IMG/VR virus record: IMGVR_UViG_3300036759_000011
Coordinates: 1-56,120 of that record
Direction: 5' to 3' (one strand)
DNA: 56,120 nucleotides
Origin: a virus
Shown here: positions 1 through 56,120 of the stretch, piece after piece
Numbering within the stretch: position 1 is the first letter of the stretch
How the letters are laid out: every line of letters starts with the position of its first letter
The notes under the pieces: model-generated
What the model saw: the letters and a program-made list of their open reading frames with translations, nothing else
What the model was told of the DNA's origin: nothing
The model's database searches: none
Position numbers and translations under genes: made by a program

Positions 1-6
1 ATCGGA

Positions 7-20
7 CGTACACACGTTCG
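7..20. promoter_or_regulatory. Degenerate LexA/SOS-type box
   Basis: CGTACACACGTTCG differs at one base from the Gram-positive LexA consensus CGAAC-N4-GTTCG. It lies in the non-coding leader before the first gene and shares the string ACGTTCGTAAG with the perfect box in the 54.4 kb control region. Binding is inferred. Confidence 0.35.
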
Positions 21-135
21 TAAGAAGGTACACTACTCAATAATACACTAGGTAATATAAGAGAAGAGAGAGAAGAGCGGAATATTGACTGAGTAACGCA
101 ACAAATAGCACAATCGATGCGCGAATTCTCGATGA

Positions 136-149
136 CGAACACTTGTTCG
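136..149. promoter_or_regulatory. Perfect LexA/SOS-type box
   Basis: CGAACACTTGTTCG is a perfect match to the Gram-positive LexA palindrome CGAAC-N4-GTTCG. It sits 23 bases upstream of a -35-like TTGACA and 29 bases upstream of the first start codon, where a repressor could control left-end transcription. The binder could be host LexA or an unidentified phage repressor with the same specificity. Confidence 0.65.
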
Positions 150-172
150 CCTCAAATCGCTACAGAAAGGGC

Positions 173-201
173 TTGACAATGATCCGTACTTCCGCTATTA
201 T
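173..201 (+). promoter_or_regulatory. Promoter-like TTGACA-N17-TATTAT overlapping a start codon
   Basis: TTGACA at 173-178 and TATTAT at 196-201 are separated by exactly 17 bases. The -35 directly abuts the ATG at 179, so a transcript from here would start inside the first gene and serve the genes downstream. The same TTGACAATG arrangement recurs at 2156. There is no extended -10 TG, so it could be coincidental. Confidence 0.45.
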
Positions 202-388
202 TCTTCTCACCGGGGTAATCATCTTCCTCGGAATGAAGTACAACACGGCCAAAGCAGCACTTGACAAGAATCTTAAGCAGGATTCGGTCATCGCGTGGTG
301 TCTGTATGAGCAGAATACACAGAAGCCTATGAAGTGTGTTGACCGGTCGCTTGACGTGATGGATGTGTACGAGCATCCCAACAACTAA
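179..388 (+). CDS. Small membrane protein, unknown function
   Basis: A 69-residue protein with one N-terminal hydrophobic segment (about residues 4-20, IILLTGVIIFLG) and a polar tail ending YEHPNN. That suggests a single-pass inner-membrane protein or an uncleaved signal anchor, with two cysteines in the outer part (CLYEQ, KCVD). I start it at ATG 179 because AAAGGG lies 8 bases upstream; an in-frame TTG at 143 would add 12 residues and would itself overlap the LexA-type box. Small membrane proteins of this kind are common in early phage operons, and no family is recognised. Confidence 0.7.
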   Translation: MIRTSAIILLTGVIIFLGMKYNTAKAALDKNLKQDSVIAWCLYEQNTQKPMKCVDRSLDVMDVYEHPNN

Positions 389-394
389 CGGGAG
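388..394 (+). promoter_or_regulatory. ACGGGAG start-associated motif (first of many)
   Basis: ACGGGAG lies 11 bases before the ATG at 406 and acts as its ribosome binding site through GGAG. The same heptamer precedes starts at 964, 1393, 2364, 3210, 3434, 4907, 6615, 11967, 54933 and 55241, with the motif beginning 12-18 bases before the start. It also occurs inside genes at 3135, 3459, 5319, 6520, 6676, 7502, 8017, 8093, 9335, 10212, 11814, 12413, 15900, 16140 and 19588, and in the leader at 14238. The conserved ACG part does not pair with the 16S tail, so the motif carries more than Shine-Dalgarno information. Confidence 0.7.
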
Positions 395-405
395 AACAAA
401 CAACC

Positions 406-555
406 ATGAAGCATTACGGTGACTTCGGTCTTGTCGAGTACGAGGGTAGGTTGTACCTCATCAAGCGTGGCGAGAACGCTAACAAGGTGTTCTCAATCCC
501 GCTCACTTCACAAATCATCGCTGAACTGTCAAGCTTCGATTACAGCAACCATTGA
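406..555 (+). CDS. Small hypothetical protein (49 aa)
   Basis: A 49-residue frame beginning MKHYGDFGLVEYEGRLYL and ending FDYSNH, with the ACGGGAG ribosome binding site 11 bases upstream. It fits snugly between the membrane protein (stop 388) and the gene at 574. The sequence looks like a compact beta-rich domain (alternating hydrophobics in GLVEYEGRLYLIKRG, then VFSIPLTSQIIAEL). Function unknown. Confidence 0.65.
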   Translation: MKHYGDFGLVEYEGRLYLIKRGENANKVFSIPLTSQIIAELSSFDYSNH

Positions 556-573
556 AGGGAGGTGTAGCCAAAA

Positions 574-882
574 ATGAAGAAGGGACTGAATCAGGATCAG
601 ATTAAGGCGCTCTACGCCGGTCGTCGCGTCAAGGGCCTTTACGAGGATCGCACTATCGAGTTTATCGAGTCGGATGAGCTTGGTGTCGAGCCGATGGATC
701 AGTGGCCGCTTGACTTCGGTGACAAGTCTGCCACCACTGTTTTCCAGGGATTTCGTAACGCGATTAAGAAGGGCGAGCTTACCGGCGTTGTTGACGTTAT
801 GCAGCGCGGTGGTAAGGTGTTCATCTGTCATCGTGAGCGGTGTGGTATCCCCGCTGGCGTGACCGTTGAGGACGAGAACTAG
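574..882 (+). CDS. Early protein, paralogue of the product at 8137
   Basis: A 102-residue protein starting at ATG 574 behind a good GGGAGG. It aligns along its length with the 108-residue product at 8137-8463: both have GL, then a short acidic helix, then LYA-x-RR-x-KGLY, a WP motif, a T-x-x-QGF-x-NA segment and a final V-x-V...G-x-VF strand. The two therefore derive from one duplicated gene. The basic RR/KGLY segment hints at nucleic-acid binding, which is inference. It is followed by a 12-bp hairpin. Confidence 0.75.
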   Translation: MKKGLNQDQIKALYAGRRVKGLYEDRTIEFIESDELGVEPMDQWPLDFGDKSATTVFQGFRNAIKKGELTGVVDVMQRGGKVFICHRERCGIPAGVTVEDEN

Positions 883-892
883 AATCAAACAA

Positions 893-942
893 GCTTGACC
901 CCTAGGCGCAGTAATGCGGTACTGTTAGCTTAGGGGTCAAGC
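893..942 (+). other. Intercistronic hairpin (12-bp perfect stem)
   Basis: GCTTGACCCCTA (893-904) pairs perfectly with TAGGGGTCAAGC (931-942). An inner stem GCAGTA/TACTGT lies between them, so nearly the whole junction between the genes ending at 882 and starting at 964 folds. There is no T-run after it. It could be a transcript-stabilising or processing hairpin, or an intrinsic terminator lacking a U-tract. Confidence 0.6.
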
Positions 943-963
943 CCTACAAACGGGAGAAAACGC

Positions 964-1314
964 ATGAAGGTATACGCGATTGTCGTCGGAGCGTTCGTTA
1001 TTCTGGCGTCAATTGTAGTTGTTTGGGTTGGGATCGATTATTACATCGCTCCGGAAATTCAGGCAGCTAGAGCACAAGCCAAGCAAGCTAAGCAAATCGA
1101 GGCTTCAAAGCCCCACGGATGGGGAGCAATTAAAACTGGGATGACCCAAGATCAAGTTAAAGATATTCTTGGTGATCCTGATAAGAAGTACGAGTACCAA
1201 GATAACACGAGTCTTTGGGTGTATTACATTACCGATTACGGCCATGATATCACCTTTGATACTGATAGCACAGTATCGTCTAAAACCATCGATTCTTATC
1301 GTCGCGCTAATTAG
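964..1314 (+). CDS. Membrane-anchored BamE/SmpA-like domain protein
   Basis: A 116-residue protein. Residues about 4-26 form one transmembrane helix (IVVGAFVILASIVVVWVGI), followed by an Ala/Gln-rich linker and a C-terminal domain. That domain carries the signature IKTGMTQDQVKDILGDPDK with a later LWVYYI...ITFDTDSTV, the pattern of the BamE/SmpA (OmlA) beta-alpha fold found in small lipoproteins and in Gram-positive membrane proteins. There is no lipobox cysteine, so it is anchored by the helix. ACGGGAG lies 8 bases before the ATG. A role at the host envelope is inferred. Confidence 0.65.
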   Translation: MKVYAIVVGAFVILASIVVVWVGIDYYIAPEIQAARAQAKQAKQIEASKPHGWGAIKTGMTQDQVKDILGDPDKKYEYQDNTSLWVYYITDYGHDITFDTDSTVSSKTIDSYRRAN

Positions 1315-1326
1315 CTAGAATCCAAC

Positions 1327-1355
1327 TTGACAACTCGCCTCGGATGTGCTATGCT
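1327..1355 (+). promoter_or_regulatory. Strong extended -10 promoter
   Basis: TTGACA (1327-1332), 17-base spacer and TATGCT (1350-1355) preceded by TG at -14. Transcription would begin near 1362, leaving a 30-base leader with the ACGGGAG ribosome binding site for the GTG at 1393. It belongs to a family of near-identical promoters also at 4672, 7933, 8755, 12834 and 14198. Confidence 0.8.
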
Positions 1356-1392
1356 CCCTGTGCGGGTTTTGAAGGGAACGGGAGGCGTTACC

Positions 1393-1611
1393 GTGAGTAA
1401 CAACAACTGGCAGGAACTAGAGGAATGGATGACGAACACACGTTCGGATCCTTTCCGTGACGAGTACATCTTGGATGCTGCTGTACTCGGTTGTCTAGAA
1501 ATGAATGTAGTCATCGAGGTTTTCGATGATTACAACATTGAGAATAACAAAGAGAACAGGCGCAGGTTTAGTGGCCTGATTTCCAAAGCTCTTACAGAAC
1601 ACGGCATGTAA
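1393..1611 (+). CDS. Small early protein (72 aa)
   Basis: Starts at GTG 1393 directly behind AACGGGAGG and downstream of the strong promoter at 1327. The frame is open further upstream, but that stretch contains the promoter. The protein is acidic and helical (NNNWQELEEWM, later NIENNKENRRRFSGLISKAL). A perfect LexA-type box lies inside its coding sequence at 1433-1446. Function unknown. Confidence 0.7.
   Translation: MSNNNWQELEEWMTNTRSDPFRDEYILDAAVLGCLEMNVVIEVFDDYNIENNKENRRRFSGLISKALTEHGM
1433..1446. promoter_or_regulatory. Perfect LexA/SOS-type box inside a gene
   Basis: CGAACACACGTTCG matches CGAAC-N4-GTTCG perfectly. It is about 70 bases downstream of the start point of the promoter at 1327, so a bound repressor would act as a roadblock rather than by covering the promoter. 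Confidence 0.6.
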
Positions 1612-1615
1612 TCCA

Positions 1616-1707
1616 GTCACTAGGCTGGATAGAGTCATAGTGAGACAGGAGTAAGCTCAAAGCTTACATGGCCTCTTGTCATCTATGGCTCTATCAAGCC
1701 TAGTCAC
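1616..1707 (+). other. Long imperfect hairpin in a 349-base gene-free stretch
   Basis: The 25-base arms 1616-1640 and 1683-1707 pair with 22 Watson-Crick pairs and one G-T. The enclosed segment folds again (GTAAGCT-CAA-AGCTTAC), so about 90 bases form one rod. No credible reading frame covers 1612-1960, so this stretch holds either a structured leader or a small non-coding RNA. The following 1708-1800 segment has a D-arm-like GTCGTCAGTGGTAGAC but no T-loop, so it is not called a tRNA. Confidence 0.6.
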
Positions 1708-1804
1708 CCTAACTCAGCCGGATAACGCTATTAGGTCGTCAGTGGTAGACGCAACCACTCTCCAACCGAACGCTGTAACCAATGTCGGTGATGGCTGGCT
1801 AGGC

Positions 1805-1920
1805 TTGACAAGCTAGCAAGCAAAGACCATGATAAGACCACCTGTTCATACAGCAGGGCACATGGCTCACGAATGTGAATAAGCTTGCTAGCTTGACAAA
1901 TTTGCGTAGGCAGTTACCTA
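1805..1920 (+). other. Hairpin flanked by two promoter-like elements
   Basis: AAGCTAGCAAGC (1810-1821) is perfectly complementary to GCTTGCTAGCTT (1883-1894). Each arm is joined to a TTGACA: 1805-1810 (N17, then CATGAT) and 1893-1898 (N16, then TACCTA). The right-hand element could drive the gene at 1961. The matches to the -10 consensus are only moderate, so promoter activity is tentative. Confidence 0.4.
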
Positions 1921-1960
1921 GAGAGTCCCCCCGCTACGCAACAAAATAAAGGAGTGGTAA

Positions 1961-2143
1961 ATGAGAATTGAGAATTGGAGCGAGATGATCGCTCGTGATC
2001 GTGAGAAGCTGCAAAGCAAGACTTACAGGCAGATGTTTGCATATAGCATCTTTCCGCTGCTTACGCTGCCTCTGCTGATCGAGCTGGAGGCTAATCAGAA
2101 GCTTAACAAGCTTGAGCAGCAACTCTTTCCGGTCAAAGCCTAG
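1961..2143 (+). CDS. Small hypothetical protein (60 aa)
   Basis: A 60-residue protein starting at ATG 1961 behind AAAGGAG. It has a charged N-terminal helix (MRIENWSEMIARDREKLQ), a hydrophobic centre (SIFPLLTLPLLIELEA) and a second amphipathic helix (NQKLNKLEQQLF). The centre could be a short membrane helix or the core of a helical hairpin. It ends 18 bases before the next start. Function unknown. Confidence 0.65.
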   Translation: MRIENWSEMIARDREKLQSKTYRQMFAYSIFPLLTLPLLIELEANQKLNKLEQQLFPVKA

Positions 2144-2155
2144 ACGAAAGGATAG

Positions 2156-2184
2156 TTGACAATGCCAACCTGGCGTGTTATACT
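2156..2184 (+). promoter_or_regulatory. Promoter-like TTGACA-N17-TATACT overlapping a start codon
   Basis: TTGACA at 2156-2161, exactly 17 bases, TATACT at 2179-2184 with TG one base upstream of the -10. The -35 abuts ATG 2162, as at position 173, so RNA made here lacks that gene's start and would serve the DUF6011-like gene at 2364 and later genes. Confidence 0.6.
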
Positions 2185-2407
2185 TCCAGTGAAGGATGAG
2201 GCAGGAAACATTGTCGATTGGATCCGAGTGGCAATGTCAGTAGCGCCAACCATGACAGAAGCGCTAACAAATGCGCGGAAAGGATGGGGCCAACAAGCTG
2301 ATGTGCAAGAATACTCACTGACTTACGAACCAGTGGGTAAGCAAACAACAACGGGAGCGTATTATGACAGAGTATACGGTCAAGAATCCGGGAGAACCCG
2401 CTTCTGA
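2162..2407 (+). CDS. Hypothetical protein (81 aa)
   Basis: Begins at ATG 2162 after AAAGGAT. The 81-residue product (MPTWRVILPVKDEAGN...) has a beta-strand, a charged turn, a beta-strand, then a helix TEALTNARKGWGQQ, a layout resembling small ferredoxin-like alpha/beta folds. Its last 44 bases overlap the start of the next gene. Function unknown. Confidence 0.65.
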   Translation: MPTWRVILPVKDEAGNIVDWIRVAMSVAPTMTEALTNARKGWGQQADVQEYSLTYEPVGKQTTTGAYYDRVYGQESGRTRF

Positions 2408-3032
2408 AGCTCAGAAGAATTTTATCCGCAAGTTGCGTGATGAGCGTGACTTGAGTAAGCTATCTGAAGTTCAGCGCGAGTATCTCATTGCTGACGATTT
2501 CAGCGAGATGCTTAAGGGTCATGCGGATACGGCCATTAAGCTGCTTCTCAGCTTTGAGAAGAAAAGTGCAAGACCAAGAGTGAATGACAAGCCTACTCCG
2601 CTTGTTTCGCAGCAGATTACGGATGCCGACGGATCGCATAGTAGCAAAGCAAGTCATTACTTCGTGGTTGACCCGACTGATGGTAAGGAAAAGTTCGTTA
2701 CCATCTGGATGAGTGTTCGTGCAAGTGATGACATGTACCCCGTGACTAACCCCGAGCACAGGAACCAGTTGATTCAGGAAGTTGCTAAGGATCCTGTGCA
2801 GGCCATGAACGCTTATGGTGAGAAGCTTGGTATCTGTGGAAGGTGTGGCCGTACTCTCACCGATAGGGATTCAAGGTTGCGTGGCATAGGCCCCGTATGC
2901 GCTCAAAAGATTGCGATGATTCGCACGCCTGAGCAGGATGCATTGCTCGATGCTTATCTCGCAAGCAAAGCACAGAAGGAAGGTGAGAATGCATCATCAG
3001 GACTTAGTGACGATCAGGACGACGTGTCCTAA
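2364..3032 (+). CDS. DUF6011-type zinc-binding protein
   Basis: A 222-residue protein. A helical N-terminal part (ASEAQKNFIRKLRDERDLS) resembles the short helical segment seen before many phage single-strand or nuclease-associated domains. Near residue 160 is the signature CGRCGRTLTDRDSRLRGIGP followed by VCAQK, matching the DUF6011 zinc-binding motif common in actinophages, which pairs a CxxC with a GIGPVC loop. The tail is acidic (SGLSDDQDDVS). Its ribosome binding site is ACGGGAG, 6 bases before ATG 2364. A role in DNA or RNA binding is inferred. Confidence 0.75.
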   Translation: MTEYTVKNPGEPASEAQKNFIRKLRDERDLSKLSEVQREYLIADDFSEMLKGHADTAIKLLLSFEKKSARPRVNDKPTPLVSQQITDADGSHSSKASHYFVVDPTDGKEKFVTIWMSVRASDDMYPVTNPEHRNQLIQEVAKDPVQAMNAYGEKLGICGRCGRTLTDRDSRLRGIGPVCAQKIAMIRTPEQDALLDAYLASKAQKEGENASSGLSDDQDDVS

Positions 3033-3198
3033 CTGCCACAGAGTGACTGACATTACGATAGAGGCTGGTAAGCTTCAAGCGTATCAGAGTGGCACGCATA
3101 TTCAGTATGTGTGGCCTGAATGGAGTCCAATTCAACGGGAGCAACTCATCACTGGCATGTGTAGTGATGAGTGTTGGAACAAGTACATCGGAGTATAA
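2989..3198 (+). CDS. Zinc-ribbon protein
   Basis: A 69-residue protein starting at ATG 2989 behind AAGGTGAG, overlapping the preceding gene by 44 bases in another frame. Two Cys pairs (CPNC near residue 13 and CSDEC near residue 59) flank a beta-rich middle (DITIEAGKLQAYQSG), a classic zinc-ribbon arrangement. It resembles small zinc ribbons in actinophage early regions. The target (DNA, RNA or protein) is unknown. Confidence 0.7.
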   Translation: MHHQDLVTIRTTCPNCHRVTDITIEAGKLQAYQSGTHIQYVWPEWSPIQREQLITGMCSDECWNKYIGV

Positions 3199-3209
3199 CG
3201 GGAGACAAC

Positions 3210-3437
3210 ATGAAAGTCTACGAAGATTACGTAGTTGTAATGCCCGCAAGTCAGGCAATGATGGTAACCAATCTACTAGCTAACTTGGGTCTTGCGCTTG
3301 AAGGCTTGGTTCTGGAAATTCCTGAAGGCGACGATTACTTGGTTCGCATCGAACCCAAGAACATTCACGAAGCATACAAAGCCGTTCGTACAGCGCTTGA
3401 AGAGAATTGGCTTGGTCATAACGGGAGTGAACTATGA
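3210..3437 (+). CDS. Hypothetical protein (75 aa)
   Basis: Starts at ATG 3210, 5 bases after ACGGGAG. The product MKVYEDYVVVMPASQAMMV... has a beta-alpha-beta-beta-alpha pattern (VVVMPASQAMMVTNLLANLG, then LVLEI, YLVRI, HEAYKAVRTALEE), like a small ferredoxin-type fold. Its stop overlaps the next ATG (ATGA). Function unknown. Confidence 0.7.
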   Translation: MKVYEDYVVVMPASQAMMVTNLLANLGLALEGLVLEIPEGDDYLVRIEPKNIHEAYKAVRTALEENWLGHNGSEL

Positions 3438-3778
3438 GCTTTGAAGTACAAGACTGTAACGGGAGAAAGCTTAAGGTGGGTGACAAGGTTCTGTATGGTG
3501 ATCCTAACCCGAATGACGTGTTGAGTCACACGGCTACGATTACCAAGATTACCGAACCTGATGGTGACTACGATGATAACCTTGAGCGCGCGGTAGAGAT
3601 TTGCCCGTATGTTCACATCATCTTTGATGCGGATACATACGAGGCTGCCGATAAGGAAATCTGCTACACCTACAACAACACGCCCGTGAGTTGGAATGAT
3701 TATCCTGATGGCCCAAGTCATTACATCTACGAGGCAGAGGATTTGGAGTGGGTAGATGGCACTGAAGATCACAACTAA
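3434..3778 (+). CDS. Hypothetical SH3-like beta protein (114 aa)
   Basis: Begins at ATG 3434, coupled to the preceding stop and preceded by ACGGGAG. The N-terminal half GRKLKVGDKVLYGD...ATITKIT has the K-V-G-D-x-V-x-Y pattern of KOW/SH3-like barrels. The rest is acidic and aromatic (YVHIIFDADTYEA, HYIYEAEDLEW). An internal ACGGGAG at 3459 encodes NGR. Function unknown; an RNA- or protein-binding beta barrel is the best guess. Confidence 0.65.
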   Translation: MSFEVQDCNGRKLKVGDKVLYGDPNPNDVLSHTATITKITEPDGDYDDNLERAVEICPYVHIIFDADTYEAADKEICYTYNNTPVSWNDYPDGPSHYIYEAEDLEWVDGTEDHN

Positions 3779-4145
3779 TCACGTACCGCGTAACATTATC
3801 AGCGGATATGAGTTGACGGAGAAGGAACTGAGGGATCTTGGCTTCGATTACATGTCGGACGAATTGATTAATGGTCACTTCTTCCGCTACAAGGGTGAAG
3901 CGTATGATCTGAGGGACTTCGAGGTTATCAGCCCAATTAGGATGGTGTATCATTATCCTAATACAAAGCTGAATGAGTGGGATGGTATCATGTCTGATAC
4001 TTACTTCTCTGGTATCCTTGTAAAGTGCCCCGATGAAGATACTGTGATTGTGGGGATGTACTATGTCGATAGCAAGCCCGAGCCACGAGAATTCGTAGTT
4101 GATTCACATGGACAAACTGAAGAGGTTTACGATGGGACTGGATAA
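3756..4145 (+). CDS. Hypothetical protein (129 aa)
   Basis: ATG 3756 lies inside the end of the preceding gene, behind GGAG. The protein starts MALKITTNHVPRNIISGYEL and is rich in Asp, Tyr and Phe (FFRYKGEAYDLRDFEVI, YFSGILVKCPDEDTVIVGMY), suggesting an all-beta fold. No family is recognised. Overlap with neighbours on both sides indicates translational coupling. Confidence 0.65.
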   Translation: MALKITTNHVPRNIISGYELTEKELRDLGFDYMSDELINGHFFRYKGEAYDLRDFEVISPIRMVYHYPNTKLNEWDGIMSDTYFSGILVKCPDEDTVIVGMYYVDSKPEPREFVVDSHGQTEEVYDGTG

Positions 4146-4668
4146 GGAATTCATTACCAATCTGTATCGGTTGCAACTCCCGCCAGTAAACTCTGGTAGA
4201 GCAGGTTGGATGTTTGACCAACCGGCAATTCTAGCTGCGTTGGATGAACTTGAAATCAAGCTTCCCGTAGTCTTGAAGTTTCGTGCATACAAGACACATC
4301 GTTACACAGGATGGCGCACATATGCTAACCACGGCATGAGGTATCTGAATCTAGATAATCCAGATGCGGGATGCTGCCACCTGATTAAGCTTAACGATGT
4401 GGTAAAGTGGGAACTGAAGAAGTGTGGCACGGATATTACGATTGAAAAGGTAAGCATGAATCTGTGGCATGAATTGCGTCATGCTCACCAAGCAGAGGAA
4501 TGGGCAAGGTACTTTAAAGAGAACCCGATGCTTTGGCACATGAAAGGGTATGCTCATCCAAGTGCAAGAGGTAGCTGGGGTGCAACATACAAAGAGAACA
4601 TCTATGAAGTCGATGCCAGGGAGTTTGCCGAGAGTAAGCGGGAATCGCCTCTTATCGTGCCCGCCTAG
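4132..4668 (+). CDS. Zincin-like metalloprotein with HELRH motif
   Basis: I start at ATG 4132 (AGAGG 7 bases upstream); ATG 4108 or TTG 4099 would lengthen it slightly. Of 178 residues, the telling part is NLWHELRHAHQAEEW, then about 40 residues later YEVDAREFAE. H-E-x-x-H with a downstream E-x-D-A-x-E-F-A is the layout of gluzincin-type minimal metallopeptidases such as ImmA/IrrE and ArdC-associated domains, where the second Glu-containing helix supplies the third zinc ligand. It could cleave a host regulator or be a catalytically minimal zinc protein. It is the last gene before a strong promoter. Confidence 0.65.
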   Translation: MGLDKEFITNLYRLQLPPVNSGRAGWMFDQPAILAALDELEIKLPVVLKFRAYKTHRYTGWRTYANHGMRYLNLDNPDAGCCHLIKLNDVVKWELKKCGTDITIEKVSMNLWHELRHAHQAEEWARYFKENPMLWHMKGYAHPSARGSWGATYKENIYEVDAREFAESKRESPLIVPA

Positions 4669-4671
4669 CAC

Positions 4672-4700
4672 TTGACAACGCTCGCCGAACCTGCTATAGT
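4672..4700 (+). promoter_or_regulatory. Strong extended -10 promoter
   Basis: TTGACA (4672-4677), 17 bases, then TG-C-TATAGT (-10 at 4695-4700). It starts 4 bases after a stop codon. Transcription should begin near 4707, which is exactly where a 15-bp stem begins. Confidence 0.85.
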
Positions 4701-4707
4701 CCCTCAT

Positions 4708-4822
4708 AGCCCCAGCACGGGCGTATGGAATCGAGTGGTAGCCGCAAAGCTGTCCCCCAGGTTCCCGCTGGCCTGTGCTGGGGTTAAAATAAGACCTCAC
4801 GATACATCGGGATACGATGTGT
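4708..4822 (+). ncRNA. Promoter-proximal structured RNA or leader
   Basis: Bases 4708-4722 pair with 4771-4785 (15 pairs, of which two are G-T; core CCCCAGCAC/GTGCTGGGG), enclosing a 48-base region rich in short complementary segments. A second hairpin GATACATCG-loop-CGATGTGTC follows at 4800-4822. The transcript from the promoter at 4672 would begin right at the first stem. About 200 bases separate the promoter from the next start (4907), so this is either a regulatory 5' leader or a discrete small RNA. No tRNA T-loop is present. Confidence 0.5.
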
Positions 4823-4906
4823 CTTTGGGAAGAAACGGAGAGGGGTGAGTGTATATAGCCTAACTAGAGATGGACCCAGATGAATACAAAAACGGGAGAG
4901 AGAAGA

Positions 4907-5098
4907 ATGAGAATTTCACGTAATTACAAAGGCCATACCATCGAGATGAATCTTGACTCGAATGGTGTAGGTAATGGCATCATAGTCGTGACTCCGAAAG
5001 GCAGGCGTGTTAGTTGTATGCGTAGGGGTACGCACATCGTATTGTCTAAACTGCCTGAAGATGTACGTCAGCGGGCTGAATTCTTGGCGGGGTGGTAA
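4907..5098 (+). CDS. Small hypothetical protein (63 aa)
   Basis: Start chosen at ATG 4907 because ACGGGAG lies 8 bases upstream; ATG 4880 is in frame but would encode the motif. The product MRISRNYKGHTIEMNL... is a short basic beta-rich protein (TIEMNLDSNG, IIVVTPKGRRVSCMRRG). Ends overlapping the next start (GTGGTAA). Function unknown. Confidence 0.65.
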   Translation: MRISRNYKGHTIEMNLDSNGVGNGIIVVTPKGRRVSCMRRGTHIVLSKLPEDVRQRAEFLAGW

Positions 5099-5382
5099 CA
5101 ACGTCTAGGGAGAGAGATCGTAACAGGAAGCACTTTCACAAAGGTCACTATGAGATTATCGCGGCTAGGTTTCGTGAGGAGTTTAGCACGTACGTCAACG
5201 AGGACGGTACTCCTGTAGTTAGCTATAATCATGGCGAGGGACTCATTGCAGCAACCGCATTGGTAAGATTGTGTGGATCTTTGGCTAATAGATTCGAGTT
5301 TGACAACGATGAGTTTGAACGGGAGATTTTCTTTAAGCGTTGTAGTCCATACGACGAATTCGATTTGAAGGATTGGATGTAA
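5092..5382 (+). CDS. Hypothetical protein (96 aa)
   Basis: Begins at GTG 5092, which overlaps the preceding TAA stop; no better start is in frame. A basic N-terminus (TSRERDRNRKHFHKGHYE) leads into a helical domain (IIAARFREEFS, ATALVRLCGSLANRFE) with an acidic end (FDLKDWM). Stop overlaps the next ATG. Function unknown. Confidence 0.6.
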   Translation: MVTTSRERDRNRKHFHKGHYEIIAARFREEFSTYVNEDGTPVVSYNHGEGLIAATALVRLCGSLANRFEFDNDEFEREIFFKRCSPYDEFDLKDWM

Positions 5383-5939
5383 TGGGACTTGACATGTATC
5401 TTAATGCCGAGGAGTATGTCGGCGGTTGGAGTCATGGTGACGAGGGTGAGAAGAGTAAGTACGCATCCATCGTAGAGATGGTTGAGGCTGAAAATCTCGT
5501 CACTGAGGATTCACCCAGCTTGTATGTGAAGGTGACGTGTGGTTATTGGCGCAAGGCAAACCACATTCACCAATGGTTCGTTCGCAATGTTCAGAATGGC
5601 GAGGATAATTGCGGTAACTATTACGTCTCGCGTGGGCAGCTTGAAGAGTTGGCTGACGCATGTAGAGCCGTGATGAGAAGCACTAGGTTGGTCGGTGGAG
5701 TAGTTCATACTGGTACAACGTATGACCGGAGCGGAGAAACCGAACACTTCGCTGATGGTAAGGTGCTTGAGGATTCAACTATGGCTGAGGAGCTACTTCC
5801 AACGCAGGAAGGATTCTTCTTTGGTGGTACTGATTATGATGAAGGGTATTGGAATGATCTAGAGACTACCATCGCAATCGTCAATCGAGCACTCAATGCC
5901 TCAACCAAGTGGGAATTTTCTTACCACTCAAGCTGGTAA
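5382..5939 (+). CDS. MGLDMYL-type conserved hypothetical protein
   Basis: A 185-residue protein starting MGLDMYLNAEEYVGG. This opening is the hallmark of a widespread phage and bacterial family of unknown function. Later features are a WRKANHIHQWFV segment (common in the family: Trp/Lys/Ala/Asn/His followed by a second Trp) and NCGNYYVSRGQLEELA, with acidic FFFGGTDYDEGYW near the C-terminus. ATG 5382 shares bases with the preceding TAA. It is acidic overall and probably cytoplasmic. Confidence 0.75.
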   Translation: MGLDMYLNAEEYVGGWSHGDEGEKSKYASIVEMVEAENLVTEDSPSLYVKVTCGYWRKANHIHQWFVRNVQNGEDNCGNYYVSRGQLEELADACRAVMRSTRLVGGVVHTGTTYDRSGETEHFADGKVLEDSTMAEELLPTQEGFFFGGTDYDEGYWNDLETTIAIVNRALNASTKWEFSYHSSW

Positions 5940-5941
5940 TA

Positions 5942-6361
5942 ATGCCGCCTACCATCAACTGGCCTAGTCCACTTGAGAAACTCAGGTGGACTGAAGCATT
6001 CAGACGGAGGGATAAATTCGTACACGGCGACGATGGTCGTAAGTTCTCATGCAGGTACGACAAGGAATCGGTATTCGTTAAGCCTGTGCTGGGTTATACA
6101 CCGATGGGATGGCTACCGTATGATTTGGTCTTTAGCGAAGCATGGTTGCATGAAAACAGCGATCCGATCTATAGATCAGCGGTAGCAGAGTTTTTAGCAT
6201 CCGAGTATGCAGGAGTATCAGTCAAGGCACATTGGTCTAGGTTTGAAAAAACGCCTCTGAAAACTCTTGAAAGAAAGTTCAGAGATGTGGGTGCGCCAGG
6301 AGTCGATATCCTCGTTACGGATAACGCCGTATTCCTAGTGAAAAAGGAATACAAGCCATGA
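5942..6361 (+). CDS. Hypothetical protein (139 aa)
   Basis: ATG 5942 follows the previous stop by two bases. The product is basic and aromatic (LRWTEAFRRRDKFVHG, AHWSRFEKTPLKTLERKF) with a beta-rich end (DILVTDNAVFLVKKEY). The following gene starts inside its stop (ATGA). No recognised domain; base composition matches the neighbours. Confidence 0.65.
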   Translation: MPPTINWPSPLEKLRWTEAFRRRDKFVHGDDGRKFSCRYDKESVFVKPVLGYTPMGWLPYDLVFSEAWLHENSDPIYRSAVAEFLASEYAGVSVKAHWSRFEKTPLKTLERKFRDVGAPGVDILVTDNAVFLVKKEYKP

Positions 6362-6618
6362 CCGATTATGAAGACTTGATGTTCCTTCTCAAAGACCCAA
6401 GCTTTCCGCTAACTAGCCAAGAATGGGTTGACAGAACATATCACTTTCTTCGCACGCTCACCGATGAAGAGTTGGTAGAGATGCTGAGAATGTCCATGTG
6501 TTCAGTAGCATGGCGTTTAACGGGAGGAGTAACTGATATGAGTCAGGAGGAGTTTAAGCACGCTCTCCTCGAAGTTACTCGACTAATGTACAAATTAGTA
6601 CGGGAGAACAAGACGTGA
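6358..6618 (+). CDS. Small helical hypothetical protein (86 aa)
   Basis: ATGA-coupled to the gene before and GTGA-coupled to the gene after. The 86 residues are mostly helical (EWVDRTYHFLRTLTDEELVEML, QEEFKHALLEVTRLMYKLV). An internal ACGGGAGG at 6520 encodes the turn TGG before MSQEE and could in principle allow internal initiation at 6538. Function unknown. Confidence 0.65.
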   Translation: MTDYEDLMFLLKDPSFPLTSQEWVDRTYHFLRTLTDEELVEMLRMSMCSVAWRLTGGVTDMSQEEFKHALLEVTRLMYKLVRENKT

Positions 6619-6845
6619 GTAGCAATGAGTTTTGGGATATGGTACGTGGTGGCTATAACCTCGTAGCCACCGAGAACGGGAGAGTGGTGAAGTTCCAACA
6701 TGATACTCATGCAGCTGTGATTCATTGGCGTGCGGATGAGGGATTGGGACAAATCATTATCGAAGTAAGTGAAGTCAGTAAATTGCCGAGTGAGCCACTG
6801 ATAGCGCCACCGGCATCACATAGAAGGGATAGTATTGATGGCTAA
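6615..6845 (+). CDS. Small hypothetical protein (76 aa)
   Basis: GTG 6615 overlaps the previous stop and has ACGGGAG 8 bases upstream. The N-terminal part WDMVRGGYNLVATENGRVVKF resembles VESLFNRGYRVIATNHGFRWIL of the product at 8626 (a G-Y-x-[LV]-[VI]-A-T-x-[NE]-G pattern), so the two may share a small fold. C-terminus is Pro-rich (SEPLIAPPASH). Function unknown. Confidence 0.6.
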   Translation: MSSNEFWDMVRGGYNLVATENGRVVKFQHDTHAAVIHWRADEGLGQIIIEVSEVSKLPSEPLIAPPASHRRDSIDG

Positions 6846-7167
6846 GATTAATCTTGGCGAAGAGTTTGAGATGAACACCCGTGATCGTTACACTAAGGTT
6901 AAGGCTCATCTATTCATTGAGCTTGACGGACGTGAGCTTCCCGCAATGTCTATCGTGGGTGAGGCACTTCAGAAGGCACGCGAGCTAATTGAAGAGGCAG
7001 TCAAGAAGTCTTACGAGATTGTGCCTGAGCGTGTGGATACACCGCAGGTTCAGCCGCAAACTATGCCTACCGCGCCTAGTGTGGCCGAACCTCGTAAGGT
7101 AACTCCTGAGCCTAACAATGATGTGGCTCCTGTTGAGCCCCCCAAGCCAGCGGTACCGTTTGGCTAA
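6838..7167 (+). CDS. Hypothetical protein with Pro-rich tail (109 aa)
   Basis: ATG 6838 after AAGGGAT. An alpha/beta N-terminal half (MAKINLGEEFEMNTRDRYTK, LFIELDGRELP, a long helix EALQKARELIEEAVKKSYE) is joined to a Pro/Val/Glu-rich tail ending PPKPAVPFG. That is typical of a protein that tethers a partner through an unstructured C-terminus. Function unknown. The next ATG overlaps its stop (TAATG). Confidence 0.65.
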   Translation: MAKINLGEEFEMNTRDRYTKVKAHLFIELDGRELPAMSIVGEALQKARELIEEAVKKSYEIVPERVDTPQVQPQTMPTAPSVAEPRKVTPEPNNDVAPVEPPKPAVPFG

Positions 7168-7352
7168 TGAAATTCACCGAGCGCGTAACTTTTAGGTTGA
7201 TTCAAATGCCATGCTGTGGGCATGCACTTTGTTGGGTGAATCCCAGATTCCCTAACTTCTGTCCGCAATGTGGTAATCACATCTTCACAAAAGTTAAGCA
7301 AGGTGTATTGTTGACCGATACAGAAGCGACCCTAAACTACGAGGGGGATTGA
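7167..7352 (+). CDS. Small zinc-ribbon protein (61 aa)
   Basis: TAATG-coupled start at 7167. Ligands: MPCCGHALCW near residue 15-23 and CPQCGNH near residue 36-42, a rubredoxin-like zinc knuckle set. It is one of a cluster of very small zinc proteins encoded in the early region (2989, 7352, 8851, 15513, 55735), which usually act as nucleic-acid or protein adaptors. Specific role unknown. Confidence 0.65.
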   Translation: MKFTERVTFRLIQMPCCGHALCWVNPRFPNFCPQCGNHIFTKVKQGVLLTDTEATLNYEGD

Positions 7353-7666
7353 TGGGACTCACCAAGGAAGAGATAGATAGACTTCTTGCGAAGAAAGCGT
7401 CACGCACTCGTGGTGGGGGTCGCAAAAAGAACGAGCCTAATCTTGATGATCGTACATATCAGACGTGGTTCAAGATGATGCACAAGCTCATTGATGATGA
7501 TACGGGAGAGATGCTGAACTGTGATAATGAGCAGTGTATCGATCCACGCGATCGTACTAACGGTCAGACCGTTATTAAGATTAAGGGTCAATGGATGTGT
7601 AGATATTGCTTCATTGATGGGTGGCTACTAGAAAACCCAGCACAGCAGGAACTTCCTGCCACATGA
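7352..7666 (+). CDS. Zinc protein with shared N-terminal MGLTKEEIDRLLAKK motif
   Basis: I start at ATG 7352 (GAGGGGG upstream; TTG 7349 is an alternative). The first 15 residues MGLTKEEIDRLLAKK are identical to those of the otherwise different protein at 16096. A basic linker (RTRGGGRKK) follows, then a domain with CDNEQC and CRYC ligands separated by a charged loop. The identical opening suggests a functional tag or docking helix copied between genes. Ends ATGA-coupled to the next gene. Confidence 0.7.
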   Translation: MGLTKEEIDRLLAKKASRTRGGGRKKNEPNLDDRTYQTWFKMMHKLIDDDTGEMLNCDNEQCIDPRDRTNGQTVIKIKGQWMCRYCFIDGWLLENPAQQELPAT

Positions 7667-8133
7667 CTTCAAGTGCTGACAACTTAGTAGAGTGGGCAAC
7701 GGACCTTTACGCTCTAATGTACGTAGAATCGAAAGTCAATGATTATGGCGAACGTGTGTTCGAGGGAAAGGTAACAGATCTGTTCAAGCACTTAGATGTG
7801 GGTATTGGGAATTATACTCCTATCCGCCAAGTCTTGGTAGAATCGGGAGCCATCGTATTCCAGCAACGTGGGAACCGGATGCAACCATCTGTCATCGAGC
7901 TTCGCGGCGCAGAAAAAATTTCGGCCGAACCCTTGACACGGGCGCGGCGAGCCGCTATAGTGAAGCTACAAGACGTTGACCGGCGGCTCGCGGCGGTCGA
8001 AAACTGGAGAGAGACAACGGGAGGTATCAATTTAGGAGAAGCACTAAGATCGATGGAACTACGGTTAACCAGGCTAGAGGAACTAGCCACAAACGGGAGA
8101 AACGAAGTTTCCCCACAAAACGAAAGGAAGTAA
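7663..8133 (+). CDS. Winged-helix-like protein with coiled-coil tail
   Basis: A 156-residue protein starting ATG 7663 (ATGA overlap). The N-terminal region contains a plausible winged helix (VTDLFKHLDVGIGNYTPIRQ, then VLVESGAIVFQQRGNRM), followed by a heptad-rich helix (AAIVKLQDVDRRLAAVEN, SMELRLTRLEELAT) likely to form a coiled coil. Its coding sequence also holds a perfect LexA-type box (7749) and a strong promoter (7933). DNA binding is inferred. Confidence 0.65.
   Translation: MTSSADNLVEWATDLYALMYVESKVNDYGERVFEGKVTDLFKHLDVGIGNYTPIRQVLVESGAIVFQQRGNRMQPSVIELRGAEKISAEPLTRARRAAIVKLQDVDRRLAAVENWRETTGGINLGEALRSMELRLTRLEELATNGRNEVSPQNERK
7749..7762. promoter_or_regulatory. Perfect LexA/SOS-type box inside a gene
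   Basis: CGAACGTGTGTTCG matches CGAAC-N4-GTTCG perfectly. It lies about 170 bases upstream of the promoter at 7933, within the winged-helix gene. Confidence 0.55.
7933..7961 (+). promoter_or_regulatory. Strong promoter embedded in a gene
   Basis: TTGACA (7933-7938), 17 bases, TATAGT (7956-7961). The context CCCTTGACACGGGC is the same as at the promoter 8755. It lies within the coding region of the preceding gene and would drive the gene at 8137. Confidence 0.75.
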
Positions 8134-8136
8134 GTA

Positions 8137-8463
8137 ATGGCTGGTTTGGATCCCAACGAGGTTAAGCGTCTTTACGCTAACCGTCGTCAGAAGGGCCTTT
8201 ACACGCAGCTTCTCTCTGAGCTTATCGGCTCTGGTGAGAATGGTGCTAACGTGAAGGAGAATTGGCCCCAGCTTGCGGAGAAGCCTGCTTCTACGCTTAA
8301 GCAGGGTTTCGAGAATGCTAAGCAGAAGAAGGACGCTCCCGAGGGTTCGGAGAACATCGATGTTATCGTGGATGGTGAGAATGTGTTTCTCATCAACACG
8401 GCAACGTTCGGTGAGGATGGTTCGGAGACTGAGGCTGAGCCTGAGGCTGCTGTCGCCCCGTAA
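8137..8463 (+). CDS. Early protein, paralogue of the product at 574
   Basis: A 108-residue protein behind GAAAGGAAG, expected to be highly expressed from the promoter at 7933. It aligns with the product at 574-882 (GL...VKRLYANRRQKGLY, NWPQL, ASTLKQGFENAKQ, NVFLI). An acidic tail (DGSETEAEPEAAVAP), absent from the paralogue, follows. The codon pattern is dominated by GAG, AAG and CTT-type codons, consistent with high expression. Function unknown. Confidence 0.75.
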   Translation: MAGLDPNEVKRLYANRRQKGLYTQLLSELIGSGENGANVKENWPQLAEKPASTLKQGFENAKQKKDAPEGSENIDVIVDGENVFLINTATFGEDGSETEAEPEAAVAP

Positions 8464-8470
8464 CAGTTGC

Positions 8471-8611
8471 TTCCTATCGTCGGTTAGGGGCACCCATACC
8501 AAGATAGGAAATGCAAGTAAGCTGAGGGAGTTAGTTCCGGCGAGCTAACTCCCAAGGCTTATTAGACTGGATAAGATCCTATGCGGTGGGATAACTGTCC
8601 AGTCTAATAAG
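8471..8611 (+). other. Three consecutive hairpins before a gene, two mutually exclusive
   Basis: Hairpin A: TTCCTATC 8471-8478 with GATAGGAA 8503-8510. Hairpin B: GGGAGTTAG 8526-8534 with CTAACTCCC 8545-8553, plus outer TAAGC 8518-8522 with GCTTA 8557-8561. Hairpin C: CTTATTAGACTGGA 8558-8571 with its perfect complement 8598-8611. The outer arm of B shares bases 8558-8561 with the 5' arm of C, so the two cannot both be complete. C ends 4 bases before the AGGAGG of the next gene. Attenuator-like control is inferred. Confidence 0.55.
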
Positions 8612-8625
8612 TCTAGGAGGAAATG

Positions 8626-8835
8626 ATGTACAAGACAATTGATGAGTTTGTCAATCACGAGATTGTTGTGTGGGGATGGGAAACTGTAGAGTCCCTGTTC
8701 AATCGCGGCTATCGAGTGATCGCCACAAACCACGGGTTTCGATGGATTCTGCCCTTGACACGGGCTCCCGGATGTGGTATGCTTTCCGGACCGAAGTACT
8801 CCCGTTCTTCGGTTTCCGTAGGAATCAGGGGTTAG
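8626..8835 (+). CDS. Small hypothetical protein (69 aa)
   Basis: AGGAGG stands 5 bases before ATG 8626 (ATG 8623 is too close). The N-terminus YKTIDEFVNHEIVVWGWETV leads into NRGYRVIATNHGF, like the product at 6615. Its last third is read through the promoter at 8755, giving a low-complexity end (GPKYSRSSVSVGIRG). The promoter may therefore have been acquired at the end of the gene. Function unknown. Confidence 0.6.
   Translation: MYKTIDEFVNHEIVVWGWETVESLFNRGYRVIATNHGFRWILPLTRAPGCGMLSGPKYSRSSVSVGIRG
8755..8783 (+). promoter_or_regulatory. Strong extended -10 promoter
   Basis: TTGACA (8755-8760), 17 bases, TG-G-TATGCT (-10 at 8778-8783). It lies inside the end of the preceding gene and fires into a structured leader for the zinc-finger gene at 8851. 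Confidence 0.8.
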
Positions 8836-8889
8836 CCAGGTTTCGAGGCAATGAGCGCCAACCGCAAAAGTGGCGCTCCCCCTGATTCC
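8790..8889 (+). ncRNA. Three-way-junction leader RNA covering a start codon
   Basis: Starting at the predicted transcription start is ACCGAAG/CTTCGGT (8790-8796 with 8807-8813). Then GGAATCAGGGG (8821-8831) pairs perfectly with CCCCTGATTCC (8879-8889). It encloses a small TTAGCC/GGCAA arm and a perfect 8-bp arm GAGCGCCA/TGGCGCTC (8853-8860 with 8871-8878). The ATG at 8851 lies at the junction, so folding would bury the start codon. This is either a translational switch or a small RNA sharing the locus. Confidence 0.55.
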
Positions 8890-9255
8890 ACGGTATTATG
8901 TTTTAATTGCGGCAAATGGGTAGATGAATTAAATCCCATAAGTGGCTGGTGCTTAGATTGCACCGGCATCGAGTACGATGCGTTAGAGCGATTCTTAGCT
9001 ACTAATGCGGACTCATTAGAATTCCTAATTGTTCAAGGTCACACACTTTGGCAAGCAATCAACGTATTGAGGGGGCCGCAACTGCGGCCAACTTGCGTTG
9101 TATGTGGAGAAATAATACTCCGCGCACGCAAGAATGCAATATTCTGTAGGAGATATACAGAATGCAGAAAGCAGAGTCGCCGCTACGTCTATCTGTACAG
9201 GGAACTGAAGATGACGAAAGCGGAAGCCTTAGCAAAGGTACTCTCGGACTTATAA
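8851..9255 (+). CDS. Double zinc-finger protein
   Basis: A 134-residue protein with two Cys clusters. First: CFNC...CLDC (about residues 17-36). Second: CVVC...C...C near residues 89-110, followed by a basic helix KQSRRYVYLYRELKMTKAEALAKV. The arrangement suggests a nucleic-acid-binding adaptor. The only sensible start is ATG 8851, inside the structured leader, with a weak CAGG/GAGG upstream, so initiation may depend on RNA folding. It overlaps the SLOG gene start by 94 bases. Confidence 0.65.
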   Translation: MSANRKSGAPPDSTVLCFNCGKWVDELNPISGWCLDCTGIEYDALERFLATNADSLEFLIVQGHTLWQAINVLRGPQLRPTCVVCGEIILRARKNAIFCRRYTECRKQSRRYVYLYRELKMTKAEALAKVLSDL

Positions 9256-9725
9256 CTAGGCCAGAGTACCGAACACTTACGGTTGCCATTAGCGGCACCC
9301 GCAAGGGAATGACCCCAGCACAGGAGGTACAACTACGGGAGATATTTAAGCGTTTGAATAGGATGTACAGACCTGTTTGGATATTGCACGGAGATTGTTT
9401 AGGCGTGGATGAGCAAGCCCATGAGATTGCTAGAGAACTTGGGATGCTCGTACATATCCATCCGCCCATGAATGGTAGGCTACGTGCCCACTGTAAGGGT
9501 GAGAAGATGGAGCCTGTGCAGATTTATTCCGTGAGGAACAATAACATGGTCAGGAGTTGTCAATACTTGATTGCAATTCCTGGCTCGTTCCAAGAACAGA
9601 TGCGTGGATCAGGAACATGGCAGACATTGAGGTTTGCGAGAAAAGAGCACAAACCCCATTCGATCATCTTTCCTGATGGGAGTAAAACGGGATTCGATTG
9701 GACTAAAATTCTTTATCCAAGTTAA
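9162..9725 (+). CDS. SLOG/DprA-like Rossmann protein
   Basis: A 187-residue protein. From about residue 40 it reads TVAISGTRKGMTPAQEVQL ... WILHGDCLGVDEQAHEIA ... VHIHPP ... SCQYLIAIPGS. The G-T-R-x-G-M-T, H-G-D-C-x-G-V-D and terminal glycine-rich motifs are those of the SLOG superfamily (DprA, YspA, lysine decarboxylase-like). These proteins bind nucleotides or nucleotide-derived ligands. ATG 9162 has TAGGAG 9 bases upstream; a shorter form starting nearer 9280 is possible. Phage copies are of unknown function; ligand sensing or sequestration is a reasonable guess. Confidence 0.75.
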   Translation: MQKAESPLRLSVQGTEDDESGSLSKGTLGLITRPEYRTLTVAISGTRKGMTPAQEVQLREIFKRLNRMYRPVWILHGDCLGVDEQAHEIARELGMLVHIHPPMNGRLRAHCKGEKMEPVQIYSVRNNNMVRSCQYLIAIPGSFQEQMRGSGTWQTLRFARKEHKPHSIIFPDGSKTGFDWTKILYPS

Positions 9726-9733
9726 GGAGAGAG

Positions 9734-9913
9734 ATGGAGCTTAAGGATCTATTCAAGCAGATCGAAGCACGTTTGCTTGAGGCAGCTAGTGAACACTATG
9801 ATCCAGAGGATGAGGACTCTAATCCTACTACTGAGGATCAGGCTTCCGCTGCTGGTATCATGGAAGCGCTGGAAATCGTCCAGGCAGAGTTTGGCAAGGC
9901 GATTCTGAGTTAA
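9734..9913 (+). CDS. Small acidic hypothetical protein (59 aa)
   Basis: ATG 9734 follows AAGGAGAG. MELKDLFKQIEARLLEAA is a clear helix, then an acidic stretch YDPEDEDSN, then a second helix GIMEALEIVQAEFGKAIL. A two-helix acidic protein, possibly a DNA mimic or adaptor, which is speculation. It is followed by a hairpin. Confidence 0.65.
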   Translation: MELKDLFKQIEARLLEAASEHYDPEDEDSNPTTEDQASAAGIMEALEIVQAEFGKAILS

Positions 9914-9931
9914 CATGACGGGTGCGGGAAA

Positions 9932-9995
9932 TACCCACTATTTCCATAGTTTGATGTGAGCCGCGGCCGGACTCAGGCTATGCAAGCTGTGGGTA
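9932..9995 (+). other. Multi-step intercistronic hairpin
   Basis: TACCCAC (9932-9938) pairs with GTGGGTA (9989-9995), CATAG (9945-9949) with CTATG (9978-9982), and TGAG (9957-9960) with CTCA (9972-9975), closing on the GC-rich apex CCGCGGCCGGA. It fills the 88-base gap between 9913 and 10002. Confidence 0.5.
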
Positions 9996-10001
9996 CCGTT
10001 A

Positions 10002-10178
10002 ATGGCTGATCCAATCACACCGGAAGATATTGTTATCATGGATATCTTCGTCTATACTCATGGTGATGAACATGATTGGGAAGCGTGGAAGCGTATCAAA
10101 CTCAGACTTATTGAATTAGCAGGTTTAAATCTTGGAAAGGAGGTGGGACATGGAGAGAAAGGCAATCCTGAAGCCTAA
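10002..10178 (+). CDS. Small hypothetical protein (58 aa)
   Basis: ATG 10002 to TAA 10178, overlapping the helicase start by 29 bases. MADPITPEDIVIMDIFVY... is acidic at first and then helical (EAWKRIKLRLIELAGLNL). The end KEVGHGEKGNPEA is read through the helicase ribosome binding site. The ribosome binding site is weak (GTGGG), so this call is less certain. Confidence 0.5.
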   Translation: MADPITPEDIVIMDIFVYTHGDEHDWEAWKRIKLRLIELAGLNLGKEVGHGEKGNPEA

Positions 10179-11766
10179 AGGAAGTGGTAAGTTTAAGATG
10201 GCAGACTTCCAACGGGAGGATATTGCCAGATTGCTGGAAAGCGGCAACTGTGCATTGTGGAATGAGATGGGCACTTTCAAAACAACGACAGTGGAATGGC
10301 TGTGGGAACAGAAGCTAAGGCATATCCCCAACCCACGTGTTTTGGTCATCACAACCAAAACGGGTAAGGGTGCGTACATGGAGTCTCTGCCTGAAGTGCT
10401 GCCGGAGTGGGAAGTGTTCTCTGTGTCTAGCACAAAGTTCCAGCTTGTGATTAATGGAACTGCGGCACCGTGGGACGTGATTCTCCCAGATCCACTGTTC
10501 ATGCGTCCGGTTGTGGTAGTCGCACATTATCAGTGTTTTCTCAACAAAGCGTGTCAGCCTCAACAGGTTATGCAGGTTCGCACGGATCCTGACGGGAATC
10601 CCATCTACGTGAACGGGAAGCCCGATAAGCGGCCTGTGATGAACGAGGATGGCACGATTCAGATGAAGATTCCCAAGTGTCATGAGTTGATGAACAAGCA
10701 TTGGGATGCCATCATCGTTGATGAGGCGCACAGGATGAAGAACAAGGATACTCAGTGGACTCGCAATATCAAGAAGCTGAAGGCTGGCTTTAAGGTTGCG
10801 ATGACCGGGACGGGATTCGTTAACAATCCGTCTGAAATTTGGAGTGCTCTGAATTTCCTGTATCCCAAGACCTACTCTAGTTACTGGGCTTTTCGTGAGC
10901 ATTACTGCGAAGAGGATGATGAGGGTGGCTATCGTAAGATCGTGGGTATCAAGCCCCACAGGGAGCAGGAGTTTCGTGCTCTTGTGAGGCAGATTGGTAC
11001 TCGGCGCACGATGGCTGAATGCTTCCCTGATATCGCCGAGCCGATGGAGACTATAGTTCCTGTTCAACTGTCTCCGATCCAGAATAAGATGTATATTAAC
11101 ATCATGGAGGATCTGTACGCGCTAGATCAGAAGGGTGCTCCACTTCATGCGCCTAACGTCGTGTCTGCACTTCAGCGGCTTAGGCAGATTTGTGTGGCTA
11201 CTCCTGATGTGAAGGGTGAGCATGAGGATCCCATCACTGGTAGAAGGATTCAGGAGATTGAGCTTAAGGAGCCTAGCTCTAAGCTTGATGCTTGCATGGA
11301 AGTGATTGAGGGACTTGAGTGGGATGATGAGCGGAAGGATCAGGTTGTTGTGTTCAGTAACTTCCGCGGGCCGCTTGAGCTTATGCGTAAGAGGCTTGAG
11401 AAGGCTAACATTCCATTCCTTCACCTGAAGGCAGATCATACGGAGAAGCAGAGGTATGATCTTTGGCATGAGCGATGGCCAGAAAAGAAGCATCAGGTGT
11501 TCCTTTGCACGCTCGGTGTGGGTAGCGAGTCTATCAATCTCACAAGCGCGCACAGGGCTATCTTCCTGGATCAGTCGTGGAGTCCTGCACAAAACGCACA
11601 GGCCATTGGTCGTGTGTATCGTCCGGGGCAGAAGGGTATGTGTCAGCTTATCTACATCAGGGCACAGAGTACGGTGGATTACCGCGTTCTCGGTAATGTG
11701 AATACCAAACTAGGGTGGTTTGCACAGGTATTCGGAGCAGAGCGTCCGGATGAAGTGGCAGCATAG
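10150..11766 (+). CDS. SNF2-type DEAH helicase/translocase
   Basis: A 538-residue superfamily 2 ATPase starting at ATG 10150 behind AAAGGAGGT. Motif I is EMGTFKTT (residues 39-46), a deviation from the usual GxGKT. Motif II is DEAH (191-194), motif III AMTGTGFVNNP, motif V LGVGSESINL, and motif VI AQAIGRVYRPGQ (about 483-494). The order and spacing are those of phage SNF2/RapA-like dsDNA translocases found beside recombination genes. It probably remodels branched DNA or strips proteins during replication. The Phe in motif I is unusual but the catalytic Lys-Thr are kept. Confidence 0.9.
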   Translation: MERKAILKPKGSGKFKMADFQREDIARLLESGNCALWNEMGTFKTTTVEWLWEQKLRHIPNPRVLVITTKTGKGAYMESLPEVLPEWEVFSVSSTKFQLVINGTAAPWDVILPDPLFMRPVVVVAHYQCFLNKACQPQQVMQVRTDPDGNPIYVNGKPDKRPVMNEDGTIQMKIPKCHELMNKHWDAIIVDEAHRMKNKDTQWTRNIKKLKAGFKVAMTGTGFVNNPSEIWSALNFLYPKTYSSYWAFREHYCEEDDEGGYRKIVGIKPHREQEFRALVRQIGTRRTMAECFPDIAEPMETIVPVQLSPIQNKMYINIMEDLYALDQKGAPLHAPNVVSALQRLRQICVATPDVKGEHEDPITGRRIQEIELKEPSSKLDACMEVIEGLEWDDERKDQVVVFSNFRGPLELMRKRLEKANIPFLHLKADHTEKQRYDLWHERWPEKKHQVFLCTLGVGSESINLTSAHRAIFLDQSWSPAQNAQAIGRVYRPGQKGMCQLIYIRAQSTVDYRVLGNVNTKLGWFAQVFGAERPDEVAA

Positions 11767-11951
11767 TGGCACTCTTTTATCTACGGGCGGTTATGACTGT
11801 GCCCGACAACATAACGGGAGAACAAGTCATCCAACGAATGGAGGAAGTGCTATTCGATGACATGACAATCGACAAGGCAGTTATTCTGAGAATCGAAGAG
11901 CCTCAAGATGCAAGCATGATCGAGTTTACTGATCCTTGGGGCAATGGCTAG
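11766..11951 (+). CDS. Small hypothetical protein (61 aa)
   Basis: GTG 11766 shares a base with the helicase TAG. MALFYLRAVMTVPDNITGEQVIQRMEEVLFDD... has a beta-alpha-beta pattern and an acidic end (FTDPWGNG). An internal ACGGGAG at 11814 encodes part of NITGEQ. Function unknown. Confidence 0.6.
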   Translation: MALFYLRAVMTVPDNITGEQVIQRMEEVLFDDMTIDKAVILRIEEPQDASMIEFTDPWGNG

Positions 11952-11966
11952 AACGGGAGAGAGTGT

Positions 11967-12476
11967 ATGGCAAGAAAGCAGTCCGCAATCGTTACGTGTG
12001 ATTGTCCCGGTTGCAAGAACTTCGGAGAAGTAGAAGATCTGAAGTATTCGCCTCCAGAATGGTACAAGATTTTCATTATCAAGCAAGATGGCTTGACTGG
12101 GGGTAGCTACAATAGCTTTGATATCTGTTCCTTGCCTTGCATGGCTGTGTGGGCAGGTGAGCGTGAGATGGCTCTCAATGGTACCGTGATTTCTCCTCTC
12201 CCAGTTACGGTTGGTGAGAATGGCCGCAAGAAGAGTCATCAAGCGGGAGCTAAGAATAAGAGCATGATCCTTAAGGCTATTGAAGAGTCAGATCATCCAC
12301 TCACCACCAGAGAGCTTGTGGAAATTATCGAAATCAAGCAAAGCTCGATTGATAGGCACGTTAGGGTTTTGGCCGATGAAGGGAAGATCGTGATTACTGA
12401 AGGTGTAGGCCAACGGGAGGGCCGCACATACACAGTTCCAACAGGCGTGGTTGTAGATGAAAAGATTGAAGGATAA
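11967..12476 (+). CDS. Zinc and winged-helix DNA-binding protein
   Basis: A 169-residue protein with ACGGGAG before ATG 11967. The N-terminal domain has CDCPGC near residue 11 and CSLPC near residue 53, a zinc site. The C-terminal domain from residue 95 is a winged helix: SMILKAIEESDHPLTTRELV, EIIEIKQSSIDRHVRVLADE, then GKIVITEGVGQREGRTY (ArsR/MarR-like). It is probably a transcription regulator for the replication block. It overlaps the following 45-residue gene by 20 bases. Confidence 0.75.
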   Translation: MARKQSAIVTCDCPGCKNFGEVEDLKYSPPEWYKIFIIKQDGLTGGSYNSFDICSLPCMAVWAGEREMALNGTVISPLPVTVGENGRKKSHQAGAKNKSMILKAIEESDHPLTTRELVEIIEIKQSSIDRHVRVLADEGKIVITEGVGQREGRTYTVPTGVVVDEKIEG

Positions 12477-12594
12477 TTTTCACTTCTTCTTGCAAGACGG
12501 AAAGCACATCTACTTGTGCTATCTCGAACCAATGCCAAGATTTCCCACGCTGTACGTTGTGCGTGATACTAAGCTAGGAGTCAAGCAGAATTGA
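12457..12594 (+). CDS. Very small hypothetical protein (45 aa)
   Basis: ATG 12457 to TGA 12594, +1 relative to the regulator it overlaps. MKRLKDNFHFFLQDGKHIYL, CYLEPMPRFPTLYVV, ending LGVKQN. It looks like a three-stranded sheet with a basic start. The ribosome binding site is not strong (translation may be coupled). Real-looking composition but no family. Confidence 0.5.
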   Translation: MKRLKDNFHFFLQDGKHIYLCYLEPMPRFPTLYVVRDTKLGVKQN

Positions 12595-12609
12595 AAGCTT
12601 GGGGAGTAG

Positions 12610-12837
12610 GTGGACAACCTAGTCGTAACGGGCGCTGCTTATTCGACACTGATGAGTGAACCCGTGCTTACTCCCCTTAATCACAAATCGATAGAACGCA
12701 TGTTCGCAAGATACCAGGAACCTAGTAGGAACCTACTAACAAGTGCCGAACGTCACAAGAAATCGCTAAAATCGATAGTCGCGTGGCTAATCAAAGAACT
12801 GCCTATACCGTGGTATAGTCCTCGTCTGACCCCTTGA
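12610..12837 (+). CDS. Hypothetical protein (75 aa), dense with regulatory DNA
   Basis: Begins at GTG 12610 after GGGGAG. Residues NHKSIERMFARYQEPSRNLL and a helix ERHKKSLKSIVAWLIKELP precede a Pro-rich end. The sequence contains a near-perfect LexA-type box (12693), a perfect 16-base palindrome (12803), and its TGA stop lies within the -35 box of the promoter at 12834. It may be a genuine short protein or an open frame running across a control region. Confidence 0.45.
   Translation: MDNLVVTGAAYSTLMSEPVLTPLNHKSIERMFARYQEPSRNLLTSAERHKKSLKSIVAWLIKELPIPWYSPRLTP
12693..12706. promoter_or_regulatory. LexA-type box, one outer mismatch
   Basis: AGAACGCATGTTCG retains the core GAAC-N4-GTTC with one mismatch in the outer base. 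It is about 128 bases upstream of the promoter at 12834. Confidence 0.45.
12803..12818. promoter_or_regulatory. Perfect 16-bp palindrome, candidate operator
   Basis: CTATACCGTGGTATAG is fully self-complementary and ends 15 bases before the -35 of the promoter at 12834. The location suggests an operator or activator site, perhaps autoregulation by the HTH protein at 12900. Confidence 0.5.
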
Positions 12838-12862
12838 CAACAGACGCCGTTTCTGCTATGCT
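12834..12862 (+). promoter_or_regulatory. Strong extended -10 promoter
   Basis: TTGACA (12834-12839), 17 bases, TG-C-TATGCT (-10 at 12857-12862). The start point near 12869 leaves a 31-base leader with AAAGGAGGT for the HTH gene. Confidence 0.85.
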
Positions 12863-12899
12863 AAAGGCACAGTAACTCGGAGAGAGGAAAGGAGGTACT

Positions 12900-13637
12900 T
12901 TGCTCAATACCAAGAGCAAAGAGTTGCTTGTGGAGGCTAGAGAGCATTTGAAGCTAGCCGATACAAGGCAGACTCTAGCAGACAGTTCCAAGTGGGATGC
13001 TGCTAGTCTCATCTGGAAAGCCTACAAGGAAGAAAATGCTACTCAAGTAGAAATCGCTGGTATGGTAGGCGTCTCTCAAAAAACGGTAAGCAACTATGTC
13101 CGTATGGTAGAGATGTATCCCGAGAAAGAAGATAGGCCACCGTTTACGGAGGCTTACTATGCCGTGGCCGGTGGTTCCCCAATGGAGAAAGAGACACAAG
13201 TTCTCAAGAGAGTTGCAGAGAAGAATCCCGAGAAGATCGCAGCTATTGTAGCTAGTCAACCGAGAGTAGCTAAAGCAATCGCGCGTAATCCTGCAACAAA
13301 GGATAGCTTGGAACGTGGCAAAACTGAAGTCATGCTTGAGCAGATGACCAAGGATGCCAAAGTTGAGCGTGAGAATATAAAGAAGCTCTTTGCAGCCAAA
13401 GTCAATGAACCACCGATTGGCGGAAGAACATTCAACTTCTTGGGAGATATGTCCCTTGCAGAAGGAAAGCTCACCAATCTAACAGACCTGATTATTCTTT
13501 CTTGGAAAGATGAGGCTCCTCTAGCTTCAGAGGAAGATCAAGCAATTGCCAAAGAGAGCATGATTCAAGCGTATACCGAATGCTTGAGAAGGTTCCTCGA
13601 AGCAACCAAAGGTGTTCCGGATTTCCAGGAGGCGTAA
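12900..13637 (+). CDS. ParB-like HTH DNA-binding protein
   Basis: A 245-residue protein using TTG 12900 behind an ideal AAAGGAGGT. Residues about 47-70 (NATQVEIAGMVGVSQKTVSN then YVRMVEMY) form a helix-turn-helix, and the following helices (KETQVLKRVAEKNPEKIAAI, VASQPRVAKAIARNP) resemble the helical domain of ParB/KorB-type proteins. The C-terminal half is helical and may dimerise. It has its own promoter with an operator-like palindrome. A partition, replication-origin or transcription role are all possible; no ParB nuclease-fold N-terminus is present. Confidence 0.75.
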   Translation: MLNTKSKELLVEAREHLKLADTRQTLADSSKWDAASLIWKAYKEENATQVEIAGMVGVSQKTVSNYVRMVEMYPEKEDRPPFTEAYYAVAGGSPMEKETQVLKRVAEKNPEKIAAIVASQPRVAKAIARNPATKDSLERGKTEVMLEQMTKDAKVERENIKKLFAAKVNEPPIGGRTFNFLGDMSLAEGKLTNLTDLIILSWKDEAPLASEEDQAIAKESMIQAYTECLRRFLEATKGVPDFQEA

Positions 13638-13639
13638 TC

Positions 13640-14119
13640 ATGGCTCTGACACGGGAAGAGATCATTAGAATCTATGATGCCAGAAAAGCAAAGAGAAAGA
13701 CCTACAGTAAATCGATCATCGAGGTTGCCTTTGCTATCAAGAATCTAGTTGATGGCCCCGATCCGTTTCATGGATCAATCAGAGACATTGCAATAGCTCT
13801 CGATATTCCGTATCAGAGAGTAAGTGCAGCGCTAACCATGACAAGAACTACCTTCTGGATTAATAACGTAGGGTGGAGCTTTCCTTACAGTAAAGGAAAT
13901 TCCGAGAGACTCTGGTTCACAATCGATAGAGACGAGCATGTTCCTGAAGCTCTCCGTAGAATCGATTACAGAGTCAGCCATCTAGTTGGTTGGCTTAAGA
14001 GAGTAGAAGCACAGAATAGACTCTGTGGCAAGTTGAACGAGTCTCCGCTCATGGAGAGGAAGATCACAAGCGCAGCAATGAATATTAAACGGGCCATCGA
14101 GGATCTGGAAATGGCTTAG
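13640..14119 (+). CDS. HTH protein with MALTREEI N-terminal motif
   Basis: ATG 13640 follows AGGAGG, 3 bases after the preceding stop. Residues 1-20 (MALTREEIIRIYDARKAKRK) match the shared N-terminal motif of the products at 7352 and 16096. A helix-turn-helix follows (GSIRDIAIALDIPYQRVSAA) with an aromatic wing (TFWINNVGWSFPYSKG), then long helices (VSHLVGWLKRVEAQNRL). Probably a DNA-binding regulator or replication accessory factor co-transcribed with the HTH gene at 12900. Confidence 0.7.
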   Translation: MALTREEIIRIYDARKAKRKTYSKSIIEVAFAIKNLVDGPDPFHGSIRDIAIALDIPYQRVSAALTMTRTTFWINNVGWSFPYSKGNSERLWFTIDRDEHVPEALRRIDYRVSHLVGWLKRVEAQNRLCGKLNESPLMERKITSAAMNIKRAIEDLEMA

Positions 14120-14132
14120 CATCAATACAAAG

Positions 14133-14159
14133 GTGGGGAGTGAGCCGCACACTCCCCAC
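14133..14159 (+). terminator. Terminator-like hairpin after the HTH operon
   Basis: GTGGGGAGTG (14133-14142) and CACTCCCCAC (14150-14159) form a perfect 10-bp stem with a 7-base loop, 13 bases after the stop. A T6 run lies further on at 14185-14190, not directly attached. The last base of the stem is the first base of a LexA-type box, so hairpin and operator abut. Confidence 0.5.
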
Positions 14160-14172
14160 GAACGCTTGTTCG
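14159..14172. promoter_or_regulatory. Perfect LexA/SOS-type box upstream of the nuclease promoter
   Basis: CGAACGCTTGTTCG matches CGAAC-N4-GTTCG perfectly and ends 25 bases before the -35 of the promoter at 14198. The flanking TTGTTCGCCT and TGAAATAA resemble the flanks of the box at 136. Confidence 0.65.
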
Positions 14173-14197
14173 CCTGAAATAAATTTTTTGGCTAGGG

Positions 14198-14226
14198 TTG
14201 ACTTTTCGGGCCGAATGTGCTAAGGT
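14198..14226 (+). promoter_or_regulatory. Promoter of the Cas4-like nuclease operon
   Basis: TTGACT (14198-14203), 17 bases, TG-C-TAAGGT (-10 at 14221-14226), followed by ACGGGAGGGGAGAG as ribosome binding site for the GTG at 14260. Confidence 0.7.
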
Positions 14227-14259
14227 AAGGGGTCGATACGGGAGGGGAGAGTCCATAAA

Positions 14260-15516
14260 GTGACTCACCAAATGACAGATAGCAAAAGCCCTGCTATCTG
14301 GCAAGCGCCGCAAATACCAAGCAAGTGGGATATAATCCCAATTCACAACAGCGACAGAGCGTCGTTTAGACGTTGCCGTCGTTATTGGGATTGGAGTAGT
14401 CCCTCAAGACATAACCTCACTGTACGTGCAGACGTACATGGTATCAATCCTAATCTCTGGTTCGGTACTGGCGTGCATTATGCATTGCAGGCGTATTATA
14501 CGCCAGGTCTGCGCCGTGATCCAGTAGAGGCATTTAAAACGTGGTTCCACATACAATGGTACGGTGGAACAGTAACGGAAGATTGGCTTGATCTAGTCTA
14601 CGATCTTAAGCCGCAAATGAAGCCCGACGGGCTTTTCTTTGTTCGTGGGCTAGAAGATATCCTTCCTGATCCAGACCACGATTTTTACGAGAGCCTCAAT
14701 GATCTTGGCATTGGTATGCTTGAAGCATACAAACGTTATGCCAACCAAATGGATGGCTTTGAGGTCCTCGTAGCTGAGCATGATTTCTCAGTCCCTATCT
14801 GGGATTACGAGAATAATTGCATCCTCAAGCGCATGGATACGCGCGTGGATTCTCCCAACGCTGGTAAAGTGTTGGAGGTTCATGCGCGTGGTCGTATGGA
14901 TGCTATCTGGCAGAAGCCTAGTGGCAAGATGGGCATAATGGATCACAAGACTGCCGAGAAGATCGGTGAGGAATACTTCGAGAAGCTAGAAACAGACGAG
15001 CAATGTACATCTTATCTGTGGGCGGCAGAAATTGAGGCCCAATACTACGACCTTCCCCACAAAGGGGAACAAATGGAGGAAGTAATCTATAATGTCCTAC
15101 GCAAAGCCGCCCCACGTCCACCAACTATTGTACGTGGAGGACTATTCTCGGTCAATCGTAACGAAGAATCATGCACTTACGATATGCTCATGGAGTGGAT
15201 CACACAGAACGAAATTGACATTTCATCCCTGTCAGAAAAGCACCAAAACTACATAAGCTGGCTGAGAGATGTAGGAGATGAACAGTTTATTATACGTAAG
15301 CTGGTGCGTCGTAATCGTCATCAACTCCGCAACGCTGGCATACGTTTATATCTTGAGGCGCTCGATATGCTCGGAAATCCTCGTATATACCCTAATCTCT
15401 CTAATAGCTTTAAGTGCCTCGGTTGTGCTTTTCGTGCTCCTTGCCTAGCTAAAGAGTCGGGCGCTGATTGGGAGTTTCTGATAGAAAACAACTATACGGT
15501 CAACAAGGATCGATGA
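14260..15516 (+). CDS. Cas4/RecB-like PD-(D/E)XK exonuclease with Fe-S cysteines
   Basis: A 418-residue nuclease starting at GTG 14260 (ATG 14272 is an alternative). Near the N-terminus are a cysteine and an aromatic-basic segment RRCRRYWDW. Catalytic motifs: GRMDAIW (Asp near 213), DHKT (near 228-231) and QCTSYLWA (near 248), the D...DxK...QxxxY set of the RecB/Cas4 family. Near residues 386-395, CLGCAFRAPC supplies the remaining cysteines of a likely 4Fe-4S cluster. It probably resects DNA ends for the Sak4-like recombinase encoded downstream. Its promoter carries a LexA-type box. Confidence 0.85.
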   Translation: MTHQMTDSKSPAIWQAPQIPSKWDIIPIHNSDRASFRRCRRYWDWSSPSRHNLTVRADVHGINPNLWFGTGVHYALQAYYTPGLRRDPVEAFKTWFHIQWYGGTVTEDWLDLVYDLKPQMKPDGLFFVRGLEDILPDPDHDFYESLNDLGIGMLEAYKRYANQMDGFEVLVAEHDFSVPIWDYENNCILKRMDTRVDSPNAGKVLEVHARGRMDAIWQKPSGKMGIMDHKTAEKIGEEYFEKLETDEQCTSYLWAAEIEAQYYDLPHKGEQMEEVIYNVLRKAAPRPPTIVRGGLFSVNRNEESCTYDMLMEWITQNEIDISSLSEKHQNYISWLRDVGDEQFIIRKLVRRNRHQLRNAGIRLYLEALDMLGNPRIYPNLSNSFKCLGCAFRAPCLAKESGADWEFLIENNYTVNKDR

Positions 15517-15662
15517 TTCCGCCTATTTGTAATAAGTGTAAGCGATTCGCAGTTCGTGACGAACCTCGCAAATGGTGGATTTGTTCCGGGTGTCTTGCAA
15601 TTATCACAGACGAGAACATCTATTACGCATTCAAGCAGTATTGTGAAGATCCAATCAATTAG
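15513..15662 (+). CDS. Small zinc-ribbon protein (49 aa)
   Basis: ATG 15513 overlaps the nuclease stop (ATGA). CNKCKRF near residue 6 and CSGCLAI near residue 26 give a compact four-cysteine zinc ribbon with a basic, Trp-rich middle (RKWWIC). Coupling to the nuclease suggests a shared function on DNA. Confidence 0.65.
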   Translation: MIPPICNKCKRFAVRDEPRKWWICSGCLAIITDENIYYAFKQYCEDPIN

Positions 15663-15668
15663 AGGATA

Positions 15669-16109
15669 ATGCCTAGTGAAAAAGGTTACAGATCAACCTT
15701 CGATCCGTTAGTAGTTAACACGGCGGATCTGAAAATAGTCCTCGAAAGGTTCATCATAGATTTCAAAGCTAGGCACGATGGCAAGGTCAGAATTCACAAG
15801 AGAGTTTACGGTTCGGTTGGTGGATACGAAGAGAAAGGATGGGAAGATAGACTAGATATATCTTCTCAAGAAGGTTACGTAAGCTGGATATGTAGAGAAA
15901 CGGGAGTGTCACCAAGAAGATTGTGGGGCATTCTGCATCTACAATCAAAGCACACTAGTTTGGATTTGGCAGATCAAATCTTGCAGGGATTGGAAATGAC
16001 ATACGTTTATCATAACGGTGAGGTGCCCGTCATTCCCAATCCCCGCTGGAATCAGGAGAGATGGATCAAGTGGATGAGCACCAGAGGCTTGTGCGATGGG
16101 TCTGACTAA
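15669..16109 (+). CDS. HTH-containing protein (146 aa)
   Basis: ATG 15669 after AGAGGAT. A basic N-terminal half (FKARHDGKVRIHKRVYG) precedes WICRETGVSPRRLWGILHLQ and TSLDLADQILQGLEM, which looks like a two-part HTH unit as in phage WhiB-independent regulators and CopG-unrelated HTH proteins. The C-terminus is Pro/Trp-rich (VIPNPRWNQERWIKWM). Probably DNA-binding; the specific role is unknown. Confidence 0.65.
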   Translation: MPSEKGYRSTFDPLVVNTADLKIVLERFIIDFKARHDGKVRIHKRVYGSVGGYEEKGWEDRLDISSQEGYVSWICRETGVSPRRLWGILHLQSKHTSLDLADQILQGLEMTYVYHNGEVPVIPNPRWNQERWIKWMSTRGLCDGSD

Positions 16110-16521
16110 AGAAGAAATCGATAGACTCCTAGCCAAGAAACGGGAGAAAGAACGTGGGAAAACTCCTCACCAGCATACGGAATATCGTTCGCAACAAAAA
16201 GGCCCACTCCGATGGTACGAACACTCAATGCCGTGTTCTAACCATGCAGGTTACAGAGGTGGAGGGTGTGGTTCACCGACATATTGTAGAGTCGAAGGAG
16301 CGCCGTTGTGTATGATGCATGCGCTTCGGAGACTTAATGAACTAGTATTGGAGATGGATAAAAATGCCCAGGCGCGCATATTCCAAAGGGAGCAACAAAG
16401 CCCGAGCATCTATGAAGAAGCAATACGGCGCCAAGAAGGGGACACAAGTATTCTACGCAACAGCGAACAAACACGGGAAGGGGAAAACACGAGCAGCCAA
16501 AGCCAACTCGGTCTTTTCTAA
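16096..16521 (+). CDS. Zinc protein with MGLTKEEIDRLLAKK start and QLGLF end
   Basis: A 141-residue protein. Residues 1-15 are identical to those of the product at 7352. The central part has Cys/His ligands (PCSNHAGY, GGGCGSPTYC, PLCMMHAL). The last 50 residues are low-complexity (EGDTSILRNSEQTREGENTS) and are overprinted by another gene in the +1 frame. The final five residues QLGLF fit the bacterial sliding-clamp (DnaN) binding consensus QL-[SD]-LF, suggesting recruitment to the host clamp. Confidence 0.7.
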   Translation: MGLTKEEIDRLLAKKREKERGKTPHQHTEYRSQQKGPLRWYEHSMPCSNHAGYRGGGCGSPTYCRVEGAPLCMMHALRRLNELVLEMDKNAQARIFQREQQSPSIYEEAIRRQEGDTSILRNSEQTREGENTSSQSQLGLF

Positions 16522-16537
16522 GGGAAGAAAACGTTAA
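16364..16537 (+). CDS. Small very basic protein overprinted on the gene at 16096
   Basis: ATG 16364 to TAA 16537 (57 residues), +1 frame relative to the gene it overlaps for 158 bases; GGAG lies 10 bases upstream. The sequence RASMKKQYGAKKGTQVFYAT then ANKHGKGKTR is a recognisable phage motif: small proteins containing MKK-x-YG-x-KKG-x-x-VFYAT occur in many phage genomes. Lys/Arg content is extreme, so nucleic-acid or virion-DNA association is likely. This is an overlooked gene by length, with strong motif support. Confidence 0.7.
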   Translation: MPRRAYSKGSNKARASMKKQYGAKKGTQVFYATANKHGKGKTRAAKANSVFSKGRKR

Positions 16538-16662
16538 GTGATCTATGGAATGTACTAGACCGTCTAACGGATATTTACCCGGCGGCGGTGCTCCTAGTAA
16601 TAGTGCTAATGATAATTATAGCATGGGACATACGACGCCGCAGATAGAGAGGTTGGAATCTA

Positions 16663-17493
16663 ATGACTCAAGTCGATGATACTGACGATCTTCGTGAGTC
16701 GCTGCAAGTTCAGTCGCCTGATGAAGTGGTTGATTGGCTCAACGTCCTGATCTACGGTGATCCCGGTGCTGGTAAAACATGGCTAGCTGGAACAGCAGAA
16801 GATCATCCAGACACTAACCCTGTGCTGGTTTTGGACGTGGAGGGTGGCGTTACTACAATTCGGCACAGGAAGGTAGATGTAATTCCTGTTCGGTCTATGC
16901 CACAAGTCGAGAAGATTTATAACAAGCTTTATCACTCTATCGAGAATGGCAGGATCTACTACAGAACAGTCGTACTGGACTCACTCACTGAGCTTGCTGA
17001 TCTAGATATGCGTTTCATTATGAAGGAAGCGTATGAGCGCAACCCTGAGAAGGTAGATATTGATGTACCGTCTCAGCGTGAGTGGGGAAAGAACAGAAGC
17101 CACATCAGAAGGATTGTTCGCGCATTCCGCGATCTTCCTTGTCATGTGATTATGACTGCTTCTGTAGCTACCATGCAGGAGGAAGGCCAGCCCACAAGAT
17201 ACTTCCCCGGATTCGCTGGCAAGCTTCGGACTGAAGTGCCGGGATTCATGGATATTGTGGGATACCTCTACTCTGAAAATAAAACGGGGGTGATTAATCG
17301 CAAGCTTCAAGTGGTCGGTACACGCAGAGTACAGGCTAAGGATAGAACTTCCACGCTTGGCGGAAGTTTGGAGAATACCACTATCTCCGAAATTTGGAAT
17401 CACATCATTAGTGGTACACTTAATCCATCAGCGGTGCATTCCGATGACAGCGAAACGTTGCCAGAGGAGTCCATTGAAGCGACCGCCGCTTAG
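16663..17493 (+). CDS. Sak4-like RecA-fold recombinase ATPase
   Basis: A 276-residue ATPase. Walker A is GDPGAGKT (residues 32-39), Walker B is RTVVLDSLTEL (about 101-111), and a later basic loop QREWGKNRSHIRRIVRAFRD and HVIMTASV follow the AAA_24/Sak4 layout. Sak4 proteins bind single-stranded DNA and promote annealing or strand exchange in phage recombination, usually with a cognate SSB and an exonuclease. Those are exactly the flanking genes here (Cas4-like at 14260, ssDNA-binding at 17516). The C-terminus is acidic (DDSETLPEESIEATAA). Confidence 0.88.
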   Translation: MTQVDDTDDLRESLQVQSPDEVVDWLNVLIYGDPGAGKTWLAGTAEDHPDTNPVLVLDVEGGVTTIRHRKVDVIPVRSMPQVEKIYNKLYHSIENGRIYYRTVVLDSLTELADLDMRFIMKEAYERNPEKVDIDVPSQREWGKNRSHIRRIVRAFRDLPCHVIMTASVATMQEEGQPTRYFPGFAGKLRTEVPGFMDIVGYLYSENKTGVINRKLQVVGTRRVQAKDRTSTLGGSLENTTISEIWNHIISGTLNPSAVHSDDSETLPEESIEATAA

Positions 17494-17515
17494 CAGGTAG
17501 TAAAAAGGAGAGAAC

Positions 17516-18010
17516 ATGTCAATTGGCCCCCTAAACCTTTCCGACGCTGATCTATCAGGTTTCGAGCCTCTGAATCCGGGTCGGTATAACGCTGAAGTGT
17601 TCGAGATTACTATGGACGCTACCAAGCGTGACGGCAAAGTTCCTATGGGTACACGGATGATGAAGATTCAATTCAAGCTCATGGATGAGAGCGTGATTAA
17701 TCGTCGTGTGTGGACCCAATACGTCATTCCTCCCGAGGATCATCCCAAGGAAAAGCGTGAGAAGATGAATGGTATGATTGTTCGCTTCTTCATCGCTGTT
17801 GGTGATCCCGAGGAGACTGTCAGGAGTGGTAGTTTCGATCCAGATTTTGAGGACTACAAGGGTCGTCCTTGTGTAGTGATTGTTGGCAAGGAACCTAAGA
17901 AAGATCAGAACGGAAACATCATCGAAGGTGAATTCAATAATCCTGTCAAGGGAGTGAAAGCAGCAGGATCTATTGTCACCACTGGCGGTGATGATGGTGG
18001 CCTCCTTTAG
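17516..18010 (+). CDS. DUF669-like single-stranded DNA-binding protein
   Basis: A 164-residue protein with AAGGAGAG before ATG 17516. The pattern GFEPLNPGRYNAEVFEI...MKIQFKLMDESVINRRVWTQ and the acidic, glycine-rich C-terminal tail (TTGGDDGGLL) match the OB-fold DUF669/phage SSB group that partners Sak4 recombinases. The tail is the usual protein-interaction handle of SSBs. It is followed by two palindromes. Confidence 0.8.
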   Translation: MSIGPLNLSDADLSGFEPLNPGRYNAEVFEITMDATKRDGKVPMGTRMMKIQFKLMDESVINRRVWTQYVIPPEDHPKEKREKMNGMIVRFFIAVGDPEETVRSGSFDPDFEDYKGRPCVVIVGKEPKKDQNGNIIEGEFNNPVKGVKAAGSIVTTGGDDGGLL

Positions 18011-18028
18011 CTAGCTAAGCTAGCCAAG

Positions 18029-18066
18029 ATCGGGGCCATGCTCTAGAGCAGGAGTGTGGCCCCGAT
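18029..18066 (+). other. Intercistronic hairpin before the primase gene
   Basis: ATCGGGGCCA (18029-18038) and TGGCCCCGAT (18057-18066) are perfectly complementary, with the inner palindrome TGCTCTAGAGCA. A short palindrome CTAGCTAAGCTAG precedes it at 18011-18023. TTGGAGG for the TTG start at 18082 follows 4 bases later. There is no U-tract, so an RNA-stability or translation element is more likely than termination. Confidence 0.55.
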
Positions 18067-18081
18067 ATATTTGGAGGTTCG

Positions 18082-20217
18082 TTGATTGCTAAGAGTGAAT
18101 TACGCAAGCAATTCTTTGAGCTACTGTTTAAGGATTACGAGGGCTTTATCTGTTTCGCCACATCTGAAGCAGCAGCGCCGAAAGTAACTTTCAGGCAGCA
18201 CTTCTTCAAGTGGCCTACAGACCACACAAGAGTAGAAGAGTTTTTGCTGCATCATGAGCAGAGATATAATCTCTACTTCTGTATTAATCTCCTCTCCAAG
18301 ATGGAGAGGCGTAAAGAATTCTGTCTGGAATCAGACATAGTTTGGGCTGATCTAGATGAGAAGAATCCAGAAGAAATCGAGGACATTCCCCCACAAATCG
18401 TCATTCAGTCATCTCCTGGCAGATGGCAAGCCTTCTGGCGTCTAAGTTCGAGAATCCCACCATACGAGGCAGAAGAATATTCTAGGCGCGTTGCTTATAA
18501 ATACAAGGCTGATTCGTCGGGCTGGGATCTAACCCAGCTTTTTCGTGTTCCGTTTACTAGAAATCTCAAGTATACAGACAAGCCACACATTACAGTTGCT
18601 AGAGCTTTTAGCGCCGAAGCGCCAGCTAAACTCTTTGAGCTTCTCCCGACAACCATCCACAAGAATCAGGATGGCTCGGAGATGCCCGATGCTTCCAAAG
18701 ATCCTACATCAATCATTGAGAAGCATAAGCCACTTCTACGTCAGACAGCCTTTGAGGCTCTCTTCACACAGGAGCTAGAACTAGACGCAGATTGGTCAAA
18801 GACTCTATGGAGACTCATCCACGAATGTTTCAAGGTGGGGATGACAGCAGAAGAAGTTTTTACTGTCGTTCGTCATGCTTCCTGCAATAAATACGAGCGT
18901 GATGGTAGGCCAGTTGAGCATCTATGGAGAGAGGTCATCAAAGCCAGCAAGAGTTACGTTGGTGGCGAACCCTTGCCAGAGATGTTGGTTATGCCTCAAC
19001 TTGTTTCTGATCCCCAAACCGAAACATTCGTAGATGAGTACATGGATTGGGCCTGTCGAGCTACGGACGCCCCAAGAATCTTCCATGAGCTATGTGCATT
19101 CATAGCTCTGAGTGCTATAGTATCATGCTCGGTTAGACTGGAAACCAATGCAGGGCCAATCGTTCCAAATCTGTGGGCTTTGATTCTTGGTGAGTCTACG
19201 ATCAGCAGAAAGACCACATCTATGCGTTTGATAGTCGATATTCTTCAAACGTTAGATAAAGAGCTAGTGGTAGCCACAGACGGTACAGCAGAGGGAATCC
19301 TCACTGGTCTGACGAACAGACCCAATCGCACTTCGATCTTCTGGAAAGATGAAGTGTCTGGATTCTTTGAGGCTATGAATCGTAGAGACTACATGTCGGG
19401 TATGCAAGAAACACTTGCAGCCTTGTATGATGTGCCTCCCTGGTTCAAGAGGACTCTACGCAAAGAAACATTTATCATTGAATCTCCCGCATTCATAGTG
19501 CTGGCCGGTGGAGTCGTTGATAGAGTTTATGAGTCAGTCACAGAAGGATACGTCTTGTCCGGATTTTTACCAAGATTTCTGGTAGTAACGGGAGAAGCGG
19601 AAGAACGTAGACCGATGGGGCCACCAACAGAAGAAGGAATGAACAAGAAAGCCAAGATCGTAGCTAAGCTAGCAGATATGTATGAGCATTATGCTTCTGA
19701 TGTGACCATGAAGATTGCTGGACAGAAAGTTCAGATGCCACCGAGGATTAGGGCTCAACTCACTAAAGAAGCTTGGGCTAGAAACACAGAGATAGAAAAC
19801 ACAATGATTGAAGCCGCGAAGGATTCCCTCGTAAGGAACCTCGCTCTACCGACATTTGAAAGAATGCACCGTAGTCTACTCAAAATGGGAGTAATATTAG
19901 CTGCATCCAGGCAGGTACCTATTGACGATCGTATCGAAGTAGAAGATCAGGATATAGTGAATGCGGCTCATTACGTCCAGATTTGGGGTAACTGCTCAAT
20001 TCAGTTGATTATGAACGCCGGAAAGAAACAATCGGAAAAGCTCCTAGATAAACTCCATAGATCTATCGAGAACCATCCTGGAATTTTGCGCGGTCAGCTT
20101 ATGAGACACTTCAAGCTGTCTAAGCGAGAAGCTACGGAATATCTGGATACTCTCGAAGATCGTGGTATGGTAAGGAGAGAAACCCGTGGTACCGGATCGG
20201 CATACTGGGTAACATGA
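18082..20217 (+). CDS. Primase-polymerase/DUF3987-type helicase fusion
   Basis: A 711-residue replication protein starting at TTG 18082 behind GGAGG. The N-terminal third resembles an archaeo-eukaryotic primase: VWADLDEKNP (two Asp near residues 90 and 92), then IVIQSSPGRWQAFWRLS and a DLTQLFRVPFTRN segment. The central and C-terminal part is a DUF3987-like ATPase with GESTISRKTT (about 370-379) as a modified P-loop (Arg before Lys-Thr), then IFWKDEVSGFFEAM, and AFIVLAGGV. A winged helix (GQLMRHFKLSKREATEYLDT) ends it. It probably primes and unwinds at the replication fork. ATGA-coupled to the kinase. Confidence 0.8.
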   Translation: MIAKSELRKQFFELLFKDYEGFICFATSEAAAPKVTFRQHFFKWPTDHTRVEEFLLHHEQRYNLYFCINLLSKMERRKEFCLESDIVWADLDEKNPEEIEDIPPQIVIQSSPGRWQAFWRLSSRIPPYEAEEYSRRVAYKYKADSSGWDLTQLFRVPFTRNLKYTDKPHITVARAFSAEAPAKLFELLPTTIHKNQDGSEMPDASKDPTSIIEKHKPLLRQTAFEALFTQELELDADWSKTLWRLIHECFKVGMTAEEVFTVVRHASCNKYERDGRPVEHLWREVIKASKSYVGGEPLPEMLVMPQLVSDPQTETFVDEYMDWACRATDAPRIFHELCAFIALSAIVSCSVRLETNAGPIVPNLWALILGESTISRKTTSMRLIVDILQTLDKELVVATDGTAEGILTGLTNRPNRTSIFWKDEVSGFFEAMNRRDYMSGMQETLAALYDVPPWFKRTLRKETFIIESPAFIVLAGGVVDRVYESVTEGYVLSGFLPRFLVVTGEAEERRPMGPPTEEGMNKKAKIVAKLADMYEHYASDVTMKIAGQKVQMPPRIRAQLTKEAWARNTEIENTMIEAAKDSLVRNLALPTFERMHRSLLKMGVILAASRQVPIDDRIEVEDQDIVNAAHYVQIWGNCSIQLIMNAGKKQSEKLLDKLHRSIENHPGILRGQLMRHFKLSKREATEYLDTLEDRGMVRRETRGTGSAYWVT

Positions 20218-20834
20218 TTATTGCATTTACAGGTAAAAGAGGTAGCGGCAAGAGCACGGCCGCTGCTTATCTCATAAAAGAGCATGAGTTTGAGTTGCGA
20301 GCATTTGCAGACCCACTAAAGAAATCGTTTGCTGCGCTTTTCGATATTCGCTATCATGAGATTGAAAAATTCAAGAACGATCCAAACACGTTCATAGAGA
20401 TTAGAACAGTGGATACATCTTACGAAAATGAGTATCTATCTGGGCCAGTCATGACTTTCCGTGAGGCACTACAGCGTTATGGTACTGAGGCTCACCGTGA
20501 TATCTTTGGTGAAGATTTTTGGGTAGACTTAGCTTTGCCACTACCTCCTGTGGGATTCTATGTAGGCCGAAAAATCGTCATCCATGATTGTAGATTCCTG
20601 AATGAAGCTTATCGTGTAAAACAATTGGGAGGCTATGTAATTGACATTAAGCGGCCCCCCTCAGACCAACCCCAGCACAGGGGGTGGGAGAATCATGTCA
20701 GCGAGAGTGAAATGGATAATATCCCGAAGGATGTTGTGATAAAGAATGACGGAACTATTAGTGACTTATATATCAGAATCGAAGCAGTTCTCTCAACAGT
20801 TCTTGATTACGTCGGGCATGAGCGCACAAGTTAA
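20214..20834 (+). CDS. Deoxynucleoside monophosphate kinase
   Basis: A 206-residue P-loop kinase. GKRGSGKST (residues 7-15) is the nucleotide-binding loop, FADPLKKSFAALFDI follows as in T4 gp1-type dNMP kinases, and TFREALQRYGTEAHRDIFGE with later IVIHDCRFLNEA are the conserved lid and substrate motifs. It phosphorylates deoxynucleoside monophosphates for phage DNA synthesis. It overlaps the primase stop (ATGA) and is followed by an overlapping small gene. Confidence 0.88.
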   Translation: MIIAFTGKRGSGKSTAAAYLIKEHEFELRAFADPLKKSFAALFDIRYHEIEKFKNDPNTFIEIRTVDTSYENEYLSGPVMTFREALQRYGTEAHRDIFGEDFWVDLALPLPPVGFYVGRKIVIHDCRFLNEAYRVKQLGGYVIDIKRPPSDQPQHRGWENHVSESEMDNIPKDVVIKNDGTISDLYIRIEAVLSTVLDYVGHERTS

Positions 20835-21033
20835 TTATTACGAGAAGAAGTATGAGGAATGGTTCGAGAAGCACACAAACACTTCTCGATGGCATCCGCT
20901 CAGGAAACACAAAGCTAAGATCGAGTACGAGTATTATCTCAGAATGATGATGGATACAATCCAGATCGAGAAAGAAGAGTTTGCGGAGTATCTGAGGGAG
21001 AGAGAAGAGCAAGGCCATGCAGCCAAAAGCTGA
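20818..21033 (+). CDS. Small helical charged protein (71 aa)
   Basis: ATG 20818 lies 16 bases before the kinase stop. MSAQVNYYEKKYEEWFEKHT... is almost wholly helical and highly charged (KHKAKIEYEYYLRMMMDTIQ, EKEEFAEYLREREEQG), probably a coiled coil. It overlaps the polymerase start by 17 bases. No recognised family; position suggests a replication accessory. Confidence 0.6.
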   Translation: MSAQVNYYEKKYEEWFEKHTNTSRWHPLRKHKAKIEYEYYLRMMMDTIQIEKEEFAEYLREREEQGHAAKS

Positions 21034-23470
21034 ACATGCTATTTGTGATAAGTGCCCGCTGAAGAACAAATCTTTTGCGGCATCGACCGGGCCGACCGAT
21101 GCGAAGATCGCAGTCGTATCTAGATCGCCAGGTCATTACGAAGCTATCCGAGGTAAGAGTTTTTCGGGGCCAAGCGGGAGAATCCTGGATCATCTGCTCA
21201 AGATTCATGGAGTAGACAGGAAAGATGTATTTGCCACAAATGCCGTCTTGTGCCAAGCCGATGGTACAGAGCAGGGTTTCGGATTAGCTGTCGCTTGTTG
21301 CGAACCGCGTCTAAAGGCGGAAATCGCTAATGCTGATACTATCATTGCGGCTGGCAGAGAGGCAGCCTACAGCGTTCTAGGAGTTTCTAATGTAGGCCAG
21401 AATCGTGGCTATCCCCATTTCGTGCAAACGAATGGGAAGGCGCAACGTGTCATCGTTACTAACAATCCTGCTGTTGTGCTTAGGGACGACGCTACTTATC
21501 CTGAGCTTGTTCGTGATTTTCGATTGGCTATAGCACCACTACCAACTCCAAAGCTACCAAAAGTACGATTCACTGAGAACGTCGTAGAGGCGAGGGAATG
21601 GGTAGAACAAATACTTCCCACGCTGGTGCCTGGTACTCTACTGGCATCAGACCTTGAAACCAGGAGTGAGGGTGATGGAGCTTACAATAGAATTGTTTGT
21701 GCAGGTTTCTCCACAAGATCCGAACGTGCCATCGTTTTCGGAGAGTCGGTCTGTTACAATAATGATTTCCTCGGAAACTATCTCCGACGACTTTATGAAA
21801 TCCCTGGAATCTCTTACCTCTGGCATAACGGAAAATATGACGTCAAGGTATTACGAAGAGCCGGAATAAATGCGCGCGTCGATCATGATTCTATGCTTGT
21901 CAGTTGGTGTCTCGATGAGCGTCCTGGCGACCCTGATAGTGGTGCTGGCGGCCATTCGCTAGAATGGTTGCTAAAGGATGAACTAGGATGGCCGAAATAC
22001 GAGCCACCATCTGTGCGGCAGTTTAAGAAAGATGGTATCCTCGCGGATGCTAAAGCGCATGAGGAACTATACAAATACAACGGCCATGATACCGCAGGAA
22101 CTATCTCACTGTTCGAGGTTCTGAAGGAACGGGCCATCAATGACAACGTTTGGGAGAAACCATATCTCTCGCTGCTGATCCGCTTGAGTGAGGCGTTGGC
22201 TCGTACTGAGATGCAGGGTACTATCTACGATGCTGAGGAATCCTGCAACATTCTAGAGCGGGTCGTGTGGCCTAAACTGCGAGCACAGCGTGCCTATATG
22301 CGGGAGCTATGTGGTGTCAAGCTTCTGAATCCAAACTCGCCCAAGCAACTTGAGAAGCTGATGTATGATGATTGGGGGCTTCATCACAACCTCATCAGAT
22401 CAAACATTGAGCGAGTAGGCAAGCGATCCACCGACAAATTCGTTCGGGACGAGATTCTACAAGTAGGGTTTAATTGCAATGACTCGGTTCATCGAGAGAC
22501 TTTCAAACTATTTGTTGAAACCCTCGATCAATTTAAGGAACTTGACAAGCAGAGAGGAACCTATCTTGAGGGACTCGTCCTCAAGCGAAGTAAGGACGGA
22601 AGAATTTACACTGACTTTAAGATTCACGGAACTGAGTCCGGGAGGGTTAGTGGTAATAAGCCAAACCTACAAAACATCACAAGACCAAAAGACGGATTAC
22701 CAAATATCCGTAGTGCCTTCGTTCCAGACCCCGGATGTATTTTTGTCTCTGCTGACCTCTCTCAAGCTGAGCTTCGCGCAATTGCCGCACTCAGTGGTGA
22801 CGAACAACTTCAATCAGTTTACACCGATACAAGTAGGTCACTCCACAAAGAAGTTGCCACCCAATTCTATGGAAGTGATTACACCTACGAACAGTACGTT
22901 GTTGCAAAGAACATCAACTTTGGAGTGGCTTATTGGCAGAGTGCATACAGCTTCGCGCAGATGTATCATATCAGTCAGGAAGAAGCTCAGAATTTTATAG
23001 ACTACTGGTGGAACAGATTTCCGGCGGTGTGGGACTGGACTAAGCACATGGAAGCTTTGGTGCTTAAGAAAGGGGAGATTCAATCTCCGTTCGGTCACAA
23101 GCGCAGGTTCTATGTAATCCCACAGGATGAGTCCGCACGTATCCATGTGGTCAAGGAAGGCATTAACTTCCTACCGCAGAACATCGCCGCAAATATCACC
23201 AATTGGGCTTTGTGTGAATTCACCGAATGGTTAACTGCTACAAATAAATGGGACGTTATCAGCACGCGCATAACAGTCCATGATAGCATCCTTGTCAATT
23301 GTAAGCAGGCTTACGTACCAGAAGCTGTGAGTAAACTAAAAGAATGTCTGGAAACCGCACCGCAAAAAGCTCTTGGCTGGGAGTTTCCTTTTGTGGCGGA
23401 ATTCAGCGTCGGCTCTAATTGGGGCCAAATGGAAGATTACCATGAAAACGCTTACAGCAATTCACGGTGA
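21017..23470 (+). CDS. DNA polymerase I fused to a UDG-like N-terminal domain
   Basis: An 817-residue family A polymerase. Residues 1-170 resemble family 4 uracil-DNA glycosylases: CDKCPL, GKSFSGPSGRILDHLL, then FATNAVLCQ and ACCEPR give four cysteines for a possible Fe-S cluster. The usual GEAPG is replaced by SRSPG and the terminal HPS-type motif by NNPAVV, so glycosylase activity is doubtful. The 3'-5' exonuclease has SDLET (near 212) and YNGHDTAG. The polymerase has DLSQAELR (near 580), AKNINFGVAYW (near 631) and HDS (near 755, instead of HDE). No 5'-3' exonuclease domain. This is the replicative polymerase. Confidence 0.9.
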   Translation: MQPKAEHAICDKCPLKNKSFAASTGPTDAKIAVVSRSPGHYEAIRGKSFSGPSGRILDHLLKIHGVDRKDVFATNAVLCQADGTEQGFGLAVACCEPRLKAEIANADTIIAAGREAAYSVLGVSNVGQNRGYPHFVQTNGKAQRVIVTNNPAVVLRDDATYPELVRDFRLAIAPLPTPKLPKVRFTENVVEAREWVEQILPTLVPGTLLASDLETRSEGDGAYNRIVCAGFSTRSERAIVFGESVCYNNDFLGNYLRRLYEIPGISYLWHNGKYDVKVLRRAGINARVDHDSMLVSWCLDERPGDPDSGAGGHSLEWLLKDELGWPKYEPPSVRQFKKDGILADAKAHEELYKYNGHDTAGTISLFEVLKERAINDNVWEKPYLSLLIRLSEALARTEMQGTIYDAEESCNILERVVWPKLRAQRAYMRELCGVKLLNPNSPKQLEKLMYDDWGLHHNLIRSNIERVGKRSTDKFVRDEILQVGFNCNDSVHRETFKLFVETLDQFKELDKQRGTYLEGLVLKRSKDGRIYTDFKIHGTESGRVSGNKPNLQNITRPKDGLPNIRSAFVPDPGCIFVSADLSQAELRAIAALSGDEQLQSVYTDTSRSLHKEVATQFYGSDYTYEQYVVAKNINFGVAYWQSAYSFAQMYHISQEEAQNFIDYWWNRFPAVWDWTKHMEALVLKKGEIQSPFGHKRRFYVIPQDESARIHVVKEGINFLPQNIAANITNWALCEFTEWLTATNKWDVISTRITVHDSILVNCKQAYVPEAVSKLKECLETAPQKALGWEFPFVAEFSVGSNWGQMEDYHENAYSNSR

Positions 23471-23852
23471 AACTTGCATCGTGGACGATGATGTTTATGA
23501 GTGGGCTTCGCAAATAAGATGGTGTGTCAGTGGTGGATATTTTAAGTGCAGCTCCGGACGTCATAAACACAAGTATTTACACAGAATGATTATCGGAGAA
23601 ATTCCGGAAGGATTTGAGACAGATCACATCAACAGGAACAAGTTCGATAATCGCCGCGAGAATTTAAGAATCGTTACGCACGCCATAAATATGCGTAATA
23701 ATGCAGCCAAAAATGTTTTTTATGAAGTGAGAAAATGTAGATGGGTGGCTAGACTCAGGCGTGATTATAAATTTATCCGGCTGGGTACGTATAAAACCGA
23801 GGAAGAGGCTCTTGAAGTCGTCAGGAAATTCAAGGAAGGTGAACTTGAATGA
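23442..23852 (+). CDS. HNH homing endonuclease with AP2-like tail
   Basis: A 136-residue free-standing HNH enzyme overlapping the polymerase end by 29 bases. The core is YLHRMIIGEIPEGFETDHIN...NKFDNRRENLRIVTHAINMRN (catalytic His pair and Asn of the HNH_3 type). The C-terminal WVARLRRDYKFIRLGTYKTE, then EEALEVV, is an AP2-like DNA-binding repeat, typical of mobile phage endonucleases. It probably invaded the end of the polymerase gene. The gene is more AT-rich than its neighbours, supporting transfer. Confidence 0.88.
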   Translation: MKTLTAIHGETCIVDDDVYEWASQIRWCVSGGYFKCSSGRHKHKYLHRMIIGEIPEGFETDHINRNKFDNRRENLRIVTHAINMRNNAAKNVFYEVRKCRWVARLRRDYKFIRLGTYKTEEEALEVVRKFKEGELE

Positions 23853-24010
23853 GCATACCGGAAGCTTCTCCAGAACTGGACACTCTACTACAAGCGATAG
23901 TTCAAACGGTAACGGGTCAGCCAACTCAAGATAAATCATACGACGAGATGACAGCTATGCTCGTTCAGATGTGGCAAGACACTGAAGAGTACAGGCCACC
24001 TGCTGAATGA
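23849..24010 (+). CDS. Small hypothetical protein (53 aa)
   Basis: ATG 23849 overlaps the HNH stop (ATGA) and its own stop overlaps the RuvC-like start (ATGA). MSIPEASPELDTLLQAIVQTV... is acidic with one clear helix (YDEMTAMLVQMWQDTEEY). The double coupling argues that it is translated. Function unknown. Confidence 0.65.
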   Translation: MSIPEASPELDTLLQAIVQTVTGQPTQDKSYDEMTAMLVQMWQDTEEYRPPAE

Positions 24011-24492
24011 GAGTAATAGCAATTGATCCCGGCCTGATGACAGGCTATTGCTATGCTCGTGTTACGCCTGAGAATAAGGTAGAATTCTACCCATTCCAAA
24101 TGATGGATGAGGTTGACGATCTTTGGAATCGTCTACACGAATTCCACCCAAGATATATCATCTGCGAAGATTTTCAGTTTCGTGGTGGTCATCATCGTGC
24201 AGCTACGGGCATCAACTACTTTCCCATTCAACTGATAGGTGTAGCTCGTTTGTATGAACTGACTGCGCCACATCAAGTGGCCCTGTATTTGCAAAACCCC
24301 GCACAGGGTAAGAGCTATTACACGAACGCCGTGCTGAAGAAACGGGGGTATATACCACATGGCATGTTCACTAAAGTGGAACACGGAATCGATGCCACCA
24401 GACACCTTCTACAGTGGTTCACATTTGGCGCTGGATATCAATTCATTACCAACGAGCAGGATTTTGCTGTCAGGATGGACGAATGGTTATGA
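24007..24492 (+). CDS. RuvC-like Holliday junction resolvase
   Basis: A 161-residue RNase H-fold protein. MRVIAIDPGLMTGYCYA carries the first acidic residue of the DPG motif, IICEDFQFRGG the second, and VEHGIDATRHLLQW the third with a conserved His/Asp pair. These are the RuvC/poxvirus A22-like resolvase signatures found in actinophages. It should cut branched DNA produced by recombination before packaging. ATGA-coupled on both sides. Confidence 0.85.
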   Translation: MRVIAIDPGLMTGYCYARVTPENKVEFYPFQMMDEVDDLWNRLHEFHPRYIICEDFQFRGGHHRAATGINYFPIQLIGVARLYELTAPHQVALYLQNPAQGKSYYTNAVLKKRGYIPHGMFTKVEHGIDATRHLLQWFTFGAGYQFITNEQDFAVRMDEWL

Positions 24493-24683
24493 GTGAGTAC
24501 ACTGAAGAACAAGTCCACGAGGAAGGCGTGGTAGCCATTATCTTAGATAATATTCCAGACATATACATCTTGAACAATACTAGAATAGAGGAGGCCGAGC
24601 ATCCTACATCTGTTCTTGTTCTCGTTGATACTGATGACCGCATGTTCAAGGTTACAGTGACGACTGAAGAGGTAAAAGAATGA
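24489..24683 (+). CDS. Small acidic hypothetical protein (64 aa)
   Basis: ATG 24489 overlaps the resolvase stop. MSEYTEEQVHEEGVVAIILD... is strongly acidic with alternating strands (VAIILDNIPDIYIL, TSVLVLVDTDDRMFKVTV). Possibly a DNA-mimic-like beta protein, which is speculation. ATGA-coupled to the frameshift gene. Confidence 0.65.
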   Translation: MSEYTEEQVHEEGVVAIILDNIPDIYILNNTRIEEAEHPTSVLVLVDTDDRMFKVTVTTEEVKE

Positions 24684-24919
24684 GCGATATCGGAAGTCAA
24701 GATGGGATCACGGCTGCAATGAATCGGCTACGTGATCTTGACCCTAATGGTACTCTTCTGAAGAAGGGAGCGGATGGTAAGTGGCCTAGCATTAATACGC
24801 TAACTCAGCCACTAGAACAGTGGAAAGCATATGATAAGCTGGAGCGTAGTCAAACCATTCTCGTTGACGATCACGATTCGGGAGCTAGTAAAAACCCTTT
24901 CGCCGGGGCATCCTCGTAG
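24680..24919 (+). CDS. Early protein, zero-frame product of a -1 frameshift pair
   Basis: A 79-residue protein starting ATG 24680 (ATGA overlap): MSDIGSQDGITAAMNRLRDL ... PLEQWKAYDKLERSQ, acidic, partly helical, ending SKNPFAGASS. Codons 72-74 (AAC CCT TTC) contain two overlapping slippery heptamers followed by a hairpin. The downstream frame is open without any usable start, so a fraction of ribosomes should shift -1 and make a 307-residue fusion. Function of either form unknown. Confidence 0.7.
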   Translation: MSDIGSQDGITAAMNRLRDLDPNGTLLKKGADGKWPSINTLTQPLEQWKAYDKLERSQTILVDDHDSGASKNPFAGASS

Positions 24920-24926
24920 GGGATGC
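24892..24926 (+). promoter_or_regulatory. -1 programmed ribosomal frameshift site
   Basis: Zero-frame codons read AGT AAA AAC CCT TTC GCC. A-AAC-CCT (24892-24898) and C-CCT-TTC (24895-24901) both satisfy X-XXY-YYZ. Six bases later GCATCCTC (24908-24915) pairs with GGGGATGC (24919-24926; one G-T) around a GTA loop. The zero-frame TAG (24917-24919) lies at the loop and 3' arm. The -1 frame is open from AAA-CCC-TTT to 25602, and lacks ATG, GTG or TTG until ATG 25084. Confidence 0.8.
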
Positions 24927-25602
24927 TACTTCCAATTGTACTTTCGACGGTCACGATTTCTCATATCCTGGTGGGATTGGGGTACTCCTAGACAAGTTTA
25001 TCAACCACGGATATTACGCCGTTGCGGTTAAGTACGGGGAAAACCGTGGGGATGAATGGCTTAACGAGGCAGCCAAGCGTAATATGGCTATTGCTCTGTG
25101 GGACGATAAGCCAACTCAAGAGAAAGCTCAGGGTGCTGCCGGATATCTGACTAGAACGCTTGAGCAGTATCCCACAGATCACATGACCATGATGTATCTT
25201 CCTCAGATGGAAACTGCTGAGGAGTGTGCAGGTTGTATGGCGGGAGCTACTTGGGTTGCTATCAATACGGCTATATGGGTAGCCGTATTAACTAATTTGT
25301 TCAACGAGCGTACTAATTCAGAGATTGCGCCAACTTTGGCTGCACTTGGAATAGCCGCTCTAGCTGAAGTTTACCCAGCTGAGAACACAGCATGGTATGA
25401 CAAGCCAATAGACTACGAGAACGCAATGATTGCCGATTGCAAGCGTCTCGGCTATGAATTCGTGGTTCTCCTGTTAGGAGTCTACTGGGAATACGCACTC
25501 AGTCGTTTTCAGCCTCAAGAGCTGCCAGGCTCCTGGAATTATCTGGGAGAAACAATGACAGATAGGCAAGGTGATTGGAACGTCTACTTTTCTTCGACGT
25601 AA
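24901..25602 (+). CDS. Frameshift-encoded C-terminal domain (233 aa)
   Basis: In the -1 frame, codons from CGC 24901 run unbroken to TAA 25600-25602, giving 233 residues fused after residue 74 of the preceding protein. The stretch before the first ATG (25084) is protein-like: CTFDGHDFSYPGGIGVLLDK, FINHGYYAVAVKYGENRGDE. This shows that a start at 25084 would truncate a real domain. The rest includes KAQGAAGYLTRTLEQYP, ECAGCMAGATWVAINTAIWV (hydrophobic, possibly buried or membrane-associated) and IGAALAEVYPAE-like helices. No family is recognised. Confidence 0.65.
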   Translation, partial: RRGILVGDATSNCTFDGHDFSYPGGIGVLLDKFINHGYYAVAVKYGENRGDEWLNEAAKRNMAIALWDDKPTQEKAQGAAGYLTRTLEQYPTDHMTMMYLPQMETAEECAGCMAGATWVAINTAIWVAVLTNLFNERTNSEIAPTLAALGIAALAEVYPAENTAWYDKPIDYENAMIADCKRLGYEFVVLLLGVYWEYALSRFQPQELPGSWNYLGETMTDRQGDWNVYFSST

Positions 25603-25606
25603 AAAT

Positions 25607-25834
25607 ATGAAGCCTATGACCGATATTTTGGAAGATCCGGCGCTTCCTTTTATGATCGGTCGTTTGGTGGGAGCTTCGGAAATGGCATCTCACCTGATGA
25701 GAGTAGCTACTACCACTGACGAGGCACTAGCCAAGCAAGGGGAACTACTTCAGAAGGTTGTAGACTGGTTCTTTGATCCAGCCCACACACCCACGTCCGA
25801 ACAAGATACAAAGATCATACCTCCAAGATTGTAA
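25607..25834 (+). CDS. Small hypothetical protein (75 aa)
   Basis: ATG 25607 follows the previous stop by 4 bases; no strong ribosome binding site. MKPMTDILEDPALPFMIGRL, then helices VGASEMASHLMRVATTTDEA and LAKQGELLQKVVDWFFDP. TAATG-coupled to the next gene. Function unknown. Confidence 0.6.
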   Translation: MKPMTDILEDPALPFMIGRLVGASEMASHLMRVATTTDEALAKQGELLQKVVDWFFDPAHTPTSEQDTKIIPPRL

Positions 25835-26133
25835 TGTTCGCTTGGCTTGATAAAGAAGGTAATACGATCACCCCCGAGGAATGGTCAAAGCTTCAGAACG
25901 ATAGAGATTATCGGATAATCAAGCAGGAGCACGTTGGCCCTTATTGGGTATCAACCGTTTGGTTAGGAATTTATAGCAATCTTGATGGGCCACCAGAAAT
26001 TTTCGAGACGATGGTATTCAACAACAAAAATTACGGTGAAGATCAGTGGCGCTATACTACTCTTGAAGATGCGACAGCGGGCCACGAAAGAGTTTGTGAA
26101 GAAGTCCGTCTAATTATGGCAGCCACAACATAG
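25834..26133 (+). CDS. Conserved actinophage protein of unknown function (99 aa)
   Basis: A 99-residue protein with GPYWVSTVWLGIYSNLDGPP followed by EIFETMVF and a WRYTTLEDATAGHERVCEEV end. The VSTVWLG...G-P-P-x-I-F-E-T-M-V-F signature and the A-x-x-G-H-E-x-x helix recur in a widespread actinophage small-protein family of unknown function. It is the last gene before the transglycosylase. Its presence supports an actinobacterial host. Confidence 0.75.
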   Translation: MFAWLDKEGNTITPEEWSKLQNDRDYRIIKQEHVGPYWVSTVWLGIYSNLDGPPEIFETMVFNNKNYGEDQWRYTTLEDATAGHERVCEEVRLIMAATT

Positions 26134-26140
26134 GGGGAAA

Positions 26141-26192
26141 GGAGGTGATACAAAGATAAACAACTGGCAATACCTCCGCACATACTCGGAGG
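26141..26192 (+). promoter_or_regulatory. Shine-Dalgarno switch-like inverted repeats
   Basis: AAAGGAGGTGAT (around 26138-26149) is an ideal Shine-Dalgarno sequence with no usable start codon right after it. GGAGGT (26141-26146) can pair with ACCTCC (26172-26177), and CCTCCG (26173-26178) can instead pair with CGGAGG (26187-26192), so two structures compete. A 17-codon frame starting at ATA 26156 lies between them. The element may regulate the lysis-type gene at 26224. Confidence 0.4.
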
Positions 26193-26223
26193 AATCCAGT
26201 AAGCTATAAAAGGGAGACGACCC

Positions 26224-26544
26224 TTGCATAGACTGCTTGTACTAACCGCGCTCCTACTCGCCCTAGTAGGGGCGACGGGAACAGAAGCAGCACTAGCACA
26301 AAGGCAGGACTACGTTACAAATGGTCTATTATGCATACACAGGTACGAAGGTAGCTGGACAGATCCAGGAGCACCATATTACGGCGGGCTCCAGTTTTCT
26401 CTCTCGACTTGGCGTTCGGTGGGAGGCAGGGGTTACCCACACCAAGCGTCTATAGCAGAACAGATGTATAGGGGTAGACTTCTTTATTTGAGGAGCGGAT
26501 GGGGCCAGTGGCCGGTAACTTCTCGGATGTGCGGATTGCGTTAG
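26224..26544 (+). CDS. Secreted Rpf-like transglycosylase
   Basis: A 106-residue protein starting at TTG 26224 with AAAAGGGAG upstream. A signal peptide (MHRLLVLTALLLALVGATGT) likely cleaved after ALA precedes a small lysozyme-fold domain: LLCIHRYEGSWTDPGAPYYG, GLQFSLSTWRSVGG, AEQMYRGRLLYLRSGWGQWP. The E in HRYEGSW and the GGLQF loop match the transglycosylase-like domain of actinobacterial resuscitation-promoting factors. It probably cuts peptidoglycan during exit or cell-wall remodelling, and it points to an actinobacterial host. Confidence 0.85.
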   Translation: MHRLLVLTALLLALVGATGTEAALAQRQDYVTNGLLCIHRYEGSWTDPGAPYYGGLQFSLSTWRSVGGRGYPHQASIAEQMYRGRLLYLRSGWGQWPVTSRMCGLR

Positions 26545-26699
26545 GATATTTGGCAGGTATTATAGATGGTGAAGGCTCTATATCCTGCACATCTCGCAAC
26601 ATGCAATATTGGCTAAAGAAATACGATCTAACTCTAAATAGCCAAGACATTAAGAAATCCAAAGGAAGGAAGATTCTCAAGGAGTTGGGCTTGATTTGA
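26499..26699 (+). pseudogene. LAGLIDADG homing endonuclease remnant
   Basis: A 66-residue frame from ATG 26499 overlapping the transglycosylase end by 46 bases. LGYLAGIIDGEGSIS (near residues 15-29) is a textbook LAGLIDADG motif. Functional enzymes carry at least about 130 more residues with DNA-binding strands and a second motif or dimer interface. Here only WLKKYDLTLNSQDIKKSKGR and KILKELGLI follow before the stop. It is a degraded mobile element left at the end of the early block. Confidence 0.65.
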
Positions 26700-26704
26700 C
26701 AAAA

Positions 26705-26757
26705 AGATAAGGCCCCTCCCGGAGCCTTACATCTTACAACCAGGAGGGGCCTTATCT
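26705..26757 (-). terminator. Convergent terminator, U-tract on the minus strand
   Basis: AGATAAGGCCCCTCC (26705-26719) pairs perfectly over 15 bp with 26743-26757. On the minus strand the stem is followed by TTTTTG, so it should stop the late transcript; on the plus strand it lacks a T-run but can still stall early transcripts, which converge here. Confidence 0.75.
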
Positions 26758-26800
26758 ACTGGTCAGCCTGCTCGACAGACTCTTCAGGCGACAAAATAAA

Positions 26801-27034
26801 TCACCCCCCTTCTGACTCAACGGGAGTTTCAGCTGCGGCAATCCCCCAGGCACCAACGACCAAAGCAATCATGGATAGTAACCATACCATCCACACATCA
26901 TCTTTCCAGATGTATGTGAGCGGCATACCGGGGACGATCGTTAGGATAATTATCCATGCTGCTACAGAACGTCTGGTTCTGGCGGAGAATTTACCAGCTA
27001 GCCAGTCTCCGGGTTTATAAAAAAGGGTTTTCAT
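26801..27034 (-). CDS. Two-helix membrane protein, holin candidate
   Basis: A 77-residue protein, last gene of the late operon. A basic N-terminus (YKPGDWLAGKFSARTRRS) is followed by hydrophobic helices VAAWIIILTIVPGMPLTYIW and VWMVWLLSMIALVVGAWGI and an acidic tail (ETPVESEGG). Two transmembrane segments with a charged tail downstream of an endolysin fit a class II holin, but the distance to the endolysin leaves other membrane roles open. Its ATG shares two bases with the ATG of the plus-strand gene at 27033. Confidence 0.65.
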   Translation of the reverse strand: MKTLFYKPGDWLAGKFSARTRRSVAAWIIILTIVPGMPLTYIWKDDVWMVWLLSMIALVVGAWGIAAAETPVESEGG

Positions 27035-27206
27035 GGCACGAATATATCAACCACTTGAGATAGATCGTCCGATAGAATTAGAAATACTCAAAGATGCTTT
27101 GGTAGAATACATGAAGCATCCAGAAGTATTCCGTTCTACTTTGTTCGATGATGCCGCTCGACTCTTGAATAGGATTAAAGTTATAGAATATACTGCCAGA
27201 TTGTAA
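27033..27206 (+). CDS. Small plus-strand protein within the late region (57 aa)
   Basis: ATG 27033 to TAA 27206, AAAGGG 6 bases upstream. MARIYQPLEIDRPIELEILK, DALVEYMKHPEVFRST and LLNRIKVIEYTARL are helical and charged. It is back to back with the holin candidate (CATG shared) and followed by its own terminator, so it forms an independent single-gene unit. Function unknown. Confidence 0.6.
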   Translation: MARIYQPLEIDRPIELEILKDALVEYMKHPEVFRSTLFDDAARLLNRIKVIEYTARL

Positions 27207-27209
27207 AGC

Positions 27210-27257
27210 GTTGGGGGCGTGTGGTATGCCGGGAGAGAGAACGGCCACGCCCCCAAC
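27210..27257 (+). terminator. Terminator of the plus-strand single gene
   Basis: GTTGGGGGCGTG (27210-27221) pairs perfectly with CACGCCCCCAAC (27246-27257) and is followed by ATTTTG. It starts 4 bases after the stop codon. Confidence 0.7.
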
Positions 27258-27271
27258 ATTTTGAAAGCAAT

Positions 27272-27311
27272 GTGGGAGGGATGGTTCAGCGGCCTTCCCC
27301 ATCCCTCCCAC
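27272..27311 (-). terminator. Terminator-like hairpin after the collagen-like gene
   Basis: GTGGGAGGGATGG (27272-27284) pairs perfectly over 13 bp with 27299-27311, 16 bases past the collagen-like gene's stop on the minus strand. The U-tract is weak (ATTGCTTT). It may reduce rather than stop readthrough into the holin candidate. Confidence 0.55.
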
Positions 27312-27326
27312 GCTACTTCGCGTGAT

Positions 27327-28067
27327 TTACTGTACGCAAGTGAATAAAGTTTCTTTCCCGCCCGCGGCATTTACTGTGACAGTTCTTAATGTAAACCCTG
27401 GGGGACAATTCAATACTCCTACTGCTGGTTCACCTTTTGGCCCTGGTGGGCCTGGTGGGCCTGGTGGGCCTGGTGGGCCTGGTGGGCCTGGTGGGCCTGG
27501 TATTCCTACACCTTGTCCAGATTTTCCTTGTGGGCCTTGAGGCCCTTGAGGCCCAGGTGGCCCTTGTGGCCCAGGTGTACCACTACCACTAGATCCGTTA
27601 CTACCGTTACTACCCTGTGGCCCCGGTGATCCTGGTGGCCCTTGTTCACCTTGCTTGCCAGGTAATCCCTGTGGGCCTTGAATTCCGCGTTCTCCCGTTT
27701 TACCGCGTGGGCCTTGTGTTCCACGCTCACCACGTTTGCCTTGCTTACCCTGTTCGCCGCGTAATCCACGTAGCCCTCGTTCACCACGCAATCCCTGTGC
27801 GCCTTGAGCGCCACGTTTACCAGTTAAGCCTTTAATACCCTGTAGCCCTTGTATGCCCTGCTTACCTTTTTGGCCCTGTTGTCCAGTATTACCTTCTTGT
27901 CCAGGTGGGCCAGGCGGGCCTGGTATTGGATTGTGTACGGTAATAGTGGTTGTAATCTTTTGACCGTGATTGCTAGAAGCAAAGATTCCTGAAGCCGCTA
28001 TAAATCCCGCCGCGAGGAAGAATAAAACAACAGCTACGAAAAACGTTCTATTCGAGCTAAGTTTCAT
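27327..28067 (-). CDS. Membrane-anchored collagen-like protein
   Basis: A 246-residue protein. Residues about 8-28 form an N-terminal transmembrane or signal segment ([20 protein letters not shown]). Residues 50-215 are Gly-X-Y triplets, including [16 protein letters not shown] and a terminal run of GPP triplets. A short C-terminal domain with two cysteines follows ([19 protein letters not shown]). Collagen-like repeats in phages normally occur in fibres without a membrane helix. The hydrophobic start suggests a host-envelope protein expressed late or a virion protein with a signal anchor. Confidence 0.8.
27445..27498. repeat. Six tandem copies of GGTGGGCCT
   Basis: A 9-base unit repeated six times without change encodes consecutive Gly-Pro-Pro triplets on the minus strand. 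Such perfect arrays change length by slippage, so the collagen stalk is likely polymorphic. Confidence 0.9.
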
Positions 28068-28270
28068 TTTTCCATACGGAGCCTATGTAATTCTTCGGCT
28101 ACCGCTTCCGATTCCTCTCTGGCTGCTTTTAGTTTCTTCTCGCATTCCTCGCTTGATTCGTGTCTAGCCTTAACGAGAGCAGAGTAAGCCATTAGACACC
28201 CACCCGTTGCTGTGATAATCGCGGCAATCCCGGTGAGTACAACGTCCCACGGTATTTCACTCAGCAACAC
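28064..28270 (-). CDS. Small membrane protein with coiled-coil tail, holin candidate
   Basis: I start at GTG 28270 (overlapping the endolysin stop by 14 bases); longer forms in frame would run deep into the endolysin gene. The 68 residues contain one hydrophobic helix ([20 protein letters not shown]) then a charged coiled coil ([20 protein letters not shown]). One transmembrane helix plus a charged C-terminal helix, directly after the endolysin, is the usual pattern of actinophage second holins. Confidence 0.6.
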
Positions 28271-29159
28271 GAACGAACACGGTGTTCTGACTATTCTTGT
28301 TTCGGAGCCGTCGCATAACTTCGCCGCCATTAGAGTTATCCGACATGGACGTATTGCCTTCGATAGCATTAAAGCTTGGTGATGTAGTCCAATCCTCGAA
28401 AAATCCTACGTGGTCGAATTCACCATTATAATCCCAATCGTAGCAGACTAGATCACCCGCCTTTGGGCTACTTGTAATACTTAGTCCATTATAGCCCATC
28501 CGAGCATCGTTCACGATGTATGGAACGTAGCTGTACCGCGATCCCCTGGCGAAGCTATTAGTGGGATTACCACTTAGTTGATCGCAATATGTGCAGAAGA
28601 TTGCACACCAAGGGACGCCATTCATTCCATACCAAGCACCAAATTCTTGCATATTCGAGCCAGCAGGATTCTCTTTCATACCAATATAAGAGACAGCCTT
28701 AGTCATTCTAGCCTGTGCCGAAGTGCTGCCCGAAGGTGGTGGATTGGGATTTCCTCCGAATCTATCCCATGCTGCGTTAATAAGCTCAACAGCTCTTGCA
28801 TCCATTGCCATTTCGCCCTCATGTGGCCCTGGTGGGCAACGAATGCTTCGTAGTGTGTTGAATGTAGATTCCCCAACCCATCCCGTTGAGTTGAGATTCT
28901 GCTGTCTCTGTATTCCCGCAACTCCACTATTGATAACATCTGATCCCTTACCGTGAGCAAAAGCATTACTATAAGCTTGATCAAATTGTTGCCATTCCCA
29001 ACGTTGTGCTCTACTCACGGTTCTTTTGATAGCTTCAACGTCTGAGCCATCGACAGATGGAGTGTGACCTTTAACATCAGGCGGATACAATGGTCGCGGA
29101 AAACCCTTCACAGCAACCATCGGTCCACCCTTATACGGCTCTTCCCACCAGTCAGTCAT
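28257..29159 (-). CDS. CHAP-domain endolysin
   Basis: A 300-residue lysin. The N-terminal 110 residues look like a peptidoglycan-binding-like helical domain (EAIKRTVSRAQRWEWQQFDQ, GVAGIQRQQNLNSTGWVGES). After a Pro/Ser linker (PNPPPSGSTS), the C-terminal part is a CHAP amidase/endopeptidase: GVPWCAIFCTYC with catalytic Cys185, DHVGFFEDW with His250, and NAIEGNTS with the third polar residue. It degrades host peptidoglycan at lysis. It is coupled to both neighbours by short overlaps. Confidence 0.85.
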   Translation of the reverse strand: MTDWWEEPYKGGPMVAVKGFPRPLYPPDVKGHTPSVDGSDVEAIKRTVSRAQRWEWQQFDQAYSNAFAHGKGSDVINSGVAGIQRQQNLNSTGWVGESTFNTLRSIRCPPGPHEGEMAMDARAVELINAAWDRFGGNPNPPPSGSTSAQARMTKAVSYIGMKENPAGSNMQEFGAWYGMNGVPWCAIFCTYCDQLSGNPTNSFARGSRYSYVPYIVNDARMGYNGLSITSSPKAGDLVCYDWDYNGEFDHVGFFEDWTTSPSFNAIEGNTSMSDNSNGGEVMRRLRNKNSQNTVFVRVAE

Positions 29160-29419
29160 AGCTCATGCCAGATAGTGACTTCTCGTGCTCCTACTGTACC
29201 GTTATCTGGTACATGCTGTACTACTTCCCATCTGATAGTACCAACCATCGGATAATCTAGATTGAGTCTGATCGGACCATACTGAATTACGGTTCTATGG
29301 AAATACTCACGGATGATCGAATCAAGCTCACTCTGTGGTTCGAGATTAGTCATATGCTCCTGAAGTTCACGATCAGGAGTCCAAATCCTCCTAAGTTTTT
29401 CAAATGGGCTGACGGTCAT
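29156..29419 (-). CDS. Small hypothetical late protein (87 aa)
   Basis: ATGA-coupled to both the upstream fibre gene and the endolysin. MTVSPFEKLRRIWTPDRELQ, then SELDSIIREYFHRTV and a beta-rich end (GTIRWEVVQHVP). No family recognised; position suggests a fibre or lysis accessory. Confidence 0.6.
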   Translation of the reverse strand: MTVSPFEKLRRIWTPDRELQEHMTNLEPQSELDSIIREYFHRTVIQYGPIRLNLDYPMVGTIRWEVVQHVPDNGTVGAREVTIWHEL

Positions 29420-30507
29420 GCGATCCTCATAATCTTATTCACGATGATGGTAGGCTGCATACTCGTGTGAGCCACGGTGGATCCAGATGTACCACCAGCC
29501 GGCGAAGTGGTGAATGTATGAGTATGGGCACCAGACGCAATCGAGTGTGTATGGACGGCCACGCTGTCAAAACCGCCCACAGCGCCCATAGGCTGAGAAG
29601 CTGAATATGGGCCTTGGGTAAGCACGTTATTACTAGATGGGCCTGTGCTTCCACCGTGGTTATGTGCTGGGCTTTCAGCGTTCGTTGTACCACCATGAGT
29701 GTGGACGGGCATCTGTGCTGTGGTTAGTACGACTCCCTCAGCTCCACATACGGCACCAACGGTTTGACCGTTAATACCAGAAATGGCAACAGTCAATCTA
29801 CCGGCGGGAGTACCCCCCATATTATCAGCGCCAACGCCGATCCTACTCCGATAATCAGGCAAATTAAAAGTAGTACTTCCATCGCCATTACCATGTGGGT
29901 ATCCTGAGTTGGAAGCGATTGTGTGAAGGGTAGCGTAGTTGGTGCGGCTGATAGCTTGTCCGTAAGCTAGCGTGCCCCAAGGAGGCATCTGAGAGCTAGC
30001 CCAAGGCCAATCAATAACACCACCAATAGGAATAGCCGGAACGTCGAAACCCAGCTTAATAGCCGTAACGGCATGGTCAGCGATTTTGGGAGTAGTAACT
30101 GCACTGTCAGCAAGATCAGCAGCAACGATAGTACCATCAACAATCTTAGCTGAAGTGACTGCGCCATCAGCCATCTTAATCGTGGTGACTGCACCATCAT
30201 GTAGCTTGGGTGTGGTGACGGAGCCGTCTGCAAGATCAGGCGTATCCCACGGCCCCGTAGAACCGATCTGCACCCAATCCGAGCCAGTATCGTAGTAATG
30301 CTTACCGTTATCGGTAGCATACCACATTCTACCTTCAATGCCTAGCGTGCTTGGTGTGCTAGGTGGTCTGGAAGCTAACGCTCCCTGATCGTACATGAGA
30401 GAATTTTCCAGACCAGCAACAACGGCACCAATATCCCGCGGAACGTCAGCACTATCGTGACGATCAGGGTCGGGATAGACAACTCCGTAACGTGTGCTAA
30501 CTAGCAA
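29416..30507 (-). CDS. Tail fibre with collar domain
   Basis: A 363-residue protein. Residues about 95-150 contain short repeats of the type DGAVTTxKxADGAVT, a beta-helical fibre shaft motif. The C-terminal half is a phage tail collar domain (GGVIDWPWASSQMPPWGTLA, DYRSRIGVGADNMGG) ending with HTH-x-G and MQPTIIVNKIMRIA, as in many fibre tips. It is probably a receptor-binding fibre. It shares the collar and the G-S-H/MPPYTVV-x-x-I-I type ending with the product at 31232. Confidence 0.82.
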   Translation of the reverse strand: MLVSTRYGVVYPDPDRHDSADVPRDIGAVVAGLENSLMYDQGALASRPPSTPSTLGIEGRMWYATDNGKHYYDTGSDWVQIGSTGPWDTPDLADGSVTTPKLHDGAVTTIKMADGAVTSAKIVDGTIVAADLADSAVTTPKIADHAVTAIKLGFDVPAIPIGGVIDWPWASSQMPPWGTLAYGQAISRTNYATLHTIASNSGYPHGNGDGSTTFNLPDYRSRIGVGADNMGGTPAGRLTVAISGINGQTVGAVCGAEGVVLTTAQMPVHTHGGTTNAESPAHNHGGSTGPSSNNVLTQGPYSASQPMGAVGGFDSVAVHTHSIASGAHTHTFTTSPAGGTSGSTVAHTSMQPTIIVNKIMRIA

Positions 30508-30527
30508 TCTCTCTCTCCCTCCCTTCG

Positions 30528-31232
30528 TTACGCTCCGGGTTGATCTTCCACGACGCCCTGATACGTGGCGTACTTGGTATACACAACGCCGTAACTAGCA
30601 TTATTGTGATAAAGCTGGTCGTAATCTTGGCCTGTGGCCGTCACATAGCGGAGGACGATTCCCGCGGGCTTCTGGGCGATAATATCTTTAAGCGTTTGTG
30701 CTGGATCGGGAGTCTCACTAGCATATGTGATGATAGTAAGACCGTATGGTGGCTCAGCCGGACAAGCTGCGTGATCGCGCTCTCTAAATACAACAGTCTT
30801 ACGCCCGGTAAGATGGAGAGCAGCGGCGCGCTTAATCTGATCCACTGTACCACGTTCTAGATTAGTAGAAGCTCTAATCCTATCACGCTGTTCTTCGTCT
30901 GTTAGACCTGGAACAACTCCGGTTCCCAGAAACTGCGCGATATAGGGGAGTCCCTTGTTGGGGATCCTATTCAGATCAACTAGAACAGACCAGCCGACTT
31001 CCCCATTCAAAGTATCCCTAGCGAGGAATTCTACCTCCTTAAACATTTCCCCAACCGCTCTAATATAGATCATGAAGTCATCAGTCATAACGACATTCAT
31101 AGCATCTATAATAGGATCAGGAAATGTATTTACATACTCTTCCGGAGTCGCAGGTTCTACCGGGGCAGCTACACGGAAGCCTCTATAAAAGCCCGATCCG
31201 TAATACCCCATTCCATATTCAGTGCCAGCCAT
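30528..31232 (-). CDS. Baseplate-fibre linker, P2 gpI-like tail protein
   Basis: A 234-residue protein between baseplate J and fibres, the place of gpI-type proteins. Helical N-terminal half (FPDPIIDAMNVVMTDDFMIY, AVGEMFKEVEFLARDTLNGE), then LPYIAQFLGTGVVPGLTDEE and RDRIRASTNLERGTVDQIKR, close to the pattern of phage tail protein I/DUF2313. It probably anchors fibres to the baseplate. It overlaps the fibre gene at 31232 by one base. Confidence 0.65.
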   Translation of the reverse strand: MAGTEYGMGYYGSGFYRGFRVAAPVEPATPEEYVNTFPDPIIDAMNVVMTDDFMIYIRAVGEMFKEVEFLARDTLNGEVGWSVLVDLNRIPNKGLPYIAQFLGTGVVPGLTDEEQRDRIRASTNLERGTVDQIKRAAALHLTGRKTVVFRERDHAACPAEPPYGLTIITYASETPDPAQTLKDIIAQKPAGIVLRYVTATGQDYDQLYHNNASYGVVYTKYATYQGVVEDQPGA

Positions 31233-32197
31233 TAGAGCTTAATGATCCTAGTAACCACAGTATAGGGCGGCATGATAGAATGTGATCCACCGCCACCAGT
31301 GTTATTACTGATAGTCCCACCAATAGTGGGGAAGCTTGTTGCTCCGCCAACTCCACCGCCACAAATCGGGGATGAGTTTGGGCCACCCGATACTGCGGTG
31401 AATGCTGAGGTAGCATATCCGCCACCGCTACCAAAGCTGCCCGTGCCGAATGATGTATAGTTGTGAGTATGGCTGGGCAAGCTGATGTTGTGACTGTGTG
31501 CATGATCCGGCAGAGTTAGTGCGTGTGGATGCGTGTGAGCAGGGATCTGTGCGGCCGTTAGAGTAACGGTCTTTGCTCCGCCAGTTTGTCCTACCGTAGC
31601 AAACTCTGTCTGACCTGAATCGACGCTGAAGTTGGCAACACCCTTGGGTGGAACGTTGAAATGGCTGCCATCCACAGCACCCCATCTCGTACCAATCGCA
31701 GCGAACAACGCATCATAAGTTCCACCCGTTCGTGGATACGAAGCACCATTGCACAAGACCCAACCAGATGGGGCAGCAGTTCCACCATAATCGATCATCA
31801 TTCCTGGCAGGAATGTGGTAATAGTAGCCCATACGGGCGCACCACTCTGGGCCATAACTACTTGACCGTCTGATCCAACCGGGATTGGATAAGCAGGCGC
31901 TCCCGGAATACCTTGTGGGCCTACAACACCCTGAATACCTTGCGGACCAGTTGGGCCTGCTGGACCTACTGGACCAGTTGGGCCTGCTGGACCCGTAGGA
32001 CCAGCCAATCCACCTTCAGCAGCAGTAATTCTGGCTGCGACAGTGGCAGCACCACCCTGTGGATTCAGACCAAGCGTAGACTCAATCGCATTAACAGCGC
32101 TCGCAATTAGATTATGCGTGTCCGCATGGTCATGCTCCATGAGAGTGTCGTCATTTTTATTGGACGGGAGGTTATCTAGAGTGGTTGGATATGCCAT
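31232..32197 (-). CDS. Tail fibre with collagen-like segment and collar domain
   Basis: A 321-residue fibre. Residues about 70-98 are collagen-like (GPTGPAGPTGPVGPAGPTGP, then GIQG). From residue 130, GMMIDYGGTAAPSGWVLCNG, YPRTGGTYDALFAAIGTRWG and FNVPP form the phage tail collar domain. A Gly-rich tip with His repeats (HTHPHALTLPDHAHSHNI) coordinates metal in related fibres. Together with the product at 29416 it should determine adsorption. Confidence 0.85.
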   Translation of the reverse strand: MAYPTTLDNLPSNKNDDTLMEHDHADTHNLIASAVNAIESTLGLNPQGGAATVAARITAAEGGLAGPTGPAGPTGPVGPAGPTGPQGIQGVVGPQGIPGAPAYPIPVGSDGQVVMAQSGAPVWATITTFLPGMMIDYGGTAAPSGWVLCNGASYPRTGGTYDALFAAIGTRWGAVDGSHFNVPPKGVANFSVDSGQTEFATVGQTGGAKTVTLTAAQIPAHTHPHALTLPDHAHSHNISLPSHTHNYTSFGTGSFGSGGGYATSAFTAVSGGPNSSPICGGGVGGATSFPTIGGTISNNTGGGGSHSIMPPYTVVTRIIKL

Positions 32198-32205
32198 ACT
32201 CTCTC

Positions 32206-33909
32206 CTAGGCCAAACTAGTACTGACGGTAATCGCGCCAGGTCTGGTAAGTGGGATAGCTCCAGGAAGTTGGATATCAGCTTCAGCCATAGTACCCCCCG
32301 TTATTCTCATAGTCAAACCTCCCGGCGTAATATAATTAACGCCATCCACGGCATTGATTACCTGGCTCACTTCGTACTTGCGAACTACTGAAATATTATA
32401 CCAGGTATGTGTATCTACAGCTTTATCTGTGCCCCCAGGAGGTTGTCCCCATGCAGATGGTTCCAGATAATCTTGAACAGCTTTCGCTACGGATTCCTGC
32501 ACAACTAGAGGATCATACCCATTGAGGATGGTTACCTGGGCAGTAACATCGATTAAGCTATAATTGGGGTCAATCACATTCACCACGAAATTGACCTCTC
32601 TCAAGCTTTCCAGATACTCACTTACCGCACTCTTAGCTGGGATAGAAATAGCTTCCCCAGCCTGATCCACACATGCGAGCACAACAGTTCTTGGGTTATT
32701 GAATTCTGTGGTAATTCCGCCAGGCGCCCAAACTATGCTCGATCCTCTATGGAGCGAAGCTTTATCAACAAAAACAAACTCACCGGCACCGGGACCTTGC
32801 ACAAAAGCCCGCACACCAACGAAAGCTGTGTTTATCGGAGCTACCCCCAAGACAGTATAAGCAGTCCAAGCAGAAGTAGAGTTATTGGCGAGAGTTCCTT
32901 GTACAGTGCCGACAAGTGTTCCGCCTGAATTAAAGAATCCAAGCTCCGCTCTACAAGCTCGCGTAGCACCCACAGGATTGGCTTTGATCGAAACTATACC
33001 AGTCCAAGTTTCGTTTGGCAGAGCAGCAATCGCACCCGCTCCTGAGCTAGCACTAGGAGCACGGGCAACCATGTCTCCACCAGTAGCAGTCATTTTTAGA
33101 GATGCGATACCGTCAGCAGCTTCTGCGGTGGATCTGGCGATTGTACAAGCTGATACCACAGCCCAACCTGTCGCATCAGTCTCAACACTCGCTGAGTTTG
33201 CCGACAAAGCGTTATAATCTGGATTATATCCATCGAAAGCTACTGCACGCCACACAGGAGAAACATTACGGGCTAGGTCAGCATAATCTTGTGGAAGGAT
33301 CGGAGTCCTTGTGAGTAGAGCAAGCTGACCAATTAGCCTATCCAGATAGTCGGGATCAGTCTCCTGATCTTGCCCACCAACGGTCTGCCCTGTGAGCGTG
33401 ACTGAATCAACATAATCCAGAATATCCAGTAGTTCAACAGGAGTACCAATACCACCGAGTCCAGACCCGGAAGATCCTTCGGCGATAGCTATAATAACTA
33501 CAGCACCGGGATCGGTCGAAGTTAGACCCGGAGGTATCGTGACTTCGTTAAGAGTAGCAAATGGAATAGAAGCTCCCGTGGCATCTCTAACAACTACTTG
33601 CGTGCCTACAGGGATAGTATATCCAGCAGAATCACGCGTTACCCACGTAGTATTCCCCTGTGCTGCCGTTCCCTCGATGGGAGGAATATTCATCAGAGAC
33701 GCGCCGAAGTACCTGAAAATTGTATCAGGAACCCTAGATGCGACACTAATTAGGTCGGAAGTCTCAGTTGAGATTGCTTCCGCCAGCCAAACATCAAGAT
33801 TTCCCTCAGCCGGTTCCCAACCAGTGACATGAGATTCCAGGTAGTTATATACAAGCTGCAGAAGTGTAGCTTCGTTAGTTTGTACAGGATATGTAATATA
33901 GAGCGCCAT
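32206..33909 (-). CDS. Baseplate J-like protein with inserted carbohydrate-binding-like domain
   Basis: A 567-residue baseplate wedge protein. Baseplate_J signatures: GTAAQGNTTWVTRDSAGYTI, PVGTQVVVRDATGASIPFAT, GQVVGGQ-type loop near TDPDYLDRLIGQ, and a C-terminal VEVSxxRP-like end. Between residues about 240 and 395 sits an extra segment rich in Thr, Ala, Gly and Trp (ARSTAEAADGIASLKMTATG, AELGFFNSGGTLVGTVQGT) with the look of a CBM_4_9-type jelly roll. The insertion may bind host glycans. Immediately downstream of gp25-like. Confidence 0.85.
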   Translation of the reverse strand: MALYITYPVQTNEATLLQLVYNYLESHVTGWEPAEGNLDVWLAEAISTETSDLISVASRVPDTIFRYFGASLMNIPPIEGTAAQGNTTWVTRDSAGYTIPVGTQVVVRDATGASIPFATLNEVTIPPGLTSTDPGAVVIIAIAEGSSGSGLGGIGTPVELLDILDYVDSVTLTGQTVGGQDQETDPDYLDRLIGQLALLTRTPILPQDYADLARNVSPVWRAVAFDGYNPDYNALSANSASVETDATGWAVVSACTIARSTAEAADGIASLKMTATGGDMVARAPSASSGAGAIAALPNETWTGIVSIKANPVGATRACRAELGFFNSGGTLVGTVQGTLANNSTSAWTAYTVLGVAPINTAFVGVRAFVQGPGAGEFVFVDKASLHRGSSIVWAPGGITTEFNNPRTVVLACVDQAGEAISIPAKSAVSEYLESLREVNFVVNVIDPNYSLIDVTAQVTILNGYDPLVVQESVAKAVQDYLEPSAWGQPPGGTDKAVDTHTWYNISVVRKYEVSQVINAVDGVNYITPGGLTMRITGGTMAEADIQLPGAIPLTRPGAITVSTSLA

Positions 33910-34256
33910 TACACAGAGCCACCCGCGCCTCTTAGGGAAATGATATCCTGAAGCTTTGCTATCAGAGGATCAGCCGAATCGGGATGCTGAGACAAAATCT
34001 GCACAGCCCTAGATTCCCAGAGTTCCACGGAATTGATAATCAATTGGAGGTTAAGCGGCTGATTTTCAAACACTTGACTTGGTGTCCCGAATGTAGGAAC
34101 CTCCACCCGAGTCCTAGGCTCGACAAGCAAAGATACGAGCACACAATCAACTACATCATCTAGGGAATCTTGCTCGTTTACGACAGCGTGGCTATCCGTT
34201 ATATAGGAAAACCTAAACGGATAAGCGAAATGCGGAACTTCTACTTCAGTAGCCAT
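33909..34256 (-). CDS. gp25-like baseplate wedge protein
   Basis: A 115-residue protein, GPW/gp25 family: FRFSYITDSHAVVNEQDSL, VSLLVEPRTRVEVPTFGTPS and INSVELWESRAVQILSQHP match the order of conserved blocks (N-terminal strand, R-x-x-x-P-x-F-G, helix with E-x-R-V). It joins the wedge to the tail sheath. Single-base overlaps on both sides. Confidence 0.88.
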   Translation of the reverse strand: MATEVEVPHFAYPFRFSYITDSHAVVNEQDSLDDVVDCVLVSLLVEPRTRVEVPTFGTPSQVFENQPLNLQLIINSVELWESRAVQILSQHPDSADPLIAKLQDIISLRGAGGSV

Positions 34257-34513
34257 TATGTACTAAAAGGCCACCATGCGATTACCCATGCCAGCCCCCT
34301 ATTGTCGTATTGCACCAGACACTCATCTCCTCTATTCGGTAGAGTAGCTGAATCCCTGGACTGCCATCTACAAGGACCGATTCGGTTAGGAGAGAAATCG
34401 GGGAGAATGACCCAAGCCCTCTCAGTGTAATCAGTCACATCTACCGCGAATTGACCAAACCACAGAGAAGCGGGTACATTCGGCTTCGTGAATTGCTCAC
34501 GCATCATACTCAT
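34256..34513 (-). CDS. Small baseplate protein, OB-fold-like
   Basis: Start chosen at ATG 34513, 7 bases after GGAG; the frame is open further but would lie inside the hub gene. The 85 residues (WFGQFAVDVTDYTERAWVIL, CLVQYDNRGLAWVIAWWPF) are beta-rich. A short OB-like protein between the hub and gp25 is where baseplate assembly protein V or a spike stub is found. Family not certain. Confidence 0.6.
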   Translation of the reverse strand: MSMMREQFTKPNVPASLWFGQFAVDVTDYTERAWVILPDFSPNRIGPCRWQSRDSATLPNRGDECLVQYDNRGLAWVIAWWPFST

Positions 34514-34515
34514 AG

Positions 34516-36612
34516 TTACGCTCCTACGTGGATATGGTCCGTATGATCGTCGGTGATGGAAGTCGTAGGTGCTCCATGATTCCATTGATGCTTACGAACT
34601 TCGTCATCATCGTAGCCTACACCATTGCAGATAATTTGGCTGGGATTGACGGAATGCAGAGCATCCATCAATTCAATAGCCCATTGCTTACCTGTGGGGG
34701 AAGATACTCCCAAATTAGCTACACCCGCTCCAGGTTTACCTAGACGACCGATATCCATAGCGCCACCCTCAGCATGTTCGCTTCGTCTAGTAGTCCCCTT
34801 AACCAAACAATCATGATCTTCGCACAACGCATTTAGATAGATGATCCATCCAGAATCCAGAATCCATAACATAATTTGCAGAAGCTTTGTTTGCGGTACT
34901 ACAGTATCTCCACAAGGTCCCTTCCAAGGTATACCCTCAGCAGCCTTTCGTAGCTGTGATAGGGGGCTAGGTCCGCCAATCAAGCGACCTTGCTTTTCAT
35001 ACTGCATAATTCTATTAGCCAATTCCTTGATAGGACCTTTAACAAGCTTGGCATCGGATTCTGTAAGACCTTGCTGTTGTGCGAGGGAGGGAGCACCATA
35101 TGCTCCCTTTGCAGAGGCAAGCTCGTCTTGATAAGGCTCTGGGAACTGTGGAGAAGGCTTTTTAAGGGTGATTGTCCCATGTGGAGAAAACATATCCCGT
35201 TCTACTGTCTCGACAAGCCAGCGACCGTCCCACGGTCCCATACCTTCTAGCCTCACGACACAGCCGGGAGGAACAGCATATCTTCCCATTCTCAGACTTA
35301 CTTGAAGAGTAGCGGCAGGCTTGTTAGTATCGTAATCCCCACTAATATCGTCGATGCCGTCGCTTTCCTCAGACCATACAGCCCGAGGCGCTGAGTTGAA
35401 TAGATCCCGCTCATCCATATAATAGAACGTTCCACTGATAAAAAATGCTCGCCAATTAACCTTGTCGGCAAGTCTTTGAATACAAGTCCAAGTATCTTCG
35501 GGCAGCCATTTTGTATTCTTATCGGTGGGCATAATTCCACGCCAGTAGTGATAATCGCCGCCTTCTGTTGCCTCGTACACATGTTGCATATTGGCGTTCT
35601 TTTCAACTGGCCCAGGATCGACGGGATTACCAGTAGCCAATCCCCATGCGGCAACCCAACGCTCCCCCTCTGTGCGCCATCGACCGTAAGCGTTGGGCTT
35701 TCCACTGTTCTGTACTTTCTGACACAAGTCGTTGTAACTAAGATTAGGATCTCTCAAATCCCAATCGACGGCTTTGACGAACCACGCTGCGGAATCTGTA
35801 GAAGGATCACCAGTGGCAGGCCACCACTTGGGATTTTGCTGAAAATCCCCCACAGCAGTATCGTCCGTACCCACATCTTCACCAATCCGAGATTCTGTAA
35901 TTACGGTCATCATTGAGCAAACCATGATCTTCTTTTTGTGGGGATTGCTCTTATCGATCATAGAATCCCCGGTATTCAGAATAGCCGTGGCGTGTTCGCG
36001 CTGCTTCATAGTAGCAGGAGAGCCTTTAACGGTCAGTCTCTCGCTGGCCGCCACGCCTGGTACCCTCTGAGGATCAACTCCTGGATAAACATATTGATCT
36101 TTCTGATTAAAGATAGGCTGCCTCTTGTGAAGCTCTGGGATATAATAGGGAATGAAAATTTCTCTTACTTCCTTGAGCATACCAACAATGAATTCGGCCC
36201 GAGTCATTTGGGTGCGCGCAACCGGGCCTTTCACATTCTTATACCTACGGAGGATCGCAACCTCACGTTCCTCAAACGTGAGGTTGAGAGTCCTTCCCTG
36301 TTTCTCAAGTCTTTGATATCTCCACCACAGGCCATCGATCTGTACGTCTAAATTTCTAGCCGACAGACGACCAGATCTAAGTAGAGTCAGCTTGGGATCT
36401 TCAACGCCAACTACTAGCGTGCTGGCACCATCAATCGTTCTCGATACCTGTGCGCTAACGATTGATTCTGACAGCTTAACTGCTAATTTGCCGTCCATTT
36501 GAGTATGAAATTGATTAATATCAACATCTTTGCCCAGGAGTTGTTGCTGAGTCAGTTCGACCTGACTAATCTCCATAGGCCGTACTAGTTTCTGTTGACC
36601 GGAAGAAGGCAT
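34516..36612 (-). CDS. Baseplate hub with lysozyme-like and M15 peptidase-like domains
   Basis: A 698-residue protein. Residues 1-200 and 380-480 show the late-control-D/gp27-like hub fold (VSRTIDGASTLVVGVEDPKL, LRMGRYAVPPGCVVRLEGMG, DGRWLVETVERDMFS). Residues about 235-330 are a transglycosylase-like insert (ESRIGEDVG, GDFQQNPKWWP, AAWFVKAV). The C-terminus is a D-Ala-D-Ala carboxypeptidase M15-like zinc domain (SEHAEGGAMDIG near 613-624, HTDHIHVG at 690-697). It should centre the baseplate and cut the cell wall at infection. Confidence 0.8.
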   Translation of the reverse strand: MPSSGQQKLVRPMEISQVELTQQQLLGKDVDINQFHTQMDGKLAVKLSESIVSAQVSRTIDGASTLVVGVEDPKLTLLRSGRLSARNLDVQIDGLWWRYQRLEKQGRTLNLTFEEREVAILRRYKNVKGPVARTQMTRAEFIVGMLKEVREIFIPYYIPELHKRQPIFNQKDQYVYPGVDPQRVPGVAASERLTVKGSPATMKQREHATAILNTGDSMIDKSNPHKKKIMVCSMMTVITESRIGEDVGTDDTAVGDFQQNPKWWPATGDPSTDSAAWFVKAVDWDLRDPNLSYNDLCQKVQNSGKPNAYGRWRTEGERWVAAWGLATGNPVDPGPVEKNANMQHVYEATEGGDYHYWRGIMPTDKNTKWLPEDTWTCIQRLADKVNWRAFFISGTFYYMDERDLFNSAPRAVWSEESDGIDDISGDYDTNKPAATLQVSLRMGRYAVPPGCVVRLEGMGPWDGRWLVETVERDMFSPHGTITLKKPSPQFPEPYQDELASAKGAYGAPSLAQQQGLTESDAKLVKGPIKELANRIMQYEKQGRLIGGPSPLSQLRKAAEGIPWKGPCGDTVVPQTKLLQIMLWILDSGWIIYLNALCEDHDCLVKGTTRRSEHAEGGAMDIGRLGKPGAGVANLGVSSPTGKQWAIELMDALHSVNPSQIICNGVGYDDDEVRKHQWNHGAPTTSITDDHTDHIHVGA

Positions 36613-37298
36613 TATGGAATGTGTTTGATAAGCTTGGGGAGCTTCTTCGTATCTCTGATGTTATTCACGTCGGCAATGGTCTGTGCCATATTAGCATCAC
36701 CATACCAAGTAATAGCAAGCTTCTTAAGCGTGTCCCCCTTCTTCACATGATATGGAGCAGTCGGTTTCGGAGACAAACCCTTGTTGGCTCCAGTGACTAC
36801 AGCTCTGTCGGGATTGACATACTCGATCAGCGTGAGGACAACATCTTGTCTCACCCTTGCGGCCGTTACTCCCTCTTGCTTTTCGGCACCAAGCATCATC
36901 CAGATGGTCTTATCACCAAACTCAATGTTGTTGATGATCCACTCGGTAGTGCTCATGGGATATGGCAGGGCTTGTCCGGTGATCTTTACTACAGGAGGTT
37001 CCTCCTGAACCGCCTTGATCTGATCCTTTGGCAGAGCCATCCATACTAATTCCCGGATCTTCGGTTCTTGATCTTCGGGACTGTCGTTCTGGCCGGTAGC
37101 CCATCCATCAAACAAGATAGCAATAGTAGCCCCAAAGGGATTTCTTCCCTTCCATTCTGTCAAGCCTTTCTTGCGAGGTCTGGTTACTACTTCCCAACCG
37201 CCAAAACCTTCAGTGATCTTGATGGGAGTTTCATCAAGTAATACAGTCACTTGATGAATACCGTCAGTCGAGGCGATCATAATTTCACCAGGATCCAT
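36612..37298 (-). CDS. LysM-containing baseplate/tail protein
   Basis: A 228-residue protein whose C-terminus is a LysM domain: PYHVKKGDTLKKLAITWYGD, ANMAQTIADVNNI. N-terminal beta-rich domain (QVTVLLDETPIKITEGFGGW, GATIAILFDGWATGQ). It occupies the place of gp53-like/LysM proteins that link the tail tube tip to the hub. The LysM may bind peptidoglycan or tail partners. Confidence 0.8.
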   Translation of the reverse strand: MDPGEIMIASTDGIHQVTVLLDETPIKITEGFGGWEVVTRPRKKGLTEWKGRNPFGATIAILFDGWATGQNDSPEDQEPKIRELVWMALPKDQIKAVQEEPPVVKITGQALPYPMSTTEWIINNIEFGDKTIWMMLGAEKQEGVTAARVRQDVVLTLIEYVNPDRAVVTGANKGLSPKPTAPYHVKKGDTLKKLAITWYGDANMAQTIADVNNIRDTKKLPKLIKHIP

Positions 37299-39286
37299 TA
37301 CTTCCTCGCCAGATAATCCTGATTAGCTTGGGCTACGGCAGTAGCCAAGACTCTGCGATCTAGCATAACTTGCACAACAATTGGCCTACCCTCGCCCATC
37401 ATGCCACTCAAAGAAAGATGCTGACTAATTTGGTTATTAGGAATGACACTAGAACCACCGGGTAGGTACAATAGCTCAGGCCCAATTTCGCCAACTACAT
37501 AAGGGCCAGAAGATGTGACAGGCCCGCCACTTTGTCTTCTCCCAGGATGCCCAGGCGGACCAAGCACGGCTCTAGTTGCTCTATGAACGGCGTGGGCAGC
37601 CACACCCGCAACCTTACTTATCCAATGCCAGCCTTTCTTTACGACACCTACTACCGCCTCAATTGCTTTCTTCAGATCTTTCCATCTCTTCACCAAAAGT
37701 CCAATGATATAGATACCTGGAATGAGAAGATTAAGTAGCAATCCCATCCAATACCAGTTCTTCCAGATCCATTTTGCAGCGTCGATCAGAGTATCTCTAA
37801 AGCCCTTCCAGAAGATGAACAGAATAACGAAGACGGCAATAAGCGCGATTGCTATAGCGATCCATCCAAGCATGGCAAAGTTTACAAATAGCCAAGCAAT
37901 AGCATTAGCGATCAGAACACCCGTTTGCCAAATAAGCCTGACGGTTACTCGGATAATCGCCCAGATCACCCGAATCATAGTGCGGATAAGCCACCACAAA
38001 GCTCTAGTTAATACCTTAACTACTGTCGTGGTATACTCTATAACGTCATTAAGCATCTTGAAGGAGAAATACAACAGACCCATAGTTACTTTGGCTACCA
38101 CTATTGTGCCCGTATATACAAGCCACAAACCGATAACCACACCCAAGAAATATCCCAAAGCTTTCATTATCCACTTATTGGCATTGAATGCTTTGGTTAG
38201 GCCGCCCATATGACTAGTCACAAGACTAACTACTTTAATCAGGCTGATAAAGGTGATGGCAATGCCCTTAATCAGAGCATCGAAGAAGTAGAACGCATCG
38301 ATGATTGCATGTGTTCCGGGCGTGAGTCTTTTATCTAGAGCATTAGCGAAGTCCAGGAGAGTTGCTGGCTTACCATCTCTGACAATCTTATTGATTTCTC
38401 TATCAACACCAGCCAACAGCTTTTGAACGTGACTAAGAATGGGCAGAGTACCTTGACCAGCGCCCTGGGACAACAGATCCTTGAACGTAGTCCATGCACC
38501 AATCAGCGTCTTGGTTTGGATTCTCAGAGCAGCCCCAGAATAACCAGCAGTCGTCTGGACATACTTGTTCAGAGCACCGATTACCTGCTGTGCTGTTATT
38601 CCGGAATTGGCAATATTCTTAATCTGATCGTCGTTGAGCTTCAGTACCTTGTGCAAAGCAGCAAAGATCGGTAGGCCGTCACGAGCAAGGTTGGTAATAA
38701 TCTGACCTGTTGGTCTACCAACGAATGCCATGTGCTGCAACTGTACGGAAACTCGGTTTAGAGCCGCCGGTGTAGTCTTACCAGCATAAGACAAAGAATC
38801 GACCAGAGCTTGCATAGTCTGGTTAGTGAAATCTATTGAGAATCCGAGGGTATGAAAACCGGCAAACATCTGCCGGAAGGCTACAGTAACATCCTTAAAC
38901 TGGAATGGCGAGAATGCAGCTAGATGGAACAGCTTACCCATCTCTTCATTAAGCTGTCCCGTCGCACCCAACACCGGCTGTAGGGCTACTCTAGCTTCTT
39001 GGGATGCCATGTTGTAACTAACACCCAGCTTAACTACAGCCGCACCTAGGCCAATGGCCGCAGCAGTTCCGTAGAACATATACCTACGGGCTGTGAATAC
39101 AGCCTGTTGGAACATCAGGGAATTTTTCGTTGCTACCCTCGAAGCTGCCGCATTTCTGGTGATAGCCATGTTAGCACGGTTTACGGAACCCGTAAACGTG
39201 TTCATCGCAGCAGAAGCCGCAGGCCCGCCTTTAACCGCCAATTCAACTATCAGACGTTGTGCAGCGCTGAGAGCACTAAAACCCAT
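37298..39286 (-). CDS. Tape measure protein
   Basis: A 662-residue protein. N-terminal tape-measure domain (ATGQLNEEMGKLFHLAAFSP, FQFKDVTVAFRQMFAGFHTL) with several later hydrophobic helices (FYFFDALIKGIAITFISLIK, GYFLGVVIGLWLVYTGTIVV, FAMLGWIAIAIALIAVFVIL) and a C-terminal helical part. It sets tail length and may insert in the host membrane during DNA delivery. Short for a tape measure, predicting a tail of roughly 100 nm by the usual 0.15 nm per residue rule. Confidence 0.88.
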   Translation of the reverse strand: MGFSALSAAQRLIVELAVKGGPAASAAMNTFTGSVNRANMAITRNAAASRVATKNSLMFQQAVFTARRYMFYGTAAAIGLGAAVVKLGVSYNMASQEARVALQPVLGATGQLNEEMGKLFHLAAFSPFQFKDVTVAFRQMFAGFHTLGFSIDFTNQTMQALVDSLSYAGKTTPAALNRVSVQLQHMAFVGRPTGQIITNLARDGLPIFAALHKVLKLNDDQIKNIANSGITAQQVIGALNKYVQTTAGYSGAALRIQTKTLIGAWTTFKDLLSQGAGQGTLPILSHVQKLLAGVDREINKIVRDGKPATLLDFANALDKRLTPGTHAIIDAFYFFDALIKGIAITFISLIKVVSLVTSHMGGLTKAFNANKWIMKALGYFLGVVIGLWLVYTGTIVVAKVTMGLLYFSFKMLNDVIEYTTTVVKVLTRALWWLIRTMIRVIWAIIRVTVRLIWQTGVLIANAIAWLFVNFAMLGWIAIAIALIAVFVILFIFWKGFRDTLIDAAKWIWKNWYWMGLLLNLLIPGIYIIGLLVKRWKDLKKAIEAVVGVVKKGWHWISKVAGVAAHAVHRATRAVLGPPGHPGRRQSGGPVTSSGPYVVGEIGPELLYLPGGSSVIPNNQISQHLSLSGMMGEGRPIVVQVMLDRRVLATAVAQANQDYLARK

Positions 39287-39510
39287 TACTGTTTAAACAA
39301 CTTTCCCACTTGATTGGCAATCTCAACAGCCAAGTTCTTATCTAACATCTGTCTATAGTGCATCATACGATCTGCTACAGCCAGCATCAAATTTCTCTCA
39401 AAGCCATCAGTAGTCTTGAGGAAGGCGAGGGGATCCATGCCAACAACACCTATTTGTGCTGCGGCATTGATGGCATTGATTCCCTCCTCCGTCATTCCCC
39501 CATCTGCCAA
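39286..39510 (-). CDS. Tail assembly chaperone, downstream frame
   Basis: A 74-residue frame (MADGGMTEEGINAINAAAQI ... GKLFKQ) directly before the tape measure gene. It is in the -1 frame relative to the larger chaperone that ends at 39492, with 19 bases of overlap centred on a run of five G. It could be reached by -1 frameshifting, as in most contractile and siphoviral tail chaperone pairs, or start independently at ATG 39495 (ATGA). Confidence 0.7.
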   Translation of the reverse strand: MADGGMTEEGINAINAAAQIGVVGMDPLAFLKTTDGFERNLMLAVADRMMHYRQMLDKNLAVEIANQVGKLFKQ

Positions 39511-40085
39511 ATCTCTCTTTCCAGATCAGCGTTTGTGTCCAACAACCATCGATTCAATCGTTCTGCATGGTTGATGATAGCTAGCTCGTTATTACCAAAG
39601 AAACGTCTAACCACCAATCTAGCCGTTAGAGGTTGCCCAGGCTCACTCTTCAGTCCCATAGCCTTAGCTAGACGTTCATCAAACATGACAGGAGATCCCA
39701 TCATCTCAGGATCTAATTCTACAGGCTCATCAATTCCCTCAGGCTGGCAATACAAGCCAGCACAAAGGCGAATCATCGTGTCGATACTGATATACAGATT
39801 CCTGTTATAGCCATCCTTAAATTCTCGTTGGACCTTACGAGTAATATCATCTAGTTCTTTGCCTTTATCGGGCAGATGATATTTGATCTGGATTCCAGAT
39901 CGCTCATAACCTCTAACAGGGATGTACACTTCCTTAACAGAGGCAAGTTCTTCTTGATCTTGCCTAAGCAGGTCAATGACCGAAGGCATTTGACCGGGAT
40001 GTGTACCGTTATCTTCGGCCGCGCCCTCTTCTTCAAACCCCTGCACAGCAGGAGTGGGCTGACCTTCTTGCTCAATTTCGTTCAT
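39492..40085 (-). CDS. Tail assembly chaperone, upstream frame
   Basis: A 197-residue protein between tail tube and tape measure. Acidic N-terminus (EIEQEGQPTPAVQGFEEEG), beta-rich middle (SVKEVYIPVRGYERSGIQIK), and helical C-terminus. Position and acidity match the G/E-type chaperone. Its last codons ATG GGG GAA TGA contain a G5 run where a -1 shift would enter the frame of the 39286 product. Confidence 0.75.
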   Translation of the reverse strand: MNEIEQEGQPTPAVQGFEEEGAAEDNGTHPGQMPSVIDLLRQDQEELASVKEVYIPVRGYERSGIQIKYHLPDKGKELDDITRKVQREFKDGYNRNLYISIDTMIRLCAGLYCQPEGIDEPVELDPEMMGSPVMFDERLAKAMGLKSEPGQPLTARLVVRRFFGNNELAIINHAERLNRWLLDTNADLEREIWQMGE

Positions 40086-40113
40086 AGCTCACTCTCTCCT
40101 AACTTAAGCTATG

Positions 40114-40578
40114 TTATACGACTTCAGGATTCCCGTGTACCGTTACCTCGATTTCGAGAAGTGCAGCAGACGTAGCTTCCGAATCTACATCAGGGACTTG
40201 AACGCGCTTAAGTACACCAATCCATTGGATACCCGTCTGACCAAACACATTGCCATCAATATCCATTGGACGCTGTGTAACGGTAACTGTACCCTTACCA
40301 ACAGCATTCAACAGAGCGCCAATCTTTGCATGATCGTCAAAACGATCATAAATGCGCTGAAGTGTCACGTTACCCGGCGTGACTCGACCGCCTAGAGAGA
40401 TGCGCGGAACCATTCCACCAGGATAATACGTCACTTCATCAGAGTCTAGCTCACCACCGCTTTTCTTATCAAAAGCTCCCAAGTTGATAGCGCCAGCGGG
40501 AGTTGTAACCTTGACATTAAGCAGGAATGTATCTTGACGGGTTCCGCCCTTAACAAGACGACCAATGTTCTGTGCCAT
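40114..40578 (-). CDS. Tail tube protein
   Basis: A 154-residue protein directly after the sheath gene: MAQNIGRLVKGGTRQDTFLL, then FDKKSGGELDSDEVTYYPGG and GKGTVTVTQRPMDIDGNVFG. The beta-rich pattern and the K-x-G-G-E-x-x-S-x-x-x-x-Y-x-P-G block are as in contractile tail tube proteins. It forms the inner tail tube. Confidence 0.85.
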   Translation of the reverse strand: MAQNIGRLVKGGTRQDTFLLNVKVTTPAGAINLGAFDKKSGGELDSDEVTYYPGGMVPRISLGGRVTPGNVTLQRIYDRFDDHAKIGALLNAVGKGTVTVTQRPMDIDGNVFGQTGIQWIGVLKRVQVPDVDSEATSAALLEIEVTVHGNPEVV

Positions 40579-40588
40579 GTTTCACCTC

Positions 40589-42049
40589 CTAGACGGCCGA
40601 GACAGTGATGGGCGGTGCAACAGTAACAGGACGCTTCACAACCTGAATGACTACGTACTCAGCGAACGGAGCCATCTTGACAGTCACGATTGCATGAAGC
40701 TCAAGAGCAGCAATCGTCTGTAGCGTATTCACCCTAGAACTAGTATCCACTGAGAATGCTTCGGCGGCAGTAGACCCATAAAGCTCACCCTGATTGTAGT
40801 GAGTGAGCATAACTGCTGCCAGAGCATCGTGGAAGCCGTTGATCGTAGCACCATTTGGGCCATCAATCTCAGCAAACACGTAGCTCTCGCCAACTTCGTC
40901 AAGCTCGGCAACAAGTTGGGTATAGAATCTTGCATTAGCAAAATCGACCCAGTTGTAATCACCGATAGAATCGACTAGAGCACGCCATCCGTAGACGCGA
41001 ATCCCGCCAAACATACGGCGGATGACATTGACACTAGCGCCGTTAAGAGTTTGTCTATCAAGATCAGTCCAAGAAGGCTGAGACAAATCAATACAGTACA
41101 AACTCAAACCAGCATTACCAGCGGAGGGATGATTAGTACCAACAGCAGGATCATTGCGCGCAATGAGTCCTGCAATCAACGCAGATGGCGGGACTACACG
41201 AACAGTACCAGTAACCAAACCTGGGACAATAACCCAGGGCGCGAATCCAGCGCACCAGCGGCTTCTAATGCTAGCCGCACTTGCTTCAAGAGTTGCAAGA
41301 GTACCACTGTTAGGGAAATCAATAATAGCTGTGCGGTTGTGATCCTGTGCAGAGGCCGCGAGCTGATTGTATGCGGCATTCGAGACTCTACCAGGCGAAG
41401 AAATCTGACCAGGGCCAAGATCCTTATCGAACCTAGCATGAGCGGCAGCCCACGAAGAATCATCGATGTTGTTGCGATCATCATTACCAGCAGACATTGC
41501 CGTAGCACCCATAGTATATGGAATTAGGGCACTGGGACCAGGCGTGATACGAATATACTGGCTGTATTGTGACCACTGGATTGCTTCGCCTTGGTTCACA
41601 AGATCACCGGAATCCTCAAGAACCGTGCCAGCACCATCAGTCACCTGGATCCTGTAAGCTGTAGGATAACCCACAGATCCAGCAACTACGGCAACTTTGT
41701 AGTTAGCAGACCAAGCACCGGGGCCAGTAGCAGTAGCAATCAAGCTAACAACGCTACCACCGCTGTCAACCATGTCAACACCACCACTAGTTGCACCAGG
41801 GCCAACCACGCGAGAGATGAAAACTCTGTTCCCACCCTCACGGAAGTACGTGTCGATAGCATCGTAAAGAATGCTGTAAGTGACCCTATCACCGTAACGA
41901 GTAACAAAGTCATTCAAACTTTGTACAAGTGTTGGGGCGGTCGGGCCTCTATCTGTAAGTCCAGCAGCGAACCACGTCCCTGTATCAGTCGGAATTGAAA
42001 CAGGAACAGGTAGCTCGAGTAGACTTACATTTACACCGGGACGTGTCAT
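40589..42049 (-). CDS. Tail sheath protein
   Basis: A 486-residue sheath protein; its presence defines the contractile tail. MTRPGVNVSLLELPVPVSIP and GTWFAAGLTDRGPTAPTLVQ match the sheath N-terminus, GGNRVFISRVVG the R-V-x-G strand, and FGGIRVYGWRALVDSIGDYN with a C-terminal VVIQVVKRPV the conserved C-terminal core and interlinking strand. Family PF04984/PF17482. Confidence 0.92.
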   Translation of the reverse strand: MTRPGVNVSLLELPVPVSIPTDTGTWFAAGLTDRGPTAPTLVQSLNDFVTRYGDRVTYSILYDAIDTYFREGGNRVFISRVVGPGATSGGVDMVDSGGSVVSLIATATGPGAWSANYKVAVVAGSVGYPTAYRIQVTDGAGTVLEDSGDLVNQGEAIQWSQYSQYIRITPGPSALIPYTMGATAMSAGNDDRNNIDDSSWAAAHARFDKDLGPGQISSPGRVSNAAYNQLAASAQDHNRTAIIDFPNSGTLATLEASAASIRSRWCAGFAPWVIVPGLVTGTVRVVPPSALIAGLIARNDPAVGTNHPSAGNAGLSLYCIDLSQPSWTDLDRQTLNGASVNVIRRMFGGIRVYGWRALVDSIGDYNWVDFANARFYTQLVAELDEVGESYVFAEIDGPNGATINGFHDALAAVMLTHYNQGELYGSTAAEAFSVDTSSRVNTLQTIAALELHAIVTVKMAPFAEYVVIQVVKRPVTVAPPITVSAV

Positions 42050-42345
42050 TAGGCACCTCCCTCATCAGGCGGAGTCTCCTCAACAGGAGGCTCAGGTGGA
42101 GTAGCTTCTTCAGCTTCCAGAGAGCTAGGCGGCTGGGTTGAAATCAGAGAACCCTCTGATAGCATCCAGTTATTTGCAATATTACCTAGATCCTCTTCCG
42201 ATAGATCCACGAAATCACCGGGAGCTACAGGAACGGTCTTATCTCCGATAATTATTTCTGAAGCGTAGTACCCGATATATCTATATTGACCAGCAGCAGC
42301 TTGTGGCGTAGCCTCCTCCTGCTGCTCAGTATCAGGGTTGCTCAT
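42049..42345 (-). CDS. Small acidic structural protein (98 aa)
   Basis: ATG 42345 lies behind AAAAGGAG. N-terminal acidic segment, an RYIGYYASEIIIGDKTVPVA beta domain, and a Pro/Glu-rich tail (EEATPPEPPVEETPPDEGGA). Overlaps the upstream gene by 14 bases. Position before the sheath suggests a neck or tail accessory protein; function unknown. Confidence 0.65.
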   Translation of the reverse strand: MSNPDTEQQEEATPQAAAGQYRYIGYYASEIIIGDKTVPVAPGDFVDLSEEDLGNIANNWMLSEGSLISTQPPSSLEAEEATPPEPPVEETPPDEGGA

Positions 42346-43045
42346 AAATGGGCTCCTTTTCCACGTCAATATAGACGTGTTCAACTCTACCGTACACGTA
42401 CCCAGCAGGAGTACAGATGCCTGTGATGGGATCGCAGATAACTGGTCCGCCAGGTTCATCTTGGTCAGGCACGGGAGGCCCAGGTGTCGCAGTTGCTACA
42501 TCATCTACATAGACTGAGAAGTACACCCCTGCTGCTCTGTATTGCTGAATCTGATCGGGAATGGGAAGATCTTCATACACTTCATCGACCCATCTAACAT
42601 CAGAGACTAGAAGATTTCGATCCTCTAGTCTCTTTTGCATGATGATTCCTCTCGCCGAAGCAGCATAGCCCTTGATGTAGTCATTGACTATTTCCTCGGT
42701 CTGTGCTGACACAGCGATTCCGACTCCCAATCTCCAATTCGCACAATACTGTGCAGTACCCATCCTCTCAGGAGATTCCTCCAATCCACCACTGATAACT
42801 ACAACTTTAGGCATTCGTTCTCCGCGCTCTGCATCAAAAGAATTCCTATTGCTGTAGTTAATTGGCGGAACCAACGTGTTAGGAGGCAGTAAGAGTTGTC
42901 GTTCCTGCTGCCTTAGATACGTTGGAAACCATTTCCGCAAGCTCAGGATAGCAGCACGTTCAAGCTGTCCCGCAGAAAACATCCTACGGAAATAGCTATT
43001 AGGAACCTCCAGTGGAGGAGTGGGATCAACAGGAAGTACAGTCAT
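42332..43045 (-). CDS. Neck/tail-terminator-type protein
   Basis: A 237-residue protein between connector and sheath genes. Core: FDAERGERMPKVVVISGGLE, YCANWRLGVGIAVSAQTEEI and DVRWVDEVYEDLPIPDQIQQ. The alpha/beta arrangement resembles gpU/tail terminator proteins. The C-terminus has a Cys loop (VICDPITGICTPAGYVYGRV). Likely caps the tail tube at the neck. Confidence 0.6.
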   Translation of the reverse strand: MTVLPVDPTPPLEVPNSYFRRMFSAGQLERAAILSLRKWFPTYLRQQERQLLLPPNTLVPPINYSNRNSFDAERGERMPKVVVISGGLEESPERMGTAQYCANWRLGVGIAVSAQTEEIVNDYIKGYAASARGIIMQKRLEDRNLLVSDVRWVDEVYEDLPIPDQIQQYRAAGVYFSVYVDDVATATPGPPVPDQDEPGGPVICDPITGICTPAGYVYGRVEHVYIDVEKEPIYEQP

Positions 43046-43539
43046 TCTCTGTGGGGGTTAGTCACGTAGAATAGGATCATCTCATTCCATCTTGCTCTGT
43101 CAGTATCCAGAAACCTAATGAACGGTCTTGCAGGAATCTTTCGTTTCCTGCTTCCTTTCTGATGTGCTCCTGCATACGGTCTGCTAGTACCAAACATCAA
43201 TTTATTTTTCGATAAAGCAAAGATCTGATATTCGGCACCAGGTTCAGTCACAGATCTATACATAGTATCATTCCCGAGAGACGAATAATTCGGCTTCGCC
43301 TCAAGAGTACGGAGAATAAGACTTGTGCCCTTCTTCCTGATAGTATCAGGCTTGAGTACTCTCCAAGAACCTCCACCACGCCTTCCCCGACTAGCAAAGA
43401 TCAGCTTCTCAATTTCGAGCATATCCAAGCCAATCTTACCAAGGACGGGCATTGGATCCTCAAGCCTCTTCATGACTCTCTTTAGGCGGAAAACTTCCTT
43501 AGGAAACGAGCGACCCACATCCATAATGATAGGCTCCAT
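43042..43539 (-). CDS. Phage virion morphogenesis (gpS-like) tail completion protein
   Basis: A 165-residue basic protein. FASRGRRGGGSWRVLKPDTI, GTSRPYAGAHQKGSRKRKIP and ARPFIRFLDTD match the tail completion protein/Phage_tail_S pattern (basic loop then A-R-P-F-x-x-x). It completes tails and prepares them for joining to heads. ATGA-like overlap with the downstream gene. Confidence 0.75.
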   Translation of the reverse strand: MEPIIMDVGRSFPKEVFRLKRVMKRLEDPMPVLGKIGLDMLEIEKLIFASRGRRGGGSWRVLKPDTIRKKGTSLILRTLEAKPNYSSLGNDTMYRSVTEPGAEYQIFALSKNKLMFGTSRPYAGAHQKGSRKRKIPARPFIRFLDTDRARWNEMILFYVTNPHRE

Positions 43540-44003
43540 TACGGAGTCACCATTCCCATAGTGAAGGCTCTATCAGTGTCATCCACCGGGAAGAAGTCAT
43601 CAGCAGTAACGATGTCGAACGGGGTGGTGGGGATATCCGGATCAATCGGAATGGAACCATCGACAATCATACCAAGCAATGCGATAGCTTGATCGTACAG
43701 TTTTTGTGCAAAACTCTGATCGTCAATGGTGAGAGAAGTTCTCGCAGACGAGTTGAAGTACAGCTGTGCTGCAATTAGCTTTGCCGCGATCTCTCTGACA
43801 ATATCGGGAGTACCCTCAGGCGTAGTCCAGGAATACAAGATATCTTGGCTCACGACAGGCGTGAGATATCCTCGAATAACCCGAGCGACGCTAATCTGGA
43901 TTAGCGACGTATTCTCGTCAGTAGCTACGCAGACGGCATTAACATCTAGCCCGTCGGGCAGATTGGCATTAATGTCGTCTAAGCTAGCTAGAATCTCAGG
44001 CAT
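43539..44003 (-). CDS. Head-tail adaptor protein
   Basis: A 154-residue mostly helical protein: IQISVARVIRGYLTPVVSQD, ILYSWTTPEGTPDIVREIAA, KLIAAQLYFNSSARTS and YDQAIALLGMIVDGSIPI. The helical bundle with the P-D-x-[VI]-R-x-I-A-A-x-L-I-A motif is typical of gp6/gp15-like connector proteins that attach beneath the portal. Confidence 0.75.
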   Translation of the reverse strand: MPEILASLDDINANLPDGLDVNAVCVATDENTSLIQISVARVIRGYLTPVVSQDILYSWTTPEGTPDIVREIAAKLIAAQLYFNSSARTSLTIDDQSFAQKLYDQAIALLGMIVDGSIPIDPDIPTTPFDIVTADDFFPVDDTDRAFTMGMVTP

Positions 44004-44005
44004 GT

Positions 44006-44428
44006 TTAGCTACTTGCAGGAGCGTCAGCAGTCGTGGTCTTGGCATTAGCCTTAGGAGCAGGTGCAGGTGCTTCTTCAGCTTCACCAGGAGGGACACCTT
44101 CAGGATCGCCTTCCATCACGGGAGGAGAAACAGGAACACTAACAGCGAGATTCTTCATATCCTCTGCCTCTTCCTCCGTAAGCGCCTCACCTTCACCCAT
44201 CTTAGCGAGAAGGTTTGTGCGATAACGCTCAGGAGACTCACCGGCTTCTAGAGCACCCTTAGGATAAGGAGCCTCACGAACAACACCCTGCTCCTCAAGA
44301 TGCTTCCATTCCTCATCAGTCATACCCTCGAAGTCACCCTGGCTAACTTCGTCACCAGGATTAGCAACCTCTTCGACCTTTCCCCACTCGTTTACCTTCT
44401 TACGCATCACAGACCATGCATACGCCAT
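44006..44428 (-). CDS. Acidic structural protein downstream of the capsid gene
   Basis: ATG 44428 is chosen (GGGGGTG upstream; GTG 44434 alternative). 140 residues: MAYAWSVMRKKVNEWGKVEE, a helical acidic middle (GMTDEEWKHLEEQGVV, GEALTEEEAEDMKNLAVSVP) and a Pro/Ala-rich tail. Resembles short head proteins sitting between major capsid and adaptor; function unknown. Confidence 0.6.
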   Translation of the reverse strand: MAYAWSVMRKKVNEWGKVEEVANPGDEVSQGDFEGMTDEEWKHLEEQGVVREAPYPKGALEAGESPERYRTNLLAKMGEGEALTEEEAEDMKNLAVSVPVSPPVMEGDPEGVPPGEAEEAPAPAPKANAKTTTADAPASS

Positions 44429-44439
44429 TTTCACACCCC

Positions 44440-45447
44440 CTAGAAGGCAGTAGCCGAGAAGGCGGTCTTGATGAGATAACCAGCAGAAGCAGTCACGATC
44501 TTCAGATCATACTTCCAGCTAGTACGAACCAGATCAGCCTTACGAGGCTCTTCACGCCAACGCTCAGTTGGGCGAGTAGAACCATCAGGATAAATCTGAG
44601 AGAACGTCTTACCGAAGGTCATCTGATTCAGACCGAGAGTGTTATCCACGATACCCAGCCACACATCTTTGCCCCAGAACGAAGTCATGGAAGCAGTAGC
44701 ATCGATGTTGTTAGCTGCGTTGTACATGGACTCTAGCGGAATGATGACTCCAGTAAAGCCAGTCAGAGCGCGGAAAGCATCATCCATTGTTAGAGCAAAG
44801 TTCTTGAAGCGGTCGATGACTCGAGGATGGTTCTCGATGTAACGCATACCCAGCGTGGGAATAGCAAGCACGTTGGGGTAGCGACCAGTGGCACCATACA
44901 CAGCACGCATTCCTACGACGATATCGTTAACCGGGTTGCTCGTAGAAGTTACACCATTGGTGTAATCATCCCACTGCTGAGCACCAGTCAGCGTTACGGT
45001 ATTACCTGCTGGGTAGTTAGCAGTATTACGAAGCAGAACAGAGACAGCACGTTCATGATCTAGGAGCAGAGAGCGCACAACAAGAGCAGCAGCATCTCTC
45101 TCAGGATCAAGCTGAAGATCGCCACCAAACGTAGCATTGGCGAGTCCGCCCTGAGAAGTCAACTGCTGACGCTCTTCGTCAAGAACAGGAGACTGGAGCG
45201 AATGCTCTTTAGTGGAGAACACATCCTGACTCCACTTTGCTCCGACGATCTCGTGTGCCACAGTACCCGGCTCACGCCTGGACTCGAAGATCAAATTGTT
45301 CGATCTATCGAATACGCGGTACTGTCCTGATTGCGTTCTAACGGGCACCACAGGCATGAGGCGCTCGCTGGAAAGACCCAATTCCGTGAAACCAACAGAG
45401 AAGTTGGTGAGAATAGGATCGATGTAAAGTCCACTAGGATCGTACAA
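44440..45447 (-). CDS. Major capsid protein
   Basis: A 335-residue HK97-fold-type protein following the decoration and protease genes. YIDPILTNFSVGFTELGLSS, ERLMPVVPVRTQSGQYRVFD, an R-x-E-P-G-T loop and a C-terminal DLVRTSWKYDLKIVTASAGY LIKTAF match the Mu-like/gpE group. It forms the icosahedral shell. Ribosome binding site GGGGGTG before its start. Confidence 0.88.
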   Translation of the reverse strand: MYDPSGLYIDPILTNFSVGFTELGLSSERLMPVVPVRTQSGQYRVFDRSNNLIFESRREPGTVAHEIVGAKWSQDVFSTKEHSLQSPVLDEERQQLTSQGGLANATFGGDLQLDPERDAAALVVRSLLLDHERAVSVLLRNTANYPAGNTVTLTGAQQWDDYTNGVTSTSNPVNDIVVGMRAVYGATGRYPNVLAIPTLGMRYIENHPRVIDRFKNFALTMDDAFRALTGFTGVIIPLESMYNAANNIDATASMTSFWGKDVWLGIVDNTLGLNQMTFGKTFSQIYPDGSTRPTERWREEPRKADLVRTSWKYDLKIVTASAGYLIKTAFSATAF

Positions 45448-45463
45448 GGAATCTCACCCCCTT

Positions 45464-45853
45464 CTACAGTGTAGGTCCACCTTGGATGATTAGCATGGAA
45501 ATCCGATCCCCAGCATTCGTAGAGGGATGGCCCACACAGCGACCCACAAGACGAGCACCACTAGCCGCAACAGCCAATTTAACACGCCCGTCCGTTTCGA
45601 GTTGGCATCTCTGTCCAACTGCAATTGCTCCCGATGCTTCCACTTCACTCACGCCATGAACACGAACACTTGCACCCTTACCCTTGGCGATTTCACCAGT
45701 GGTGACACCAAACTGACTAACGCCGATAGGATCATCGGCAATAGCAGTAACCGCCGTCACAGTCTCAGCAGACGTGTACTTGACAAGACGGTACTTGCTG
45801 ATAGCACCAGAAGCATCCATACCAACGTCAAGCAGGAAGTTTCCCCATGCCAT
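45464..45853 (-). CDS. Capsid decoration/stabilisation protein
   Basis: A 129-residue small beta protein (KYTSAETVTAVTAIADDPIG, VTTGEIAKGKGASVRVHGVS, VGQRCQLETDGRVKLAVAAS) in the usual slot between scaffold protease and capsid. The DUF2190-like pattern (G-V-x-x-x-G-E-I-A-x-G, then V-G-R-C-V-G...) fits capsid cement proteins. Confidence 0.75.
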   Translation of the reverse strand: MAWGNFLLDVGMDASGAISKYRLVKYTSAETVTAVTAIADDPIGVSQFGVTTGEIAKGKGASVRVHGVSEVEASGAIAVGQRCQLETDGRVKLAVAASGARLVGRCVGHPSTNAGDRISMLIIQGGPTL

Positions 45854-45869
45854 TTATACATTCACCCCC

Positions 45870-47648
45870 TTACACCTTTGCAGCAGCGCGATACCCACGA
45901 GCTAGCTCAGGATAGCGTCTGGCTGCCTCAGTAAGAGCGGCATCAAAGTCCAGCTTATCCTCACGCTGGATTTCCGCAACACGATCAGCGAACATCTTGC
46001 GAGCACGCTGGATACCTTCAGCACTCGTAGTATCCACAGAAAATTCACTAACAGCAGGAGCGAGAGAGCTACCAATCTCTCCATACTGAACCGTTCCACC
46101 CTCAGCGATAGCCTTCAAACAAGACTCGAAATCACCGAGTCCGGCCTCACCAACAGCAAACCGCTTATGAGTCTCTGCCACGATATCCTGCGCGTGGGCA
46201 GAAAGTCCCCATCCACTCTTCCTCATTCCAGCACCCTCAGGCTGCTTGAATTCGGTAATGGACTTGACGAACGTGTCTGCGTTGATTGAGCGATCACGCT
46301 CGACCATCGCAACATGCTCTTCCCACATACGCGGGAACTTCTTACGGAAATCTGCTTCCTCATTGCTGAGGCTAACAGCAGAACGCATACTCTCTACTTC
46401 TCCATGCAGAGTTTGCACAGCAGCGAAAACTTCATCGTCAGTCGCCTCTGCGTTAAGTCCTAGAAGCTCACGGAGATTCAATGCGATACCCTCCCCTCTA
46501 GCATTAGTATTAGGTGGAGATGGAGTAGGTGTGGGAGCACCCGGCCCATATACGGGGAGGGGATCCCTGCGCGATCCAGATTTAATTGCTGGATCATCTG
46601 AGCCATCCTCGTCAGTCCGCGGTGTTGGAGGCGAGCCGGTTCCCGGCTCAGAATGCTCCCACTCTTTCGACTCTGTGTACAGTTTCCCGTACACGCTGGG
46701 CGATACGGCCGAACCACCAAATGGAAGATATCCACTAGTATTACCGGTCCAAATCAGACTGGCGTTAGCAGCATTTCCACCTGGGAATACAACAGTCACA
46801 TTCCGTTGTGAGCCAATCTGACCAAGTACGTGCTCGTATGGCATGACAGCATCCACCATGCCAGCTTCAAGAGACTTCTTAGCGGTAAGCATTCGCCCAC
46901 CACCAAAATGCTCAAAAACGTCCGATGCGTCGGCTCCACGACCCCGTGCTACAGAATCGATAAACTCTTCATACACTTCATCTACTACTTCCTGTCGGTA
47001 CTCCTTTCCTTCCGAGGAGAGCGGCTCGTGCTCGTTTCCTTCCGTCTTGTACTTACCCGCAGAGATGTAAGTAAAGCGACGGCCCTCTTGTGCATCATGT
47101 CCGGACTGATCTTCGTGGACGGTATATACACCGATGCTACCTACACTTCCACTCGGGGTTACATACAGTCCTCCGCGAGCCTGCGAAGCCAGCCAATACG
47201 CCGCCGAACCCGCCATCGTGTTCGCCACCGCATATACAGGCTTGTCGGCATTGTAAATTTCATCGCCCACCTCAGAAATCATATCTGAAGTACCACCAGG
47301 ACTATCGATATCCAGAAGAATGGAATGGACTGCATCATCTTTCATTGCAGCCCTAAACTCACTCTGGAATGATTCCATGCTAGTAGCGCCACTCATCTCA
47401 GTCAAGAGATTCGCTTTGCCAAAGATAGGCCCGTAAAGTGGGAGAATGCCAGTACCCTGGTAACGACGATAGGAATTCTCACTACCATCGTGTTCAGCAT
47501 ACTCTAGACGGGCACGAATCTCCTCATCCGTAAGATATTCCCCACGGATACGGCTATCCACGATACCGAGAATTAGATCAAGCGCCTCAGGAGTGATGAG
47601 CCAAGGCGTTGTCTTGATCTTGTTCACAATCCTAAGGTAATCTCGCAT
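45870..47648 (-). CDS. S49-type capsid maturation protease fused to scaffold
   Basis: A 592-residue protein. The N-terminal 270 residues are an S49/SppA-like serine protease: SILLDIDSPGGTSDMISEVG, TMAGSAAYWLASQA (nucleophile Ser near 147) and SAGKYKTEGN (general-base Lys near 198). Residues about 290-380 are a Pro/Ser/Gly linker, and the C-terminal part is helical (RELLGLNAEATDDEVFAAVQ, HGEVESMRSAVSLS), the scaffold. It shapes the procapsid and then digests scaffold. Confidence 0.88.
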   Translation of the reverse strand: MRDYLRIVNKIKTTPWLITPEALDLILGIVDSRIRGEYLTDEEIRARLEYAEHDGSENSYRRYQGTGILPLYGPIFGKANLLTEMSGATSMESFQSEFRAAMKDDAVHSILLDIDSPGGTSDMISEVGDEIYNADKPVYAVANTMAGSAAYWLASQARGGLYVTPSGSVGSIGVYTVHEDQSGHDAQEGRRFTYISAGKYKTEGNEHEPLSSEGKEYRQEVVDEVYEEFIDSVARGRGADASDVFEHFGGGRMLTAKKSLEAGMVDAVMPYEHVLGQIGSQRNVTVVFPGGNAANASLIWTGNTSGYLPFGGSAVSPSVYGKLYTESKEWEHSEPGTGSPPTPRTDEDGSDDPAIKSGSRRDPLPVYGPGAPTPTPSPPNTNARGEGIALNLRELLGLNAEATDDEVFAAVQTLHGEVESMRSAVSLSNEEADFRKKFPRMWEEHVAMVERDRSINADTFVKSITEFKQPEGAGMRKSGWGLSAHAQDIVAETHKRFAVGEAGLGDFESCLKAIAEGGTVQYGEIGSSLAPAVSEFSVDTTSAEGIQRARKMFADRVAEIQREDKLDFDAALTEAARRYPELARGYRAAAKV

Positions 47649-47656
47649 CTCACCCC

Positions 47657-49147
47657 CTACTGTGGCGCGTTGACAGGCTTACCGGAGTTACCACCATCAC
47701 TACCAGCCGGTTTAACACTACCTTTCCCGTTACCACTAGTGGCATCCTGTGCAGCACTTGGAGCGCCAATGTTAGCTCTTTGGACACTAGTTTGATCGTA
47801 CTTGGTAGTGTCTTGTAGAGCAGGCATATCGAATACTCCACGGATCCACTGTTCTGTGGTAAGATCCATCGTGATGCCTTCCTGGGAAAGCAGATTGGCA
47901 ATCGCAGCACCAAGCATTTGCAGATCGCGCGAGTCGCCAATATTTCTGACCTTCAACTGCGGAAAATTCTTGGTTGGGTAGTTGTATACTACCAACTCAG
48001 GAATCAAGTACATGTTAACTACGTCCGCAATGTAGTTCGCCACGTACCGCAGAGCCTTCATAAAAAGATCTGCTTGCACGCCACCAACTGCGCGCGATCC
48101 CTGGCCTTGGCCGCCGACACCCAACGCAAGAAATTGGCCCATGACGTTCATCAGAATCATCATGTTGTGATGGTCCGCAGATTCCATCACGTTGACCAAT
48201 TGCCCCTTAAGTTCGGCGAATTCCACTTCCACGTTAGGTGTAAGCAGCATGAAAGCTTCTTCGTTCGTTCTAAGATTCCTGAGCATGGTACGCAGAATCG
48301 TCTTGTCGCTATCCTTGTATCCGGCAGCTAACTTACCGACAGGCACGCCAATACCGTGACGTTCCTTCTGGATAGCATCAATCTTATACAAGTGATTCTT
48401 GTAGTACCAATGCATATACGCAGTCCTCAGCAGGCTACGACCTGTCAAGTCTCCCGATCTGCGCCCAAACGTGAAAATCATGATTTTGTTGATAGGCAGA
48501 GTTACATCCTGAGTCTTACCACCAGCCTTGATAGCTCCCTGGACAATTTGGACAGGCCCACCATTATCGTCGTATTCAATTTCCTTGACGGTGCTGGTGG
48601 GCCTGACTCCCAACTTCTTCAGCATGGTATACTGCTTCGTGTTTCTGCCCTTACCTTTCGCCGTCCACTCACGAAGCTCGTATACCTTCTCAAGAATGGC
48701 ATACCCGTCCTCATACATATGGAGAACATCCTCCAGAGAATTGAGGAAAGGCGCGCTCATTCCTTCAGCAAGGTTAGACCAGCAGAAATCAGCAATCTCA
48801 ACATTCTGGTCATCATTGTCATATGGCTGCATGTAAAACTCGGCACCGAGAACAGGCGTCTTGGCAGCACGCATAGATACATCTACGCCAGCATCATTCA
48901 TCATCTGCCCATACGTCTGTAGACGCTGGGACGGAGACACCAACGCTGGGACTAGTTCACGAATCTGCGATGGCTGGGAGCTACCAAGCTCAGCATCCAA
49001 CTCAGGTGGCTCAATGTTAGCCAGTTGTCCTGACTGGTAACTAGTTCCCTGTGGAGTATTCTTCGCAGGTGTTGCCATCTGTAAATCGATGGCCTCCTCA
49101 TTCAAACCCCGCACAGGCGGAGCGCCGTTACGTTTGAACCAAACCAT
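47657..49147 (-). CDS. Portal protein
   Basis: A 496-residue Mu gp29/DUF935-like portal. LQTYGQMMNDAGVDVSMRAA, EFYMQPYDND, FGRRSGDLTGRSLLRTAYMH, WYYKNHLYKIDAIQKERHGI and VPVGKLAAGYKDSDKTILRT are characteristic. It forms the DNA channel at the capsid vertex. One-base overlap with TerL upstream. Confidence 0.88.
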   Translation of the reverse strand: MVWFKRNGAPPVRGLNEEAIDLQMATPAKNTPQGTSYQSGQLANIEPPELDAELGSSQPSQIRELVPALVSPSQRLQTYGQMMNDAGVDVSMRAAKTPVLGAEFYMQPYDNDDQNVEIADFCWSNLAEGMSAPFLNSLEDVLHMYEDGYAILEKVYELREWTAKGKGRNTKQYTMLKKLGVRPTSTVKEIEYDDNGGPVQIVQGAIKAGGKTQDVTLPINKIMIFTFGRRSGDLTGRSLLRTAYMHWYYKNHLYKIDAIQKERHGIGVPVGKLAAGYKDSDKTILRTMLRNLRTNEEAFMLLTPNVEVEFAELKGQLVNVMESADHHNMMILMNVMGQFLALGVGGQGQGSRAVGGVQADLFMKALRYVANYIADVVNMYLIPELVVYNYPTKNFPQLKVRNIGDSRDLQMLGAAIANLLSQEGITMDLTTEQWIRGVFDMPALQDTTKYDQTSVQRANIGAPSAAQDATSGNGKGSVKPAGSDGGNSGKPVNAPQ

Positions 49148-50604
49148 TAGAAACCTACTGCCTGATTAAGACTTATGCCGGTTTCCATCGTAACCTCTGA
49201 ATTAAGAGTCAAGAAACTCTCGCTTTCAGATCCCCTATAATTCTGACCATATACATCTTCTAGATGTGTACCCGCACCAGCCACAAAATGCGGACCGATG
49301 AAATATCTCAATGCGTCACAAGTGTGGTCATCCACCTTGTGTTGGATGTTGTGGTCGCCGGATTGTTCGTTTAGATCGGTCCTAGCTGTAGCACTCTGCT
49401 CCTTGACGTGTAGTTGGTTAATCTCACGTGTGAGATTAGTGCAGCTAGGATCGACAAACAACTTCGGCGTGACCTGTTCTATCTCTCCCGTCTCTTCATT
49501 CTTGATTTGAGTCTTGAGCATACGCTTGATCTGCTCAACACCGTGCTTCCAAGGGATATCCATGCTACCAACGTGACCAAGACCAGTCAGCGCAAGAGTT
49601 GCAGCCTCATCCGGGCCACGCAAATCGCCCCACATTGCATCTATGTGATATCCTGGGGGCTGGTCACGTTCCTGTAGCGCTTTTCCGTGCTCATACGTAG
49701 CTTTATATCGCTCGTAATACTCTCTCCAGACGTAACACGTATCATCTGGCCCGACTTGAATATCAAGGCAGACGAAGGGGTTACTGAAACCATAGTCGAA
49801 GGCCAAGTAATTCGCCCAATCGGGTCGAAAAACGTGTGGTTGCACATGGATCTTGTCGTCCCACTCCTCATAAATAGATCCACTCATCGCCGTGAAGCTC
49901 GCACCATACTCCTGTGCGAAGTATAGTGGCGATGCTACCTTCTTGATTCTTTGGATTTCAGGATTATTGATCCCGCCTGGGTATCTAACAGGGTTCATCC
50001 AGCTTGGGAACTGCCAGCTTTTATACATCTTATTGCCTTGCTGCCCAAGCGTCCACATGCCGTGATACCAGTTGAATCCCTTAGGCGTGCTGGGGAAGTC
50101 ACACGAACCCAAAAGATCGCTTAGCGCCGGTTCGATATACGTTTCCCATGTAGCAAGAGAGTGCTTAGCGGCCTCACTCATGATGACGTGCGACAAGCCT
50201 TCCCCCAGAAGGTTATCAGGCCGCTCAGCACTCACCACCATGATATGTGCATTCCACGGAGTTTCAATATACATATCACCCTGGTGAAGGCTGTAGCCTT
50301 TCTTGCAATATTTCAGAAGATTCAGCTTACGATAATCATCGTATACAACTCTAAACTCTTTCTCGCCAAGCCGGTACGAGGGAGCCACAATCCAGTTATA
50401 CGAGTCAGGCACGAACGATTTATGCGTCATCCGATGCCCAGCTACCTGACTCTTACCATAACGACGACCACAACAGGCGATATTGAACCGGGCATCAGAG
50501 TACAGATACTCTTTTTGCCCGGGTGAATGCGCCTGGAAGCCAACCTTTTTGTACAAGGTTGCGGCGTCGATGCCTGGTTCAGCTTGTGGTTGTGCTAGTG
50601 CCAT
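49147..50604 (-). CDS. Terminase large subunit
   Basis: A 485-residue packaging motor. Walker A CGRRYGKSQ (residues about 44-52), RPDNLLGEGLSHVIMSEAAK (Walker B region), then the RNase H-like nuclease: YLAFDYGFSNPFVCLDIQVG with the first Asp, DAMWGDLRGPDEAATLALTG, and a C-terminal DDHTCDALRYFI. It cuts concatemers and pumps DNA into procapsids. Confidence 0.92.
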   Translation of the reverse strand: MALAQPQAEPGIDAATLYKKVGFQAHSPGQKEYLYSDARFNIACCGRRYGKSQVAGHRMTHKSFVPDSYNWIVAPSYRLGEKEFRVVYDDYRKLNLLKYCKKGYSLHQGDMYIETPWNAHIMVVSAERPDNLLGEGLSHVIMSEAAKHSLATWETYIEPALSDLLGSCDFPSTPKGFNWYHGMWTLGQQGNKMYKSWQFPSWMNPVRYPGGINNPEIQRIKKVASPLYFAQEYGASFTAMSGSIYEEWDDKIHVQPHVFRPDWANYLAFDYGFSNPFVCLDIQVGPDDTCYVWREYYERYKATYEHGKALQERDQPPGYHIDAMWGDLRGPDEAATLALTGLGHVGSMDIPWKHGVEQIKRMLKTQIKNEETGEIEQVTPKLFVDPSCTNLTREINQLHVKEQSATARTDLNEQSGDHNIQHKVDDHTCDALRYFIGPHFVAGAGTHLEDVYGQNYRGSESESFLTLNSEVTMETGISLNQAVGF

Positions 50605-51965
50605 TAGAAGAGATTGTACTTCGCGTTTAGATAATCGACAGTGGCGTTTCTTTCGGTATCATTCAGAGCACGGTTATACACCAAAACCTCAGCCACGTCG
50701 CACTTCGCTGGGAAGGTTTGGTCATCATTCCTGATACCAAGTGCCAGACCCACCAATCCATTAGTACCAGCATTCCCTGTCGTTTTAAGAGTTTTATTCT
50801 CCCAAACATTCGTTGTGGCGTCGCCACCAAGCATCACACTCATACACGTAAGCGGCATGGGCCAGTTTGAGGCACGGTTATAGGTGATATCTGTCCCACC
50901 AGCCCACATATTCACTTTGTTAGTATTGTCAGCATGGTAAAGCAGAGGTGGCCCGCCATTCCCGGAGAACCAAACCTGAGTAACATTCCCACCAGACGTT
51001 TGGGACACTACGATAAAAACCGTCACAGGTGTGGCGTAATTCAGACCGATCGCATCAATGCCCTTACTCGGATCGCAAAAGAGAGAATCATTGACTCCAT
51101 CAAATCTGACTACTTTACGACCTGTATCAATGGCAAGTAAAGGCTGCTTGGTAGCATTAGTTTGTGTAAGATGATGCCCATAACCAGATAGATCCAACCA
51201 TTCTGCTATAGGCGTGCCATCGGCTCTAGGAATATGACTAGCGTCAGCCCAGAGCCCCAAGCTAGAATCCCGCACAGGAGGGAGGCTGCTGGTGAAAGCA
51301 TCAGGAATATATGTAGCTGCGCCAGGCCCGCCAATCCATCTGTATCTGGCGGTTATTCTCCCAATATGACAGTTAGCACCCTTGTTATATAGAATTGGGT
51401 ACCACCAAGGCTCAGTAACAGTTTGTTGTGGTGAAGTTTGCCACCCAGTAGAAAATCGCTTGTAAACGGTTGGCAATTCTGGTACTGAAATCTCCAAGCC
51501 AATATTAAGAGGGGTGGGACTTAGGAAAGCTTCATCAGGAGTCATGGGATACCAATTTTGAGCTACTTCGGCATTACTATGATTACCTGAATCTCCATGC
51601 CATCTGATATCAATATCGATCTTTTCCTGGAAACTGAATCCCATCGCAAGCGCAGTATACAGATCGGGCCTTTTAATTTTAATAGGAGTCATCCCATAAT
51701 CATTGGGATCAACTCCTCTTAGCCCGACCCATCCCGAGATATAAAGCCAAGCACTTGGGCTTCCTTGGCTTTCCATTTGCCTAAAGCCATCAACTCCTGC
51801 ATATGTAACACGAGGCTTTGTAACCCAAATCTGCTTAGCAAGATTCCAGTAGCACCGCTCAAGTGGCAGAGATGGATCAATACGGACGTGCCCGACAGCC
51901 CCATCATCAGTAGGAGCACCAAGTCCGCTAACAGTGCTGGCTATCACTAACCAGCACCAATCCAA
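50604..51965 (-). CDS. LamG/concanavalin-like surface protein
   Basis: A 453-residue protein. The C-terminal half is a laminin-G/concanavalin-like lectin domain: WLDLSGYGHHLTQTNATKQP, VVRFDGVNDSLFCDP, VTVFIVVSQTSGGN and CDVAEVLVYNRALNDTERNA. The N-terminal half is aromatic and Pro-rich (QNWYPMTPDEAFLSPTPLNI). It lies between the small and large terminase genes, an odd place for a virion adhesin. It probably decorates the capsid and binds glycans. Confidence 0.7.
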   Translation of the reverse strand: MDWCWLVIASTVSGLGAPTDDGAVGHVRIDPSLPLERCYWNLAKQIWVTKPRVTYAGVDGFRQMESQGSPSAWLYISGWVGLRGVDPNDYGMTPIKIKRPDLYTALAMGFSFQEKIDIDIRWHGDSGNHSNAEVAQNWYPMTPDEAFLSPTPLNIGLEISVPELPTVYKRFSTGWQTSPQQTVTEPWWYPILYNKGANCHIGRITARYRWIGGPGAATYIPDAFTSSLPPVRDSSLGLWADASHIPRADGTPIAEWLDLSGYGHHLTQTNATKQPLLAIDTGRKVVRFDGVNDSLFCDPSKGIDAIGLNYATPVTVFIVVSQTSGGNVTQVWFSGNGGPPLLYHADNTNKVNMWAGGTDITYNRASNWPMPLTCMSVMLGGDATTNVWENKTLKTTGNAGTNGLVGLALGIRNDDQTFPAKCDVAEVLVYNRALNDTERNATVDYLNAKYNLF

Positions 51966-53890
51966 CGCAGTTTCAGGTTAGTATCGAGAACTTCGCCACT
52001 CCCGACACTACCGGAAGGCATTTTTCCTGCCATAACACAGATCAGACTGTGCGCTGTGGGAGTAAATGGTAGATCAGACCAATCTGCGGCCTCAGCCCAG
52101 GTGAAGTGTCTCTCATCACTAGCCAGACCACCAGGATCGGTAGTGCCAGTCAGGCTAGCACTAACGCCTAAGCCTCCCGTTAGTGGTGCTGTGATAGGTG
52201 CAGTACCTTCACCAGAGTTATACTGGAACCAATATGGAGCAATCGTAAGCGCCTTGCTGCTATCAGGTGTAGGCGCACCATTCATTTGACTAATCAAATA
52301 CTCCTGCAAATGGAAGCCAGCAGCGTAAAACTCGCCTGCAAATTCAATATCAATGGGCATCATACCGAACCCACCAGGCTGTCCCTGATAAACCATTGCG
52401 CCTACGGGGATTGTTCCCTTGCTCCCAGATGTGCAAGTACACCCAGTAATGTCGTTAGTTCCAGTATTAATCCCCGTATATGTGATATAATTGTCACGGA
52501 TCTGAATAGTCCCACTCGGAGAAGTTAGTGGATAAGCCGCGTGACCCTCTCCGACATATGTTACGACACTAATTACGCCCGTTCCACCAGTAAAAGCGGC
52601 GCTACTCAGGTCAACTGAGGTGTCTAGATGGCTAAACCACTTGCCATACGGCACCGCATTACTGAATTTACAGTACTGAATGAGATTAGCGCCGCTCTTG
52701 TCACTCAGATCCATAGCCCAAGTATCTGCTTGGACCAATGCATCAAAGGGTTCAGTCTCCCACCAACTCTTATTAGCGTTCCAAGTCAGATCAAGGAAGG
52801 CATCGATTCCCACCGGACGACACACCCCCGGCACACCATCAGTCTTATCGGTACTATTCGCGTTCAACGCGGTGCGCGTTGCCCCGAAATAAACCGGCAC
52901 AGAGCCCGAGGGGAACGAACCAGTCTTGTTATTCACAGATGGAGCGGTAAAACTGTCCGCAGCGTTGCCCGCAGCGTCAGCAATCCACGGCGCACTTCCT
53001 GGCTTTGTATATGTTACCGTAACTGACTCTCCTGCAAGCACGCTCGCACCCAGCGTAAGCGTGACAGTATTCGTTGTAGCCACAGCAGCCGTTACCGCCC
53101 TATTACCCGAACCCGCTCCCGTTACTGCAAATGCCCCGATCGGCGCAGTTGTAGTATTTAGATTCTCGCTAAAGGTAATAGTGAGTGTAGTTCCGGCGCT
53201 ATTGACACTCAGGGCAGTTGGATACGGGGTGATCGTATCCGGAGCCGTGCCAGTCCCGCTATTAATCGCCGCAATCGAAAAAGACGCTACGTCATTCAGT
53301 GCAACATCTTCCAGCACAGGATCGGCACCAGGCTTATTATACGTCAGTACCAGATAAGTACCTGAGACGACCGGGCCGGCATACGCCAGACTAAGTGTAT
53401 TAGCCGTAGGCGCAGTAATCGCCGTGATCGTCTCGTTAAAGGTGAAGGCGGTAAGCAGGCTAGCAAGTTCAGGACCCGTGTATGCTCTCAGGTTCTCACT
53501 GAACGTAAGCACTACATGCGTGTCATCTGCTACTGCACTTGAGGGGAGCGGAGGAAGTACATCTGGCCCACCACCGTTACCACTGATAGTCAGGTTAAAC
53601 TGTTCAGGCGTTCTTTGCTGCGTAGTCGGTTCATACACGGTTTCAATTAGGATGATGCTTTGGCCTGTGGGGGATATCACATAAGTGGGTGCGGGAGGTT
53701 GTGTAGGCACGAACTCATAACTGAATCCCTTGCCAGGCTCGATAGGCATACCGATGCTAGTCGTGACGTTAATGTCACCCACGTAGACAGGGCTAGCATT
53801 GTCCTCAGGATTAAGAATCACCAAGTTAACGACAGTAGAGACTGCTGTTTTCTCGTTAGCAGTTAGAGCTACTGATCGCTGTGTAATCAT
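51947..53890 (-). CDS. Multi-Ig-like (SwmB-type) surface protein
   Basis: A 647-residue protein. Residues about 115-330 contain two SwmB-type Ig-like repeats: ADDTHVVLTFSENL ... LVLTYNKPGADPVLE, and SAGTTLTITFSENL ... VTVTYTKPGSAPWIADAAGN. Then a PSG-type linker leads to a beta-rich module with ITYTGINTGTNDITGCTC, DNYITYTG. Such repeats are stalks of cell-surface adhesins, so this is likely a head-surface fibre. Its coding overlap with the LamG gene (19 bases) suggests the two act together. Confidence 0.7.
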   Translation of the reverse strand: MITQRSVALTANEKTAVSTVVNLVILNPEDNASPVYVGDINVTTSIGMPIEPGKGFSYEFVPTQPPAPTYVISPTGQSIILIETVYEPTTQQRTPEQFNLTISGNGGGPDVLPPLPSSAVADDTHVVLTFSENLRAYTGPELASLLTAFTFNETITAITAPTANTLSLAYAGPVVSGTYLVLTYNKPGADPVLEDVALNDVASFSIAAINSGTGTAPDTITPYPTALSVNSAGTTLTITFSENLNTTTAPIGAFAVTGAGSGNRAVTAAVATTNTVTLTLGASVLAGESVTVTYTKPGSAPWIADAAGNAADSFTAPSVNNKTGSFPSGSVPVYFGATRTALNANSTDKTDGVPGVCRPVGIDAFLDLTWNANKSWWETEPFDALVQADTWAMDLSDKSGANLIQYCKFSNAVPYGKWFSHLDTSVDLSSAAFTGGTGVISVVTYVGEGHAAYPLTSPSGTIQIRDNYITYTGINTGTNDITGCTCTSGSKGTIPVGAMVYQGQPGGFGMMPIDIEFAGEFYAAGFHLQEYLISQMNGAPTPDSSKALTIAPYWFQYNSGEGTAPITAPLTGGLGVSASLTGTTDPGGLASDERHFTWAEAADWSDLPFTPTAHSLICVMAGKMPSGSVGSGEVLDTNLKLRWIGAG

Positions 53891-53899
53891 GACAAGAGG

Positions 53900-54208
53900 T
53901 TACTTGGTAGTAGAGGGAGCTTGCAGTTCCTTAATCAGATTCTTGATCGGGTCGCCATCGTCCTTCGCATCGTTAATGGCATACTCGATAACTGCCTTAG
54001 CCGCAGACAGTCTTGTGCTCTCGCTGTGTGCGTTGTTAGCAAGCCACACTACTTGTGCAGCTGCGGCTGCTGCCTGTGTCTTGAAGAAGTCTCTGGTAAG
54101 CTCTTCTACATTTTCAGGCACGCCATTCTTACTCAGCTCGTATTCTGCTTTGATGGCTTTTTGATAATTTTTAAGCTCTTCTTGCAAGTTTTCATCGTCT
54201 AGAGCCAT
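53900..54208 (-). CDS. Terminase small subunit candidate
   Basis: The first gene of the late operon, 102 residues, helical: MALDDENLQEELKNYQKAIK, AQVVWLANNAHSESTRLSAA, KAVIEYAINDAKDDGDPIKN. The ALA-rich repeat with a conserved N-x-A-x-S-E-S-T-R-L-x-A-A-K segment resembles TerS oligomerisation helices, and position before the terminase is right. A clear HTH is not visible, so this is a candidate, not a certainty. Confidence 0.55.
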   Translation of the reverse strand: MALDDENLQEELKNYQKAIKAEYELSKNGVPENVEELTRDFFKTQAAAAAAQVVWLANNAHSESTRLSAAKAVIEYAINDAKDDGDPIKNLIKELQAPSTTK

Positions 54209-54380
54209 TCGTGGACTCCTTCGGTTTCAGGATTGCTGTGATTTGTAAGCCCTTCTCTCGCGTGCGCGCGTGGAGACGTACTGTGACCCGGAAATCGGCT
54301 CCGAGGCCGGGAGACGGCTTGTGGTGAACGCTGGGGAGGCATCGCGCAGGTGGGCTCGTTCACGGCCGAGGAGCCATGAA

Positions 54381-54394
54381 CGAACATACGTTCG
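54381..54394. promoter_or_regulatory. Perfect LexA/SOS-type box in the late promoter region
   Basis: CGAACATACGTTCG matches CGAAC-N4-GTTCG perfectly. On the minus strand it lies about 25-40 bases downstream of the start expected from the extended -10 at 54426-54434, so binding would block the late operon. This links late expression to DNA damage or to a phage repressor. Confidence 0.65.
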
Positions 54395-54425
54395 TAAGTA
54401 CGGGCGTTCGTCCCAAACCTGGGTA

Positions 54426-54434
54426 AGTATACCA
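54426..54434 (-). promoter_or_regulatory. Late promoter candidate (extended -10)
   Basis: On the minus strand the sequence reads TGGTATACT, an extended -10 (TG-N-TATACT). No good -35 stands 17 bases away, as is normal for extended -10 promoters or activator-dependent late promoters. It is about 220 bases before the first late gene. Confidence 0.5.
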
Positions 54435-54527
54435 CGTTACTCAGTGGGGAGCTTATAAGTTAGTTCTTACTAACTTATTGATTTTATCGTTGGTACATTC
54501 TAAAAGACGGTTCCAAGTGCTTACCCC

Positions 54528-54589
54528 CCATTCGGGGAGTATAGTTCCTAGACCATTGGGGGGTATCATCCTATACCTTTGGGGGGTGT
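54528..54589 (+). repeat. Three iteron-like direct repeats
   Basis: CCATTCGGGGAGTAT (54528-54542), CCATTGGGGGGTAT (54553-54566) and CCTTTGGGGGGTGT (54576-54589) recur every 25 and 23 bases, about two helical turns apart, with shared flanking TTCCTA/TCATCCTA. They could be binding sites for a replication initiator or activator. Confidence 0.6.
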
Positions 54590-54660
54590 GCTAGGGAAGG
54601 GGGTCGGCTATAGTGAGGGAGTGAGGTTGATGGAGAGAGCGAGTTGAGAGGAAGTGAGAG

Positions 54661-54837
54661 ATGAGAGTCATCACAATTGAAGTGTATGATCACACTCCGA
54701 TGGAGGAAGTGCGGGATATCATCAACTGTATCGTCGCGCTAGGAGTCCCTGCCAATAAGGTAGCGTTCATGGACGAACCAGAGCTGAGGGATCCTTGGTT
54801 GGACTCCGAGGAAGCCTGCGAGATTGAAGCCTGGTAG
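54661..54837 (+). CDS. Small hypothetical protein (58 aa)
   Basis: ATG 54661 after AGAGGAAG. MRVITIEVYDHTPMEEVRDI, INCIVALGVPANKVAFMDEP, then an acidic end (DSEEACEIEAW). A beta-alpha-beta mini-domain resembling the product at 3210. First gene right of the control region. Confidence 0.65.
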   Translation: MRVITIEVYDHTPMEEVRDIINCIVALGVPANKVAFMDEPELRDPWLDSEEACEIEAW

Positions 54838-54840
54838 ATA

Positions 54841-54899
54841 GTTAGGCGTGAACTATACCAACGTATAGTTCACATCTAACACTCTGTCAGCTAGAGTGT
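54841..54899 (+). other. Two consecutive intercistronic hairpins
   Basis: GTGAACTATA (54848-54857) pairs with TATAGTTCAC (54864-54873), extended after a 2x2 internal loop by GTTAG/CTAAC. ACACTCT (54879-54885) pairs with AGAGTGT (54893-54899). ACGGGAGG of the next gene follows. The same layout recurs at 55147. Confidence 0.65.
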
Positions 54900-54932
54900 A
54901 GTTGTAAGGCAAAACCGAACGGGAGGAACGGA

Positions 54933-55139
54933 ATGACCCGCGAACAGTATGACTACCTGGCGCAGTATGTCAGTGGGTACACTGGTACCAAGGTGGTCAG
55001 CATCAATTTCGAGATCGATGGTTCGATGATCCTCGTAACCGAGCATCCGTCAAGCTGGGATTTTAGCTACCAATACAAGGATCGGGTCTATATCGACGGT
55101 TCAATGCAGGAACTGGACACGAACGAAGTTGCGGTCTAG
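54933..55139 (+). CDS. Small hypothetical protein (68 aa)
   Basis: ATG 54933, ACGGGAGG 7 bases upstream. MTREQYDYLAQYVSGYTGTK, VVSINFEIDGSMILVTEHP, YKDRVYIDGSMQELDTNEVA. A helix followed by alternating beta strands. Bracketed by long hairpins. Function unknown. Confidence 0.65.
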   Translation: MTREQYDYLAQYVSGYTGTKVVSINFEIDGSMILVTEHPSSWDFSYQYKDRVYIDGSMQELDTNEVAV

Positions 55140-55146
55140 CGGATAG

Positions 55147-55206
55147 TTTAGGTGGGATACTAGACTAAGGTCTAGTATCCCACCTAAACACTCTATGCTA
55201 GAGTGT
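55147..55206 (+). other. Long perfect hairpin (19 bp) plus second hairpin
   Basis: TTTAGGTGGGATACTAGAC (55147-55165) is perfectly complementary to 55170-55188 with a 4-base loop TAAG. The following ACACTCTA (55188-55195) pairs with TAGAGTGT (55199-55206) around TGC. Nineteen uninterrupted pairs between two genes is far stronger than an ordinary terminator and there is no U-tract. Confidence 0.7.
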
Positions 55207-55240
55207 ACTTAGCACCGAAAAAACCTAACGGGAGGCAGGA

Positions 55241-55660
55241 ATGCGTGATCTAGACGCAATCGCACGGGCCGATGAAAAGCGCCGGAGGAATCGCAAGATT
55301 CTCGATGACGCAATCATCGCAGGCAAGACTTCGCAAAGCTACGTGGATACCATGCTCGAATGGTACAACAACGCTTCGCGGTCAAAAACCGTCACCCATG
55401 ATGTGATGGATAAGGGAATCGGCGCGGTTATTCCTCCGCGCAAGTATCCAAAGACTCCTGCAAGGCTGACGTACACAAACGAGGCAAAGCAGGAAGGTAC
55501 CACTCCCAACATCGCGGTTTGGTATCCCGGCGCGGACGAACCAGTCATCCGGCCTGCCAATACGAAAAAGTTTCACAAGCGAAGTTCTACCAAGGTGGTG
55601 AAAATTGCGAACACGGTAGAAACCGCCACAATCCGGCACGGTCACAACTTCAATAGCTAA
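55241..55660 (+). CDS. Basic hypothetical protein (139 aa)
   Basis: ATG 55241, ACGGGAGG 6 bases upstream. An N-terminal charged helix (DAIARADEKRRRNRKILDDA), then basic segments (RKYPKTPARLTYTNEAKQEG, RPANTKKFHKRSSTKVVKIA). High Lys/Arg and low hydrophobic content suggest nucleic-acid association. Function unknown. Confidence 0.65.
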   Translation: MRDLDAIARADEKRRRNRKILDDAIIAGKTSQSYVDTMLEWYNNASRSKTVTHDVMDKGIGAVIPPRKYPKTPARLTYTNEAKQEGTTPNIAVWYPGADEPVIRPANTKKFHKRSSTKVVKIANTVETATIRHGHNFNS

Positions 55661-55665
55661 GTGGT

Positions 55666-55705
55666 TTTGGGTGACAATCCCTCATTCGAGGGATTGCATC
55701 CCAAA
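55666..55705 (+). other. Intercistronic hairpin
   Basis: TTTGGG (55666-55671) pairs with CCCAAA (55700-55705) and CAATCCCTC (55675-55683) with GAGGGATTG (55688-55696) around ATTC, separated by a 3x3 internal loop. It fills the junction before the small zinc-ribbon gene. Confidence 0.6.
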
Positions 55706-55734
55706 GCTCACTCAACTACAGTAGGAGTACGGAA

Positions 55735-55848
55735 ATGATGATGTGGAAATGCAGTAAGGGTCATATGAACGTCGCACACAACATACCGCCTTTCCGCAAG
55801 TTTCCACGGCTGATTTGTTGGGCTTGTCACTTCTCGAAGGAAGGCTAA
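55735..55848 (+). CDS. Tiny zinc-ribbon protein (37 aa)
   Basis: ATG 55735 (ATG 55738 and 55741 also in frame) behind TAGGAG. KCSKGHMNVAHNIPPFRKFP, then CWACHF, gives the ligand set C-x3-H...C-x2-C of a miniature zinc ribbon with basic residues between. Fifth or sixth such protein in the early region. GTG of the next gene follows by one base. Confidence 0.6.
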   Translation: MMMWKCSKGHMNVAHNIPPFRKFPRLICWACHFSKEG

Positions 55849-55849
55849 C

Positions 55850-56098
55850 GTGACAGACAAGGAAATCTCGGCACTCTACAAGAAAACCAGCGCCACAGGG
55901 AAGAATTGGAAGTTTCAGGAAGGTCAAAAACTTCCCTTGACACACACTTCAGAGTGTGGTAAGTTTCATGGCAAGGCAGGTACAATTAAGCGCAGTCGCA
56001 AGGGTAGTGTTACCAGATTGCCTAACGGTAAGCGCTGGTATCCACATCCCGATAGTGACTATGGAACGTATGTAACTGCGTATTTGTATCATCCATAG
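55850..56098 (+). CDS. Small basic protein with MTDKEISALYKK start (82 aa)
   Basis: GTG 55850 behind AAGGAAGG. The opening MTDKEISALYKKTSATG is a shortened version of the helix found at the start of the products at 574, 7352, 8137, 13640 and 16096. The rest is basic and beta-rich (GKAGTIKRSRKGSVTRLPNG). Contains a promoter at 55937. Function unknown. Confidence 0.65.
   Translation: MTDKEISALYKKTSATGKNWKFQEGQKLPLTHTSECGKFHGKAGTIKRSRKGSVTRLPNGKRWYPHPDSDYGTYVTAYLYHP
55937..55965 (+). promoter_or_regulatory. Promoter with an inverted repeat in the spacer
   Basis: TTGACA (55937-55942), 17 bases, TG-G-TAAGTT (-10 at 55960-55965). The spacer is almost wholly the inverted repeat CACACT-TCAG-AGTGTG (55943-55958), an ideal place for an operator. 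It would fire out of the right edge, which would feed the left-end genes if the genome is circular. Confidence 0.6.
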
Positions 56099-56120
56099 GT
56101 ATCACGCAAATCGCACGAAC

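Follow-up and report, generated by a model that had tools for sequence, protein, structure and literature searches.

A QLGLF terminus on a phage zinc-ribbon-like protein looks like the alternative-frame shadow of an older overlapping gene

Introduction

Does a small phage protein ending in QLGLF carry a working ligand of the host sliding clamp, or has the pentapeptide reached its C-terminus by another route? The question arises from a locus in the IMG/VR virus record IMGVR_UViG_3300036759_000011, of which positions 1 to 56,120 form the window, the whole stretch of DNA analysed here (56,120 nucleotides). The original prediction, made from the sequence alone, described a 57-residue basic gene overprinted on the end of an upstream gene, whose new tail would thereby have gained a possible host-targeting motif. 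QLGLF is the groove-binding motif of E. coli DNA polymerase II (residues 779-783; PMC5731819, PMC3716654). Its mutation to QLGAA shortens clamp binding (PMC5731819), and the complex of the Pol II peptide with the clamp is discussed in PMC3716654. Loss of a stop codon is a standard origin of same-strand overlaps (PMC3887535, PMC2268670).

Results

Two small genes share 158 bp in different frames

Both open reading frames are present as originally described. The 141-aa ORF (16096-16521, + strand) ends in TSSQSQLGLF followed by TAA, and the 57-aa basic ORF (16364-16537, + strand) reads MPRRAYSKGSNKARASMKKQYGAKKGTQVFYATANKHGKGKTRAAKANSVFSKGRKR before a TAA of its own, with 158 bp common to the two genes on the same strand in different frames. 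The upstream protein is referred to below as ZR, for zinc-ribbon-like. The features of the locus are as follows.

15669..16109, + strand: 146-aa gene upstream of ZR, with relatives near basic genes in L008, L009, L187 and L190
16096..16521, + strand: 141-aa ORF, putative zinc-ribbon-like protein (ZR) with an extended tail (ORF, relatives, alignment)
16096..16362, + strand: ZR head, residues 1-89, conserved, with invariant C47, C58, C72 and H75 and the N-terminal helix LTKEEIDRLLAKK (alignments, AlphaFold2)
16350-16353, + strand: GGAG, possible ribosome-binding site of the basic gene (read directly)
16359-16361, + strand: out-of-frame TAA two bases 5' of the basic ATG, candidate relic of the ancestral ZR stop
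16363..16518, + strand: ZR tail, residues 90-141, lineage-specific, the basic gene read in an alternative frame (homologues lack it)
16364..16537, + strand: 57-aa basic protein of a widespread phage family, MPxxxYxKGxxKxxxxMKKxYGxKKGxxVFYAxANK (family scans, alignment)
16502..16516, + strand: basic-gene codons for the conserved ANSVF, which give QLGLF when frame-shifted (codon reading)
16504..16518, + strand: QLGLF codons CAA CTC GGT CTT TTC at the extreme C-terminus of ZR, before the stop TAA at 16519-16521
16663..17493, + strand: Sak4-like AAA ATPase, constant neighbour of ZR genes (phrog_124, 2.3e-44; AAA_24, 7.8e-25)

The same region is carried by a second contig, IMGVR_UViG_3300036841_000030 (23,425 bp), in which the overlap is identical and the compared stretches differ from the window by a single mismatch, at 18378, outside the overlap. 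Owing to this near-identity, the contig is not independent evidence.

The upstream gene belongs to a Sak4-adjacent family

Sak4 relatives were used as an anchor, and a profile of the ZR head was then searched around them, revealing about 40 distinct phage sequences with a small ZR gene, which in most cases lies shortly before Sak4. Alignment of 28 members demonstrated that C47, C58, C72 and H75 are invariant and that an N-terminal L-[TS]-x-[EQ]-[EQ]-I helix and a GPLRW segment are conserved; the ZR of the window has all four invariant residues and lies upstream of Sak4, as family members do. By inference from this pattern, ZR is a zinc-ribbon-like protein. Searches of Pfam, PHROG and PDB yielded no relative of ZR, a single Pfam match in the family-wide scan being judged a chance hit. 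Fold searches and PDB sequence searches likewise gave nothing significant, and searches against named phages found no DNA match for the region and no protein match for the 141-aa ORF.

The window's ZR shares with this unnamed CCCH zinc-ribbon family the LTxEEIxxLL helix, the GPLRW segment, the C-C-C-H arrangement and the pre-Sak4 position, but it alone has the extra 52-residue tail, and its first two cysteines are 10 residues apart rather than 4 as in most relatives. AlphaFold2 modelling gave the head pLDDT values mostly of 84-97, with one block near 62 (residues 21-30), while in the tail pLDDT drops to 55-60 and the last 20 residues are without secondary structure; the tail is thus predicted to be exposed and flexible, with its terminal peptide accessible. 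The genes flanking ZR encode a PD-(D/E)XK exonuclease (phrog_1218), an SSB-like DUF669 protein, a primase and a DNA polymerase, the last being the phage's own (phrog_17, 2.7e-101).

Four ORFs of the window that otherwise encode different small proteins (7349-7666, 8137-8463, 13640-14119 and 16096-16521) have a common N-terminal helix module, seen as MGLTKEEIDRLLAKK twice (81% identical over 21 aa) and also as MAGLDPNEVKRLYANRR and MALTREEIIRIYDARKAK. This module is perhaps a common docking peptide.

The basic gene is the older partner

Relatives of the 57-aa protein were found in 173 stretches of viral contigs in a first scan and in 363 in a profile-based scan. Among 26 aligned diverse members the core reads MP...K...M.K.YG.KKG..VFYA..N, with M1, P2, M17, Y21, G22, K25, V29, F30, A32 and N35 invariant. 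The basic ORF is a real gene, beyond chance, and so is the ZR ORF over residues 1-89. All ten residues are present in the window's protein, which is 74-76% identical to the L004 and L007 members and clearly belongs to this unnamed family, MP-x-(SKY)-KG-x-K-(7)-YG-x-KKG-x-x-VFYA-x-x-N. A profile scan of bacteria and archaea, one genome per species, found the family on only four MAG contigs; it is almost confined to viral contigs. Neither the basic ORF nor the 141-aa ORF matched Pfam, PHROG or NCBIfam, and a family-wide scan of basic members returned one match of one member, to phrog_17747 (function unknown). The protein search against named phages gave three weak matches for the basic ORF, and in one named phage record the gene sits between the terminase and the head-to-tail connector. 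At many other loci the upstream ORF stops 1-14 nt from the basic start. The window differs in this respect: many relatives adjoin structural genes or have neighbours within 1-14 nt, whereas the window's copy lies beside Sak4 and ZR, within an upstream frame that has been extended.

Relatives of the 146-aa gene (15669-16109) recur beside basic genes in L008, L009, L187 and L190, phages without a nearby ZR or Sak4, which suggests that the 146-aa gene and the basic gene travel together. Two basic members, L188:2376 and L235:2501, have an isoleucine codon at the usual ATG start position, where a non-canonical start is possible.

In line with the original prediction, the 141-aa protein has a new tail: no homologue has residues 90-141, which occur only in this phage and the one near-identical contig. 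Close ZR relatives end at about residue 85-95 (L085, NDLLVAIEYDV-stop; L084, MLVAKGVLS-stop; L088, LVELGVEQ-stop), at the point where the basic gene starts in the window, its ATG falling at codon 90 of the 141-aa ORF; other ZR members have longer tails that are unrelated to the window's. The proposed direction of overprinting, however, has to be reversed. The basic frame has 173+ relatives and the tail frame none outside this phage, the basic gene being the old and widespread one over which ZR was lengthened, and the new part is a tail extension of ZR, not a new gene. Only one other ZR locus, L084, has a basic gene, and there it lies upstream of ZR. Since the basic gene is on the other side of ZR in L084 and is present in only 3 of the 24 longer records searched, it moves independently of ZR, and the pairing arose independently.

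The TAA at 16359-16361 lies two bases before the basic ATG, so that one inserted or deleted base close to the 3' end of ZR would have sufficed to lose the old stop, which may have been removed in this way. The arrangement resembles 3' extension after stop-codon loss as described (PMC3887535, PMC2268670), with co-directional genes in different frames and an upstream gene that is longer than its close relatives and stops inside the downstream one; there is no fundamental difference, save that the 158 bp cover almost all of a small downstream gene.

Immediately beyond the QLGLF stop, the ZR frame (16522-16644) continues with codons for a membrane-helix-like stretch, GKKTLSDLWNVLDRLTDIYPAAVLLVIVLMIIIAWDIRRRR, with no ATG, GTG or TTG start before its hydrophobic part. 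In L085 the corresponding position, between ZR and Sak4, is taken by a small membrane-type ORF. The stretch may be a neighbour gene whose start disappeared upon arrival of the basic gene.

The alternative frame is probably open for reasons of codon usage

In the relative frame used here, a stop arises only where a T-ending codon precedes AA, AG or GA. Within the window's genes, 1.9% of 52-codon stretches are open in that frame. T-ending codons make up 8.8% of the basic gene, compared with 31% in the window's genes, where only 0.17% of 57-codon stretches have so few, and full read-through would be about 0.1% likely under the window's own codon usage. By itself this lack of stops (0.1%) would point to selection on the alternative frame, but it does not amount to proof, as T is scarce at harmless sites and in relatives too. 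At the stop-forming sites of the basic gene, T is seen at 0 of 12 against 5.1 expected (P about 0.001), and at harmless sites at 3 of 25 against 9.9 expected; with both classes affected, the depletion is not specific to keeping a second frame open. Basic-gene relatives in other phages are T-poor as well (T3 0.08-0.17), and in most of them no recognisable upstream gene occupies that frame. When basic genes were simulated with subfamily codon usage, the frame was open throughout in 11%, and among 99 basic genes openness follows local G+C (0/51 below 45%, 12/22 above 55%). The basic gene probably brought its open alternative frame along.

QLGLF reads as a shadow of ANSVF

The basic frame GCC AAC TCG GTC TTT TCT AAG encodes ANSVFSK, and the shifted reading of the same bases is CAA CTC GGT CTT TTC TAA, that is, QLGLF-stop. 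In the closest basic subfamily ANS[VI][FY] is conserved. With serine encoded by TCN, A-N-S-V-F-S-K limits the shifted frame to [QKE*]-[LF]-[GRSC]-[LFIV]-[LF]-[QKE*], so that a clamp-like pentamer is built in. Shadows in the same frame of relatives include ELGLF (L187), KLRLF (L188), QLRLQ (L007), KFCLL (L004), KFRLL (L190) and KFNLL (L189), with QQHLQ in another aligned relative; they occur also where no upstream gene uses the frame, and most such relatives are without a recognisable one. In simulated synonymous basic genes, an exact QL[SDGANC]LF-stop was obtained at a frequency of 1.15e-4 (~0.01%), the 11% open-frame factor included, and QLxLF anywhere in the tail in about 0.6% given an open frame. 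The exact terminal QLGLF is a modest coincidence, and for that reason a functional tail keeps a small share of probability. Judged from the codons, QLGLF looks like an accidental by-product of the basic gene's conserved sequence.

L187 (2350-2692) has a 110-aa ORF with a CxxC motif whose overlap with the basic gene there uses the window's relative frame; this ORF has ELGLF at the position that matches QLGLF. This locus was considered as a second case of extension and set aside, as its upstream ORF has no independent relative of its head in the collection.

Functional readings of the tail

The most durable alternative, though a very unlikely one, is that the tail is a working beta-clamp ligand, with QLGLF tethering ZR to the groove of host DnaN and either recruiting the clamp to phage recombination or replication intermediates or competing with host polymerases. 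The pentapeptide does fit the QL[SD]LF-type clamp consensus, as originally predicted; it is identical to the Pol II motif of E. coli, where the change to QLGAA shortens clamp binding (PMC5731819), and it is terminal, in a tail predicted to be disordered, on a protein that sits in a replication module. However, QLGLF is absent from 39 of 39 distinct ZR homologues, none of which has a clamp-like C-terminal end (the one automatic motif flag among ZR relatives, in L166, lies in a conserved helix). The window's pentamer is not conserved in its family and occurs only as the shadow of another gene's conserved motif, near-consensus shadows being found also in relatives that show no recognisable gene in the frame concerned. 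The phage moreover encodes its own DNA polymerase, and the overlap shows no variation in its sole other copy. The proposed host-targeting motif therefore comes down to a string match, which the ANSV[FY] codons explain, and the QLGLF tail is probably not a host-targeting device. A synthetic tail peptide might well bind DnaN in vitro, which would not show importance to the phage.

Selection of the tail for a use other than clamp binding, such as translational coupling in which ribosomes that continue from ZR into the basic gene raise its expression or stability, is likewise improbable in our estimate. Same-strand overlaps are common in phages, and L187 offers an overlap with equal frame relation, between an unrelated CxxC ORF (110 aa) and the basic gene there; on the other hand, the many loci at which the upstream ORF ends 1-14 nt from the basic start make a 158-bp overlap unneeded for coupling, and the L187 upstream ORF is without an independent relative in the collection. 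It is least credible, and to be discounted almost entirely, that the 141-aa frame is the product of a sequencing or assembly error, an indel that hides a true stop, the TAA at 16359-16361 in another frame: this TAA does lie two bases 5' of the basic ATG, at the end point of relatives, but the second contig has the same sequence with no mismatch here, even though the two contigs may share a sample or reads.

Discussion

Combining the comparative, codon-usage and structural analyses, we consider it highly probable that an ordinary loss of the stop codon at the end of ZR created a same-strand overlap with an incidental motif and a tail that is tolerated rather than selected. Two unrelated small phage genes lie side by side, ZR from the Sak4/SSB/primase recombination-replication module and an older gene for the basic protein. 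The ancestral ZR stop, which in close relatives stands within about 5-10 codons of the conserved C-x-x-H helix, would have been lost through an indel or through the junction formed when the basic gene arrived. The ZR frame now runs through the basic gene in an alternative frame that was already likely to be open because the basic subfamily rarely ends codons in T, and the 52-residue tail is the alternative-frame translation of a Lys/Arg/Ala-rich gene. Its QLGLF end comes from the shifted ANSVF codons, with the T-AA stop formed by the Ser-Lys codons. Most likely, ZR still serves the Sak4 recombination module as a zinc-binding accessory, its ancestral role, the basic protein has a nucleic-acid- or particle-associated role, and the tail is tolerated, not selected.

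Against this stop-loss explanation, an exact Pol II-type motif immediately before the stop is rare in simulations, and a tail predicted to be exposed and flexible, in a replication-gene setting, would suit a clamp-binding role. The overlap allele offers no sequence diversity, its sole other copy being identical here. There is a slim chance that a one-step stop loss in the ZR gene produced a flexible tail with a functional host-clamp-binding peptide, which was then kept. If true, a short linear motif would have been born from the conserved codons of another protein, and binding of the tail to DnaN would make this a one-step birth of a host-interaction motif.

The locus demonstrates that a short linear motif may look convincing, and may even copy a studied one exactly, and yet be the alternative-frame shadow of a conserved neighbouring gene; a simple check for motif calls is to read the same frame in relatives that are without the upstream gene. 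It also documents two unnamed families of small phage proteins, the phage-restricted basic YG-KKG-VFYA family and the Sak4-adjacent CCCH zinc-ribbon family.

Follow-up and report, generated by a model that had tools for sequence, protein, structure and literature searches.

A probable −1 ribosomal frameshift at a conserved C_CCT_TTY heptamer in an uncharacterised phage protein family

Reading frames at the junction

The window, by which we mean the whole 56,120-base stretch that was analysed, is an IMG/VR virus record that belongs, by gene content, to a sheath-bearing phage. Its replication genes are on the + strand and extend to about 23.5 kb; from about 27 kb onward, the − strand carries the genes for tail, head and lysis. 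In the interval between them, a short open reading frame ends where a much longer one is already open in the −1 frame, and the longer frame lacks a standard start codon near its beginning. The question that this locus raises is how the second frame comes to be translated.

The zero-frame ORF (24680–24919, + strand) is preceded by a Shine-Dalgarno-like GAAGAGG at 24666–24672, as read from the sequence, and encodes 79 residues before the TAG at 24917–24919. Its N domain, with the pattern IGxQDG...DKLERxxxILxxDHD, has relatives in other viral contigs and is followed by an NPFAGASS tail; the end of the ORF reads AAA AAC CCT TTC GCC GGG GCA TCC TCG TAG. The −1 frame opens at 24892, just past a TAG TAA, and runs to 25602, and the part of it from 24901 to 25602 (+ strand, stop at 25600–25602) encodes 233 residues that are predicted to form a TIM-barrel-like C domain. 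No ATG, GTG or TTG occurs in its first 64 codons, the first standard start being the ATG at 25084, codon 65. Re-reading of the sequence bore out all of the coordinates given for 24680–25602 by the first-pass annotation, together with its statement that early standard starts are missing from the −1 frame.

That annotation also described two overlapping slippery heptamers. Both are present, A_AAC_CCT at 24892–24898 and C_CCT_TTC at 24895–24901 (both + strand), but the view that both function did not hold up: the former occurs in the window only, whereas C_CCT_TTY alone is conserved, being found at the junctions of the window and of the contigs L002, L003 and L025. The C_CCT_TTC in the overlap lies in frame as an X_XXY_YYZ heptamer and so permits tandem −1 re-pairing; a slip at this site gives a fusion of 74 + 233 = 307 residues. 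A count over 31,293 codons, from all ORFs in the window that are 60 aa or longer, gave a single in-frame C_CCT_TTY, the one at the junction. When the ORFs of at least 60 aa of nine related stretches are added to those of the window, the motif occurs in frame seven times, four of them at junctions, and only these four copies lie 45 bases or fewer from the end of an ORF.

One other ORF end in the window (7633, in the interval 7349–8133, + strand) carries an X_XXY_YYZ heptamer, AAACCCA, and about 155 further codons are open in its −1 frame; in this case the ORF that follows has possible starts of its own. Because a second heptamer with a long −1 continuation is found there, the bare pattern is unconvincing by itself, and it is conservation that convinces.

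We consider it highly probable, from the comparisons described below, that programmed −1 ribosomal frameshifting at C_CCT_TTC yields a short and a long form of the protein. Most ribosomes would read 24680–24919 and release the 79-residue protein. In a fraction of ribosomes, the Pro-tRNA on CCU and the Phe-tRNA on UUC would slip one base back onto CCC and UUU, and these ribosomes would bypass the nearby stop and append the 233-residue TIM-barrel-like domain to give the 307-residue fusion. An SD-like stretch upstream and structure downstream may aid the slip.

Comparison with related contigs

A search of viral contigs with the −1 frame protein identified two relatives, L002 and L003, the C parts of which are 63% and 56% identical to that of the window, respectively. 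In each, a short zero-frame ORF (72 aa in L002 and 78 aa in L003) ends just past AACCCTTTY and the C domain lies in the −1 frame. In these two contigs the sequence AACCCTTT at the junction is identical, while the 30 bases 5′ of the motif show only 1–4 matches out of 10 in nearly every ten-base bin. The C domains of L002 and L003 are 72% identical to each other, and similarity of the L003 N part to the L002 N part or to other N domains is not detectable.

The −1 frame is under purifying selection. Among the window, L002 and L003, dN is 0.23–0.39 over the whole of this frame and 0.09–0.21 over its first 31 codons, with synonymous sites at or near saturation. Those 31 codons are without a standard start in all three contigs and are conserved upstream of any such codon, so the conserved protein there cannot stem from a standard start.

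An alternative to frameshifting is that the C domain is made separately, from a non-standard start coupled to termination of the short ORF. Near-cognate codons do exist, as codon 7 or codon 8 of the −1 frame, in the window (ATC at 24910), L002 and L003 (ATC or CTG in the relatives), and they lie near the beginning of the first β-strand of the barrel. AUC start codons are very poor, however, and no SD-like sequence is found immediately 5′ of these codons. The separate start also leaves unexplained the retention of CCCTTTY in four contigs and the six in-frame fusions described below. The fourth contig, L025, has a 79-aa zero-frame ORF, C_CCT_TTC at 5195–5201 and its C domain in the −1 frame; the codons equivalent to the near-cognate ones are CTC TAC there, and the only standard starts nearby are a GTG at 5117, which is far upstream, and an ATG at 5237, which is past the first strand. 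We regard separate initiation as unlikely for these reasons.

Transcriptional rather than ribosomal slippage at the A5 run is a still poorer explanation and carries very little weight. The window does have AAAAA at 24890–24894, but there is no A run at the corresponding position in L002 (GACAACCC), L003 (CAGAACCC) or L025 (GGCGCCCCC), and the contigs share no sufficiently long homopolymer.

A search with the N domain returned 16 contigs, including L002 itself and L039. In six of the loci (L026–L029, L031 and L032), the N domain is continuous with a homologous C domain in one ORF of 294–300 aa. The two groups of C domains are homologous, as judged by hhalign (99.6% probability, E 6e-25), and the L025 C domain is 55–63% identical to those of the in-frame group and 27% identical to that of the window. 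Because the same N and C domains are continuous in six relatives, it is very probable that the fusion is really made. The pair of 79- and 307-residue products put forward in the first-pass annotation is thus strongly supported, with the split and the heptamer kept in three other contigs and in-frame fusions present in six.

The existence of relatives with a continuous ORF, and the origin of the window as an IMG/VR virus record, might suggest instead that a single-base change, whether from assembly or sequencing error or in a decayed gene, has broken one ORF into two. L039 is 100% identical to positions 19680–24833 of the window and ends before the junction, which it therefore does not confirm. 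Against such an error or decay, the split recurs at the same motif in three contigs from other metagenome samples, purifying selection acts on the C domain, and the in-frame relatives differ from the split form by an added linker and not by one base. Furthermore, metagenome 3300037153 holds both architectures, the split one in L002 and the in-frame one in L027, which argues against a sample-wide sequencing artefact. We give this explanation almost no credence.

Sequence comparison thus shows that the split and C_CCT_TTY are conserved, that the −1 frame evolves under purifying selection and that relatives carry the fusion in frame. The efficiency of the shift, with the long form as the minority product, and the contribution of stimulators are what we infer from it. 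On the tree, the frameshift state takes two changes, with the forks around L025 poorly resolved; either frameshifting is ancestral and was later replaced by in-frame fusion, or it arose twice with the same heptamer.

The N domain seems, from its distribution, to be a reusable module. In three contigs it is fused in frame to unrelated-looking C-terminal parts (L038, 4995–5852; L036, 1434–2012; L037, 5001–5579). In L030 (5001–5192) and L034 (5001–5210), stand-alone N-domain ORFs overlap the 5′ end of an endolysin-like gene with a start codon of its own, which hints at a tie between the N domain itself and lysis or tail genes. Given that other N-domain ORFs stand alone or have other C-terminal parts, a stand-alone N protein is plausible as a functional main product.

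Candidate stimulators and known frameshift systems

In E. coli, heptamers with UUY as the A-site codon and all-pyrimidine motifs shift better than others (PMC4066793). C_CCT_TTY consists of pyrimidines throughout and places UUY in the A site, and by the E. coli rule it would be among the more shift-prone kinds; to apply these slip rules in the host of this phage is an extrapolation.

An internal SD-like GGGAG at 24880–24884 (+ strand), 10 nt 5′ of the heptamer, is a candidate stimulator. The energy of its duplex with the anti-SD sequence is −6.6 kcal/mol, a level attained by 5.7% of random positions. SD-like stretches precede the heptamer in all four contigs (GGAGGA in L002, AGGCAGGT in L003 and a weaker one in L025), with random-position levels of 5.7%, 2.0%, 5.3% and 4.4%. 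Each of these levels is marginal alone; combined by Fisher's method, in our own arithmetic, they give about p = 0.001. Because the spacing of the stretches varies, we call the combined signal suggestive.

The 8-bp hairpin GCATCCTC-GTA-GGGGATGC around the zero-frame TAG (24908–24926, + strand), which begins six bases past the heptamer, is present where the first-pass annotation placed it, but its proposed role in the shift found less support. L002 keeps the hairpin, with a U-G pair in place of one C-G, and in L003 it is broken and a different, longer stem can form; L002 is the only relative that shares it. In addition, stems near the shift site in the window, L002 and L003 are no more stable than those at random positions. 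We treat the hairpin as an optional stimulator.

Frameshift-appended C-terminal domains are established in phage proteins, and the same kind of domain may be joined in frame or by frameshift depending on the phage (PMC5009743, PMC6669499). Appended Ig-like or carbohydrate-binding domains are known for T3 gene 10, Lactobacillus phage A2, Listeria phages PSA, A118 and A500, and the tail proteins of SPP1 and the 936 group. Outside the structural genes, cro of A2 is an example in E. coli, and a list of other gene classes known to frameshift is available (PMC10885494). A claim of uniqueness for frameshifting outside the tail chaperones thus cannot be sustained, in view of the capsid and tail Ig-like extensions and A2 cro (PMC5009743, PMC10885494). 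Like the Ig-like and carbohydrate-binding extensions, the present gene would give a shorter main product and a form with an extra C-terminal domain, and its domain pair is also joined in frame in relatives, here at six loci. It differs from them in that the N part is a small, uncharacterised protein rather than a recognised major capsid or tail protein, and in that the appended domain is modelled as TIM-barrel-like and not as Ig or carbohydrate-binding.

In the lambda G/GT tail chaperone, too, a short phage ORF undergoes a −1 shift close to its 3′ end and yields two products. Unlike G/GT, the gene in the window is neither beside the tape measure gene nor between the major tail protein and tape measure genes, and the window has a separate chaperone-like ORF pair (39286–40085, − strand) immediately before the tape measure gene. 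This is likely the tail-chaperone pair; its overlap at GGGGGAATGA is compatible with an ATGA overlap or with a −1 shift at G_GGG_GAA. The dnaX signal resembles the present one in having an SD-like stretch about 10 nt upstream, an X_XXY_YYZ heptamer and a possible stem-loop downstream. Here, in contrast to dnaX, the heptamer is a different one, the stem is not conserved, and the shift gives a longer rather than a shorter product.

The novelty lies in the protein family and in its barrel-like domain, and the mechanism is a known one. An uncharacterised family joins the non-chaperone phage genes with evolutionary evidence for −1 frameshifting, and it offers a natural comparison, as four contigs link the two domains through a frameshift and six link the same two directly. 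With this comparison one can ask whether selection acts on the proportion of short to long form.

The C domain, its gene neighbourhood and possible role

AlphaFold2, given three sequences, produced an alternating β/α model of the C domain (pLDDT 68, pTM 0.72); a second model with L002 as the first sequence was poorer and was left out. Foldseek matches to the model were mostly TIM barrels, none of them below E 0.001, and the domain is, with moderate confidence in the model, TIM-barrel-like. In a ten-sequence alignment, three invariant acidic residues (D71, E107 and E159 of P0001) are at or near predicted strand ends. No match for the C domain was found in Pfam, PHROG or NCBIfam, and nothing significant was found among solved structures or, in Rfam, at all. 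No relative of either form turned up when 50,697 annotated phage records were searched at the DNA and protein levels, and two C-domain profiles detected none in scans of prokaryote genomes.

Three candidate identities were rejected. GH25 lysozyme was considered in response to several weak phage "lysozyme" fold matches, and a seven-sequence profile gave no support (hhalign probability <1%, with a score no better than column shuffles). A Septimatrevirus tail protein that L002 matched weakly (27%, E 0.3) was dropped because the match lies partly inside the Phage-tail_3 region of that protein and because hhalign gave 35% probability over one region. An insertion-sequence OrfA/OrfB arrangement, suggested by the sizes, fits neither the β/α order, which is not RNase-H-like, nor the transposase families, none of which matched.

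From its position in this one window, the gene had been described as a replication-linked early gene outside the tail module. Tail genes precede it in L025, L026, L029 and L032 (called from tape measure and tail-protein profile matches in L025 and L029, and from resemblance and order in L026 and L032), and an endolysin lies 3′ of it in L025, L029, L031 and L032. In L002 the gene reads toward the terminase and endolysin, and in L003 it is found before the terminase and portal. Since the gene lies between tail genes and endolysin in most relatives with context, the earlier description is probably wrong, and a tail- or lysis-associated role would be the better guess from gene order.

By analogy with the frameshift-appended Ig-like domains, the 307-residue product is best read as the minority long form of a small tail- or lysis-associated phage protein. 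It is conceivable, though we hold this tentatively, that the gene encodes a small protein of the tail/lysis region of which a minority of copies carries a putative barrel acting on the cell envelope or binding glycans, an activity that we infer. More doubtful is a broader possibility, that an undescribed two-domain tail/lysis family has a new TIM-barrel enzyme or binding domain dosed by a C_CCU_UUY shift, with the slip site kept even though one domain is replaced or diverges. L002 and L003, with related C domains and N parts without detectable similarity, are an example of such retention.

Several further features were noted in the window. An HNH endonuclease ORF (23373–23852, + strand), possibly a homing gene, adjoins the 3′ end of the DNA polymerase gene. 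Directly next to the frameshift gene is a small ORF (25607–25831, + strand; MKPMxDILEDPxLPFMIGRLVG) without a family match, about 80% identical in L002, where its counterpart, from about 5684, is likewise directly 3′ of the frameshift gene. At 26224–26699 (+ strand), a short transglycosylase-like ORF is overlapped by an ORF carrying GYLAGIIDGEGS, apparently a fragment of a LAGLIDADG endonuclease. A collagen-like Gly-X-Y repeat protein with an N-terminal hydrophobic segment (27327–28067, − strand) adjoins the endolysin.
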